Below are positions 1 to 43,762 of a stretch of DNA of 43,762 nt, in pieces. Position numbers and translations under genes: made by a program. Positions within the stretch are counted from its first letter, which is position 1, and each line of letters begins with the position of its first letter. The DNA is taken from NCBI GenBank assembly GCA_003141235.1, contig PLLL01000103.1, positions 272 through 44,033 of the forward strand, given 5' to 3'. Source of the DNA: Dehalococcoidia bacterium (GTDB lineage: Bacteria; Chloroflexota; Dehalococcoidia; Dehalococcoidales; RBG-16-60-22). Below the pieces are notes generated by a model that saw only the letters and a list, made by a program, of their open reading frames with translations, did not search any database and had not been told where the DNA came from.

Positions 1-114
1 AAGTGCGGCATCGGCAAGTGCGGGCGCTGCAACATCGGGGATTTATATGTCTGCCGGGACGGGCCGGTCTTTTCCTACGCGCAGATTAAAGATTTCATTT
101 CCAGCGAGTATTAG
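1..114 (+). CDS. C-terminal end of an Fe-S flavoprotein oxidoreductase subunit (partial)
   Basis: The reading frame is open from the window edge to a TAG and gives the last 37 residues of a protein. It contains the cysteine pattern CGIGKCGRC followed by a fourth cysteine in YVCRDGP, then a short tail. This arrangement is typical of the C-terminal [2Fe-2S] site of PyrK/AsrB-type FAD/NAD(P)-binding subunits (dihydroorotate dehydrogenase electron-transfer subunit, anaerobic sulfite reductase subunit B, sulfhydrogenase gamma). These subunits move electrons between NAD(P)H and partner Fe-S proteins. The rest of the gene lies to the left of the window, so the exact subfamily cannot be fixed. Confidence 0.7.
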
Positions 115-154
115 GGTATAATAATAATTCCGCTTCACCCGATAGGAGGACATT

Positions 155-604
155 ATGTCATTAGCCGATTTGGAAAAGAGAATGCAGGCCTTCGAAGACC
201 TGGAAGCTATTAAAAAGCTGCATCAGAAGTATATTAGTTTGATGGACAACATCCTTTATGATAAAGTTCCTGACCTCTTTACGGATGATGCAACGGTGGA
301 AATCCGCCAACACGGCGTGAAGAGGGGCAAAAAAGAAATCAACGATGTCTACCAGATGATAAAAGGATTTTATAAAGGCGGCGTTGCCCGGCACATCGGG
401 CATATGTGCGTCGAGCCGGATATCAATGTCAACGGGAATAACGCCAAGGGTACCTGGCTGATTTACTTTTTCGATTCTATACCAAAACAATCCTGGGTGC
501 AGGGCATCAACGATTGTGAATACCGGAAAGTAAACGGAAAATGGCTTATCAGCAAGCTAAAGTTCACCCGGACATTAGCGTCTGATCCGGCGCTGTTTCC
601 TTAA
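155..604 (+). CDS. SnoaL-like / NTF2-fold protein
   Basis: This is a 149-residue protein with a clear Shine-Dalgarno (AGGAGG at 144-149) five bases before the ATG. The N-terminal helical part (DLEAIKKLHQKYISLMD), the following LFTDDATVEI strand and the later conserved GRxH-like region (VARHIGHM) fit the SnoaL_4/NTF2-like alpha+beta cone fold. Family members are small cyclases, isomerases, hydratases or ligand-binding proteins, and the substrate cannot be told from sequence. It starts 40 bases after the preceding oxidoreductase subunit on the same strand, so co-transcription is possible. Length is normal for a single SnoaL domain. The family call is fairly safe; the function is unknown. Confidence 0.75.
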   Translation: MSLADLEKRMQAFEDLEAIKKLHQKYISLMDNILYDKVPDLFTDDATVEIRQHGVKRGKKEINDVYQMIKGFYKGGVARHIGHMCVEPDINVNGNNAKGTWLIYFFDSIPKQSWVQGINDCEYRKVNGKWLISKLKFTRTLASDPALFP

Positions 605-627
605 TCCCCACATCCTTTTCCCCCTCG

Positions 628-763
628 GTCATTGCGAGCCATCCCGATGAGTCACCTTTACTTCTTACGAATCGGAAGGCGTGGCAATCCCTATCAACGA
701 AATAGATTAATCTTGGAGATTGCCACGGTCGTCCCGACTTCATCGGGACTCCCTCGCAGTGAC
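628..763. repeat. Dispersed imperfect palindrome (nested inverted repeats)
   Basis: Outer arms GTCATTGCGAG (628-638) and CTCGCAGTGAC (753-763) are inverted copies with one mismatch. The inner arms CGTGGCAATC (680-689) and GATTGCCACG (717-726) are perfect inverted copies. Between them, copies of CCCGATGA appear on both sides in opposite orientation. The whole stretch can fold into one long branched hairpin and carries no gene. It looks like a non-coding interspersed repeat and sits between two 3' gene ends. Confidence 0.7.
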
Positions 764-796
764 AGAATGTTATTGGTGGATTTTTTTAAGCCGTTT

Positions 797-2347
797 CTAT
801 TTATTCTTATCGTCAGTCATGTCCGGCGGCCGTACCTTATTGGGGAGAATAATCAGGGTGATAATGGAACTTGCTACCATGATAAAAGCTCCAATAAACA
901 GCGCCTCTTTTGAACCGGCGGTAAAAGCCAAGTTAGATTGGTCGACGATCATCTTTGACAGCTGGGGAACAGGAATATTCTGCGCTACGATGTGCGCCCC
1001 CTGAATGCTCCCTCTTATTGTCTCCAGGGCTTGAGCCGTAAGCTGGGCCGGCCATTGCACAGCATTTATTTTAGTTAAATAGGTAGCATTCCCAATCGTC
1101 CCCAGTACCGCTACCCCCAGAGCGGCGCCCACCTGCCGCGTAGTGTTGTTCATGGCCGAGCCCACGCCGGACTGTCTGACCGGAACGGACCCCATGACTG
1201 AGTTCGTAGCCGGGCTCATGGTAAAACCCATGCCCAGGGAACTAAGGCACATGGCAATGACAAGTCTGCCATAACTGACATCCACCGCCGCAATATAGGC
1301 AAAGTAAAAGAAGCCGATGGCCGTTAGCAAAATACCCAGACCAACAGTATATTTAGTGCCTACCCAGCCGGCAATACGCGCCGATATCACGGCGGTGACG
1401 AAAGATGTTAGCGCCATGGGCAGGAGTCTCACGCCGGCCTGGAGGGGGGTGTAACCCTGTACAGATTGCAGGAACTGCCCCATAAAGAAGAAGGAGCCCA
1501 TCAGCCCAAAGAAAACCAGCGTCACGGCCACATTAGCGCCCGTGAATGACATGTTTTTGAAAAAATGCAGCGGCAGCATCGCGTTGCTGGACTTTAACTC
1601 CCAGATGAAAAAGGCTGTTAACAGCACGGCCGCCGCGCCGAAAGAGTAAAGGACTTGTGTTTCCGTCCAGCCGTCCATACCGGCCCTGATAATAGCATAG
1701 ACCAGGGCAAATAATCCGGCAATAGAAAGTATGGTGCCGAGAAAATCAATCCGGCGCGGGTTATCTGTTTTTGAATTTTGGATAAAAATGCCCCCGCCGA
1801 TAATCCCGATGGCAATTACCGGGATGTTGATGTAAAATACCGAGCTCCAATGATAACTATTCAGCAGCCAGCCGCCTACCAGCGGTCCGATACCCATTCC
1901 CAGGCCGAACACCGCCGCCCAGATAGCAATGGCCTGGGCGCGTTCTTTGGAATCCCGGAAGGTCGAGGTTAAGATTGAGAGGGTGGCGGGTGTTATCATC
2001 GCCCCGCTCATGCCCATCAACGCCCGCATAACTATAAGCATACCCGTTGAATTGGAGAGCGCCGCTCCCAGTGAAAAGAGACCGAACAGAATCAAACCAA
2101 CCGTTAAAGTCGGCTTGCGCCCCAGGCGGTCGCCGAGATAGCCCATCGTCAGCAGCACGCCGGCAAATGCCAGCACATAAGCATCGATAATCCATTGGAG
2201 CTGGCTGGCGCTGGAACCCAGGTCTTGTGCAATTGACGGCAAAGCCAAGTTCAGCACCGAATTGTCTAAGGAAATAACCAGTAATGAAATGCACATGAAG
2301 GCCAGCGAAATCCATCGCTGGCGGTAAGCTTTGGTCTGTTCAATCAT
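797..2347 (-). CDS. MFS drug exporter, DHA2 (EmrB/QacA) type
   Basis: This 516-residue integral membrane protein has the length and spacing of a 14-helix DHA2 transporter. Near residue 28 it shows the family motif LDNSVLNLALPSI, and after helix 2 the motif A loop GYLGDRLGRKP. The loop after helix 4-5 reads YHWSSVFYINIPV, as in EmrB and QacA. Such proteins expel hydrophobic drugs or dyes from the cytoplasm in exchange for protons. The start is supported by a GGAG-type ribosome site eight bases upstream. The gene is divergent from the flavodoxin gene, with about 200 bases of shared upstream region. No adjacent TetR/MarR regulator or membrane-fusion partner is visible. The substrate is unknown. 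Confidence 0.9.
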   Translation of the reverse strand: MIEQTKAYRQRWISLAFMCISLLVISLDNSVLNLALPSIAQDLGSSASQLQWIIDAYVLAFAGVLLTMGYLGDRLGRKPTLTVGLILFGLFSLGAALSNSTGMLIVMRALMGMSGAMITPATLSILTSTFRDSKERAQAIAIWAAVFGLGMGIGPLVGGWLLNSYHWSSVFYINIPVIAIGIIGGGIFIQNSKTDNPRRIDFLGTILSIAGLFALVYAIIRAGMDGWTETQVLYSFGAAAVLLTAFFIWELKSSNAMLPLHFFKNMSFTGANVAVTLVFFGLMGSFFFMGQFLQSVQGYTPLQAGVRLLPMALTSFVTAVISARIAGWVGTKYTVGLGILLTAIGFFYFAYIAAVDVSYGRLVIAMCLSSLGMGFTMSPATNSVMGSVPVRQSGVGSAMNNTTRQVGAALGVAVLGTIGNATYLTKINAVQWPAQLTAQALETIRGSIQGAHIVAQNIPVPQLSKMIVDQSNLAFTAGSKEALFIGAFIMVASSIITLIILPNKVRPPDMTDDKNK

Positions 2348-2550
2348 TAAGTTCTCCGTTTCTTTTATGTTTTAGAATTATCCGCGATGATGTTTGCAGT
2401 TGACGACACATTGCCACATTATATATTTTACAATATATCGTAATACGTATGCACTATATGGTGATAGGGCCAGTAGAAATTTGATATTTTTATTATGGCG
2501 TAATTATGATATGCTGTATGAACATTAAAAGACAGGCTGGAGATGATAAT

Positions 2551-3060
2551 ATGGAAAATAAAATCCTGGTGGCATACGCCAGCAAATACGGCGCGACAAA
2601 AGAAATTGCCGAGAAAATCGGGGAGGCGCTAAAGCAGGAGGGCTTACAGGCGGATATCTTGCCCGTGAAGAGCGTGAAAAACCTTGCTGAATATAAAGCC
2701 GTGGTAATAGGCAGTGGGGTTTACATCGCCAAATGGCGGAAAGAGGCCGCCAATTTCCTCAAGGCTAACGAAAAGCTGCTGTCGGAAAGGCCGGTATGGC
2801 TTTTTTCCACCGGCCCCGCGAGCAAGGGCGACCCGGTGCAACTGCTAAAGGGGTGGAAATTCCCTAAAGGGTTACAGCCAATCGCCGACAGTATCAAGCC
2901 GCGGGATATCGCCGTCTTTCACGGTAATATAAACGTTGAAAAGATGAATTTTGTGGAAAAATGGATGATGAAACAGGTTAAATCTGAGTATGGTGATTTC
3001 CGCGACTGGGACGCTATAACAAAGTGGGCTAAAGGGATAGCGGAGGCGGTAAAGAAATAA
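2551..3060 (+). CDS. Flavodoxin-domain protein (HemG-like)
   Basis: The N-terminus ILVAYASKYGATKEIAEKIG is the FMN-phosphate loop of flavodoxins, in the version used by menaquinone-dependent protoporphyrinogen oxidase-like proteins. The central VVIGSGVYIAKWRKEA and FSTGPASKGDP segments match the other two FMN-binding loops. I place the start at the ATG at 2551 (169 residues) because GGAG lies eight bases before it; an in-frame upstream ATG at 2506 has no ribosome site. The protein is soluble and single-domain and probably shuttles electrons or acts on a small oxidised substrate. A role in haem synthesis is not shown by context. A strong terminator follows at once. Confidence 0.8.
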   Translation: MENKILVAYASKYGATKEIAEKIGEALKQEGLQADILPVKSVKNLAEYKAVVIGSGVYIAKWRKEAANFLKANEKLLSERPVWLFSTGPASKGDPVQLLKGWKFPKGLQPIADSIKPRDIAVFHGNINVEKMNFVEKWMMKQVKSEYGDFRDWDAITKWAKGIAEAVKK

Positions 3061-3081
3061 GGGGTAACACCAGATAAAACA

Positions 3082-3118
3082 AAAATCCCCGACCCTGAAA
3101 AAGTCGGGGATTTTATTT
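3082..3118 (+). terminator. Rho-independent terminator after the flavodoxin gene
   Basis: A perfect 12-bp stem, AAAATCCCCGAC (3082-3093) with GTCGGGGATTTT (3103-3114), has a 9-base loop and runs into a T-rich tail. Confidence 0.9.
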
Positions 3119-3242
3119 AATTAATATATTTACATAATTATTGTAAATATGTTGTAAACATTATTAATATAATATTATTCTTTATTATTTTTAAATGTAT
3201 TTAGCTTATTTTAACGCTCATTTTTCATACTTGTAATATGTA

Positions 3243-3271
3243 TTGACTTTCTAAGATAAATATAATATACT
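3243..3271 (+). promoter_or_regulatory. Sigma-70-type promoter for the small-gene islet
   Basis: TTGACT (3243-3248) and TATACT (3266-3271) are separated by exactly 17 bases. They lie 41 bases upstream of the first small gene, in very AT-rich DNA. Confidence 0.6.
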
Positions 3272-3312
3272 TAATTCGTAATATATTATTGTTATATTGG
3301 TGATGAAACATT

Positions 3313-3528
3313 ATGGACGAAAAGGACACGTTCAAGTATCACTTAAAGCAAGGACGAAAAATAATTCACAGGGGGATCACGGATAATATCTTACGTACTG
3401 AGGAGAAACATCAACGGGAAAATTCTAACTATAAAGTTTTTCAAGTTGGGCGACGCACCACCCGTGACGCAGCGCTTAAATGGAAACATGGTGGAGGCAA
3501 AAGGAGGTATCAAAAGAATGACTGGTAG
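3313..3528 (+). CDS. Small basic protein with GIY-YIG-like motif
   Basis: This is a 71-residue, lysine- and arginine-rich protein. The stretch IIHRGITDNILRTEEKHQ resembles the second half of GIY-YIG nuclease cores (GIT, three to five residues, R, then EH), although the pattern is incomplete (EKH). It is followed by QVGRRTTRDAALKWK, which I recall from a widespread family of short uncharacterised proteins. No GIY or YIG strand pair precedes it, so catalytic activity is doubtful. It is the first gene of a three-gene run behind a strong promoter, and its 3' end overlaps the next gene by 11 bases. AT-rich codons differ from the neighbours, which suggests transfer. Function unknown. Confidence 0.55.
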   Translation: MDEKDTFKYHLKQGRKIIHRGITDNILRTEEKHQRENSNYKVFQVGRRTTRDAALKWKHGGGKRRYQKNDW

Positions 3529-3730
3529 AAATATGAAGAAATTTAAAAAAGACCTCGGTAATTTCGGCGAAGACTTGGCTGGATATGTTCCGGGAGCAGG
3601 GCAAGCCTTGCAGATACGGGGAACATATAATAAAGCCACAAAACTTAAAAAGTCAGGAACGAAAGTATATAACGATATCAAGCGTAAAATACGTAATCGA
3701 GTGAATCATTACACTCGATATTTTAGATAG
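3518..3730 (+). CDS. Small basic hypothetical protein
   Basis: This 70-residue protein begins at the ATG at 3518, ten bases after AGGAGG; that ribosome site argues against longer in-frame versions. It is strongly basic (KKFKKDLGNF, KRKIRNRVNHY) and has a glycine/proline-containing middle (YVPGAGQAL). I do not recognise a family. Its start lies inside the end of the previous gene, which implies translational coupling. Basic charge and position leave a nucleic-acid-binding or membrane-active role open, but nothing in the sequence decides it. Confidence 0.45.
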   Translation: MTGRNMKKFKKDLGNFGEDLAGYVPGAGQALQIRGTYNKATKLKKSGTKVYNDIKRKIRNRVNHYTRYFR

Positions 3731-3757
3731 AAAATTGAAATGAGGAGGTGATAAATA

Positions 3758-3904
3758 ATGGAAAAGAAAACAAGGATTCCTACTGGTAAAATGAAAGTCA
3801 GCACTTTCGAGAAAAAATATCATGTAAAACTAAGAAGTTCTAATGGAAGAGATATAAACGGTCGAATGCGTTTAAAGACTCATCGGGAACAAGAAGGTAT
3901 TTAA
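3758..3904 (+). CDS. 48-residue basic hypothetical protein
   Basis: The ATG at 3758 is preceded by GAGGAGGTG with good spacing, and the frame runs 48 codons to TAA. The product (starting MEKKTRIPTGK, ending THREQEGI) is basic and hydrophilic, with no signal peptide or membrane segment. It is the third member of the AT-rich islet and lies 27 bases after the second. I do not recognise it. The strong ribosome site is the main reason to believe it is translated. Confidence 0.4.
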   Translation: MEKKTRIPTGKMKVSTFEKKYHVKLRSSNGRDINGRMRLKTHREQEGI

Positions 3905-3998
3905 GAATCTTCAATTTAAGCATATACTATTATGACACCACATAAATATGATTACTAAACAAAAATCCCCGACTTTTTAAGGGCCGGCGGAAAGGGAA

Positions 3999-4114
3999 TA
4001 ATCCCTCCCTAACCCTCCCTTTTTCTAAGGGAGGGGATAAACAAACACACCATTGTATCTCTGGTTATTTGCTGATCTTCCCCTCTTTGAAAAAGAGGGG
4101 CCAGGGGAGATTTA
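3999..4114. repeat. Short MITE-like element sharing ends with the DUF559 element
   Basis: The left end (3999-4037) contains CCCTCCCTTTTTCTAAGGGAGGG. Reading the right end (4077-4114) on the other strand gives AAATCTCCCCTGG, then CCCCTCTTTTTCAAAGAGGGG. The two ends are inverted copies of each other, and each also forms its own small hairpin. The right end is nearly the same as the right terminal repeat of the element at 24531-25225. No gene lies inside. It looks like a non-autonomous relative of that element. I see no convincing target duplication here. Confidence 0.65.
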
Positions 4115-4124
4115 ATAAAGAAAA

Positions 4125-4145
4125 GGGCGGGTCTGAGACCCGCCC
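4125..4145 (-). terminator. Terminator of the hydrogenase/metVF operon
   Basis: On the minus strand GGGCGGGTC pairs with GACCCGCCC across a 3-base loop and is followed by TTTTCTTT. It lies just past the metF stop codon. Confidence 0.85.
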
Positions 4146-4151
4146 CTACTT

Positions 4152-5033
4152 TTAAAGTCCGGCCATGGCCATGATTTGGGGCACTTTCTTCTCCCAGCCT
4201 ATTGCCATGATGTGCACGCCCTGGCACATCGGTTTCATCTTTTTAATAAGGACGGCGGCCATTTCCAGTCCCACCTTTTCCCGGTCTTCTTTAGCGGCGG
4301 CAGCTATCTTCTGTATCTGGTCGTCAGGCACGCGGATGCCGGCCACGTTAGCGTTCATAAACTTGGCGAAACCGGCATTTTTCAGCGGGATAATGCCCAC
4401 CATCACGGGCACATTGAATTTCTCCACCCGTTTCATAAACTTCTCGAACGATACCGGGTCGTAGACGGCCTGGGTCTGGAAGAACTTGGCCCCGGCGGCT
4501 ATTTTCTTTTGCATTTTGGCAATTTGAAGCTCTTCGGAAGCCTCGGTATTGGACTCTACTTTCACCACCGCGCCGGCGAAGAAAGACGGTTTGCCGGTTA
4601 ACGCGTTGCCGGACATGTCGAAGCCCTCGTTAAGGCGCGTGATAGCGCTCAAAAGCGTGACCGAGTCGAGGTCGAAGACGCCCTTAGCCTGGGGATGGTC
4701 GCCCAGAGCGGGTAAATCCCCCGTTAAAGCCAGGACATTCTTAATGCCCATGACCCACGCGCCGAGAAGGTCGGACTGTAAAGCGATACGGTTGCGGTCG
4801 CGGCAGGTCATCTGGAAGATAGGCTCCAGGCCGCCCTGCACGCAAAGCGCCGCCGTCACCAGGCCGCTTAAGCGCATGACCGAGCTTTGCTGGTCGGTGA
4901 CGTTAGCAGCATCCACTTTACCCTTGAGAACTTCAATATTTTCTTTTATTTCATGAGTTTCGGTGCCCTTGAGCGGGCCAAACTCACAGGAGATAGCGAA
5001 TTTCCCTGATTCAATGGCTGATTGCAGGCTCAT
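4152..5033 (-). CDS. metF: Methylenetetrahydrofolate reductase catalytic subunit
   Basis: This 293-residue TIM-barrel protein reduces methylene-tetrahydrofolate to methyl-tetrahydrofolate in the methyl branch of the Wood-Ljungdahl pathway. The N-terminal ISCEFGPLKG strand carries the family's catalytic acid region. NVTDQQSS, QMTCRDRNRIALQSDLLGA and ALTGDLPALGDHPQAKGVFDLDS are hallmark folate/FAD-binding motifs, and FFQTQAVYD marks the later barrel. I start at the ATG at 5033: its A overlaps the metV stop codon (TAATG), and the open frame upstream only shadows metV. The protein is short, lacking the regulatory domain of eukaryotic enzymes, as in acetogens where MetV and Hdr-type proteins supply electrons. 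It acts in the cytoplasm. Confidence 0.93.
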   Translation of the reverse strand: MSLQSAIESGKFAISCEFGPLKGTETHEIKENIEVLKGKVDAANVTDQQSSVMRLSGLVTAALCVQGGLEPIFQMTCRDRNRIALQSDLLGAWVMGIKNVLALTGDLPALGDHPQAKGVFDLDSVTLLSAITRLNEGFDMSGNALTGKPSFFAGAVVKVESNTEASEELQIAKMQKKIAAGAKFFQTQAVYDPVSFEKFMKRVEKFNVPVMVGIIPLKNAGFAKFMNANVAGIRVPDDQIQKIAAAAKEDREKVGLEMAAVLIKKMKPMCQGVHIMAIGWEKKVPQIMAMAGL

Positions 5034-5767
5034 TACGCTTTCACCTCCTTTACAGTATTTGCCGGCTTGGCGGGAGGTGCCGGAGGAGCTGGCGGCTTGG
5101 CGATATTTTCCAGCGCGTAAAGCGGCGTAGACATCATTTCCGGGCGGGGCATTATCTTCTTGTGGTCGAGGGGCTTTATCATATCCGCGAGACGGTTCAA
5201 CTGCCCCTTGGCTTTCAAACGATTGTATATAAGTTCCCAGCCGCAATCGCGGTCTTTGGAAATTTCACACTTGCCTTTATTGGCCCCGCCGCAAGCGCCG
5301 CTGACCAGGCTCTTGGTGCAGGCGGTGATGGGACAAACGCCGCCGGTGTGGAACAGGAGGCACTGGCCGCACTCATTACAGCGTTCGCTGCCCTCCCATT
5401 CACCGCGCGTACCGCCCATGTTGACCGTATTACATCCAGGATAAACAATCTTGTTTATCGAGGCGGCGACAGCCTGGATACCGATACCGCAGGTTAAGAC
5501 GAGAACTGAGTCGGCGGCGGCTACCTGGTCTACCCTGCCCCTTAACCCCGATTTCACCAGGGCTTTGGAGCAGAGAAAGTCGATGACCTTGGTGCCGGTT
5601 ACTATCTTGCCAGCCGCAGTCAGTTTGTCCTTCATTTCAGCTACCTGTTTGGGGCCGCCGCTGCCCGATGACTGGGCGCAGCCGTTGCAGCCCAGGATAA
5701 AAACGCTTTTATCTTTTTCAAGATAGGCCTGAATTTCTTCCAACGGTTTTTGTTCTGATAAAATCAT
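5033..5767 (-). CDS. metV: MetV, zinc/Fe-S partner of MetF
   Basis: This is a 244-residue cysteine-rich protein of the methylene-tetrahydrofolate reductase C-terminal (MTHFR_C) family. Cysteine groups are CNGCAQSSGSGG near residue 28, FLCSKAL and TCGIGIQA in the middle, and CNECGQCLLFHTGGVCP with TACTK, SGACGG, GKCE and RDCGW near residues 135-180. In Moorella-type acetogens MetV binds MetF and passes electrons to it from HdrABC-type partners. A proline/alanine-rich tail (KPPAPPAPPAKPA) ends the protein. It couples translationally to metF by a one-base overlap and lies 16 bases after the hydrogenase large subunit, which points to a joint H2-driven complex. The family call is firm; the complex is inferred from context. 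Confidence 0.88.
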   Translation of the reverse strand: MILSEQKPLEEIQAYLEKDKSVFILGCNGCAQSSGSGGPKQVAEMKDKLTAAGKIVTGTKVIDFLCSKALVKSGLRGRVDQVAAADSVLVLTCGIGIQAVAASINKIVYPGCNTVNMGGTRGEWEGSERCNECGQCLLFHTGGVCPITACTKSLVSGACGGANKGKCEISKDRDCGWELIYNRLKAKGQLNRLADMIKPLDHKKIMPRPEMMSTPLYALENIAKPPAPPAPPAKPANTVKEVKA

Positions 5768-5783
5768 CTCTCCTCCTTTAAAC

Positions 5784-7343
5784 CTACACTACCCTGTATT
5801 GACCGAGTTCTCGACCTTTGGGCGTGACGACATGGATGGAGCAAGCCAGGCAGGGGTCGAAGGAGCGGATGATACGCACGATTTCAAACGGGTTCTTCTC
5901 ATCCTTCACTTTCGTGCCGATAAGCGCCTGCTCAATGGGGCCGTGCTGGCCCATATCATCCATCGGCGAGATATTCCAGGTAGTCGGCACGACCGCCTGG
6001 TAGTTGGCAATTTTCTTGTCTTTAATTTCAATAAAGTGCCCGAGTGCGCCGCGTGAGCCTTCGATAATGCCCATGCCCATCGCGGTATCAGGGATTTCAT
6101 ACGTTGTATAGCATGGCTCGCCCGGTTTCAGGGACAGCGCCCAGCCTTCGAGCTGGTCGGCTATGTATTTAGCGGAGAGCGCCCGCGCCAGGTGGCGTCC
6201 CAGCACGGAGAAGAGAACTGAAGGCTTCGCTTTAAGCTTGGCCAAAGCGCCATCCACCAGCTCTTTCATCTTCGGGTCGCCTTTAGCGTAAGTGACCGCC
6301 ACTCGCGCCACCGCGCCGACCTCGTAAACCTTGCCGTCATAGCGCGGCGCCTTGGTCCAGGTGTAGGCGCCATTTTTGCCGGGCTGCGGTTTGGTATCGC
6401 CATGGGCAGGATGAAGTCCCGAAGTAGAATCTTCATACCAGGAATGTTTGACGTATTCAGCAATTTTGTTCATATCCAGCGTGCCCGGCTTAAGGTCGGC
6501 GGAGATAGTCCCCTGCTTGAAGAGCCTATCGCGGGTGGCGTAGTCAGGGCTCTTGCCGTCGAGGTCGTACATACCGTAGGAAAGCAGGTTTTTACAGCCG
6601 ACGCCGATGGCCGCGTAATCCAGGTAAGCGCCGGCTACCGCCAGCACATCCGGGATATACACATTATCGATAAAGTCTTTGAGGATTTTTATCTTCCAGA
6701 TATAAGCCATGATGTTGTCCACCGTAGGCACGCTGGTAACGCCGCCGGGGACGACGCCCACGCTGTGCGGGACCTTGCCGCTGAAGATGCTGACCGCCTC
6801 GTGGCCGATGCGCCGGATTTCCAGCGCCCGGACATAATGCGCGACGGCCTGCTGATTGACGGCGGCAGGCAGGCGGTAATCGCCTTCATAGCGGGGCATG
6901 AACGGCCCCAGCTCGCCGCGGGCGATGAAGTCTTTGACCGAGTTCAGTTGTGAATCATTGCCTTCGTATTTGGCCACATCCGCCACGTTGACGTAGTCCA
7001 GCGCCGCGAGGTGGTAGAAGTGGAGGCAGGCGTCCTGGGCGACATGAGCGCCGTGGATAAGGTTACGGATGATGCGGCCGTTATCGGGGATTTTATCGGC
7101 GATGCCGAAGGCGCTATCGAGGTTGAGCGCGGCCGCGATGCCGTGCGACTGCGGGCAGACGCCGCAAATACGCTGGGCGATTATCTGGGCATCACGCGGG
7201 TCTCTGCCGCGCAGGATAAGTTCCAGCCCGCGGAAAAGGTTGCCCGTGCCCCGGGCGTCTTTAACGACACCGTTTTCGACGGTGCACTCTATTTTTAAAT
7301 GTCCCTCAATCCTGGTGACGGGATCGATAACTATTTTACCCAT
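5784..7343 (-). CDS. [NiFe] hydrogenase large (catalytic) subunit
   Basis: This is a 519-residue protein with the complete Ni-Fe ligand set: RICGVCPQSHG near residue 58 and DPCLACSIH near the C-terminus. The start IDPVTRIEGHLKIE is the classical N-terminal motif. Both second-site residues are cysteines, so this is not a selenoenzyme. About 15 residues follow the last histidine (VVTPKGRELGQYRVV), the peptide normally cut off by a maturation protease after Ni insertion; no such protease gene is in the window. Length and motifs resemble group 1 uptake enzymes more than the shorter MvhA of group 3, but grouping needs phylogeny. Its ATG overlaps the small-subunit stop by one base. Confidence 0.95.
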   Translation of the reverse strand: MGKIVIDPVTRIEGHLKIECTVENGVVKDARGTGNLFRGLELILRGRDPRDAQIIAQRICGVCPQSHGIAAALNLDSAFGIADKIPDNGRIIRNLIHGAHVAQDACLHFYHLAALDYVNVADVAKYEGNDSQLNSVKDFIARGELGPFMPRYEGDYRLPAAVNQQAVAHYVRALEIRRIGHEAVSIFSGKVPHSVGVVPGGVTSVPTVDNIMAYIWKIKILKDFIDNVYIPDVLAVAGAYLDYAAIGVGCKNLLSYGMYDLDGKSPDYATRDRLFKQGTISADLKPGTLDMNKIAEYVKHSWYEDSTSGLHPAHGDTKPQPGKNGAYTWTKAPRYDGKVYEVGAVARVAVTYAKGDPKMKELVDGALAKLKAKPSVLFSVLGRHLARALSAKYIADQLEGWALSLKPGEPCYTTYEIPDTAMGMGIIEGSRGALGHFIEIKDKKIANYQAVVPTTWNISPMDDMGQHGPIEQALIGTKVKDEKNPFEIVRIIRSFDPCLACSIHVVTPKGRELGQYRVV

Positions 7344-8233
7344 TATTTCGCCTCCTTGGCGGCCCAGTAAGCGCCGACGACCGGCAGCTCAACATCCACA
7401 AGCTTCTCATAAAACGGCGACGTCTGGTCAGGGAATTCGGGCTGGGTACAGCCGTTGCACGGCGCCCCGGCCCCGATGACCCAGTTCGTGCCGCTGTTCC
7501 ATTTTCTCAGGGGGCAGTCGGCATAGGTAATAGGGCCTTTGCAGCCCATTTCGTAAAGACAACCCTCATCGCCGAGCTTTTTAGCGAACTTGCCTTCGTC
7601 GAAAGAAGCGCGGCGGGGGCAATTCTCGTGAATCAGCTTACCGTAGAAAGCCTTGGGACGAAGGAAGTCATCAAGATCATCAGCGGTGGGCAAGCCTTTA
7701 AGTAAAATACTGGCTATTGTCCCCACAAACCAGTCGGGGTGCGGGGGGCAGCCGGGGATATTTATCAATGGTTTCTTGATTCCCTTAGCGGCGAGAACTT
7801 TACTCACCGGCTGGCAGTCAGTGGGATTAGGTTTAGCCGCCGGAATACCGCCGAACGAGGCACAGGTGCCCAGCGCAATAACGGCCAAGGCGTCCCGGGC
7901 AAGCTCCGTCACCCTCTGCAACATAGAGACAGGTTTGCCGTTTCTTTCGCCGACGGTTCCGTAAACCCCGTTCGCTCCCATGGGGACGGCGCCGTCAACG
8001 ACAAAGACATAGCCACCCTTCTTCTGTTTGGCCGTGTCCTCCATAACCTGTATGGCCATCTCACCGGCGGCGGCCATTATCACCGGGTGAAACCTGAGAT
8101 TGATGTGCACACCGGGGGCTATCTGGTCGATGAGCACATTTTTGATGGTTGGACTGGCCGTGTTCAATGAAGAGACGGCGCAGCCTGTGCAGGATGCTGC
8201 TTGCAAATAAACAACGGGAATTTCTTTAACCAT
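7343..8233 (-). CDS. [NiFe] hydrogenase small (Fe-S) subunit, no signal peptide
   Basis: This is a 296-residue electron-transfer subunit. The proximal cluster ligands are CTGC (residues ~15-18), GTCASFGG and GCPPHPD. The distal cluster has HENCPRR and CLYEMGC, and the medial cluster CPLRKWNSG with PCNGC. The protein begins only about 14 residues before the first CxxC and has no twin-arginine leader, whereas group 1 small subunits usually carry a long one. The enzyme should therefore be cytoplasmic, which fits the neighbouring metVF and hdr genes. The start is the ATG at 8233 with AAGGAG nine bases upstream; an in-frame TTG at 8236 is also possible. It is the first gene of the hyd-metVF operon. 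Confidence 0.93.
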   Translation of the reverse strand: MVKEIPVVYLQAASCTGCAVSSLNTASPTIKNVLIDQIAPGVHINLRFHPVIMAAAGEMAIQVMEDTAKQKKGGYVFVVDGAVPMGANGVYGTVGERNGKPVSMLQRVTELARDALAVIALGTCASFGGIPAAKPNPTDCQPVSKVLAAKGIKKPLINIPGCPPHPDWFVGTIASILLKGLPTADDLDDFLRPKAFYGKLIHENCPRRASFDEGKFAKKLGDEGCLYEMGCKGPITYADCPLRKWNSGTNWVIGAGAPCNGCTQPEFPDQTSPFYEKLVDVELPVVGAYWAAKEAK

Positions 8234-8263
8234 CAAGACTAACTCCTTTCCTGATACTTAAAT

Positions 8264-8291
8264 AAGTGTTTTCACGTAAGTGTTTATACGT
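8264..8291. promoter_or_regulatory. Tandem 14-bp repeat in the hydrogenase upstream region
   Basis: AAGTGTTTTCACGT (8264-8277) is followed directly by AAGTGTTTATACGT (8278-8291), two mismatches apart. It lies about 30 bases before the hydrogenase small-subunit start and 160 before the divergent nuclease-like gene. This is a candidate operator; no regulator is known. Confidence 0.4.
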
Positions 8292-8453
8292 GCAATACTA
8301 AATAATATCACTTTTTGGGTATTGAAGTCATCTAGATTCGGAGTGCGATGAAGGTCTATCTTAGATTAAGGTCAACTCCCCATATAATTCCTTTAAGAAT
8401 ATCTTTATGACAACTATTGACGCTTTTGTTTGTTAGGTGTATCCTGAATCCAA

Positions 8454-9929
8454 ATGGTAAATACGAAACTATTGAAACTATATTTTTCAGACTACTTTGA
8501 AGTTGACAAGAAAGTGCTGCAAAAATATGGTGCGTTCGATATATCTCTTATAGCTGACCTCCCGCTCTTCATTGATCCCTTTTTACTTTTTCAGAGTGAC
8601 AAGCTTCATTACAAAGCGCTTCATAATAGGATTATTTCGTACCTTAGTTATTTACGAGACATTTCGATGAGCCAACAACAAATAGATGCTGGTCTTTTGA
8701 TGTCATTGTTCTATTTTTCTGAAGTTAAACAGAATTATTTTGGTTTTACATCTATGGGAAATTCTGGGAGAGGTCTTGGTAAAGATTTTGCCCAAGCATT
8801 ACGTGGAAGTCTGTCAAAACTACTCTCATCATTTGGAAAAGAGACTATCACATTAGGAACCCATTTAGAAAAATTATGCCTTATAAGTAAAGGAGTAGGT
8901 AGGGATTCCATTAGTGATTTTGTTACTAATTTAATTAAAGAATATCTTCTTGAATATACTCAAGAGTTTGCTAAAGAGAATATTAGCAGTAAGTTCAAAG
9001 CTGAATTTGCAATACGTCGTGTTAAATTTAATAGAGATCTTGGTGTATGGACTTCCGGTAAATTTGTTTTACCCGTTTATAGAAACGATTTTGTAATACT
9101 TACTCCTAAAGACATACTTACTAGAGAAAATAACTGGATTAGTCATACAGATTATATTGGGGAATTTTACTCAATAGTAGAGGCTATGCCAAATATACAA
9201 CTCCAAGCAGAACTTGATAGGTATTTTAAGGAAACTCTAACAAAAAAATATACATGGAAAGAAGAGAAAAAAGCGATTGAAGGATTCACTCGTTTGCATC
9301 CTGAACTAATAGATTATTTCATACGGTCAAAAGAAGACAATGGCGAAACAGCAGTTGAACGCAGTGCAATATTTGTTGCAGAATCAGAACAACTCTTCAT
9401 TGAACAATTTGGCTACCTTGTTCAATACTTATTAAATAACACAGAATTTTATAACATAGGTTACCTGACGAAGTCAGAGACATACAAAAGAATACAGTTA
9501 TTTAAAGACGCAATAGAAAACAAAGGATGTTGGACAATTTTCTATAACAAAGATAAGCCAATAATCCGTGAGGAAGATGTACATGTACTTTTTAGATTAG
9601 TTTGGTTTGGCACAGAACTTGACGTCAGCCGTGAAGTCAATGATGGTAGAGGTCCTGCTGATTTTAAAGTATCGTATGGTCAAAGAGATAAAACGTTAGT
9701 TGAATTCAAACTTGCTAAGAATACGCATCTTAGAGACAACTTACAGAAACAATTAGAAATATATAAAAAGGCAAGTGATGCTGAGAACGGATATAAGGTA
9801 ATCATATATTTCTCAGAAAAAGAGTTGGCACGCATAAACGATATACTTGGTGAATTAAAGATGAATAAAGATCCCAATATTGTCCTAATTGACGCTCGCC
9901 CTAAAAAATCTGCGTCCAAAGTGTCCTAG
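8454..9929 (+). CDS. Uncharacterised protein with C-terminal PD-(D/E)XK-like nuclease core
   Basis: I do not recognise the family of this 491-residue protein as a whole. Residues about 400-440 read DGRGPADFKVSYG, then VEFKLAKNTHL and an amphipathic helix with EIYKKA. This matches a PD-(D/E)XK core (acidic D after GPA, then the E-x-K strand), with a preceding acidic residue in ELDVSREV. The N-terminal two thirds (IADLPLFIDPFLLF, MSLFYFSEVKQNYFGF) is unassigned. The gene is much more AT-rich than its neighbours, runs opposite to them, and separates the hydrogenase operon from hdrABC. This suggests recent arrival. Stand-alone genes of this kind are often anti-phage or restriction-related, but that role is not shown here. 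Confidence 0.6.
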   Translation: MVNTKLLKLYFSDYFEVDKKVLQKYGAFDISLIADLPLFIDPFLLFQSDKLHYKALHNRIISYLSYLRDISMSQQQIDAGLLMSLFYFSEVKQNYFGFTSMGNSGRGLGKDFAQALRGSLSKLLSSFGKETITLGTHLEKLCLISKGVGRDSISDFVTNLIKEYLLEYTQEFAKENISSKFKAEFAIRRVKFNRDLGVWTSGKFVLPVYRNDFVILTPKDILTRENNWISHTDYIGEFYSIVEAMPNIQLQAELDRYFKETLTKKYTWKEEKKAIEGFTRLHPELIDYFIRSKEDNGETAVERSAIFVAESEQLFIEQFGYLVQYLLNNTEFYNIGYLTKSETYKRIQLFKDAIENKGCWTIFYNKDKPIIREEDVHVLFRLVWFGTELDVSREVNDGRGPADFKVSYGQRDKTLVEFKLAKNTHLRDNLQKQLEIYKKASDAENGYKVIIYFSEKELARINDILGELKMNKDPNIVLIDARPKKSASKVS

Positions 9930-10216
9930 TAGTTCTATCTTTCATACCTTATCCGCGCCCCCTAACTTACCATAACTCTAAAAACAATTCACGCCTGTCC
10001 AGCTTTGATTTGTTTCCCTCCAAAGACACTTTCCCTTTATCCCTTTATTCCTCTTTCCCTCTCCCTGAATGGGAGAGGGAGACAGGGTGAGGGTGAAATA
10101 ATCCTTAATTGTCATTCCCGCGAAAGCTGGAATCCAGGGGCGGTGGAGTGGGGTTTGCTACTTGTTACTTGCTTGCACGTCGAAGCGTTTCACGTAAGCT
10201 GGTCAGTTGCTACTTA
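9930..10216. repeat. Gene-free spacer with two dispersed-repeat fragments
   Basis: CCCTCTCCC (10057-10065) and GGGAGAGGG (10071-10079) form a tight hairpin, followed by a GGGTGAGGGTG tail. At 10111-10140 there is a second motif beginning GTCATTCCCGCGAAAGC and ending GGAATCCAGG. Both resemble interspersed repeats that occur between genes in many bacteria. They sit at the boundary between the inserted nuclease-like gene and hdrA. No gene or terminator is evident in the rest. Confidence 0.5.
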
Positions 10217-12217
10217 CTACGTTAATGCCCCGTCCATCTGGGCAAGGATTTGCTCGTTAGTATAGTGGTTGAGGCTGATAGCGTCGGAGGGGCAGCCGCC
10301 CACGCAGGCGCCGCAGCCTTTACAGAGGGCGTCGTTAACGCGGCAGACCTTCTTCTTATCGTCAAAGGATATGGCGCTATAAGGGCAAACTTCTTTACAG
10401 AACTGGCAGCCGGTACAGAGCTTTTCATTGATGACCGCCGTAGCGCCTTCAATCTCTACCGTGCCGCGGGAAATCATGGACAGCGCCTCGGCAGCCGCCG
10501 CCGATGCCTGGGCGACCGTATCCGGTATGTCTTTAGGGCTCTGGCAGCACCCGGCGATGAAAATGCCGTCGGTCATCGTGGCGACAGGATCGAGCTTGGG
10601 ATGCTTTTCCAGGAAAAAGCCGTCGGCGCTGCGGCTGATATTAAACATCCGGGCGATTTGAGCGGCGTCATGTGAAGGCTCGACGCCGCAGCTCAGCACT
10701 ACCATGTCCACGGGTATACGGCGCTGCCGTCCTATAAGCGTATCCTCAAATTGGACTATCAGCTTGCCCTTTTCTTCCGGTTTCTCGGCGATATTGGTTA
10801 CTTCCGCCGGTTTACCGCGGAGAAAGACCGTTCCCTCTTCGAGGACGCGGTTATAGAACTCTTCGTAGCCTTTACCGAAGCTTCTTATATCTATATAAAA
10901 TTCGTAAACTTCAGCGCTGGTATGCTCTTTAATCAGGTGAGCGAACTTCATGGAATACATGCAGCAAACGCGCGAACAATACTCGTGATATTTTTCATCG
11001 CGGCTGCCCACGCAGTGGATAATGCCGATGCTCTCCGGCTCTTTGCCGTCCTTGAGCTTGATATGACCGCCGGTAGGCCCGGCCGAGTTGACGATACGCT
11101 CAAACTCCATACTGGTGAGCACATTATCGAGCCGGCCGTAACCGTACTGTTTAACAACCGAGGGATCGAACAATTGATACCCCGTGGTAACGATTATCGC
11201 GCCCACTTCGACTTCAATGACTTCGTCTTTCTGGTTGAAATCTATAGCGCCGGTTTCACAGCCGACGATGCCTTTTTTCGGGTTGCCCTTCTGGCACAGG
11301 CGGCATAAGTCTTTGCCTGACGCGAGTCCTTTAATGTGGAGGCAGCTTTTGGCGTCGATGAGCACTTTATTAGGCACCGCCTGGGCGAAGGGTTTATAGA
11401 TGGCCTTGCGCTTGGCCAGCCCCTCCTCGAATTCATCGGGGACGGAGGTAGGGCAAAGCTCGGTGCAGTTCCCGCAGCCGGTGCATTTGTTCAAATCTAC
11501 ATATCTGGCCTTTTTCCTGATTTTCACTTTAAAATTGCCGATGTAGCCGGAGACCTCTTCAACTTCGCTGTAGGTTAAAAGTTGAATATTTTCGTGAGAG
11601 CCGGCTAATGTCATCTTAGGCGTAAGGATACAGGCGGAGCAGTCCAGGGTGGGGAAGGTTTTATCGAGCTGGGCCATATGCCCGCCGATGCTGCCGCTTT
11701 TTTCGACCAGGTACACTTTATTACCGGAATCGGCGATTTTCAGGGCCGCCTGGATACCGGCGATACCACCTCCCACCACCAGGGTTGAGTGGTTGACCGG
11801 CACCTGCCGCGTCTCCAGCGGCTGGTTATAAGCAACACGACTTACCGCGGCGGCAACAAGCGCTTTAGCTTTTTCCGTGGCCTTAGCTTTATCCTCGGTC
11901 ACCCAAGAGCAATGCTCGCGGATATTGGCCATCTCGAAGAAATAGGGATTCAGCCCGGCATTCTTGAGGACACGGCGGTAGGTGGGCTCGTGCATCGTCG
12001 GCGAGCAAGCCGCCACCACGACGCGGTTCAGCCTGAGCTCTTTAATGTCCTTTTTAATCATTTCCTGCCCGGGGTCGGAGCACATGAAGCGGTAGTCGCG
12101 CGAAACGGCGACACCCTCCAGCCCGGCGGCGAATTTAGCGACATCTGCAACATCTACCGTGCCGGCGATGTTGCTGCCGCAGTGACAAATATAAACGCCG
12201 ATTCTTGGTTCTGCCAT
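10217..12217 (-). CDS. hdrA: Heterodisulfide reductase-like subunit A (flavin, Fe-S)
   Basis: This is a 666-residue HdrA. The N-terminal region has VYICHCGSNI, and CSDPG and ACSPTMHEPT follow. An FAD Rossmann loop VVGGGIAGIQAALKIAD begins near residue 147, followed by LDCSACILTPKM. Internal 4Fe-4S motifs are CTGCGNCTELCP and CRLCQKGNPKKGIVGCE, and two ferredoxin motifs close the protein: CTGCQFCKEVCP and CKGCGACVGGCP. HdrA is the flavin-bifurcating hub of Hdr complexes, splitting electrons between a low-potential acceptor and HdrBC or a partner. It follows hdrB by five bases. With hydrogenase and MetFV nearby it probably couples H2 or ferredoxin to methylene-tetrahydrofolate reduction. No MvhD gene is in the window. 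Confidence 0.92.
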   Translation of the reverse strand: MAEPRIGVYICHCGSNIAGTVDVADVAKFAAGLEGVAVSRDYRFMCSDPGQEMIKKDIKELRLNRVVVAACSPTMHEPTYRRVLKNAGLNPYFFEMANIREHCSWVTEDKAKATEKAKALVAAAVSRVAYNQPLETRQVPVNHSTLVVGGGIAGIQAALKIADSGNKVYLVEKSGSIGGHMAQLDKTFPTLDCSACILTPKMTLAGSHENIQLLTYSEVEEVSGYIGNFKVKIRKKARYVDLNKCTGCGNCTELCPTSVPDEFEEGLAKRKAIYKPFAQAVPNKVLIDAKSCLHIKGLASGKDLCRLCQKGNPKKGIVGCETGAIDFNQKDEVIEVEVGAIIVTTGYQLFDPSVVKQYGYGRLDNVLTSMEFERIVNSAGPTGGHIKLKDGKEPESIGIIHCVGSRDEKYHEYCSRVCCMYSMKFAHLIKEHTSAEVYEFYIDIRSFGKGYEEFYNRVLEEGTVFLRGKPAEVTNIAEKPEEKGKLIVQFEDTLIGRQRRIPVDMVVLSCGVEPSHDAAQIARMFNISRSADGFFLEKHPKLDPVATMTDGIFIAGCCQSPKDIPDTVAQASAAAAEALSMISRGTVEIEGATAVINEKLCTGCQFCKEVCPYSAISFDDKKKVCRVNDALCKGCGACVGGCPSDAISLNHYTNEQILAQMDGALT

Positions 12218-12222
12218 AAATC

Positions 12223-13107
12223 TTAAGCCACTACCTTTTTCTTAATATGCTCCAGCACCGCGCGCGGTGAAACAATATTGGAATTAAGACCCAGCTTTTC
12301 CGCATTAATACCCAGCGCCAGGCCGATAAGCTGGGTGATATACAACACCGGAATATTGAACTTAGTTTTAAATTTAGAATTCACCCGGCTCTGATAAGCG
12401 TCCAGATTTGTCTGGCAAAGCGGGCAGGGCGTTACCACGCATTGCGCGCCGCTGGCCGAGGCGCTTTCGAGTAAATTAAACATCAGCCGCAACACTTTAT
12501 CTTCTTCGGAAAGCGTCAGCGAGCCGCCGCAGCAGCGCGCTTTGAGCGGAAAATCCACCGCTACCGCGCCGGTGCAGGTCACCAGGCGGTCAAGCGTCTT
12601 GGGAAGCTCGGTGTCGTCCAGGCCTAATTGCGGGCGTATCAGCTGGCAGCCATAATACGGGGCTACTTTAAGCCCTTCCAATTTATTAATCACCTTACCG
12701 GCGATATATTCCGTCGTGATATCGTTGACGAGAACGTCCACCACGTGCCGGACGCGCAGGCTGCCCCGGTAGTTCAGATTGACTACCGCCAGGGCTTTGT
12801 TTACCTTCGCGAGAGTGGCAGGGTGTTCTTTAAGATGCTGGTTGGCTTTCTCTAAAGTCACGTGGCAGGAACTACACGGCGTGACGATATCCAAACCTGC
12901 TTTTTCCGCCAGCGCCAGGTTGCGGGCGGCCACCACGATAGCGCTTTCTTCATCGAGGGAGCCGTAGGGCGTCGAGCCGCAGCAGTTCCAGTCCTCGATT
13001 TCCTTTAACTCGATATCCAGCGGCGCGGCGATAGCGTGCGTGGACATACCCAGCCCCAGGCCGGTACTTTCTGCCGAGCAGCCGGGAAAATAGCTGTATT
13101 GTTTCAA
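12223..13107 (-). CDS. hdrB: Heterodisulfide reductase-like subunit B
   Basis: This 294-residue protein has two CCG domains, the cysteine-rich units that hold the unusual [4Fe-4S] clusters of HdrB. Domain 1 carries FPGCSAES near residue 8, DWNCCGSTPYG near 40 and CSSCHVTLEKA near 80. Domain 2 carries YYGCQLIRP near 155, ARCCGGSLTL near 192 and TPCPLCQTNLDAYQ near 225. In methanogens HdrB reduces CoM-S-S-CoB; in acetogens and other bacteria the natural substrate differs and here may be an electron relay to MetFV. Its start overlaps the hdrC stop by four bases (ATGA), so translation is coupled. It is cytoplasmic and of normal length. Confidence 0.92.
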   Translation of the reverse strand: MKQYSYFPGCSAESTGLGLGMSTHAIAAPLDIELKEIEDWNCCGSTPYGSLDEESAIVVAARNLALAEKAGLDIVTPCSSCHVTLEKANQHLKEHPATLAKVNKALAVVNLNYRGSLRVRHVVDVLVNDITTEYIAGKVINKLEGLKVAPYYGCQLIRPQLGLDDTELPKTLDRLVTCTGAVAVDFPLKARCCGGSLTLSEEDKVLRLMFNLLESASASGAQCVVTPCPLCQTNLDAYQSRVNSKFKTKFNIPVLYITQLIGLALGINAEKLGLNSNIVSPRAVLEHIKKKVVA

Positions 13108-13649
13108 TCCGAGCCTCCGATTTCCTTGTATTTACGGAGGATTCGGGAGAGGTCGCCCGTTTCTTTAATGCGCGCCCCTTTCAACGGGATGCGTTTGTGT
13201 GTAAATAGCTGCAAACCCACCTTCCATATTTTCAGCCCCGCCAGCGGGTTGGTGAGCAGGTAGTATTTAATCATCATCCCAAGTTCAAAAACCCGTCCGC
13301 GCCCGTTAATGGAATCGACAAAGCTGCGGTAGAACATCGGCGTTTTTGTGCCACCGACCTTAAAGCCGTGTTTATTGGCCAGGCTTTCCAGGGCATGAGC
13401 TATTTCGGTGGGTTTGACACCGCGGGGACAGCGGGCGGTACAGCTATAGCAGGAAAGGCAGTGCCACATAGAACTACTGGAAAGCACTTCTTCCCTCAGC
13501 CCGGCCCGTATCATGGCGATGATTTTACGGGGCGGGAATTCCATGTACTGCGCCATCGGGCAGGAGCCGGTGCACGTGCCGCATTGGATACAGGCGAGGA
13601 CATGCTCGCCGCCGGGTGTAGCTTTGACCTCATCCAGAAAACTTTTCAT
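13104..13649 (-). CDS. hdrC: Heterodisulfide reductase-like subunit C
   Basis: This protein of about 181 residues has two [4Fe-4S] motifs: CIQCGTCTGSCPMAQYMEFPP near the start and CLSCYSCTARCPRGV some 40 residues later. These are the HdrC signatures that wire HdrB to HdrA. The remaining helical part (YYLLTNPLAGLKIWKVGLQL) is typical of the family. I chose the ATG at 13649 because MKSFLDEVKATPGGE resembles usual HdrC starts; an in-frame ATG at 13697 would add 16 residues, and neither has a strong ribosome site. It is the first gene of hdrCBA. The upstream 100 bases are AT-rich and should hold the operon promoter, though I cannot define its boxes. Confidence 0.88.
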   Translation of the reverse strand: MKSFLDEVKATPGGEHVLACIQCGTCTGSCPMAQYMEFPPRKIIAMIRAGLREEVLSSSSMWHCLSCYSCTARCPRGVKPTEIAHALESLANKHGFKVGGTKTPMFYRSFVDSINGRGRVFELGMMIKYYLLTNPLAGLKIWKVGLQLFTHKRIPLKGARIKETGDLSRILRKYKEIGGSD

Positions 13650-13750
13650 AGCTAATTTAATATTATCATGAAGCGTCCGTGCACGGCAATAAAACAAAAT
13701 ATAAGATACAGTTCTAAATTATCTGGAAAAGCGACCGGGTATGAGCAATA

Positions 13751-13930
13751 ATGGTTGAAATTAGCGGTGGGACCTGCGGAACGAATCCATTTTTCGGGCA
13801 TGACTGTAAAAGGCGCTGTCAGTATATCCGGCAGGTTTGCCCGGCGGGGGATATACAGGCACTGAAACGAAACGACCGGAAAAGACGTAAAATAGTGCTG
13901 AAATGGAATAAATATCTGGCAGGGTATTGA
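13751..13930 (+). CDS. Putative 59-residue cysteine-rich small protein
   Basis: An ATG at 13751 opens 59 codons to TGA at 13928. The first half holds four cysteines (GGTCG, HDCKRRCQY, QVCPAG) and the second half is very basic (LKRNDRKRRKIVLKW). The cysteine spacing could bind a metal. No clear Shine-Dalgarno precedes it. It lies in the divergent gap between hdrC and the next plus-strand gene, so it may instead be untranslated leader. I do not recognise a family. Confidence 0.3.
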   Translation: MVEISGGTCGTNPFFGHDCKRRCQYIRQVCPAGDIQALKRNDRKRRKIVLKWNKYLAGY

Positions 13931-13982
13931 CAAATCTGCCATTTAGTATTATTATTCGCAAATGACGACCAGGGGTAAAACT

Positions 13983-14219
13983 ATGGGGCCCAAGTACGCC
14001 ATCGGGCAGAAGGTTATCATCCATCCCGTCAGTGAAAAGGGCCTGACACAGCGGGAAAGTAATGTCAGCGCGTATGCGGGGCAGGTCGGCCAGATTTCTA
14101 ATTTCTACTCTATAAGCCCGAGCGCCGGCCAGATATTCCATATTTACAAAGTGCGTATCGGCCCGGAAAAGAAGGAAATCGTCGTCTACGAAGACGAAAT
14201 GGACGCCAAGCTGTCATAG
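13983..14219 (+). CDS. Small conserved-looking hypothetical protein, SH3-barrel-like
   Basis: This 78-residue protein starts at the ATG at 13983, preceded by AGGGG. An in-frame ATG at 13962 would add seven residues and lacks a ribosome site. The pattern KYAIGQKVIIHPV, then YAGQVGQISNFYSI, then YKVRIGPEKKEIVVYEDEM alternates strands and glycines much like a KOW/SH3-type small barrel. The acidic end (YEDEMDAKLS) is common in such proteins. No partner or catalytic residue is visible, so function is unknown. A strong terminator follows. Confidence 0.5.
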   Translation: MGPKYAIGQKVIIHPVSEKGLTQRESNVSAYAGQVGQISNFYSISPSAGQIFHIYKVRIGPEKKEIVVYEDEMDAKLS

Positions 14220-14240
14220 CAGGCCGGAGGCGCGTAAGAT

Positions 14241-14280
14241 AAGCGGGTTACGTACCAATTGCGTGACCCGCTTTATTTTT
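14241..14280 (+). terminator. Rho-independent terminator
   Basis: AAGCGGGTTACG (14241-14252) pairs with CGTGACCCGCTT (14262-14273), with one G-T pair, and is followed by TTATTTTT. Confidence 0.88.
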
Positions 14281-14301
14281 GGGGTTTTTTGAAGGAATTG
14301 G

Positions 14302-14373
14302 AGGCGACGATCGGATTCGAACCGATGAATAGGGGTTTTGCAGACCCCCGCCTTGCCACTTGGCCACGTCGCC
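14302..14373 (-). tRNA. tRNA-Cys (anticodon GCA)
   Basis: On the minus strand the acceptor GGCGACG pairs with CGTCGCC. The anticodon stem-loop is GGGGTCTGCAAAACCCC with anticodon GCA. The T-arm is ATCGG, TTCGAAT, CCGAT. The discriminator is U, as expected for cysteine tRNAs, and CCA is encoded next to it (14299-14301). It lies between the terminator at 14241 and purM on the other strand. Confidence 0.95.
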
Positions 14374-14492
14374 ATCGCATACCTTATTATTTTAAGCTAA
14401 AATCCAAGACGAATGCAATATTTATTTGCAGCCCGAACGATATTTCTGTTAATCTAGGGAAGACAGTAATTTCCCCCGCAGGAGGCATTGCT

Positions 14493-15530
14493 TTGAAAGA
14501 GACTTATGCCGCCGCCGGCGTTGATATCGACCTGAAATCAAAAGCTATCGCCCGCATCGCTAAGTACGCCCGCACTACCCTCGGCCCGGAGGTTTTGGGT
14601 GGTATCGGCTTCTTCGGCGGGTTTTACGAGATGAAGGGTTACCGGAACCCGGTTTTAGTTTCCAGTGTAGATAGCCTCGGCTCCAAGGCCAAGATCGGCG
14701 TAGCTTTGGATAAATACGACACCCTCGGCATCGATATCGCCAACCATTGTTTTAATGATATTCTCACCTGCGGCGCTGCGCCTATCTTTTTCCTCGATTA
14801 TATCGGCCTCGGTAAATTGGTGCCAGACCGGATAGAAAATATCGCCAAAGGGCTGGCCTCGGCTTGCAAAGAAGTCGGTTGCGCCTTTATCGGAGGGGAA
14901 ACGGCGCAGATACCGGACGTATACCACGGCGACGATTTCGACCTGGCGGGGATTATCGTTGGGGTGGTAGAAAAAGATAAAATCATGATGGGGGCGGATA
15001 TCGTCCCCGGCGACGCTATCCTCGGCCTCCCCTCTAACGGACTGCATACCAACGGCTATTCTCTGGCGCGTAAAATTCTCGGCGAGACGGCCGCGGCTTT
15101 AAACAAACGCTACGCCGCATTGGGCAGGACTGCCGGCGAGGCGCTCATGGAAACCCATATCTGCTACTATAGCCAGCTCAAACCCCAACTTAAAAATATC
15201 AAAGGGCTGGCGCATATTACCGGCGGGGGGCTAGTGGGTAATGTGCCGCGGACTTTACCGAAGGGACTGGCCGCGCAGCTGGATAGCAAGAAATGGACTA
15301 AACCTCCCATTTTCGACCTGCTCCAGAAAAAGGGTGATGTAGATATCGCGGAAATGTACCGCGTTTTCAATATGGGCATCGGCATGGCAGTCATATGCGC
15401 TCCGGAGAATGTGAAAAAACTGACCAAAGCCCTGCCGGAGGCGAAAGTCATCGGCGAGGTGGTCAAACAAAAGGGCGAAGCCAAGGTCATCATCGACGGG
15501 GCCGGCTACCGCCAGGATAAAGTGGCGTAA
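14493..15530 (+). CDS. purM: Phosphoribosylformylglycinamidine cyclo-ligase (AIR synthetase)
   Basis: PurM closes the imidazole ring of purines, converting FGAM and ATP to AIR. Key motifs are GGIGFFGGFYEM near residue 33, VSSVDSLGSKAKIG near 57, HCFNDILTCGAAPIFFLDYIG near 87, GGETAQIPDVY near 130 and GLPSNGLHTNGYSLARKIL near 175. I use the TTG at 14493 (345 residues, normal for PurM) because AGGAGG lies eight bases before it; an open frame upstream reads through the tRNA and is not coding. The gene stands alone rather than in a purine operon. The membrane-protease gene follows 46 bases later on the same strand. Confidence 0.93.
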   Translation: MKETYAAAGVDIDLKSKAIARIAKYARTTLGPEVLGGIGFFGGFYEMKGYRNPVLVSSVDSLGSKAKIGVALDKYDTLGIDIANHCFNDILTCGAAPIFFLDYIGLGKLVPDRIENIAKGLASACKEVGCAFIGGETAQIPDVYHGDDFDLAGIIVGVVEKDKIMMGADIVPGDAILGLPSNGLHTNGYSLARKILGETAAALNKRYAALGRTAGEALMETHICYYSQLKPQLKNIKGLAHITGGGLVGNVPRTLPKGLAAQLDSKKWTKPPIFDLLQKKGDVDIAEMYRVFNMGIGMAVICAPENVKKLTKALPEAKVIGEVVKQKGEAKVIIDGAGYRQDKVA

Positions 15531-15576
15531 ACGCCCAACTTGCGGCTGAAACGGGTATTATGAAAGGGAGGACTTA

Positions 15577-16425
15577 ATGCTTCAAGATTCAGTTGACCTA
15601 TTTAAATCATTTTTCGTTTATCCCGGCCTCTCCTTGAATTACATGCTGGTAGGCATCGCTCTCGGAATAGCCTTTGGCGCTATCTGGCTCAGCGCGCACT
15701 GGCCGCCGCTCTTTAAAAAGCCCTGGTTCTGGGCGGTAGCTGTGGTCAGCGCCTTTTTAACCGTGGCGGCGTTCTCCTTTATCCAGGTCCCGCTACAGAC
15801 CAGGCTACAGGATTGGCTAGGCAATACCTTGAGCAGTGATACGTTCATGACATGGCTGCTGCTGTTAGGGATTCCGCTAATGCTGATAGCCGGGCTGGTA
15901 CAGGAAGGCGCTAAAATGATACCTATAGCATTTTGGTGGTGGCGCAGCGGCAAGAAAATCGACCCCAAACTGGGACTGGCCATCGGCGCGATTGCGGGCG
16001 CCGGCTACGGTATTTTCGAAGCGGTCTGGATGCATAACCAGATGTTTCTCTCCGGCTGGACGACACAGGCATTCCAGACGGACGGTTTCCTGGCGATAGC
16101 CGGTTTCTGGGAGAAGTTCTTTACCGTGGGCTTTCACATCGCGGCTTCGGCATTGGTCGGGTATGGCCTGGCCAAAGGTAAAGGCTGGAAGTTCTATTTG
16201 ATTGCCGCCGGACTGCACGCTCTCTTGAATTATTGCGTCATATTCTTTCAAAAAGGTTATTTCTCCGTTGTCCAGCTGGAAACTTATGTCGCCGTAATAA
16301 CTGTAGCAGTGGCAGTGTGGGCACTCCTGTTGCGCTGGGGCAGGGCTTCAGAAGAGGATAGGAACATCGAAATCGAAACAGGAGCAGGCGAACCGACCGT
16401 GACAGGGACAGGCATTCAACCCTAG
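15577..16425 (+). CDS. Glutamic-type intramembrane protease, YhfC/PrsW-like
   Basis: This is a 282-residue polytopic membrane protein. Within its helices lie QEGAK (residues 109-113), GYGIFEA (143-149), FHIAASALVGYG (186-197) and LHALLNY (213-219). Conserved E, E, H and H/N in this order are the signature of the ABI/CAAX-protease superclan, and QEGAK is closest to the YhfC (PF10086) branch. Such enzymes cut peptide bonds inside the membrane; the substrate is unknown. The C-terminus is a short polar tail rich in E, T and G. AGGGAGG lies before the ATG, and a bidirectional hairpin follows. Family-level assignment is good; catalytic competence is inferred. Confidence 0.75.
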   Translation: MLQDSVDLFKSFFVYPGLSLNYMLVGIALGIAFGAIWLSAHWPPLFKKPWFWAVAVVSAFLTVAAFSFIQVPLQTRLQDWLGNTLSSDTFMTWLLLLGIPLMLIAGLVQEGAKMIPIAFWWWRSGKKIDPKLGLAIGAIAGAGYGIFEAVWMHNQMFLSGWTTQAFQTDGFLAIAGFWEKFFTVGFHIAASALVGYGLAKGKGWKFYLIAAGLHALLNYCVIFFQKGYFSVVQLETYVAVITVAVAVWALLLRWGRASEEDRNIEIETGAGEPTVTGTGIQP

Positions 16426-16445
16426 CATTGATTAGGAAAGAGATT

Positions 16446-17924
16446 TTAGAGAGGGGCTCCACGCCCCTCTCTTTTTTTGTTCACTTGAGGCAAAGCGCGC
16501 CGGAATTCCAGGCGGAGTACTTGCCGGGTCTTATCGGTGACTTTCACCCGTTCGTCAATGCGCCAGCCGGCCACCCAGATAATTTGTCCCGGCGCGGTAA
16601 CGATAGGTATGCGTTCTCGCCAGGCACGGGGTATTCTGGCGTCAATCATGAACATGTTCAGCTTCTTGGGACTTTTTAAACCCAGCGGCTGGAAGCGGTC
16701 ACCTTCGAGGCGGTGCCGCACTGTAAAAACACTTCCTGTTTTATCGAAATCGCAATAAGCGGTAAAGTCATCTGCCTGGCGATACTGGTTTATAGCTTCA
16801 TCTGAGGTAATCACAGAAGCTAATATATCCCCGCCGGGTATGCTTGTCCGGCCGGGGACTTGCAGCGCGTATTCGTTTTCCAGGGGGGGGAAAGGGCAGG
16901 TAGAAGCCGTGTCCGGCGCCAGTATGTATCTATCGTGCTCTATCGTAAAGTTCAGGCCGTCAGGCAGGCCGATTACCCTTCCCGCCGGTTTCTCCAGAGC
17001 CGCGATCAAGTCTTCGATATGTTTTGCCTCAATGTCTTTCAGGTTGCTGAGTATAGATTCGATGGCGGATCGCAGGAGATAACGCTGTAGTGCGGGCGAT
17101 AAAGCGAGGAATTTCTGCCTGTCCATGATAACGGCATCGCTTTCCCGGCGCGTTACTGCATTCTGCTGCCGGGTAACTTCTGTATCGATAAAGCCCAGGT
17201 CGTCGGCGGCGATGCGCGCCGTTCGCTGTAAAGCTTCGGCCACCTGCGGATTGTAGCTCTGGAGCAGCGGAATAAGTTCATGCCGTATCCGGTTGCGGAA
17301 AAGCTTCGGAGACAGGTTGGAACTATCGGTACGCGGGTGAAGCCGGTGGCGGCGGCAATAAGCCTCTGTATCTTCACGGGTCAGCTCCAGCAGGGGCCTG
17401 ATGATGTTAAGACTGGTATCGCCGGACTTCCAGACGTTAACGGGTTGAAGTCCTTTCAAGCCTCTGGTGCCGCTGCCGCGTATCAGGTGCATCAGGATGG
17501 TTTCGACATGGTCGGCGGCGGTATGCCCCACGGCCACCCGCTCCGCACCTATTTTGGCGGCGACCTCCGCCAGGAATGTATAGCGCACTTCACGCGCCGC
17601 CTCTTCCAGTGAAATGCGATGCTGCTTCCGGTACGCTTTAACGTTACGTGATTCGATGGTGGCCGGTATTTTAAGCTTGCGGGCCAGTTCCGCCACATAG
17701 GCGGCATCAGCAGCGGACTCTTTACCGCGTAATTGATGATTTAGGTGGGCGATATGCAGCTCGGTGTTCAGTTCTTGCTTCAGCTTGAACAGGATATGCA
17801 GCAGGCATACCGAGTCCGGCCCGCCGGATACAGCCACCAAGAGCTTCTGCCCGGGTGGGACAAGGTGTCGCTCTTTAATATAGCGGAGGACTTTTTGCTC
17901 CGGGGGATGTTTCGGAACGGCCAC
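16446..17924 (-). CDS. tilS: tRNA(Ile)-lysidine synthetase
   Basis: TilS changes C34 of the CAU-anticodon isoleucine tRNA to lysidine so that it reads AUA. This 492-residue protein has the PP-loop VAVSGGPDSVCLLHIL near residue 29, AHLNHQLRG near 59, AVGHTAADHVETILMHL near 133 and the family block RTDSSNLSPKLFRNRIRHELIPLL near 200. A TilS-type C-terminal substrate-binding domain follows. The start is GTG at 17924 with GGAG eight bases upstream, directly abutting the stop codon of the small HicB-like gene. The C-terminal codons double as a terminator stem. Length is at the long end of the normal bacterial range. Confidence 0.92.
   Translation of the reverse strand: MAVPKHPPEQKVLRYIKERHLVPPGQKLLVAVSGGPDSVCLLHILFKLKQELNTELHIAHLNHQLRGKESAADAAYVAELARKLKIPATIESRNVKAYRKQHRISLEEAAREVRYTFLAEVAAKIGAERVAVGHTAADHVETILMHLIRGSGTRGLKGLQPVNVWKSGDTSLNIIRPLLELTREDTEAYCRRHRLHPRTDSSNLSPKLFRNRIRHELIPLLQSYNPQVAEALQRTARIAADDLGFIDTEVTRQQNAVTRRESDAVIMDRQKFLALSPALQRYLLRSAIESILSNLKDIEAKHIEDLIAALEKPAGRVIGLPDGLNFTIEHDRYILAPDTASTCPFPPLENEYALQVPGRTSIPGGDILASVITSDEAINQYRQADDFTAYCDFDKTGSVFTVRHRLEGDRFQPLGLKSPKKLNMFMIDARIPRAWRERIPIVTAPGQIIWVAGWRIDERVKVTDKTRQVLRLEFRRALPQVNKKREGRGAPL
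16448..16479. terminator. Shared terminator hairpin between convergent genes, inside tilS 3' end
   Basis: AGAGAGGGGC (16448-16457) pairs perfectly with GCCCCTCTCT (16463-16472), and seven T follow on the plus strand. The hairpin DNA also encodes the last codons of TilS (KREGRGAPL), so terminator and coding sequence overlap. Confidence 0.85.
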
Positions 17925-18089
17925 TTAAAACTCCATACACCCGCTAAAATGACATAGCACGGCATCCTGAATCATAGTTTTAAATTCACCAATACTCTCA
18001 GCTTCGGTATAGATAGAATAACCCAAAGCTTTTGCGGTGTAGCCACCTTCAGAGTCTTCTTCTACAAGAAAGATAATTTCTTTTTCCAT
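17925..18089 (-). CDS. Short HicB-like protein (54 aa, apparently truncated)
   Basis: The ATG at 18089 follows GGTGAGG and opens 54 codons ending directly before the tilS GTG. The sequence IIFLVEEDSEGGYTAKALGYSIYTEAESI is the N-terminal beta-hairpin and helix of the small HicB-like antitoxin family often mislabelled as a 2-oxoisovalerate dehydrogenase fragment. Relatives I recall continue past the VNCHF-like helix with a further strand of about 15 residues. Here the protein ends soon after CHF, with GCMEF, so the last strand is missing. No HicA toxin gene is adjacent. It may be a decayed orphan kept as a leader cistron for tilS. Confidence 0.6.
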   Translation of the reverse strand: MEKEIIFLVEEDSEGGYTAKALGYSIYTEAESIGEFKTMIQDAVLCHFSGCMEF

Positions 18090-18176
18090 AAGGCCTCACC
18101 GATACCTAAATTTACTCGATGATTGATATGTATCAGAATATTGCAATACCGGCAATGAGTCAAGATGTAGACGTAA

Positions 18177-18824
18177 TTATTGTGTCTGAAGGATAAGCTG
18201 GGTACGGTGTATCGCATCCGGATATTTATCAAAGCCGAGGGCGGCGGCCACCTGCTCCGGCCTGCCTGAGCCGCTGCTGTCGCAGCGCAGCCTCATCATG
18301 ATGTTGGAGTAACCTTTGCGCCAGTCGGCCAGCCAAATGTCTTCCACCAGGGGCCTCAGGTCGTAATGGCGAGTCCCGGTGTCCCGCTGGTGCTGCCAGG
18401 GGATGCTTTCTTTATCCAGCAAGGCATTGATGGCCGATTCTATTTCGGTTTGCTCTTTATCTGTTTCGAGCCCGACTTTGTATTCCGCGAAGCGCACCTG
18501 CGACTGTAATGAAGGCATCGTCGGGGCGATATTAAAGACCTGTTCGATTTTTATACCCGGAGGCAACTGCCGGCCCATGGCGGCGGTAAAGGTGTGGGGA
18601 GAAGACCACCTGGCCAGGAAAATATCCATCAGTTCGGCCTCGCCGGTCACGCCCAGCGCCAGCGGCGCCGCTAACGACATGCGCGGGTGAGGGCTGAACC
18701 CCTCGCTATAGGCCAGTGGTATCTCGGCGCGGTTGAGGGCGCGCTGCCACAGGCGCAGTAAATCAAGGTGGGAGATATACTTTATCTCCTCTCCCCGGCT
18801 GAATCTAAGACGTAAACGCTGCAT
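18177..18824 (-). CDS. Radical-SAM-linked protein (TIGR03936/DUF2344)
   Basis: This 215-residue protein begins with MQRLRLRFSRGEEIKYISHLDLLRLWQRALNRA and contains LAYSEGFSPHPRMSLAAPLALGV, which are the hallmark segments of DUF2344. In most genomes this domain is encoded beside, or fused to, a radical SAM enzyme (TIGR03960 type) that is often near the rne/rng or ribosomal L21 genes. Its biochemical role is not established; a part in RNA or tRNA modification has been suggested from context. Here no radical SAM gene is adjacent in the window, and it stands alone. Length is normal for the free-standing version. Confidence 0.82.
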   Translation of the reverse strand: MQRLRLRFSRGEEIKYISHLDLLRLWQRALNRAEIPLAYSEGFSPHPRMSLAAPLALGVTGEAELMDIFLARWSSPHTFTAAMGRQLPPGIKIEQVFNIAPTMPSLQSQVRFAEYKVGLETDKEQTEIESAINALLDKESIPWQHQRDTGTRHYDLRPLVEDIWLADWRKGYSNIMMRLRCDSSGSGRPEQVAAALGFDKYPDAIHRTQLILQTQ

Positions 18825-19116
18825 AATAATCCTCTATGCAATGATAACATCGGGGAAGGGGTGCGTCAAAAACCGCTGGAATGACATAATTGGGATTTTT
18901 TCCATTTTCAGGAAACGATTCGCAGATGGACAGGCATGATTTGTTTTTAGTGTTATGTTAAGTAACTTCGTTTTAGTGATTGGCATGACGGGGTAATGAT
19001 AGCAGTAGAGAGAGGGAGTGTCAAAAGTATGTTTTTCAAGTGTATTCAGTGTTAATATTAAGGTAAATTCCGAGAAATTATGCTTGACAATTATCTGATA
19101 TAGTAGTAACAATATT

Positions 19117-19404
19117 ATGATGTCTACTAATAAAACGACCATAGAATTTAAAATTGATATTATTATAGAGCCTGATGAAAGCGGTTTTCATGCTTATTGT
19201 CCGGCTTTAAAAGGTTTACATGTGGGTGGCGATACGAAGGAAGAGGCTTTACAGAATGCCAGAGACGCGGCCATTGCTTATCTGGAATCGCTTATAAAAC
19301 ACGGTGAACCTATCCCTGTGGGTGTTGCCAGACAAAACTCTCGAGGGATTGCCGCCAACGTAAGTCACCACACAGAAGACCTGAAAGTTGCCTGCGCTAT
19401 TTAA
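19117..19404 (+). CDS. hicB: HicB-family antitoxin-like protein
   Basis: This 95-residue protein has the RNase H-like HicB half-fold: FKIDIIIEPDESGFHAYCPALKGLHVGGDTKEEALQNARDAAIAYLESLIKHGEPIP. HicB proteins bind and neutralise the mRNA interferase HicA and usually repress their own promoter. The C-terminal 30 residues contain no obvious ribbon-helix-helix or HTH, so DNA binding is uncertain. TTGACA (19084-19089) lies 28 bases upstream and no Shine-Dalgarno is present, so the mRNA may be leaderless. The start is the ATG at 19117 or 19120. Its 3' end overlaps the convergent HicA-like gene by eight bases, an unusual layout because hicAB normally form a co-directional operon. Confidence 0.78.
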   Translation: MMSTNKTTIEFKIDIIIEPDESGFHAYCPALKGLHVGGDTKEEALQNARDAAIAYLESLIKHGEPIPVGVARQNSRGIAANVSHHTEDLKVACAI

Positions 19405-19651
19405 TTAGCTTTAACCGCCGCAGGTCGTTTTCTTTCCAACCGATATCTTCAATCAGAGCTTTTAATAGAGCAGGGCCGTACGTTTTATGGGGATGATAGT
19501 GAATTGCTATCCGCTTACTGTCAGGATAAAGGTAAACTTGTGCTGAACCCCTGGTTGTGTCTAAGATAGCTCCATCCTTTTTCAGTGCGGAAATTAAATC
19601 ATCAGCGGACTTATTCTTTAGTTGATCCCATATCTGTTTTGAGAAATTCAT
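19397..19651 (-). CDS. hicA: HicA-family toxin-like protein (YcfA-like)
   Basis: This 84-residue protein fits the HicA double-stranded RNA-binding fold. SADDLISALKKDGAIL is the first helix, TRGSAQVYLYPDSKRIAIHYHP aligns with the HicA core G-S-x-x-x-Y and the catalytic His region, and YGPALLKALIEDIGWKENDLRRL is the closing helix. The usual pair GSHxxY is changed to GSAQVY; the candidate catalytic histidines are in IHYHPH. I start at the ATG at 19651, with AAAGGA about nine bases upstream; a GTG at 19672 is in frame. HicA toxins cleave mRNA. It converges with the HicB-like gene, overlapping by eight bases. Toxin activity is inferred, not shown. Confidence 0.65.
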   Translation of the reverse strand: MNFSKQIWDQLKNKSADDLISALKKDGAILDTTRGSAQVYLYPDSKRIAIHYHPHKTYGPALLKALIEDIGWKENDLRRLKLIK

Positions 19652-19710
19652 GCCGTCATTTTCCTTTGGCACTTCGCAGTGTTCATAATGGGATAATGAT
19701 AACAGTAGAG

Positions 19711-19742
19711 AGAGGGGGGCTTTGACGTGCCCCCCTCTTTTA
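19711..19742 (+). terminator. Hairpin terminator beyond the HicB/HicA pair
   Basis: AGAGGGGGGC (19711-19720) and GCCCCCCTCT (19729-19738) form a perfect 10-bp stem with an 8-base loop and then TTTTAATT on the plus strand. It overlaps the right copy of the 26-bp direct repeat. Confidence 0.75.
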
Positions 19743-19917
19743 ATTATCTTGCCCTTACTTGAACAGAAAGAGGATGATAATCAGGATTTGAATTAAAGGT
19801 AGTTCAATCGAGAACTCGTATATTTTCTTTTTGAAAGAAAATTTTAACACTCATTTTTACCCCCTACAGCCAAACCAGCCCTGCAAAGTACAAGTAAAGG
19901 ATTCATTAAAATATCAG

Positions 19918-22494
19918 TTAGCACTTGGTATATCCGCACGCCGGGCAGTGGTAGCAGCCTTCGGAGTAGACGAGCATGTTAGAGCACTCCGGGCACTGGC
20001 CGGCCAGGTTCTTGGCCAGGCCGTAATCTTCCATCTGGGGCCGGGCGTCGCCGTCGATATGCTTTTCCAGCACGCTGGCAATGGCGTCGGCGCAGGAGAG
20101 TATCGATTTGCCGCCCTCCCAGGATATTGAAGGACAGCGAATGCCGCGGAGCTGCTTAACCACGGACGCCACGTCCACGCCGGAACGGAGCGCGAGTGTA
20201 ATCAAACGGCAGATGGCCTCAAGTTGGGCTACAGCGCAGCCGCCGGACTTGCCGAGCGTGGCAAACACTTCAAAAATGCCCTGCTCGTCGTACGCCACCG
20301 TGATATAAAGCGACCCGCAGCCCGTGCTGACCCGCGCCACGGAACCCTTCGTCTCGGTGGGGCGTTTACGCGGGGTGAGTTTCACCGGCCCGGCCGGAAC
20401 CACTGCTTTCTCCTGTTTCTTGCCGGTGGTAAGCACCTGCGTGTCCCGGCTCTTATCGCGGTAGATGGTAATGCCTTTCAGCCCTTCCTCGTAGGCCAGC
20501 ATGTAAGCGCGGGCGACGTCCTCACGCGTGGCCGTTTGCGGGAAGTTGATGGTCTTGGAAACAGCGTTATCCGTCGACCGCTGGAAAGCGGCCTGCATTT
20601 TAACATGCCATTCCGGAGTAATTTCATGGGCGGTAACGAAAATCATTTTTGTTTTTGTCGGGATGCCTTTGATGTCACTTAAATGCTCGCCTTCGGCGAG
20701 TTTTTTCATCAGTTCCGCGGAGTAAAAGCCGCCGTTTTTGGCTGCTTCCTCGAAATAGGGATTGACCTCGACGAACGGCGTCCCGTCGAGGACGGTCTTG
20801 GTATAGCTCAGCGCAAAGAGAGGCTCGATGCCGCTGGAACAGCCGGCAATCATGCTCAGCGTGCCCGTCGGCGCGATAGTGGTGCGGGTGGCGTTACGCA
20901 CCTGCGGGCCACCCGGAACGTCATAAATGCTGCCCTTGAAACCGGGGAAGACGCCGCGCTCCTTGCCGAGTTCTACGGAGGCTTTTATCGCTTCATCATT
21001 GATAAACTTCATCATGTCTCCGGCGACCTTCAGCGCATCTTCGGAGTCATACGGCACACCGAGCATCACCAGCATATCGGCAAAGCCCATAATGCCCAGA
21101 CCGATTTTACGCGTCTTTTTCGTCATCTCCTCGATTTGTTTCAGCGGGAACTTATTAACATCGATGACATTATCCAGGAACCGGACGCCCGTTTTGACCG
21201 TCTGCGCCAGTTTGGGGTAATCGATTTCATAAGCGGCGCCCTTCTTTTTCACCATTTTAGCCAGGTTAATCGAGGCCAAGTTGCACGATTCGTAGGGGAG
21301 GAGGGGCTGCTCGCCGCAGGGGTTGGTGCTCTCAATTTTACCGAGCTGGGGGGTGGGATTATCCGCGTTAATACGGTCGATGAAGACGATACCGGGGTCG
21401 CCCGTGCGCCAAGCGTTGTCCACGATTTTATCGAAAACCTCTTTGGCGTTAAGTTTGCCGTCGGCCTCTTTAGTATGCGGGTTAATCAGGTCGTAGTCGG
21501 CACCCGCTTTGACCGCCTCCATGAAACCGGCCGTCAGCGCCACGGAGAGATTGAAGTTGGTCAGGGCGGTCATACTTTCCTTGGCTTTGATAAATTGCTC
21601 GATATCTGGGTGGTCGATATTCAGGATGCCCATATTGGCGCCCCGCCTCGTTCCCCCCTGCTTGGTGACATCGGTTACAGTGTCAAACGCGCGCATAAAG
21701 GAAACCGGGCCGCTGGCCACGCCTCCGGTAGAACCGACCATATCATTTTGCGGCCTCAGGCGCGAGAAGGAAAAGCCGGTGCCGCCGCCGCTCTTGTGGA
21801 TGAGGGCGGTATATTTCACCGCATCAAAAATCGACTCCATCGAGTCTTCAACAGGCAGGACGAAGCAAGCGGAAAGCTGCCCCAGTTCTTTACCGGCGTT
21901 CATCAGCGTGGGGGAGTTAGGCAGAAACTCCAGCGCGTTCATCAGCCGGAAGAAATCATCCTCGATGGCTTTAGCGTTGGCATTAGGATTATGGATAAGC
22001 TCCGCCGCGGCGATAGCGTGCGCCACCCGGCGGAACATTTGCTCCGGTGTCTCCACAAGTTTCCCGTGCTTATCTTTTTTCAGATAGCGCTTTTCCAAAA
22101 CTTGTAAGGCCGTATCGGTAAGTCCGGTGGCGGACTGTGTTTCTTTGATTACAATGGGTTCGGTTTTAGTTTCCATAGCGGGTTCGACCTCCTGTTTTTG
22201 TGCTGGTTTTTCCGAGTTCAGGACTTCCATAACCATAGCTTCTATTTCAGATTCGCTGGGGAGGTGCAGCTGGCGGCGGGCGCGTTTGTCCACCAGTTCT
22301 TCCATCCCCGGCAGGGTTGGTAAAAATTCCGTCTGCGCTTTTTCCAGGCGCTCAATGACCTGGGTCGTCAGCCGTTCTACCAGCTTGCGGTCCCGTATGC
22401 CCATAGCCTCGGCGTTAGCGAAGACGATGCGGGCTATCTGGGTTCGGCTAACGGGAATCGGGTGCTTCCTGCTGTGCTGCCCGGCCATACTCAC
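19918..22494 (-). CDS. nrdJ: Vitamin B12-dependent (class II) ribonucleotide reductase
   Basis: This 858-residue enzyme makes deoxyribonucleotides without oxygen, using adenosylcobalamin to start the radical. Visible hallmarks are FLPNSPTLMNAGKELGQLSACFVLP (first redox Cys; cited here as FLPNSPTLMNAG and SACFVLP), HKSGGGTGFSFSRLRP, TNPCGEQPLLPYESCNL (NPCGE, then the E and C of the active site) and ATRTTIAPTGTLSMIAGCSSG. A C-terminal extension ends with a zinc-ribbon-like CPECSN and CYHCPACGYTKC. The N-terminal 60 residues include FLPTLPGMEELV. The start is GTG at 22494, eight bases after GGAGG, overlapping the nrdR stop by four bases. The operon nrdR-nrdJ should be repressed by NrdR. Confidence 0.95.
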   Translation of the reverse strand: MSMAGQHSRKHPIPVSRTQIARIVFANAEAMGIRDRKLVERLTTQVIERLEKAQTEFLPTLPGMEELVDKRARRQLHLPSESEIEAMVMEVLNSEKPAQKQEVEPAMETKTEPIVIKETQSATGLTDTALQVLEKRYLKKDKHGKLVETPEQMFRRVAHAIAAAELIHNPNANAKAIEDDFFRLMNALEFLPNSPTLMNAGKELGQLSACFVLPVEDSMESIFDAVKYTALIHKSGGGTGFSFSRLRPQNDMVGSTGGVASGPVSFMRAFDTVTDVTKQGGTRRGANMGILNIDHPDIEQFIKAKESMTALTNFNLSVALTAGFMEAVKAGADYDLINPHTKEADGKLNAKEVFDKIVDNAWRTGDPGIVFIDRINADNPTPQLGKIESTNPCGEQPLLPYESCNLASINLAKMVKKKGAAYEIDYPKLAQTVKTGVRFLDNVIDVNKFPLKQIEEMTKKTRKIGLGIMGFADMLVMLGVPYDSEDALKVAGDMMKFINDEAIKASVELGKERGVFPGFKGSIYDVPGGPQVRNATRTTIAPTGTLSMIAGCSSGIEPLFALSYTKTVLDGTPFVEVNPYFEEAAKNGGFYSAELMKKLAEGEHLSDIKGIPTKTKMIFVTAHEITPEWHVKMQAAFQRSTDNAVSKTINFPQTATREDVARAYMLAYEEGLKGITIYRDKSRDTQVLTTGKKQEKAVVPAGPVKLTPRKRPTETKGSVARVSTGCGSLYITVAYDEQGIFEVFATLGKSGGCAVAQLEAICRLITLALRSGVDVASVVKQLRGIRCPSISWEGGKSILSCADAIASVLEKHIDGDARPQMEDYGLAKNLAGQCPECSNMLVYSEGCYHCPACGYTKC

Positions 22495-23024
22495 CGACGC
22501 ACCCTCCGTTTGGCTTTTACCATCACCGGGAGCGCCTCGGGGGGGATAAGGGGCAGCTGGTCGGCGGGCGGCGCTGTCGAGTGTCCGGCCAGGCTATCCA
22601 CTTCCTGTTTTAGCTCCGTGATATCAGCAAAATCGCGGTAGACGCTCGCGAAACGGATATAGGCTATATGGTCGAGCTTTTTAAGCTTCGCCATGACCAT
22701 GTCGCCGATAGCGGAGCCGGGTATCTCGGCCTTGCCTGTCTGGTAAAGCTCCCCTTCGATTTCGTCCACGAGCTTGTCTACAGCGTCGCTGGGCAGCGGC
22801 CTTTTCTCACAGGCCTTGCGGATGCCCGTTAACAGCTTTTCGCGGCGGAACTCCTCGCGCCGGCCGTCTTTTTTAATCACGAAGAGGCTGACCGGCTGTA
22901 TCCGTTCGTAGGTGGTGAAACGCAGTTCGCACCGCAGGCATTGCCGCCGGCGGCGGACGCCGTCGTTAACATCGCGCGAGTCGATAACTTTCGAGTCGAA
23001 ATATCCGCAGAAGGGACAGTTCAA
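22491..23024 (-). CDS. nrdR: Transcriptional repressor NrdR
   Basis: NrdR senses ATP/dATP and represses ribonucleotide reductase genes. The protein starts with a zinc ribbon, CPFCGYFDSKVIDSRD and RRRRQCLRCELRFTTYE, followed by an ATP-cone domain with VIKKDGRREEFRREKL and KACEKRPL. I prefer the TTG at 23024 (177 residues, starting M-N-C-P-F-C like typical family members), because GGAGG lies eight bases before it. A GTG at 23039 is in frame but overlaps that ribosome site. The C-terminal 25 residues extend beyond the usual ~150-residue length with a proline-rich, basic tail (PPEALPVMVKAKRRVRR). It is the first gene of an overlapping pair with nrdJ. Confidence 0.93.
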   Translation of the reverse strand: MNCPFCGYFDSKVIDSRDVNDGVRRRRQCLRCELRFTTYERIQPVSLFVIKKDGRREEFRREKLLTGIRKACEKRPLPSDAVDKLVDEIEGELYQTGKAEIPGSAIGDMVMAKLKKLDHIAYIRFASVYRDFADITELKQEVDSLAGHSTAPPADQLPLIPPEALPVMVKAKRRVRR

Positions 23025-23035
23025 ACGGCCAACCT

Positions 23036-23090
23036 CCACAATATTTGGTGCCGAGGTCTATAATTTAACACTACAGGTAGTGTTTGTCAA
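23036..23090 (-). promoter_or_regulatory. nrdR-nrdJ promoter with two NrdR boxes
   Basis: On the minus strand TTGACA (23085-23090) and TAAATT (23062-23067) are 17 bases apart. The spacer is almost filled by ACACTACCTGTAGTGT (23068-23083), which has the perfect ACACTA/TAGTGT arms of the NrdR box. A weaker box at 23036-23051 (12 of 16 consensus bases) is centred 32 bases away, the usual tandem spacing, and overlaps the ribosome site. This implies autorepression. Confidence 0.8.
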
Positions 23091-23238
23091 TACTCTTTCA
23101 AGACTAATTTTTAATAAAATAATCACAAAATATTTAATATTGTTAATATAATATGTTTGTTCCCTGTAACCGCTCACAATGACATCAGCTAGATGATTTT
23201 TCCCGGATGAGATATGATTATCTGACAAGGAGAAAGTT

Positions 23239-24546
23239 ATGAACTATCAGGAATCTTTAAAGTATCTGCTGCGCTTTGCCGATTACGAACGGATATCGCG
23301 CGCCGGCATCGTCTGGGACACCAAGCGCGTTGAAAGGCTGCTGGAAAAACTGGGCAATCCCCACCTCGCCGCCCGGACAGTGCATATCGCCGGGACAAAA
23401 GGGAAGGGAAGCACTTCGGCCATGATAGCTTCGATTCTGAAGCAGGCGGGCTATAAGGTCGGGCTTTATACCTCCCCCCACCTCCTTTCTTATACGGAGC
23501 GCATACGCGTCGGCGGGAAGCCCATCACCGAGGCGGAATGGGCCGGGCTGGTGGAGGAAATCCGCCCGCACGTCGAGGCGGTCAACGCTGAAGGCACATT
23601 GGGGGAGCTGACGACTTTCGAGCTATACACGGCGATGGCATTCGCCCATTTCCGCAATATCAAGGTTGATTACCAGGTGATGGAGGTGGGATTAGGGGGG
23701 AGGCTAGACGCAACGAATGTGGTCAAGCCGATGGTCTGCGTTATCACGTCCATCAGCTACGACCACATGGAAGTGCTGGGCAACACTTTAGCGAAGATTG
23801 CTACCGAGAAAGCGGGCATCGTTAAGCCGGGGGTGCCCGTCGTTACCGCGCCCCAGTTTCCCGAGGCGATGGACGCTATAGAGAAGGTTTGCCGGGAGCG
23901 CAGGGCGCAACTGGTCAAAGCGGGGCAGGACTTTAGCTGGAAAACGGGTAAATTTAACGAAAAGGGGCAGTCTTTCCATCTTAAGGGGCTGTTGGCGGAG
24001 TATGATTTGCGGATTCCGCTTTTGGGCGAGCACCAGGTAGAGAACGCCGCCAACGCCGTAGCCGCCGCCGAGCTTTTAGAGGGGATGGGGGCAAGTGTAG
24101 ATAAGAAAAGTATCGAAAAAGGACTGCAAAAGGTGGACTGGCCGGGGCGCTTACAGGTTTTACGGAAAAAGCCGTGGCTCGTTATTGACGGGGCGCATAA
24201 CGTCTACTCGATGCAGAAGCTGGGCGAGGCTTTAAAAAAGTACTTCAAATATGACCGGCTAATACTAATTTTGGGCTTTTCCGCCGATAAAGACGTGCCC
24301 GGCATGCTGGACGAGGCGGTAAAAATAACGAAGGATATCATCGTGGCGGCTTCAACCAGCCCGCGCTCGGCCAAACCCGCCGCTTTAGTGGAGGAGTTCG
24401 CTAACCGGGGGGTAAAGGCAAGGGCGGCGGATAGCGTGCCCGGCGCCTTAAAGCTGGCCTTAGCCGACGCGAAGCCCAACGACCTTATCTGCGCGACGGG
24501 GTCTATATTTCTGGTGGCGGAGGTAATGGAAGGAAATCCCCCTTAA
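23239..24546 (+). CDS. folC: Folylpolyglutamate / dihydrofolate synthase, 3' end altered by insertion
   Basis: This 435-residue Mur-ligase-type enzyme adds glutamate to folates, keeping tetrahydrofolate cofactors for the C1 pathway inside the cell. Motifs are the P-loop HIAGTKGKGSTSAMIASIL near residue 50, LYTSPHLLSYTERIRV near 75, SYDHMEVLGNTLAKIATEKAGI near 173 (cited as DHMEVLGNTL) and VIDGAHN near 315. AGGAG precedes the ATG. The last residues are AEVMEGNPP, where NPP and the stop come from an inserted element. At 25226 the string encoding AEVME reappears in frame, followed by GMKA and a stop, which I infer to be the original end. Only about four terminal residues differ, so the enzyme should work. 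Confidence 0.92.
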   Translation: MNYQESLKYLLRFADYERISRAGIVWDTKRVERLLEKLGNPHLAARTVHIAGTKGKGSTSAMIASILKQAGYKVGLYTSPHLLSYTERIRVGGKPITEAEWAGLVEEIRPHVEAVNAEGTLGELTTFELYTAMAFAHFRNIKVDYQVMEVGLGGRLDATNVVKPMVCVITSISYDHMEVLGNTLAKIATEKAGIVKPGVPVVTAPQFPEAMDAIEKVCRERRAQLVKAGQDFSWKTGKFNEKGQSFHLKGLLAEYDLRIPLLGEHQVENAANAVAAAELLEGMGASVDKKSIEKGLQKVDWPGRLQVLRKKPWLVIDGAHNVYSMQKLGEALKKYFKYDRLILILGFSADKDVPGMLDEAVKITKDIIVAASTSPRSAKPAALVEEFANRGVKARAADSVPGALKLALADAKPNDLICATGSIFLVAEVMEGNPP

Positions 24547-24732
24547 TCCCCCTTTTTCAAAGTGGGAGACAGGAAAAGGAGGGGAAAACCCTTTAATCCC
24601 CTTTTTCAAAGTGGGAGACAGGAAAGGGAGGGAGAAAACCCTTTAATCCCCTTTTTCAAAGTGGGAGACAGGAAAGGGAGGGAGAAAACCCTTTAATCCC
24701 CTTTTTCAAAGGGAGAGACAGGAAAAGGAGAA
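24541..24732. repeat. 50-bp tandem repeat, about 3.9 copies
   Basis: Units start at 24541, 24591, 24641 and 24691. Units 2 and 3 are identical over their length; units 1 and 4 differ at a few positions. Each contains AATCCCCTTTTTCAAAG, GTGGGAGACAGG and GGGAGG. The first unit contains the inner part of the left terminal repeat, and the last provides the ribosome site (GGAAAAGGAG) of the DUF559 gene. There are no unique spacers. Confidence 0.95.
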
Positions 24733-24738
24733 TCCTTT

Positions 24739-25143
24739 GTGGAAATATATGAACCGAAATTAAAACAGTCTTCCAGGCAGCTTAGAAATAACTCGACCGA
24801 TGCTGAAAGCTTACTCTGGGCAAAAATCAGGATGAGACAGCTTAACGGCTTTTTATTTTATCGTCAGAAACCTTTAGGGGGATATATTGCGGATTTTTAT
24901 TGCCCGAAGGCCAAGCTGGTAATAGAAGTTGACGGCGGCCAACATTTGACTCCGGATGCTATTGAAAATGACAGGGTCAGGGATGAGTATATGAAAAATA
25001 TCGGGTTAAAAACTCTAAGATTTACAAATATTGATGTAATAGAGAACATAAATGGGGTATTAGAGACAATTGAAAAATCCCTCTCCAACTCTCTCTTTGT
25101 AAAATCTCACCCTAACCCTCCCTTTTTCAAAGGGAGGGAATGA
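24739..25143 (+). CDS. DUF559 (Vsr/PD-(D/E)XK-like) endonuclease
   Basis: This 134-residue protein matches DUF559, a small nuclease family related to very-short-patch repair endonucleases. LRNNSTDAESLLWAKIR is the first helix, FLFYRQKPLGGYIADFYCPKAKLVIEVDGGQH holds the core (cited as GGYIADFYC and LVIEVDGGQH, with catalytic D and E-x-D and the following H), and DEYMKNIGLKTLRFTN is the closing part. The start is GTG at 24739, served by a ribosome site inside the last tandem repeat. The final residues NPPFFKGRE are encoded by an inverted-repeat hairpin, so the repeat forms part of the gene. It is more AT-rich than folC. It may cut DNA to move or amplify the surrounding repeat element; that role is inference. 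Confidence 0.85.
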   Translation: MEIYEPKLKQSSRQLRNNSTDAESLLWAKIRMRQLNGFLFYRQKPLGGYIADFYCPKAKLVIEVDGGQHLTPDAIENDRVRDEYMKNIGLKTLRFTNIDVIENINGVLETIEKSLSNSLFVKSHPNPPFFKGRE

Positions 25144-25251
25144 AATTGGGCGCCGGAAAAAGATTTTAACCTTTTCCCTTACCAGTTTCCCTCTTAGAAA
25201 AAGAGGAACCAAGGGAGATTTACCAGCGGAGGTAATGGAGGGGATGAAAGC

Positions 25252-25280
25252 TTGACAACATATTAATACGAGATTAGAGT
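25252..25280 (+). promoter_or_regulatory. Candidate promoter of the membrane protein gene
   Basis: TTGACA (25252-25257) and TAGAGT (25275-25280) are 17 bases apart. The -35 box overlaps the inferred original folC stop codon. Only seven bases separate the -10 box from the ATG at 25288, and no Shine-Dalgarno is present, so a leaderless mRNA is likely. Confidence 0.5.
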
Positions 25281-25287
25281 TACAATT

Positions 25288-25980
25288 ATGCGGAAAGTGG
25301 AAACACCAAAAAATAATACAAACGTAATTCGCTGGTATATACCGGTTATTACTGCGGTGCTTTTTATCGCTTTCATTTTAGGGTTTTTGTGGCTGACATA
25401 TGGTTTAATTGAAAAAACTCAAGTTCTCGTAGTAGTAATTTTCACCGTCGTTATATTGTTAATTTATGAGTTTAGAAGATGGTTGAGGAAAATAATAACA
25501 CCGTGCCTAAATATTATTGGAGAAGAAATAAAAATCCCCCGCTCCCAATCTCGTTTTTTCTTTAAATATGTTTTTGTATTATTCTTTACCATTCCTTTTG
25601 TTTTTTATCTACTTGCTGGCGGGCAAGAAAAAACTTCATCAGTTCTTGATTTTAACATAATAGTTATCGCTCCCACGTTAGGTGGTTTGATTTTTGCTGG
25701 CGCTGGAAACCGGAGAATCAAAAACGTTGCACGGATGGAGTTGATATCTGTAGTTAAAAAATTTATCGTAGTTACAGTACTCTTTATTATGTTTAGGTCT
25801 TTAGCTTTTACCGTAGACCTTACGGGAGGAATAGATGTCAATATATTTGATTGGACAACGATGGGTATTTTTAGAGGGGTATCGTTTTGGACTGCGGCAA
25901 CATTCTTTTACGTAGGTGTTTTTCTCTTTTTACTTGCACTAGTGGATTTGGTGTTATCACTGAGACATTTGCACAAGTAA
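25288..25980 (+). CDS. Six-helix membrane protein of unknown function
   Basis: This 230-residue protein has hydrophobic segments at about residues 15-40, 46-62, 93-110, 122-140, 155-175 and 200-223, consistent with six membrane helices. Basic loops (RRWLRKI, GNRRIKN) suggest cytoplasmic sides. I see no catalytic or transport motif and do not recognise the family. The gene is AT-rich compared with folC and ribD. It lies directly after the element inserted in folC, with a promoter whose -35 box overlaps the original folC end, so it predates the insertion. It has no obvious partner; the next gene converges on it after 37 bases. Confidence 0.6.
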   Translation: MRKVETPKNNTNVIRWYIPVITAVLFIAFILGFLWLTYGLIEKTQVLVVVIFTVVILLIYEFRRWLRKIITPCLNIIGEEIKIPRSQSRFFFKYVFVLFFTIPFVFYLLAGGQEKTSSVLDFNIIVIAPTLGGLIFAGAGNRRIKNVARMELISVVKKFIVVTVLFIMFRSLAFTVDLTGGIDVNIFDWTTMGIFRGVSFWTAATFFYVGVFLFLLALVDLVLSLRHLHK

Positions 25981-26017
25981 AATTATGGAAATATTTTGAC
26001 TCCCCCTCCTTTCTCCC

Positions 26018-26875
26018 TCACCCCCTCTCCACCCCCCTCAACTCCTCCAAAATACTCTGCACCAGGCTGTCCCGGAACCTGCCGGGAAACCTTATATTGT
26101 GTATATACCCGGCGTCCCGCGCCAGGTTAAGCAGGTCGGAGTTATTAACAATATTAAAGGCCGGCAGGTTGTACTTTTTAGCGTACTTTTCCCGGATGTC
26201 AAAAACCTTTTTAAAGACTTCCTTTTCCGTACCGGAAAGCGTGTGATACCCCTTCATCTTGCGGTGTTTATCATCGGGGTTACGGAAGTAGTCCTTGTTC
26301 TGCACCTGCAGGTTTCTCAGGAAAAACATGTCCATGAGGTTTTGCGCAAAAAGCTTTTTAAGAAGGGCGTCTTTGAGCTTGAACAGGTAGGTGACGTCGT
26401 TGATGGCGTACTCCAGCGCCTCTTTATCGATGGGGCGCGTCATCCAGTTATGCCGCTGGAACTTGGCTTTACTGGTTAAAGCGACCCCCAGCTCTGAGGC
26501 GATGACCGAGTGCAGGTCCTGCTTGCTTAAGTTGAGCAGGTCTACGGCCGGCCTTAAATCGAGCACGGATTTCATCTCGATGTCGCAGGCGTTTTTCAAC
26601 AGCGAGGAATCGCTCGATGCGTCATACATGATTTTCAGGATATCGCGGTTTTCAAAGAGGAATTTAAGACTTTGATTATCTATCTGGAGCGGGTCGATAA
26701 TGACGCTGTCGGTTCCGTCGTAGATTTGCACCAGGCCCAGCGCCTCGCCGTAAGCGTGCAGGTTGTTCTCGCCTTCCGTATCTAAAGCGATGATACGGCA
26801 TTTTCTTTCTTCCAGGCCTTGCAGGTAGGTTATCAGCTCTTCCCGGGTTTTTAAATATTGGTAAGTCGTTTACAT
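26018..26875 (-). pseudogene. RNase D-type 3'-5' exonuclease with stop at codon 2
   Basis: The frame encodes a DEDD-family exonuclease. Motif I LDTEGENN lies about 30 codons in, motif II is MYDASSDSSLL and motif III YAINDVTYLFKL; an HRDC-like C-terminal region follows. A ribosome site (GGGGAG) and ATG at 26873-26875 stand where the start should be, but the next codon is TAA (26870-26872), after which the frame is open (ACG ACT TAC...). The first usable GTG, at 26731, would remove motif I and thus activity. The gene is therefore a recent pseudogene, uses an odd start such as ACG at 26869 (283 residues), or carries a sequencing error. The ribD stop lies nine bases upstream. Confidence 0.75.
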
Positions 26876-26883
26876 ACTCCCCT

Positions 26884-27984
26884 CTATAGCCTCGCCTCTA
26901 TTATTATGTCAACACCACTGCGATAAATCTTTGTAAAATTCAGCTTCAAGACCTGGCTCATGTCGGTGATATTCAGCTCGCCGATGGTCTCGGTGCCTTT
27001 GCCCATTATCTTCGGCGCGATGATGGCGACGATTTTATCCGCCAGCCCCAGCCGCAGGAAAGACGTAATCGTTTCCGCGCCGCCCTCCACCAGCACCGAG
27101 GAAATTTCGCGCTTTCCTAAAGCCTTTAACAGCGCTTTCAGGTCGACGCGGCCGTCGGCGTCCGGCGGCACTATTTCTACATCCAGCCCCAGCGCACGCC
27201 TTTCCCCCAGCTTCTCTTTCGCATCCCACGCCGTGGTCGCCAGCACCGTCGGCGCTTTATCGAGGTTTTTAAAGACCTTCACATCGGTCGGTATTCTTAA
27301 ATTCGAATCGAGGACGACCCTTAGCGGGTTGCGCCCTTTGACCAGCCGCGTGGTCAATTCGGGGTTATCTTTAACGATATTGCCCGCCCCGGCTAAAATA
27401 GCGTCGTTTTGCGCCCGGAGTTTATGCGCCAGCTTCTGCGATTCCGCCGAGCTGACCCAGCGGGAGTGGCCGGCGGCGGTAGCGATTCTCCCGTCTAAAG
27501 TCTGCGCGAACTTGATTGTCACATAAGGCATGCCCGTGCTGCGGTGCTTGATATAGGCCTCGTTCAAAGCGCGGCACTCAGCTTCAAGGACACCGACTTC
27601 TACCGCGATGTCCTGCTGTTTCAATTTATCGATACTCCGGCCGCTGACCCGCTTATCCGGGTCCTGCATGCCGATAACTACTTTCCCGATTTTGCTCTTG
27701 ATAACGGCGTCCACGCATGGCGGCGTCTTGCCGTAATGAAAACACGGCTCCAGCGTGACGTACAGCGTCGCCCCGCTGACATCTTTTACAGCGTTTTTCA
27801 GGGCGTCCACCTCTGCGTGGTCGCCACCGAAAGCCTTGTGATACCCCTGCGCGATAATGCGCCAGTCCTTAACGATTACTGCGCCGACCATCGGGTTCGG
27901 GCTGACCTTGCCCAGGCCGCGGCGCGCCAGTTTCAGCGCCAGCCGCATGAATTTCTCGTCGGGGGATGGGAATTTTGTTACCAT
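26884..27984 (-). CDS. ribD: Bifunctional riboflavin deaminase/reductase
   Basis: RibD performs the second and third steps of riboflavin synthesis. The N-terminal zinc deaminase domain shows PNPMVGAVIV, then HAEVDAL and PCFHYGKTPPC as zinc ligands. The C-terminal NADPH reductase domain shows KFAQTLDGRIATAAGHSRW, DAILAGAGNIVKDNPELTTR and VLVEGGAETITSFL. I use the ATG at 27984 (366 residues); an open frame upstream adds 20 residues that do not look like RibD. No other rib gene is adjacent, and the upstream bases show no FMN riboswitch that I can recognise. The exonuclease gene follows by nine bases, so they were probably co-transcribed. Flavin supply suits the many flavoproteins in the window. 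Confidence 0.93.
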   Translation of the reverse strand: MVTKFPSPDEKFMRLALKLARRGLGKVSPNPMVGAVIVKDWRIIAQGYHKAFGGDHAEVDALKNAVKDVSGATLYVTLEPCFHYGKTPPCVDAVIKSKIGKVVIGMQDPDKRVSGRSIDKLKQQDIAVEVGVLEAECRALNEAYIKHRSTGMPYVTIKFAQTLDGRIATAAGHSRWVSSAESQKLAHKLRAQNDAILAGAGNIVKDNPELTTRLVKGRNPLRVVLDSNLRIPTDVKVFKNLDKAPTVLATTAWDAKEKLGERRALGLDVEIVPPDADGRVDLKALLKALGKREISSVLVEGGAETITSFLRLGLADKIVAIIAPKIMGKGTETIGELNITDMSQVLKLNFTKIYRSGVDIIIEARL

Positions 27985-28044
27985 AATGACTGCATTATAG
28001 CTCAAAAAACGGATTTCCACCAAATCTTTGGCTTTTTCCGTCAT

Positions 28045-28185
28045 TCCGGCCCTTCGATTAAACTCAGGGTAAACTCCAGCGGGGATTCGGTCGGGGGAAA
28101 AGGGGGTGAGGTTAATGAAAATCGTACCTCAGCTTGCGTTGGCGAGTGTGATTTGTTAAAATTAAAAGCTGGAACTGGTTTTCGC
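28045..28185. other. Spacer between ribD and tRNA-Lys with repeat fragment
   Basis: At 28047-28080 a string containing CCCTTCGATTAAACTCAGGG resembles the common intergenic repeat with CCTTCGAC...GCTCAGG. No gene or riboswitch is seen. An AT-rich patch near 28150-28168 probably holds the tRNA promoter. Confidence 0.35.
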
Positions 28186-28258
28186 GGGCCGTTAGCTCAG
28201 TTGGTAGAGCACCTGACTTTTAATCAGGGTGTCCAGGGTTCGAATCCCTGACGGCTCA
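28186..28258 (+). tRNA. tRNA-Lys (anticodon TTT)
   Basis: The acceptor GGGCCGT pairs with ACGGCTC (one G-T pair). The D-arm contains GCTCAGTTGGTAGAGC, the anticodon stem-loop is CCTGACTTTTAATCAGG with TTT, and the T-arm is CAGGG TTCGAAT CCCTG. CCA is encoded at 28259-28261. The gene is intact although a recombinase gene begins about 210 bases downstream. Confidence 0.96.
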
Positions 28259-28297
28259 CCATAAACCCCTGATTTATAGCTAATCCAAAGCTAAACG

Positions 28298-28330
28298 AAA
28301 CCACCCTGTTTTTAGGGTGGTTTTTCTTTT
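28298..28330 (+). terminator. Terminator of tRNA-Lys
   Basis: AAACCACCCT (28298-28307) pairs with AGGGTGGTTT (28314-28323), followed by TTCTTTTTAG. Confidence 0.9.
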
Positions 28331-28472
28331 TAGTCAAAAGTGACACCCTGACTCGTCCGGAAATTAAACTGCGTATCACCCCTCTTACTTGCCCGCTGGA
28401 CAATGTACAGGAAAGGCAGGCAAGTATATGTTTGGAAGTAGAAAGAGAAATCTACACTGGGGGGACCTTAAT

Positions 28473-29506
28473 ATGGCAGACCTTGAGCTCGAGAAGTTAA
28501 TTCTGCATTTTGAACAGTCCAATAAAGCTGAAAGCAAATCACCGAGGACTATTTTCTGGTACTCGGAGATACTGACTGGCTTTGCCAGATTCCTCACTTC
28601 CACAAGTAGAAGAATAGTACTTACCGAGTTCAATATCTTGGTAGTAAGGGAATTCATAATTCACGAGCAGGAAAGAGGGCTTTCTCCCTTCACGATCCAA
28701 GGCAAGGTGAGGACGCTCAAGGTTTTCGCCTCATGGCTCTTCAATGAAGGCTACACCACGGACAACTTACTCCATAATCTTAAACTGCCAAAAGCACCAG
28801 CTAACTTGATTGAACCGCTGACCTCTACCGAAATCGACCTGTTGGTGAAATGCCAAAACCCACTTACGTCATTGGGATGCCGGAATATCGCCATACTGAT
28901 CATCCTTCTGGATACGGGGGTTAGGGTCAGTGAACTCTGTGGATTGCGGTCTAACGATGCGCATGTTGAAGAAGGCTACCTCAAGGTAATGGGTAAGGGT
29001 TCCAAGGAGAGAGTAGTGCCTATCGGCGGGCTTGCCCAGAAAATGCTTTGGAGGTATGTGATTCACTTTCGGCCGCAACCGGTCATAGATGCCGATGATT
29101 TTATTTTCCTTACTCTGGATGGTAAACCGCTGTGCTCAAATGCCATCAAACTGCTGCTAAAGCGATGGGGAAAGAAGGCTGGAGTGCCGAGGATTCACGC
29201 TCACCTCTGCCGCCACACATATGCCACAAATTTCCTCAATTTTAAGTGTGGTGATGTGTTCCGATTACAGCAGTGGGTCACACCGGACTGGAGATGGTGC
29301 GCAAGTATGTCCACTACGCCTCGGCTCAGGCCATGATCAGCGAGAGGCAATCATCGCCTTTGGATCACATGGGTTTAAGCGCACTAAAGGGGCATAAAGT
29401 TGACCGGATTCTGAATCGGAACCCTGTTTCACACCGGATAGACATCCCATATTCTAAAAACGATCTCGGCGGTAACTTTAACAAAACTTCCGGACATGGA
29501 AGATAG
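28473..29506 (+). pseudogene. Tyrosine recombinase (XerC/D-like integrase), frameshifted
   Basis: The first frame begins at the ATG at 28473 (GGGGGGA upstream). It encodes a SAM-like core-binding domain (FARFLTSTSRRIVLTEFN) and most of the catalytic domain: TGVRVSELCGLRSND with the first Arg, MGKGSKERVVPIG with Lys, and RIHAHLCRHTYATNFL with H-x-x-R. Just after DVFRLQQ, near 29270, the frame is lost. The remaining motif GHTGLEMVRKYVHYAS, with the last His and the catalytic Tyr, continues in another frame from 29273 to 29506. A deletion of one or four bases would explain this. The gene is likely inactive unless the shift is an assembly error or programmed. It sits beside tRNA-Lys, as integrases often do. 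Confidence 0.85.
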
Positions 29507-29570
29507 TCTAGCTAGCTCCCAGAGAGGATAAAAATACAACATCTAACAGTGGCTAAATGTATAAAATAAA

Positions 29571-29606
29571 CGCTTCGCGCGCGCGTAAGGCGCGCGAGCG
29601 AGGAGG
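29571..29606 (+). promoter_or_regulatory. GC-rich hairpin abutting the ribosome site of the zinc-finger gene
   Basis: CGCTTCGCGCGC (29571-29582) pairs with GCGCGCGAGCG (29590-29600) with one bulged T. The Shine-Dalgarno AGGAGG (29601-29606) starts on the next base. The surrounding DNA is AT-rich, so the hairpin stands out. It could tune translation or act as a thermosensor or protein site. Confidence 0.5.
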
Positions 29607-29612
29607 CTTAAA

Positions 29613-29978
29613 ATGGAAGATAGACCATATAAATGTCCAATATGTCATTCAGGGTTAAAAACAGAAGGCGGCATGAAATCTCATTTGAGTCGCCAACATG
29701 AAATGCCAGCCGCTCTCGATGCCCTTGGCAAGAACTATGAAGCCAAGTACAAGAGCATGCTGGAAGAGAATGCCGTTCTCAAGAAGCAATTGGAGCAAAT
29801 TAAAGGTGAACTGGTAAAAACACGAACAGATTTGGTCCAGGCACTCGACGAAGGATTGAAGAAATATGCAGAGATAAATAGGCTTAATGGCGAAATGCAG
29901 AAAATGGGACTTATAATTGCCTTTCGGGATAGCTTTATAAAAGAGAAACTCGGTATCACGATGCCCCTCCCGTCCTAG
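29613..29978 (+). CDS. C2H2 zinc-finger protein with coiled coil
   Basis: This 121-residue protein starts with a classical single zinc finger: YKCPICHSGLKTEGGMKSHLSRQHE (C-x2-C, 12 residues, H-x4-H). Residues about 45-100 form a heptad-rich helix (ENAVLKKQLEQIKGELVKTRTDL and EINRLNGEMQKMG) that should dimerise. The C-terminal 20 residues (FRDSFIKEKLGITMPLPS) are not recognised. Small C2H2 proteins are uncommon in bacteria and are more often seen on mobile elements or in archaea; this one follows a recombinase remnant. DNA or RNA binding is likely, target unknown. AGGAGG is six bases before the ATG, directly behind a strong hairpin. Confidence 0.7.
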   Translation: MEDRPYKCPICHSGLKTEGGMKSHLSRQHEMPAALDALGKNYEAKYKSMLEENAVLKKQLEQIKGELVKTRTDLVQALDEGLKKYAEINRLNGEMQKMGLIIAFRDSFIKEKLGITMPLPS

Positions 29979-30204
29979 CTGGTAGTCCGGTCTTTGACAT
30001 CGTTCTAAAAAGGATAAGCCGATTTTGGCCTAATATCTCCTCTCTTCAATAATGAAAAATGGGAATTCCGGAGAAGGTTGAAATAATATTCATTCTCTTG
30101 TCGTTTTTTGCTTCTCCTGGTTATGAGCCTCCGCCTCCCCGAAGTAGTGTTGCATCGTAAACTTCTCCTCGGCAGGTATCTATAACCAGGTACTGGTTGT
30201 CCTT
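29979..30204. other. Gene-free spacer with a long-range inverted repeat
   Basis: No ORF is convincing here. CCTGGTTAT (30116-30124) and ATAACCAGG (30182-30190) are perfect inverted 9-mers with a 57-base pyrimidine-rich interior. They lie just before the breakpoint of the tRNA remnant, and might be a recombination-site remnant or a structured RNA. I see nothing else supportable. Confidence 0.35.
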
Positions 30205-30272
30205 GATCAGATTGGTAGGTCGTCGGGCTTATAACCCGGAGGTCGTTGGTTCAAATCCAACCCCCGCCACCA
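30205..30272 (+). pseudogene. tRNA remnant, Ile-type anticodon TAT, 5' acceptor strand missing
   Basis: From 30205 a full cloverleaf body is present: D-arm GATC/GGTC, anticodon stem TCGGG/CCCGG with loop CTTATAA (anticodon TAT), variable loop AGGTC, T-arm GTTGG TTCAAAT CCAAC, then CCCCGCC, A and CCA. The 5' acceptor strand should be GGCGGGG, but the bases before the D-arm are GTTGTCCTT, which cannot pair. The native-looking terminator at 30285 follows. This looks like a tRNA gene cut by integration or deletion on its 5' side. Confidence 0.75.
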
Positions 30273-30284
30273 ATTTCTGAAGCT

Positions 30285-30330
30285 AAAAAGCCCTCGAACT
30301 CAATAAGAAATTCGGGGGCTTTTTCATTTT
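30285..30330 (+). terminator. Terminator behind the tRNA remnant
   Basis: AAAAAGCCCTCGAA (30285-30298) pairs with TTCGGGGGCTTTTT (30311-30324), with one G-T pair, followed by CATTTTTG. Confidence 0.88.
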
Positions 30331-30483
30331 TGCTAACCGTTTGCTAACGCATGAAACCAAACAGAAAAACATAATGCGATATTTTACGTACAAAATGGGA
30401 AAAGTGACCTGCCCCCCGAAAACGATACCAGATTCAAATTTGCCCCTGGTTTTTGTCCCATGGGCTTTTTCATAGCTAAAAAC

Positions 30484-30531
30484 TTGGACGGGGAGTTCAG
30501 GGTATATAGAAAAAGCGAACTCCCCGTCCAA
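30484..30531 (-). terminator. Terminator of the ABC transporter / flavoprotein array
   Basis: A perfect 15-bp inverted repeat TTGGACGGGGAGTTC / GAACTCCCCGTCCAA has an 18-base loop and, on the minus strand, GTTTTTAG directly after the stem. It lies about 65 bases beyond the last gene of the array. The region 30331-30483 holds no gene that I can support. Confidence 0.75.
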
Positions 30532-30596
30532 CATCTAGTAAAACAGTTATTATTAGTTAGTCGAATGAGGACAAAAGATGATGCAAAACCTCGTTC

Positions 30597-31484
30597 TTAG
30601 AGAGTACCCCTAAGACTCGGATCGAGTGCATCACGCAGACCATCTCCTACCATATTAAAAGCAAACACAACTAACATGATGGCTATTCCCGGAGCAAATG
30701 AAAGAGCCGGCTGGGTTAATAAATACGGGCGTCCCTCGTTGACCATGCTTCCCCAAGCGGCAGTTGGGGGAGTAATGCCGACACCGAGGAAGCTCAAGCC
30801 AGCTTCAGCCAAGATTACCGAACCTAACATCATCGTCACCATCACAATGAGGGGTGAAAAACAATTAGGGACTATATGCAGGAACATAATGCGAAAATTA
30901 CTGGCGCCGAAAGACCTTTCGGCTAAAATATAATCATTTTCTTTTATGTGCAATGCCTGGCCGCATATAAGCCTCGCGTAGCCAGGCATCATAGCTACGG
31001 TTAAAGCAATAATAACGTTTTTTATTCCTCCACCGAGCAACGAAGACACCATTAAAGCCAGTATAATCATGGGGAACGCCATGTATGCATCTATCAGGCG
31101 CATAATAATCGTATATACCCACCCGCCGTAATATCCAGCCGTGATTCCTAACACTACGCCCACGATCGTTGAAATGGCGACTACAGAAATCCCGATAAAT
31201 AAAGAGGTCCGGCTGCCAAAAATTATTCTGCTAAGTATATCTCTACCAACTGCATCCGTACCCAACAGATGCTGTCTGCTCGGTTGTAAAAGGGCGTTCC
31301 CGACGTCAATTTCATAAGGGTCATAAGGGGCTAAAACAGGCGCGAATATGGTGATAATGATAAAAAAAAGAAGAACAATCAGTCCGAAAATAACGACGCC
31401 GCGCCCGAGGAATACTCTTCTAAACCGTTTAAATTCATTTAATCTAGGTGGAGGCACGGTGACACCCGAGGCATTGCCAGGCAT
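30597..31484 (-). CDS. Peptide/nickel-type ABC transporter permease (DppC-like)
   Basis: This 295-residue membrane protein is of the BPD_transp_1 class. The N-terminal cytoplasmic part and helix (VVIFGLIVLLFFIIITIFAP) lead into APYDPYEID and HLLGTDAVGRDILSRIIFGSR, the signature of DppC/OppC N-termini. The EAA loop that docks the ATPase reads ERSFGASNFRIMFLHIVPN. FLGVGITPPTAAWGSMV and DGLRDALDPSLRG close the protein. It pairs with the DppB-like permease eleven bases upstream and the lipoprotein further up. It is the last gene of the array, and neither ATPase (DppD/DppF) follows. Confidence 0.92.
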   Translation of the reverse strand: MPGNASGVTVPPPRLNEFKRFRRVFLGRGVVIFGLIVLLFFIIITIFAPVLAPYDPYEIDVGNALLQPSRQHLLGTDAVGRDILSRIIFGSRTSLFIGISVVAISTIVGVVLGITAGYYGGWVYTIIMRLIDAYMAFPMIILALMVSSLLGGGIKNVIIALTVAMMPGYARLICGQALHIKENDYILAERSFGASNFRIMFLHIVPNCFSPLIVMVTMMLGSVILAEAGLSFLGVGITPPTAAWGSMVNEGRPYLLTQPALSFAPGIAIMLVVFAFNMVGDGLRDALDPSLRGTL

Positions 31485-31495
31485 AAATTCCTCCG

Positions 31496-32452
31496 TTAAT
31501 TGTATCTGATCCTGGGGTCAAAATAGCCGTAAGCAATATCAGTTAAAAAGTTAGCCACGATAACTACTATTGCTATAAAAAGGACGACTCCTTGTACATA
31601 AGGGTAATCCTTGCTGAAGACTGATTGTACCGCCAAACGCCCAATTCCAGGAACATTAAAGACCGTTTCAACGATAACAGCACCACCCATAATCATGCTT
31701 AGTCCCATACCGGATAAAGTGACCACTGGAATTAAGCTGTTTTTTAGTGCATGCTTTACGACGACCCAGCGCTCTTGTAAACCCTTGGACCAGGCCGTCC
31801 GGATATAATCCTGTTTCATTACGTCGAGCATGCTTGAACGTGTTTGACGAGATGTTGATGCGATTGGAAAAAGAGCTAGACAAATAATCGGGAGAACGGT
31901 TTGTTTGATATTAAGCAAGAGGTTATCTGTCGGCGAAGTATACCCTTGAACTGGTAGCACTCTCAAGTGTATCCCAAATATATAAACCAATAGAAAACCT
32001 AGCCAAAATACCGGAACTGTGATGCCAATGTTGGCGAGGGTGGTGACCAGAGTATCGATAAATTTTCCTCTTCTTACCGCGCAGATAATCCCGGCGGGAA
32101 TGCCAAGGATAATTCCTAAGAGAAAAGCTGGTATACCCAGGTTTAATGTGATAGGAACGCGTCTTAATATCTCATTAGCTACAGGAACATGGTTTAAAAT
32201 TGACCTTCCAAGGTCGCCCTTGAAAACTCCGTCTAACCAAATGAAATACTGGACATACAATGGCTTATCAAGGCCGTATTGATGCCTCATGAAATTAATT
32301 TGTTCCTGTGTGATTTCAGCCTCCTGGTTTTGAGTGAGTAACATCCTGATCGGATCTCCGGGCAGAATACGCATAGCCGCGAATACCAATATGGTGACCA
32401 AAATTAAAACGAAGAATGATTGTATTAATCTCCGGATAAGGTACGATACCAT
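31496..32452 (-). CDS. Peptide/nickel-type ABC transporter permease (DppB-like)
   Basis: This 318-residue membrane protein begins MVSYLIRRLIQSFFVLILVTILVFAAMRILPGDP (cited as YLIRRLIQS and RILPGDP), the DppB/OppB signature. It contains QYGLDKPLYVQYFIWL in the periplasmic loop. The ATPase-docking EAA loop has TAWSKGLQERWVVVKHALKN, and it ends TDIAYGYFDPRIRYN. Together with the DppC-like protein it forms the membrane channel for the solute captured by the lipoprotein. A stem-loop separates it from the upstream lipoprotein gene, which probably lowers its expression relative to the binding protein. The substrate may not be a peptide. Confidence 0.92.
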   Translation of the reverse strand: MVSYLIRRLIQSFFVLILVTILVFAAMRILPGDPIRMLLTQNQEAEITQEQINFMRHQYGLDKPLYVQYFIWLDGVFKGDLGRSILNHVPVANEILRRVPITLNLGIPAFLLGIILGIPAGIICAVRRGKFIDTLVTTLANIGITVPVFWLGFLLVYIFGIHLRVLPVQGYTSPTDNLLLNIKQTVLPIICLALFPIASTSRQTRSSMLDVMKQDYIRTAWSKGLQERWVVVKHALKNSLIPVVTLSGMGLSMIMGGAVIVETVFNVPGIGRLAVQSVFSKDYPYVQGVVLFIAIVVIVANFLTDIAYGYFDPRIRYN

Positions 32453-32527
32453 AAGTCCACCTACCGAACTTGATTATTGGAGCGCCTTCTATTTTAGTTA
32501 CTGGTGAGCGAGCGATTTCCAGCCATC

Positions 32528-32561
32528 AGGGGAGAAATAATAACTCGATTATTTCTCCCCT
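32528..32561. promoter_or_regulatory. Intercistronic stem-loop between binding protein and permease genes
   Basis: AGGGGAGAAATAAT (32528-32541) and ATTATTTCTCCCCT (32548-32561) are a perfect 14-bp inverted repeat with a 6-base loop. There is no T-run in the minus-strand reading direction, so it is more likely an mRNA-stabilising or attenuating hairpin than a full terminator. Confidence 0.7.
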
Positions 32562-32605
32562 CTGGCCTAGGCATTATTTTTTAGCCCATTTGACAGGCTT
32601 AAAAG

Positions 32606-34255
32606 TTATTTATCTAACCATCCATTTTCGAAATTCAGGTAAGGCGGCAACTGCGTTTCCAGCACGCCGATATCTTTGACATAGGACATATACGCCCACC
32701 CTCTACCGCCTTCATTAACGGGTATCATCGAGTCATCTTTAACCATCAGGTCGGTGAAGGCGCGCATTAACTTCGCATCTGGCGCGGGCGCCGCCATGGC
32801 GGCACTATAGGCCGCCAGCCATTCCGGAGTTCTAAGCCAGCTCGGATGGAAGTTGGTGACGGGGTTAAACAAGGCAGAGAATATCGTCATATAGTTCGGA
32901 AAGCCGGCGATTGGTTCGTAGACAAGTCCATTTTTCCACTTCCCCAGCGTTATGTCAGAAGTAAATTTACCGGCATCGGGATATTGAATATCGGCTTTGA
33001 TGCCAACCTTGGCCAGGTAACCCTGAATAGCGACAACCACATCTTGATTCAGGTTAAAGGGACAGGCTATAAGACTGGTAGTGAACCCGCTGGGGTAACC
33101 TGCGTCCGTCAAGAGTTGCTTGGCAGCGGCGACGTCATATTTACGATAGAGAGAGAAATTGGGGTCGTAGGGCACATCGGCCGAGCCGGGGATCTGATAA
33201 GCCGGTTTCCAGAAACCGTATCCCATTTTGGCGATAGCATCCCGGTCGATAGCGCATTCCGCCGCCTGGCGCACTTTCAGATTAGACCAGGGAGAATCGG
33301 CATTGATGGTGTCCCCGAATAACACGGAAGTATCAATAGCGGCGGACTTTACCGTAAAACCAACCGCCGCCAGGTCAGATGCTACTTTGCTCCCGTGTTT
33401 GACAGTCAGCATATCAGCCTCTCCGGCCTTCATGGCTGATTCCTGGGTAACGGGATCGGTAATAAATAAAAATGTAACCGCATTCAGGTAGGGGAGTTGG
33501 TTGCCTTGAGCATCCTTTCTCCAGTAATTGGTGTTTCTTGTTGTTTTGAAACTGGTATCTTTAAGAAAACTTACGAATTTAAAGGGACCGGTTCCGATGG
33601 GGTTTTGCCTCACCCAGTCAAGTCCGTTTTTATCAAAAGCAGCTTTGGAAATCATCCAGGAAGTGGCACCGGAAAAACCCGATAGATTGGTATTCTGCCA
33701 TTTGGTAAAATTGACCCTCACGGTATATTGGTCAATTAAATCTACAGAAGCCCAGGTGGAAGTCTTTTTTGCTGCTATCTGGTTATCCATGTTCCATTTG
33801 GCGACGGTGGCATCAAAGTTGCTGCCATCGTGGAATTGTATCCCTTTCCGCAGTGTAAAAGTGATCGACATACGGTCGTCAGCCAGCTTGTAGGATTCAG
33901 CCAGCCAGGGGGTAAACTCGCCTTTGTTGTTCTCCTTCAGGAGAGGCTCGATGACTAGCTGTGGCGCGGTCGTGGCATCTGACGTCAACTCTGGGGGGTA
34001 CCCCACAGATCCGGCAGGGCTTGAATCATAGATTACAGTTAAGGTACCGCCGTATTTTGGACCGGCCGCGGGAGTAGTGGTAGTGGTTTTAGCGGCGGTT
34101 GTTGTTGGAGCAGTTGATGTAGCAGCAGTCGTTTTTACGGTCGTTGACATTGCCGGGCTGGAAGACGTTGCAGGAGTTGTTGCACTGGTTCCGCATCCTA
34201 TAAGAAAGAGCGTTACTGATAGCAGGACTATCAAGGATAATAATCCTTTTTTCAT
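32606..34255 (-). CDS. ABC transporter substrate-binding lipoprotein (family 5)
   Basis: This 549-residue exported protein has a lipoprotein signal peptide with lipobox LIGC at about residues 18-21, then a Thr/Ala/Pro-rich linker (TTAATSTAPTTTAAK) that tethers it to the membrane. The mature part is an SBP_bac_5 fold: GGTLTVIYDSSPAG, LAESYKLADDRMSITFTLRKGIQFHDG (cited as TFTLRKGIQFHDG), PIGTGPFKF, NTNYWRKD and VRQAAECAIDRDAIAKMGY. Family members bind peptides, nickel, sugars or hydrophobic acids, so the ligand is open. Co-location with flavoprotein oxidoreductases hints that it binds their substrate. GGAGG is before the ATG. It is followed by the two permeases after a hairpin. Confidence 0.92.
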   Translation of the reverse strand: MKKGLLSLIVLLSVTLFLIGCGTSATTPATSSSPAMSTTVKTTAATSTAPTTTAAKTTTTTPAAGPKYGGTLTVIYDSSPAGSVGYPPELTSDATTAPQLVIEPLLKENNKGEFTPWLAESYKLADDRMSITFTLRKGIQFHDGSNFDATVAKWNMDNQIAAKKTSTWASVDLIDQYTVRVNFTKWQNTNLSGFSGATSWMISKAAFDKNGLDWVRQNPIGTGPFKFVSFLKDTSFKTTRNTNYWRKDAQGNQLPYLNAVTFLFITDPVTQESAMKAGEADMLTVKHGSKVASDLAAVGFTVKSAAIDTSVLFGDTINADSPWSNLKVRQAAECAIDRDAIAKMGYGFWKPAYQIPGSADVPYDPNFSLYRKYDVAAAKQLLTDAGYPSGFTTSLIACPFNLNQDVVVAIQGYLAKVGIKADIQYPDAGKFTSDITLGKWKNGLVYEPIAGFPNYMTIFSALFNPVTNFHPSWLRTPEWLAAYSAAMAAPAPDAKLMRAFTDLMVKDDSMIPVNEGGRGWAYMSYVKDIGVLETQLPPYLNFENGWLDK

Positions 34256-34413
34256 TTTGCCTCCTAATTTATTCCGGAAAAATTTACCAACGTGCCAAAT
34301 AATTTTTTACAGTGTAAATATTCCACTACATTTTCACCTCCTGTAAGACGGGAGTTGTCATTTTCGTTATTCGCTATATGTCCCTTCAAACCCAATTAAA
34401 AGTTTTCACAGGA
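34256..34413. other. Spacer between flavoprotein and binding-protein genes
   Basis: The 158 bases contain no ORF with a ribosome site. They are AT-rich near 34290-34330 and could hold a second promoter for the transporter genes; I cannot define one with confidence. Confidence 0.3.
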
Positions 34414-35919
34414 TTAGGAGTTTAAACTTCTGTCGGCAGCGTTTCCACCAGCGATCCGACCACCATAAATCGGGAAACCACAGCCGGCTCCGGGGAGGCC
34501 GATGTTATACGTCGAGCCGGACCACCCTCCAGCGGTAATCCCTGCTGCGTAAAGGCCCGGAATAGGAGCGTTGTCCTGGTTCAAGACCTCCATGCGTTCG
34601 TTGATTTTGATACCGCCAATCGTTACCAGGAAACCGGGATAGCTACGGCAGGCATAAAAAGGCGGGGTCTTTATAGCTTTCAGGAAGCTGACATCCTTCG
34701 CGAATAAATCATCATGCCCTTTTTTACAGAAATCATTATATTGTTTAATCGCCGCATCCAATTTTTCGGGTGTGGCTCCGATCCACTCTGCTATTTCCGC
34801 CCATGAGTCAGAAATACAGCAGCTCCCTCGAGCTACCGCCTCTTCAAGGTCTTGCTCGATGCCGGAGGCTTCATGGCGGTATTTCCCGCCGGAAATGAGG
34901 CCAAATCCGTTTTTAATAATATTTTGTTTTAACTCGTCGTCGAAGATTGAGAACATAACCTGTCCCGGCTGACGTAGAGTGGCGTTGTCCGATACAAAAG
35001 GCCCCAGGTTCTCCGCTGCAAAACGTTCACCTTCCCTGTTCACACGAATAGCGGCAGGTCGCATGGCCAGCATCCAGGCATGATTTCCCGCGACAAAGTT
35101 GGGGCCATTCATAAGCAGGATCCCCAGCCCGTCACTGGCCGCTCCAATATCAAAGGCCATTCTGATGCCGTCACCGTTATGCATTTGCCCCACCCAGCGT
35201 ATCCTGTCTCCTGGGTGAGTCTTTCTTACATTAAGCTTATCGATATTGCTGACATCATACTGGGGACAGTATTGGCGCATCATTTCTTTATTGCTGCTGT
35301 ACCCCCCGGTGGCGATGATAACGTTTTTAGTATGCAACGTCTGTGGCGCTCCATCTTTTGACACCAGCAGGCCGGTTATCGCTCCTTTTTTATCGATTAG
35401 CAGCTTTTCGGCTTTGGTTTGGTAGGAAATCTGAACACCCAGTTCACGGCAGCTTTTAAGGAGAGTTTTAATAATCCCTGAACCCCAATTTGGCGGAATA
35501 TGAAAGACTGGGCGCATCGTCACCACCGGCGGGTCAGTTTTTCCTGTGGGGAGCGGTCCGTATAATCCACGTATGGTGAAAGATAGTCCTTTCTTTTCTA
35601 GCCAGTCGACGGTTTCACCGGACTTATCAATTAAAGCGCGCACCAGGCGGGCGTTAAGTGTCCATTGCGTATAGTCCATATGATTTTTAAACAGTTGATC
35701 CCGGGTCACCTCGATATTCATTCTTTTTTGCGTGGGGCTCTCGGCGGCTACGATTCCTTCCGCAAACGGCGTGGCCCCTCCCGAGGTGCGTTGTTTCTCA
35801 ATTACTATGACTCGCGCACCTTTTTCTGACGCCTCCACCGCGGCGGCGAGGCCCGAACCGCCTGCACCGATTACAATAACGTCACTATCAAGAGGGTTCT
35901 TTCCTTTTTCTGTTTTCAT
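34414..35919 (-). CDS. FAD-dependent oxidoreductase, FAD_binding_2 family (copy 1)
   Basis: This 501-residue flavoprotein belongs to the fumarate reductase / 3-ketosteroid dehydrogenase superfamily. The FAD loop VIVIGAGGSGLAAAVEASEKGARVIVIEK (cited as VIGAGGSGLAAAVEA) starts near residue 15, SGGATPFAEG follows, and the C-terminal FAD motif reads GLYAAGITAGGWSGSTYNIGLPGAGCGF. The PGAG form is closer to KstD-like enzymes than to fumarate reductases, and the Arg of the fumarate reductase R-L-G-G motif is absent (N-I-G-L). No Tat leader or haem motif is seen, so it is cytoplasmic. It is a clear paralog of the protein at 36913-38364. The substrate is unknown. Confidence 0.85.
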   Translation of the reverse strand: MKTEKGKNPLDSDVIVIGAGGSGLAAAVEASEKGARVIVIEKQRTSGGATPFAEGIVAAESPTQKRMNIEVTRDQLFKNHMDYTQWTLNARLVRALIDKSGETVDWLEKKGLSFTIRGLYGPLPTGKTDPPVVTMRPVFHIPPNWGSGIIKTLLKSCRELGVQISYQTKAEKLLIDKKGAITGLLVSKDGAPQTLHTKNVIIATGGYSSNKEMMRQYCPQYDVSNIDKLNVRKTHPGDRIRWVGQMHNGDGIRMAFDIGAASDGLGILLMNGPNFVAGNHAWMLAMRPAAIRVNREGERFAAENLGPFVSDNATLRQPGQVMFSIFDDELKQNIIKNGFGLISGGKYRHEASGIEQDLEEAVARGSCCISDSWAEIAEWIGATPEKLDAAIKQYNDFCKKGHDDLFAKDVSFLKAIKTPPFYACRSYPGFLVTIGGIKINERMEVLNQDNAPIPGLYAAGITAGGWSGSTYNIGLPGAGCGFPIYGGRIAGGNAADRSLNS

Positions 35920-35956
35920 AAAGACACCTCGATCGATAAATAATTACCGGAATGGT

Positions 35957-36877
35957 TTATGGAATCCTATCGCTGCAAGGCACACCCGTCATGCAAAGGC
36001 CGCAAGAAGGAAAAACGTCGCTGCCCTCCAACTGTCCTTTTTTCTTCAGGATTTCAGGTAGGTTTTTGGTAGCATACTCATGGCATTTTCGGGGATTTCG
36101 TCCCTCGTGGGAAATAGCGGAGTTCTGGCAGCGTTCCATGCATTTTCCACATGAACCGTTTCTGTAATAGAGACAATTTTGCTGTGTAGGTTTAGGGGTA
36201 GGGGGAAGCTCAACATCACACACGATACTGAAGAGGTTAACCGCTACGCCTTTTTCAGTGATTATCATGCCGTTCAAACCGAAAGTGCCCAAACCACATG
36301 CCTCGGCAATATGCCGCTCTGACCAGTTGGAAACGGTTTTCCGGCAATTATCAGCCATCTTTTGTGGTTCAGAACGAAAGAGAGGCGAAAAAAATGGAGT
36401 CGTCGCATGTTGTCCCAGGATATAAAGTAGTACCTCGACATAGTCACAAACGTTTTTCAGAAACCCCCAATGCCCACCCCTCCAACCCATGTAGTTGTGT
36501 ATCAAGGTACATCCGTACTTTGAATTGGCTTCGCTTTGGATAATCTCGGGATTTATAGGCAACGCCCCGGAAATAACGCTAACGTGTTTTATTTCGAAGC
36601 CGGGGCGACGCCGGAATGGGATGGGAATTTGTTTTTCAAGTATCTCCCGTGGTAATAGATGGGATTCGGAAACCGTCTTTTTAAAATCCTGAAACACGGT
36701 GCTATCACCATCGGCGAAGGCAATAACCGGCTCCCCGAAGAAAGGTTTGTTTTCAAAGGCCATCATGCAGTTTAAAGGGCTGGTTTCGACATAGTCCACA
36801 ATGGCCTTCTGGATATATGAAGCCGGATTTGAATTAAACAAAACCTGATTATTTGCTTTTCGAGAAGGATATCTCAT
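35957..36877 (-). CDS. QueG-like double [4Fe-4S] protein
   Basis: This 306-residue protein resembles the epoxyqueuosine reductase superfamily. SERHIAEACGLGTFGLNGMIITEKG corresponds to the conserved A-x-x-A-G-L-G-x-x-G-x-N segment (cited as ACGLGTFGLNG). Two cluster motifs end the protein: CLYYRNGSCGKCMERC, then KCHEY and CGLCMTGVPCSDRIP. QueG reduces epoxyqueuosine in tRNA using cobalamin, and reductive dehalogenases are distant relatives. The position between two FAD reductase paralogs suggests an electron-transfer or reductive role here rather than tRNA work. I start at the ATG at 36877, six bases after GGAGGAG; an ATG at 36901 has no ribosome site. No Tat signal is present. Confidence 0.72.
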   Translation of the reverse strand: MRYPSRKANNQVLFNSNPASYIQKAIVDYVETSPLNCMMAFENKPFFGEPVIAFADGDSTVFQDFKKTVSESHLLPREILEKQIPIPFRRRPGFEIKHVSVISGALPINPEIIQSEANSKYGCTLIHNYMGWRGGHWGFLKNVCDYVEVLLYILGQHATTPFFSPLFRSEPQKMADNCRKTVSNWSERHIAEACGLGTFGLNGMIITEKGVAVNLFSIVCDVELPPTPKPTQQNCLYYRNGSCGKCMERCQNSAISHEGRNPRKCHEYATKNLPEILKKKGQLEGSDVFPSCGLCMTGVPCSDRIP

Positions 36878-36912
36878 AACCGACTCCTCCAGCTTTTTCA
36901 TTTTAAATAGCC

Positions 36913-38364
36913 TTATTTCCCAATGTAACTGGCGGCGTTTTCTCCAGCTATACGGCCGGAATTAAACGCAAATCCGCACCCGGCCCCTGCAAGGCGGACG
37001 TTATAAGTAGACCCGCAAAATCCACCGGCGGCATCATTACCGGCGGCGTAAAGACCTTTTATCGGGCTGTCGGTCTTATCGATTACTTCCATACGGTGAT
37101 TGGTTTTGACACCTCCAAACGTGGATAAAATGCCGGGGGCACATCTAACGGCGTAATAAGGCGGTTTTCGCAACGCCATCAGGTTTTTAGGATTCTTGGC
37201 AAACTGGTCGTCATGCTTCTTATCGCAACAGGCATTGTATTCTTCAATGGTAGCTTTTAAATCATCCGGCTTTACGCCGATCCATTTGGCAATTCCGTCC
37301 CAGGAATCGGATATCACCATTCGGTCTTGTGCAGCTTCCTGTTTAAAGGCCTCATCCCACTGGGAATGCATTCTTTTACTATGTAAGCTGGACTGGAACG
37401 GCCTTTCCAAGCCGTTTATAAGCGAATATTGCATCAAAGCTTCGTCAAAAATGCTAAAACATACCTGATCCGGTTGGCGTAACAGGCCGTTGCAGGCTTC
37501 AAAAGGACTGAAGGAAGCGCTCTCCTGCATAAAGCGCTCACCGTTCTTGTTTACCCAGACGCAATTTGCTTCGATGGCAAGCCCAAAGGCCGGGCGCGCT
37601 GCTGTAGTCGGCCCGTGTAATATCAATTTCCCCAGGCCATCGTTATCCGCCCCGATCTCAAAAGCCATGCGGAGGCCATCGCCATTGTGCAGGTTTTTCA
37701 GCATGTTAACCCTGATATTTTTTAGATTGAAGGTTGGGTTATATTTTTTTATCAATCTGCTGCTCCCACCGTATCCGCCTGTGGCAATGATAACGCTGTC
37801 AGTCTTAAGTGAAATTTCTTTATTTCCGGCTTTGGCGATAACCCCGGACACCTTTCCGGATTTGTCCAGGATGATTTTCTTAGCGCTTGTCTTGAAAAGT
37901 ACTTCTACCCCGGATTGTTCACAGTCTTTCATGAAAGTTTTGATGATTTCCGGGCAGCCTTTGGTGGGATTATGCCATTCCAACGGGCTCTGGTTGGGAT
38001 ACATCATCGGTAAATAGAACTCAATGCCTTTTTTCTCCAGCCAGCGTATGGTATCTCCTGATTTATTAATTATTTCGCGGACCTGTTTGGCATTCAGCGT
38101 CCAGTGATTGTAGTACATCTGGATATTAAAAAGTTCATCGTTGGTACAGGTGACATTAAAACGTTTTTGAGTGGGGCTCTCTGCCGCGAAAGGGCCTTCA
38201 GCAAAATTTGTTGCTCCGCCAGGCATGGTTCTCTTTTCCAATACGATTACTCTGGCGCCTTTCTCCGCAGCTGTGACCGCGGCAGCCAGCCCGCCTCCAC
38301 CTGCCCCGATGACGACGATGTCACTTTCCAGGTTTTTTGTTTTAGCGGCGACTTTTTGTTTCAT
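36913..38364 (-). CDS. FAD-dependent oxidoreductase, FAD_binding_2 family (copy 2)
   Basis: This is a 483-residue paralog of the flavoprotein at 34414-35919, sharing the order DIVVIGAGGGGLAAAVTAAEKG, PGGATNFAEGPFAAESPTQKR (cited as PGGATNFAEG) and TLNAKQVREIINKSGDTIRWLEKKG (cited as RWLEKKG). Its end reads GNDAAGGFCGSTYNVRLAGAGCGF, so unlike copy 1 it has an Arg (N-V-R-L) at the position where fumarate reductases place a catalytic arginine. The two copies may therefore differ in substrate or one may be regulatory. There is no leader peptide, so it is cytoplasmic. It sits 39 bases after the GlcD-like gene and 35 before the QueG-like gene. Confidence 0.85.
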   Translation of the reverse strand: MKQKVAAKTKNLESDIVVIGAGGGGLAAAVTAAEKGARVIVLEKRTMPGGATNFAEGPFAAESPTQKRFNVTCTNDELFNIQMYYNHWTLNAKQVREIINKSGDTIRWLEKKGIEFYLPMMYPNQSPLEWHNPTKGCPEIIKTFMKDCEQSGVEVLFKTSAKKIILDKSGKVSGVIAKAGNKEISLKTDSVIIATGGYGGSSRLIKKYNPTFNLKNIRVNMLKNLHNGDGLRMAFEIGADNDGLGKLILHGPTTAARPAFGLAIEANCVWVNKNGERFMQESASFSPFEACNGLLRQPDQVCFSIFDEALMQYSLINGLERPFQSSLHSKRMHSQWDEAFKQEAAQDRMVISDSWDGIAKWIGVKPDDLKATIEEYNACCDKKHDDQFAKNPKNLMALRKPPYYAVRCAPGILSTFGGVKTNHRMEVIDKTDSPIKGLYAAGNDAAGGFCGSTYNVRLAGAGCGFAFNSGRIAGENAASYIGK

Positions 38365-38403
38365 GGATTTATCTCCTTCCTTGATCCGGAGGCAAGTTAC
38401 GTT

Positions 38404-39954
38404 TTATTCTTTTACGGTTATATGGTGACTGCCTTCTGATGCTCCGTTCGGGTCGAATGATTTTTTAATCTTCCTTAACCACTTGTGATAGTTCATTACA
38501 TGCGGGCCGTAAATATCATGCTGCATGTCGCTGAATACATGCCCCGGAACGCCAAAGTGCTGCTTGATAGCAATTTCGTTCGCTTTTGCCATAAAGTCCA
38601 TCATCCCTGCCCAGTTAGAGGGGTTGGGGATGTAACGGATTAGTAATTCTCCGTGCCCGTAATGGCCGTGCTCGATGGACTGCGTAAAAGGCGGAGCGCC
38701 GTCATCGAAGATCAACTTGTCATTTATCATTTTTTGCTTTACTTTGGCCGTTTCAACTATGTAATCAGCCATTAAGCGGAATACGTCCGTTCCCCCGACT
38801 TCACCCGCAAAGCAACCTGTTGCCCGGAATACCTCCCGGATAGAAGCTGTAGGCCTCAGCCATCTCCACATACATCCGGCAGCCACTTCAGGGTCATCTG
38901 AAATTTTAGTTAAAGATTTGCCTTGCGTATCGATAGCAATCTGGTTAAGGACTTTGGTTTTATATTCAAAATCACGAGCTGAATAACCGCCGATGATTAC
39001 CATCAAACAAAAATCTGTCAGGAGATTACTAAATTCTGCATGCAGCTTGAGCATTTCCTCATTGCTGGTGGCGATGTTGGAGGCGGCCATGCCTTTATTG
39101 AATCCCATGAGTTCATAGGCAATTTCCGCTTCACCGATTTTTCGCTGGGCCTGGTCCATCATTTCCATATCAGGAAACGAATAAATGCGGATTAAAAAAT
39201 GATTGTCGATGGATGTCGGAACATAGCTAGGGGAGACTCCTTCCAACTCTACGGATGTCGGCCCCGGCCAATGATAAAGTTTAGTTGCAGCTTTGGTGAA
39301 CACACCTAATCCTCCCATTGGGACTACGTTACCTCTGACCGCCCCTCTTAAAGAAGGACCGGGACCATCTCCGCAAAACCATGCTCCGGTCGACCCCAGA
39401 GAACCAAAGCATACCAACTCACCTTCGGGAGTAATCCATTCAAGCGCCAACTGATTACGCTCACCGTAACTCCCACTTTGACTTAAATGTCCAAAACCAC
39501 AGTGACCCACTATCGGGGATGCCGAGCAGTTAGTGCCAGCTCCATTCTGGTTGCAATTCAATCCCAATTTCATACATTCAGCCTGGAGTTGGGTACCGAT
39601 AACGCCGGGTTCAACTACGGCGTACATGTTTTTGACATTGATTTCAATTATGCGGTTCATCCGCCGCAAGTCCAATTTAACGCACCCCGGTGCAGTAGCG
39701 TCGTTATAAGGCCCCCATCCGGTGCTGGAAGCTTTGAACTGTAATTTGAATTTATTACTAAGTTTGACGATGGCTTGTATTTCTTCATTAGTGTGGGGTA
39801 AAATTATGGCTTCGAAAAGCGGCGAAAAATCCTGGGGTGGGGCATACAGCCCGGAACGCCATGAATAAGAAAAAAGTATGGCCGGATCGCTAGAAATATA
39901 TTCCGGACCGACGATATCCTCAAAGGCAGTGTATTGTTCTTTATTAAGCGTCAT
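38404..39954 (-). CDS. GlcD-type FAD-binding oxidoreductase (VAO/PCMH), copy A
   Basis: This 516-residue protein has the vanillyl-alcohol-oxidase fold. The N-terminal FAD domain shows PHTNEEIQAIVKLSNKFKLQFKASSTGWG, VKLDLRRMNRIIEIN and AVVEPGVIGTQLQAECMKLGL (cited as AVVEPGVIGTQLQ). A glycine-rich substrate loop region follows (GHCGFGHLSQSGSYGERNQ, GNVVPMGGLGVFTKA). The C-terminal cap domain ends with KKSFDPNGASEGSHH, like the final D-P-x-G/N motif of the family. Such enzymes oxidise 2-hydroxy acids or phenolic alcohols; the substrate is unknown. GGAGGG precedes the ATG. It lies 13 bases after the GlcF-like gene, with which it probably forms a complex. Confidence 0.85.
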   Translation of the reverse strand: MTLNKEQYTAFEDIVGPEYISSDPAILFSYSWRSGLYAPPQDFSPLFEAIILPHTNEEIQAIVKLSNKFKLQFKASSTGWGPYNDATAPGCVKLDLRRMNRIIEINVKNMYAVVEPGVIGTQLQAECMKLGLNCNQNGAGTNCSASPIVGHCGFGHLSQSGSYGERNQLALEWITPEGELVCFGSLGSTGAWFCGDGPGPSLRGAVRGNVVPMGGLGVFTKAATKLYHWPGPTSVELEGVSPSYVPTSIDNHFLIRIYSFPDMEMMDQAQRKIGEAEIAYELMGFNKGMAASNIATSNEEMLKLHAEFSNLLTDFCLMVIIGGYSARDFEYKTKVLNQIAIDTQGKSLTKISDDPEVAAGCMWRWLRPTASIREVFRATGCFAGEVGGTDVFRLMADYIVETAKVKQKMINDKLIFDDGAPPFTQSIEHGHYGHGELLIRYIPNPSNWAGMMDFMAKANEIAIKQHFGVPGHVFSDMQHDIYGPHVMNYHKWLRKIKKSFDPNGASEGSHHITVKE

Positions 39955-39967
39955 TAATCATACCCTC

Positions 39968-41239
39968 CTATAGAGTGGCCATGGCCAGGATTTCAACGAT
40001 GTCATAGACTTTCAAGTTTTTGTTGTTTTTCCGTATCGCGGTTTCGAAGAGACTTTCGCAACCGGGGCAACCGGTAACAACGGCTTCAGCTTTTGTAGAT
40101 GCAGCTTCATTGATTCTTTCCGTGGCCGTCCAGAGGGCATATTCCGGGTTCGTTTCTATAACGCCTCCGCCGCTGCCACAGCACCAGGCGAATTCCTTAT
40201 GACGGTCCATTTCCACCAGTTTCAAACCCGGTATACTCTGCAACAGCTCCCGCGGCGGTTCGTAGACACCTTTCGTCCCGCGGCGGAACTCCTTTGGAGG
40301 GTCGAAAATGATTAACTGGCCGGGTACTCTCTGGCCTTTCCAATGAATGTAAGGCTCACCTTGCCGTCCAAGATGGCAGGGGTCATGATAGGTTACGGTC
40401 AGATTGACTTTCTTCGTGGGTTTTAGTTTTCCCTGCTGGACCAAGCGGTTGAAGAACTCTGAAGTATGGAGAACTTCAAAATCTCCTTTAACCCCGAACT
40501 TGTCATAGAGCACCTTAAAAGCGAAGTAACATTCGGCGCATCCGGTAACAAGAGTTTTGGCGCCTAATTTATTAATAGATTCCATATTGCTTCTGGCTTT
40601 ATCGGCGGCTTCGGTCTGATAGCCCATCTGATAGGCGCGGCCTCCGCAGCATGGCTCATCCATGGCAATGCCCACATCTATATTGGCTTTTTGCATCAAT
40701 TTGACCGTTTGTTGTGCGACGGCCCATCGAGTTTTATCATGTCTGGTTCTGCAGCCGGCGTGATAAATGACCTGAACGCTTTGTTTTGTATAGTCCTTAA
40801 CACCCAGTTTGCTCGCCCATTCTCCCTGCCCGGCGTTGCCTTCCAGCAACATCGGTCCACCGTTTTTCAAACTGGTAATCATTTTGTCCAAAGCAGGGGG
40901 AGCGTTCCCATGTTTAACCATCTCGCTTCGTATCGCATTCATCGGCTCCAGTACTTCCATATCCATGGCATATTTGCAGGAAACGTCACAGGCGCCGCAC
41001 ATCTGGCAGTTATAGATTATCTCACGCAGTTTGGGAGATGAGTAATCCAATTGCTTGTCCAGCAACGCCACGCCAATGCCCAACCTGCCTCCGCCAGAAA
41101 ACGCGCGGTAATCGAATCTGGAAATGCTCGGGCAGATATTGACATGGTCATATCCTTTTAGAGTTTCCAAGGGGACAAACTTGCAGGCTGAACAGCGGCA
41201 ACAGGTTGTCATATCATCCCTGAACTCTTCTAATCCCAT
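39968..41239 (-). CDS. GlcF-type Fe-S protein with two CCG domains
   Basis: This 423-residue protein has N-terminal [4Fe-4S] motifs: CCRCSACKFVP with NICPS, and NCQMCGACDVSCKYAMD. Two cysteine-rich CCG domains follow: YHAGCRTRHD, EPCCGGRAYQ and GCAECYFAF, then YHDPCHLGRQGEPY, WCCGSGGGV and GCPGCESLF. This is the layout of the iron-sulfur subunit of glycolate or lactate oxidase (GlcF, LutA/LudE relatives) and of HdrD. It takes electrons from the GlcD-type partners on either side and hands them to quinone or a soluble carrier. AGGAGTG is before the ATG. The gene lies between the two GlcD-type genes, which supports one three-part complex or alternative partners. Confidence 0.87.
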   Translation of the reverse strand: MGLEEFRDDMTTCCRCSACKFVPLETLKGYDHVNICPSISRFDYRAFSGGGRLGIGVALLDKQLDYSSPKLREIIYNCQMCGACDVSCKYAMDMEVLEPMNAIRSEMVKHGNAPPALDKMITSLKNGGPMLLEGNAGQGEWASKLGVKDYTKQSVQVIYHAGCRTRHDKTRWAVAQQTVKLMQKANIDVGIAMDEPCCGGRAYQMGYQTEAADKARSNMESINKLGAKTLVTGCAECYFAFKVLYDKFGVKGDFEVLHTSEFFNRLVQQGKLKPTKKVNLTVTYHDPCHLGRQGEPYIHWKGQRVPGQLIIFDPPKEFRRGTKGVYEPPRELLQSIPGLKLVEMDRHKEFAWCCGSGGGVIETNPEYALWTATERINEAASTKAEAVVTGCPGCESLFETAIRKNNKNLKVYDIVEILAMATL

Positions 41240-41285
41240 TTCTTCACTCCTTAAACAATAATCTGAACGCGTTAATCGAAATAAA

Positions 41286-42746
41286 CTAAAAACATAGTTT
41301 ACCGGGATTCATAATATGTTTGGGGTCTGTGATTTGCTTCACTTTCTTTAAAGCAGCAACAGTGGCGGCATCCCGGTTCATGATTAACGAAGTATTTTCA
41401 CCATATGGCCGAGAGAAGAAAGCGCCTTTTTCCATCAGACTTCTGGTGGCGATAGAATTAAGTTGTTTAACTTTGTCTGTTTCGGCAGCATTTAGAGGAT
41501 TATAGAAGAGGTTGAACTCGCAATGACAATTCACGCCTTGAACGATTGGCTGGAGGTAGATGCCGATGTTTGTCGTTGTAAAACCTATCTTATCGGCTTC
41601 CTCATGCATTGTTTTTATCAATTCATCAAGTTTTTCGTAGATGGTGAGGAAAAATATATCTTGGCAGGCGCCCTGAATTCGTATTTTCCAATAAGGTTCG
41701 GAAGACGGTTGCTGGATTATTTTTAAAAACTCGTTAGCGTGGATTTTCCCCAAGGTTTTTACGGCCTGAACGCCGATTTTTTTGGCTACGCCGTTCATGT
41801 CTTCCATCTGCCCTTTAATTCTTTCTTCAGGGTAATAATCATAGGCAGCAATATTAAAGAATAATATCCAGGGTGTTAAACTAGTCTTTATTTTTTGGAA
41901 TTCTGTGCCGTTATTAGCCAGCAAAGCTGCTACGTCGACGTTGTTCAGGACAAGGCATTCATTGGCGAGTCGAAGCCTGACCAACCAATGTAGCGCATTG
42001 GTAATATTTTCCAAATTTGATGAACCGATAAAATAAGGCTCTTCCAGTTTAGGTAATATTTCACACCGCGCAGTACCCCAGGTAACGATGCCCATAGTCC
42101 CTTGAGCACCCTGGATTAAACGATACCAGGAAGCCGAGGACGGCCCGGCGGCTTCTTTTTGAGAACCTCCGGCAGCCCACTGTTCTTCAATGGTACCGGA
42201 GCCGGCTGCCGCGCCTGTGCGGAATAGTTCACCGTTTCCGAATGTTATTTCGAAACAACCGCTCGGGTCACTGATATCCCAATGATAGATAGGCATTACA
42301 ACGGGTTCTCTTTCCAGCAAGCTTCCCAACACAGATTTTGAACGGCGTGGAGCTAAAGGAATATTAAGCCTCAACCCTTCTTTAGCTACGGCGGAGATCA
42401 ATTCTCCAAAAGTGACACCTGGTTCGAACATGGCCATACGATGCTTTCTGCTGATGTGGATAACTCGTTTCATTCCACTAAGGTCGACAATGACCGCCCC
42501 GCCAGTACCAGGAACGGTATCTCCCCGAAAGTGAGGAGCCCCCGAACTGACGGGGATAAGTGGGGTTTGTGTTTCATTTGCGATTTTCACTAGATTTTGC
42601 ACTTCTTCGAGATTTTTCACTTTTACAACATAGGCTGGTCTTATCGGGCTCACGAAGCTTAAGTCCCTGGAAAAAGACTCCAATATATCGGGTTTAAATT
42701 CTACGTTTTCTTTGCCTAACAACTGGGATAATTTCTCTACAATCAA
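41286..42746 (-). CDS. GlcD-type FAD-binding oxidoreductase (VAO/PCMH), copy B
   Basis: This is a 486-residue VAO-fold flavoprotein with VVKVKNLEEVQNLVKIANETQTPLIPVSSGAP (cited as TPLIPVSSGAP) as the first FAD loop, VDLSGMKRVIHISRKHRMAMFEPGVTFGEL (cited as FEPGVTFGEL) as the second, and a final DPKHIMNPGKLCF motif matching the D-P-x-x-x-x-N-P-G-K end of GlcD-type enzymes. It is only distantly similar to copy A, so the two probably act on different substrates or one is structural. The start is TTG at 42746, seven bases after AGGAG. It is the first gene of the array, and a perfect 13-bp palindrome lies 58 bases upstream. Confidence 0.85.
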   Translation of the reverse strand: MIVEKLSQLLGKENVEFKPDILESFSRDLSFVSPIRPAYVVKVKNLEEVQNLVKIANETQTPLIPVSSGAPHFRGDTVPGTGGAVIVDLSGMKRVIHISRKHRMAMFEPGVTFGELISAVAKEGLRLNIPLAPRRSKSVLGSLLEREPVVMPIYHWDISDPSGCFEITFGNGELFRTGAAAGSGTIEEQWAAGGSQKEAAGPSSASWYRLIQGAQGTMGIVTWGTARCEILPKLEEPYFIGSSNLENITNALHWLVRLRLANECLVLNNVDVAALLANNGTEFQKIKTSLTPWILFFNIAAYDYYPEERIKGQMEDMNGVAKKIGVQAVKTLGKIHANEFLKIIQQPSSEPYWKIRIQGACQDIFFLTIYEKLDELIKTMHEEADKIGFTTTNIGIYLQPIVQGVNCHCEFNLFYNPLNAAETDKVKQLNSIATRSLMEKGAFFSRPYGENTSLIMNRDAATVAALKKVKQITDPKHIMNPGKLCF

Positions 42747-42803
42747 AGCCCGCTCCTTTTGATTTGTATTTAAATTAACTTCGACTAATTGACCTGAATT
42801 ATT

Positions 42804-42840
42804 GTATCATATTATGGTACTAATATTCATAATATGATAC
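42804..42840. promoter_or_regulatory. Perfect palindrome, candidate operator of the flavoprotein operon
   Basis: GTATCATATTATG (42804-42816) and CATAATATGATAC (42828-42840) are perfect inverted 13-mers with an 11-base spacer. It lies 58 bases before the first gene of the array and is the only strong symmetric site there. The IclR-type gene just upstream is the natural candidate to bind it. Confidence 0.65.
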
Positions 42841-43057
42841 TGTGCCCCAATTTAGCACAACCTTAAAAGAAAGTCAAGTACTTTATTGAAGATTATTTGC
42901 TGGTTGAAATGTCCTATTGGATTACTTCGTAAGATTAAATATTTTGAATATAAATTGCTTTGAAGCTTGGGGGACAGGATGAAAGGACGAAGGCGAAATT
43001 TGAAATATAAGGAGTGAATAATTGTCAAAAATACACCAGTTACAGTAATCGTCTTTT
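42841..43057. other. Upstream region of the flavoprotein operon, no convincing gene
   Basis: The region is AT-rich. Minus-strand frames here lack ribosome sites. It should contain the operon promoter, but no clear -35/-10 pair stands out. Confidence 0.3.
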
Positions 43058-43222
43058 ATGGGATACCAGGAAAATGAATATTCTGGGAAAATACAATTTG
43101 AGGACAAAAAGAGGATAGGCGAAGCTCAAGTTATTTTAAATGATGCTAATTACCGTCATAAATGGATTAGATACAGGGAAGACAACTCGATACTGCGGGA
43201 ACTTTATCAGCGTTTTTTGTAA
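43058..43222 (+). CDS. Possible 54-residue hypothetical protein
   Basis: An ATG at 43058 opens 54 codons to TAA at 43220-43222, ending exactly next to the convergent IclR gene. The product is polar and charged (FEDKKRIGEAQVILNDANYRH is in the middle, cited as GEAQVILNDANY; end RELYQRFL). No Shine-Dalgarno is present and I do not recognise it. It could be chance or the remnant of a longer gene. Confidence 0.2.
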   Translation: MGYQENEYSGKIQFEDKKRIGEAQVILNDANYRHKWIRYREDNSILRELYQRFL

Positions 43223-43762
43223 TTAATTGTTCAGGTTATTATCCTTATATCCGAGTTGTTTGGATATATTATTGGAATATTGTTTTAGAATCGGTGCAAG
43301 CTCCAGCATTTCATCCCGTGACCGCCGTGCGGAAGGAGCCAAGATCCCGGCAGAACCGACTACTTTACCGGTGCTATCTTTAATATCGGAGGCAATCCCG
43401 AAAACTCCGATGGCGTATTCTTCATTGTCAAACGCTATTCCTTCTCTTCTGATATTAACCAGTTGATTTTTCAAGGTTTCAATATCGATTATTGTTTTGG
43501 GAGTTCTACCTTTAAAAGGATTATTTTTAAAATATACTTCAAGTTCACTTTCTGACATATCGGCTAAAATGATTTTACCGAGGCATGTGCAAAATAATGG
43601 TATCGATGTGCCTTCATCCGGTACAACTTTTAGAGGGCTTTCCGTATAGCTGGTCTCATGAAAAGTTTCAGTAATAACATCTTTACGTCGGTCCCATTCC
43701 GCGATAATTACAGACTCCTTCACCAATCTGTTCAATTCAAAGAGAAAAGGAAGTGCTATTTC
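43223..43762 (-). CDS. IclR-family transcriptional regulator, effector domain (partial)
   Basis: The frame is open to the window edge and encodes about 179 residues of the IclR effector-binding domain. ALPFLFELNRLVKESVIIAEWD (cited as LNRLVKESVIIAEWD) is the first helix-strand, PLFCTCLGKIILADMSESELEVYF (cited as CTCLGKIILADMSE) matches the conserved T-A-x-G-K-x-x-L-A segment, and REGIAFDNEEYAIGVFGIASDI (cited as DNEEYAIGVFGIA) matches D-x-E-E-x-x-x-G. The DNA-binding HTH domain lies beyond the window. IclR proteins control catabolic operons and bind small acids. It is on the same strand as, and 476 bases upstream of, the flavoprotein array, with a palindrome between, so it is the likely regulator. 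Confidence 0.9.
   Translation of the reverse strand, partial: EIALPFLFELNRLVKESVIIAEWDRRKDVITETFHETSYTESPLKVVPDEGTSIPLFCTCLGKIILADMSESELEVYFKNNPFKGRTPKTIIDIETLKNQLVNIRREGIAFDNEEYAIGVFGIASDIKDSTGKVVGSAGILAPSARRSRDEMLELAPILKQYSNNISKQLGYKDNNLNN

Follow-up and report, generated by a model that had tools for sequence, protein, structure and literature searches.

DUF559/YcjD nucleases adjoin triplex repeats of matching type and are candidate partners of these repeats in bacterial genomes

Genes for DUF559 proteins are associated with C-rich/G-rich triplex repeats, the type of repeat matches the type of DUF559, and the number of repeat copies in a genome is linked to the presence of the nuclease gene. 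The preferred reading is that DUF559 acts as the partner nuclease of these repeats in a type-specific way, and our observations suggest that it recognizes a long-unexplained class of repeat and helps to spread or keep it. They center on a unit in the window, by which we mean the whole stretch of DNA that was analyzed, 43,762 nucleotides of contig PLLL01000103.1 from a Dehalococcoidia bacterium (Chloroflexota). Our judgment tips slightly toward this unit being a member of a two-part system, made up of a DUF559/YcjD PD-(D/E)XK nuclease and palindromes with a G-rich foot, with nuclease-driven copying included. To our knowledge, almost no function has been ascribed to the large DUF559 family, whose members are known solely as predicted nucleases related to Vsr, and the BoxC/PIT/triplex repeats, found in Escherichia coli since the 1990s and later in hundreds of genomes, have been given no enzyme, origin, or route of spreading.

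A DUF559 unit at the 3' end of folC

The unit and its surroundings comprise the following features.

23239 to 24546, plus strand: folC as currently read, with Mur ligase domains; its last codons, GNPP-stop, are supplied by the inserted unit
24517 to 24530, plus strand: left copy of the 14-bp direct repeat GCGGAGGTAATGGA, at the folC end (AEVME)
24534 to 25221, plus strand: whole unit, 688 bp, from the foot AAATCCCCC to GGGAGATTT
24534 to 24569, plus strand: left end, foot AAATCCCCCTTAAT plus palindrome CCCCCTTTTTCAAAGTGGG, T-type
24539 to 24730, plus strand: tandem array (TRF period 50, 3.8 copies), one T-type palindrome per unit
24739 to 25143, plus strand: DUF559 nuclease gene, 134 aa, GTG start
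25106 to 25139, minus strand: triplex motif at the 3' end of the DUF559 gene, TCCCTCCCTTTGAAAAAGGGAGGGTTAGGGTGAG, with C-arm, G-arm, TTA loop, and third G strand
25189 to 25221, minus strand: right inverted end, reading AAATCTCCCTTGGTTCCTCTTTTTCTAAGAGGG on the minus strand
25226 to 25239, plus strand: right copy of GCGGAGGTAATGGA, reading on as the original folC end, AEVME-GMKA-stop

The unit was placed within the final folC codons because relatives without it end in AEVMEEMGG-stop, AEVMEYMRKQA-stop, and the like (folC ends of 18 relatives). An earlier note on this DNA had read AEVME-GMKA-stop from the right repeat copy, and that reading was confirmed. The 14-bp direct repeat which the note had described around 695 bases was found as well, with 695 bp between its copies. 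Exact 14-mers repeated 300 to 1500 bp apart occur in four independent cases in the real window against a mean of 0.35 in block-shuffled windows, so the length of the direct repeat alone is not decisive; the weight of the evidence for an insertion in folC is the coding context, that is, the right copy restoring the folC frame. The inverted ends are present, although the 27 matches in 34 positions claimed for them became 26 of 34 in the register used here; a match of 27 was reached by 0 of 200,000 random positions. The claimed 50-bp tandem repeats correspond to the TRF array, the sole one in the whole window, and DNA folding of this array was no more stable than that of shuffles (z = -0.36). As also proposed, the ribosome site and the last codons (PFFKGRE) of the DUF559 gene consist of repeat DNA. 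An Rfam search gave chance miRNA matches only, all under the gathering scores.

A homologous unit in a second genome (G018) encodes a DUF559 protein with 77% identity and has the same ends, in other flanks and with no folC direct repeat. It still lies near ribD, and the two units may come from a common ancestral neighborhood. The 3' end of folC has the look of a hotspot for insertions. In relatives, a DUF559 unit lies directly past the folC stop in the opposite orientation (G022, L034), a duplicated folC tail flanks a small CopG-like ORF with no DUF559 (G002, L039), and another relative has a BrnT-like gene at the folC 3' end (L032).

Predicted fold of the DUF559 protein

The window protein matched PF04480 (DUF559) with 114.6 bits against a gathering cutoff of 20.6 (E = 2.6e-33). 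The one further domain match was a weak one to PF18741, and neither an HUH tyrosine transposase nor any other transposase-like domain was found in the protein. The DUF559 family alignment shows no variation at residues E23, D52, E63, D65, and H69. The best PDB fold match of an AlphaFold model (pLDDT 81, pTM 0.74) was 3hrl, an endonuclease-like protein from Neisseria gonorrhoeae, and the second best was 3r3p, the catalytic domain of the homing endonuclease I-Bth0305I (E = 3e-4), followed by AbaSI/PvuRts1I and Vsr. A sequence profile search also recovered 3hrl and 3r3p, the profile match to I-Bth0305I having an E value of 5e-6. Unrelated toxin chains in the structural library, with E above 0.3, were disregarded as chance, and PADLOC returned weak matches only, to DpdF and a type II enzyme. 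Caulobacter VsrA, the only experimentally studied DUF559 protein found in our literature search, sets off the SOS response if a methyltransferase is missing and has been interpreted as a mismatch repair nuclease (PMC12907096). In the Chloroflexota genomes G238, G200, and G290, among others, DUF559 domains of a different subfamily lie inside open frames of more than 900 aa, and in some of them a triplex palindrome lies immediately upstream of the domain.

The repeat motif and its types

The window's genome has five DUF559 genes, each with C-rich/G-rich palindromes on either side. The T-type in its simplest form is the hairpin CCCCCCTTTnnnAAAGGGGGG, three bases, and then GGGGGGATTT, and the simplest C-type is CCCTCTCCCnnnGGGAGAGGG, a short gap, and then GGGTGAGGG. 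The foot of the repeat is GGGGGATTT or GGGTGAGGG, with no GTAG or CGTC tag; CGTC-tagged REPs, which have no known transposase, were rejected as its identity, their tag being unlike this foot. Judged from its sequence, the unit's repeat is the known BoxC/PIT/intrastrand triplex motif, because a C-arm, a G-arm, and a third G strand are all present. That motif has been described in over 260 genomes; E. coli K-12 contains 23 copies, and triplex formation by the E. coli motif has been demonstrated in vitro (Holder et al., PMC4666352). The same 2015 paper states that no transposase or integrase remnants were ever found near the motif, and DUF559, ycjD, and endonuclease all go unmentioned in its text (PMC4666352).

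Copies of the motif are numerous and scattered through a genome and, judging from a few E. coli copies whose position was examined, lie mainly in intergenic DNA. The window's genome contains 19 T palindromes against 0 in the backwards control. Another DUF559 group of the Chloroflexota (L147, L154, L158, and L162) has longer palindromes upstream, whose CCCCCAAAT or CCCCCATT arms may mark a third type of repeat.

Association and type-matching across phyla

A scan of contigs, with a query taken from the window's order, yielded 80 loci with DUF559, which represent about 20 phyla and lie mostly outside the window's phylum; 77 were used in flank tests, with ORFs on the same contigs as controls. A triplex motif was present in either flank of 64 of the 77 DUF559 genes and of 23 of 223 control ORFs (p = 1.6e-32), and in both flanks of 42 of 77 and 1 of 223, respectively. 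Hairpins on both sides were likewise more frequent at DUF559 genes (33/77) than at control ORFs (5/264, p = 1.7e-19). The association of motif and gene was seen again in a separate Chloroflexota sample, and the N. gonorrhoeae DUF559 gene has triplex-type repeats on both sides.

In a tree that comprised 94 DUF559 proteins and was weakly resolved (121 columns), the flank type switches between T and C only twice. Shuffling of the flank types gave a mean of 29.4 changes, and none of 500 shuffles went as low as 2. The T and C clades each include Chloroflexota, Pseudomonadota, and Myxococcota. In genomes with both paralogs (for example, G000, G011, G020, G022, G033, and several Lysobacter), each DUF559 gene adjoins its own repeat type. 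Type-matching on the tree would not by itself prove recognition, because a gene and its adjacent repeat are linked DNA. Indeed, repeats overlap the gene ends, and local linkage alone could make the flank type follow the tree, as would be expected if gene and repeats merely traveled or were inherited together with no functional tie. Against such passenger status stand the dispersed copies genome-wide, whose type agrees with that of the DUF559 present, and the separate types held by two paralogs in one genome; we consider it the least probable of the explanations weighed here.

The dispersed copies were counted genome by genome. T palindromes numbered 2 to 69 in all 16 genomes with a T-flanked DUF559 (backwards control, 0) and 0 or 1 in 11 of the 12 genomes with a C-flanked DUF559 (T- versus C-flanked, p = 4e-5). 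The exception, a Methylomonas with 11 T palindromes, belongs to a genus in which another species has a T-type DUF559. C palindromes reached 252, 116, and 60 in C-type genomes, and some occurred in T-type genomes too. Among 61 relatives at the family or order level, many of them incomplete drafts, the median number of T copies was 12 with DUF559 and 0 without (p = 1.2e-6). Two draft genomes in which DUF559 was not detected yet held repeats, 20 in G012 and 11 in G044.

Copy number in Lysobacter and E. coli

Where an intact DUF559 is absent, copies tend to be fewer in Lysobacter as well as in E. coli, a trend that covers few independent events. Lysobacter genomes with an intact T-type DUF559 contain 106 to 265 T copies, with the exception of G403, which has 6. 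One species in which the catalytic Glu is changed (IVGVDG for VIEVDG) has 60, two species with a T-type DUF559 pseudogene have 16 and 18, and five species with no T-type DUF559 have 0 or 1. In G401, the T-type DUF559 is missing from its slot, yet there are 138 copies. The Lysobacter tree holds three independent changes of DUF559 status, two of them concordant with copy number, and a sign test was not significant. Neighboring palindromes in Lysobacter formed 36 inverted and 6 direct pairs in 1.04 Mb, a count in which syntenic copies enter repeatedly. The DUF559 gene has one fixed genomic place in the genus; Lysobacter genomes without the T-type DUF559 were seen to have a GTAG-type REP pair, GTAGGAGCGGC, in that slot (L275 and L283).

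E. coli YcjD is a DUF559 protein (PRK09767/PF04480 family), encoded in K-12 between sapF and fabI and adjoined there by a copy of the BoxC/triplex motif. The gene is present in about 3,363 of 5,426 complete E. coli genomes. In an even sample of 60 records, the median number of BoxC places was 21 with ycjD (n = 37) and 4.5 without (n = 22, p = 1.9e-8); O157 strains without ycjD have about 15 copies. This difference offers a lead but falls short of a controlled test, because ycjD follows phylogroup, which puts few independent events behind the contrast, and because the sapF-fabI slot otherwise holds the efflux operon eefRABCD (L300, L298, and L299).

The copy numbers bear on the main rival explanation, in which DUF559 is a maintenance enzyme that cuts or repairs replication-stalling hairpins and triplexes while the repeats spread by other means. 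Such a role would suit the Vsr-like repair fold, the view of Caulobacter VsrA as a repair nuclease (PMC12907096), and the single-copy gene that keeps one location in Lysobacter and in E. coli, and type-matching is compatible with recognition that entails no movement. It does not, however, lead one to expect lower repeat numbers in genomes with a broken or missing gene, nor units that carry the gene and share their ends but lie in different flanks, as in the window and G018. We judge it unlikely, though it is the strongest of the alternatives.

Mobility and a proposed mechanism

The earlier note had described the unit as transposon-like, with its own inverted repeats. An ordinary unit of this kind, with DUF559 as the transposase acting on terminal inverted repeats and making target duplications, would fit the 14-bp duplication, the return of the folC frame at the right copy, the inverted ends, and the same unit ends in G018. 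Bracketing direct repeats of 16 bp and 25 bp also enclose the DUF559 units L074 and L089 and are possible target duplications of other lengths. However, brackets of at least 14 bp occur at only 8 of 93 DUF559 loci, with variable length and some of them within repeat units, which rules out target duplication as a general hallmark. The protein has no transposase-like domain, and the gene keeps a fixed place in many species. No clean empty site for dispersed copies was found in the Lysobacter pairs G394/G402 and G404/G409, where one difference proved to be a tandem duplication, or at three polymorphic E. coli BoxC loci compared between strains. Two of these E. coli slots hold REP/PU units in other strains, and at the third BoxC is shared and the neighboring REP block differs. 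The transposon reading thus did not generalize, and we regard it as quite improbable. The slots trmJ-iscR and ypfG-tkt (L321, L339 to L342; L324, L335, L336) contain BoxC or REP/PU depending on the strain, as if the two systems replaced each other at E. coli intergenic slots.

The other suggestion of the note, that DUF559 serves a repeat family much as RAYT serves REP, is strongly supported, well outside this window, by the flank enrichment in about 20 phyla, the type-matching, and the genome-wide copies. Its mobilizing part we infer only, because duplications are rare, the gene's place is fixed, and clean empty sites were not found. In the partner-nuclease reading, each DUF559 clade has its own palindrome type, beside the gene and dispersed in the genome, often as inverted pairs. 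In the most probable mechanism, the nuclease would recognize a hairpin or triplex extruded by a repeat of its own type and would nick or cut it; the break would be repaired from another repeat copy as the template, so that the repeat is copied or moved, and the gene might sometimes be carried along. The overall manner would be REP/RAYT-like, but with a homing-endonuclease-like enzyme. More tentatively, and with somewhat less than an even chance in our estimate, DUF559/YcjD and the triplex palindromes could constitute, next to REP-RAYT, another class of intragenomic replicator with an evolutionary origin of its own, present in most bacterial phyla, in which a homing-endonuclease-type enzyme copies structured repeats of its type by break repair and in this way shapes genome rearrangement. 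The DUF559 link supplies a specific candidate for the hotspots of rearrangement that have been reported at triplex repeats, and joining the two gives each a testable partner. E. coli K-12 has both YcjD and BoxC, which opens the question to laboratory work at once.

Comparison with known systems

The link between DUF559 and triplex repeats was not found in the DUF559, ycjD, or triplex literature, nor was any repeat partner of DUF559/YcjD reported there, in a search that left preprints and most subscription journals outside. The window protein is a clear member of DUF559/YcjD (PF04480, PRK09767). It resembles I-Bth0305I in both fold and profile; that enzyme is encoded by a mobile phage intron, whereas DUF559 genes are free-standing. 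The repeats share with BoxC/PIT/TM the same C-arm, G-arm, third G strand, and short loop, which is TTA or CCG in E. coli and TTA in the window copy, but the published description has no partner enzyme (PMC4666352). Like REP/REPIN-RAYT (TnpA_REP), the system has short dispersed palindromes, often in inverted doublets, and a type-specific partner nuclease gene that is flanked by palindromes, single copy, and fixed in place within a genus. Unlike RAYT, an HUH tyrosine transposase, the partner here is a PD-(D/E)XK DUF559 protein with an unrelated Vsr/homing-endonuclease fold, and its palindromes have a G-rich third strand as the foot in place of GTAG and CGTC tags. The nuclease family and the repeats were each already known separately; what is new here is the link between them.
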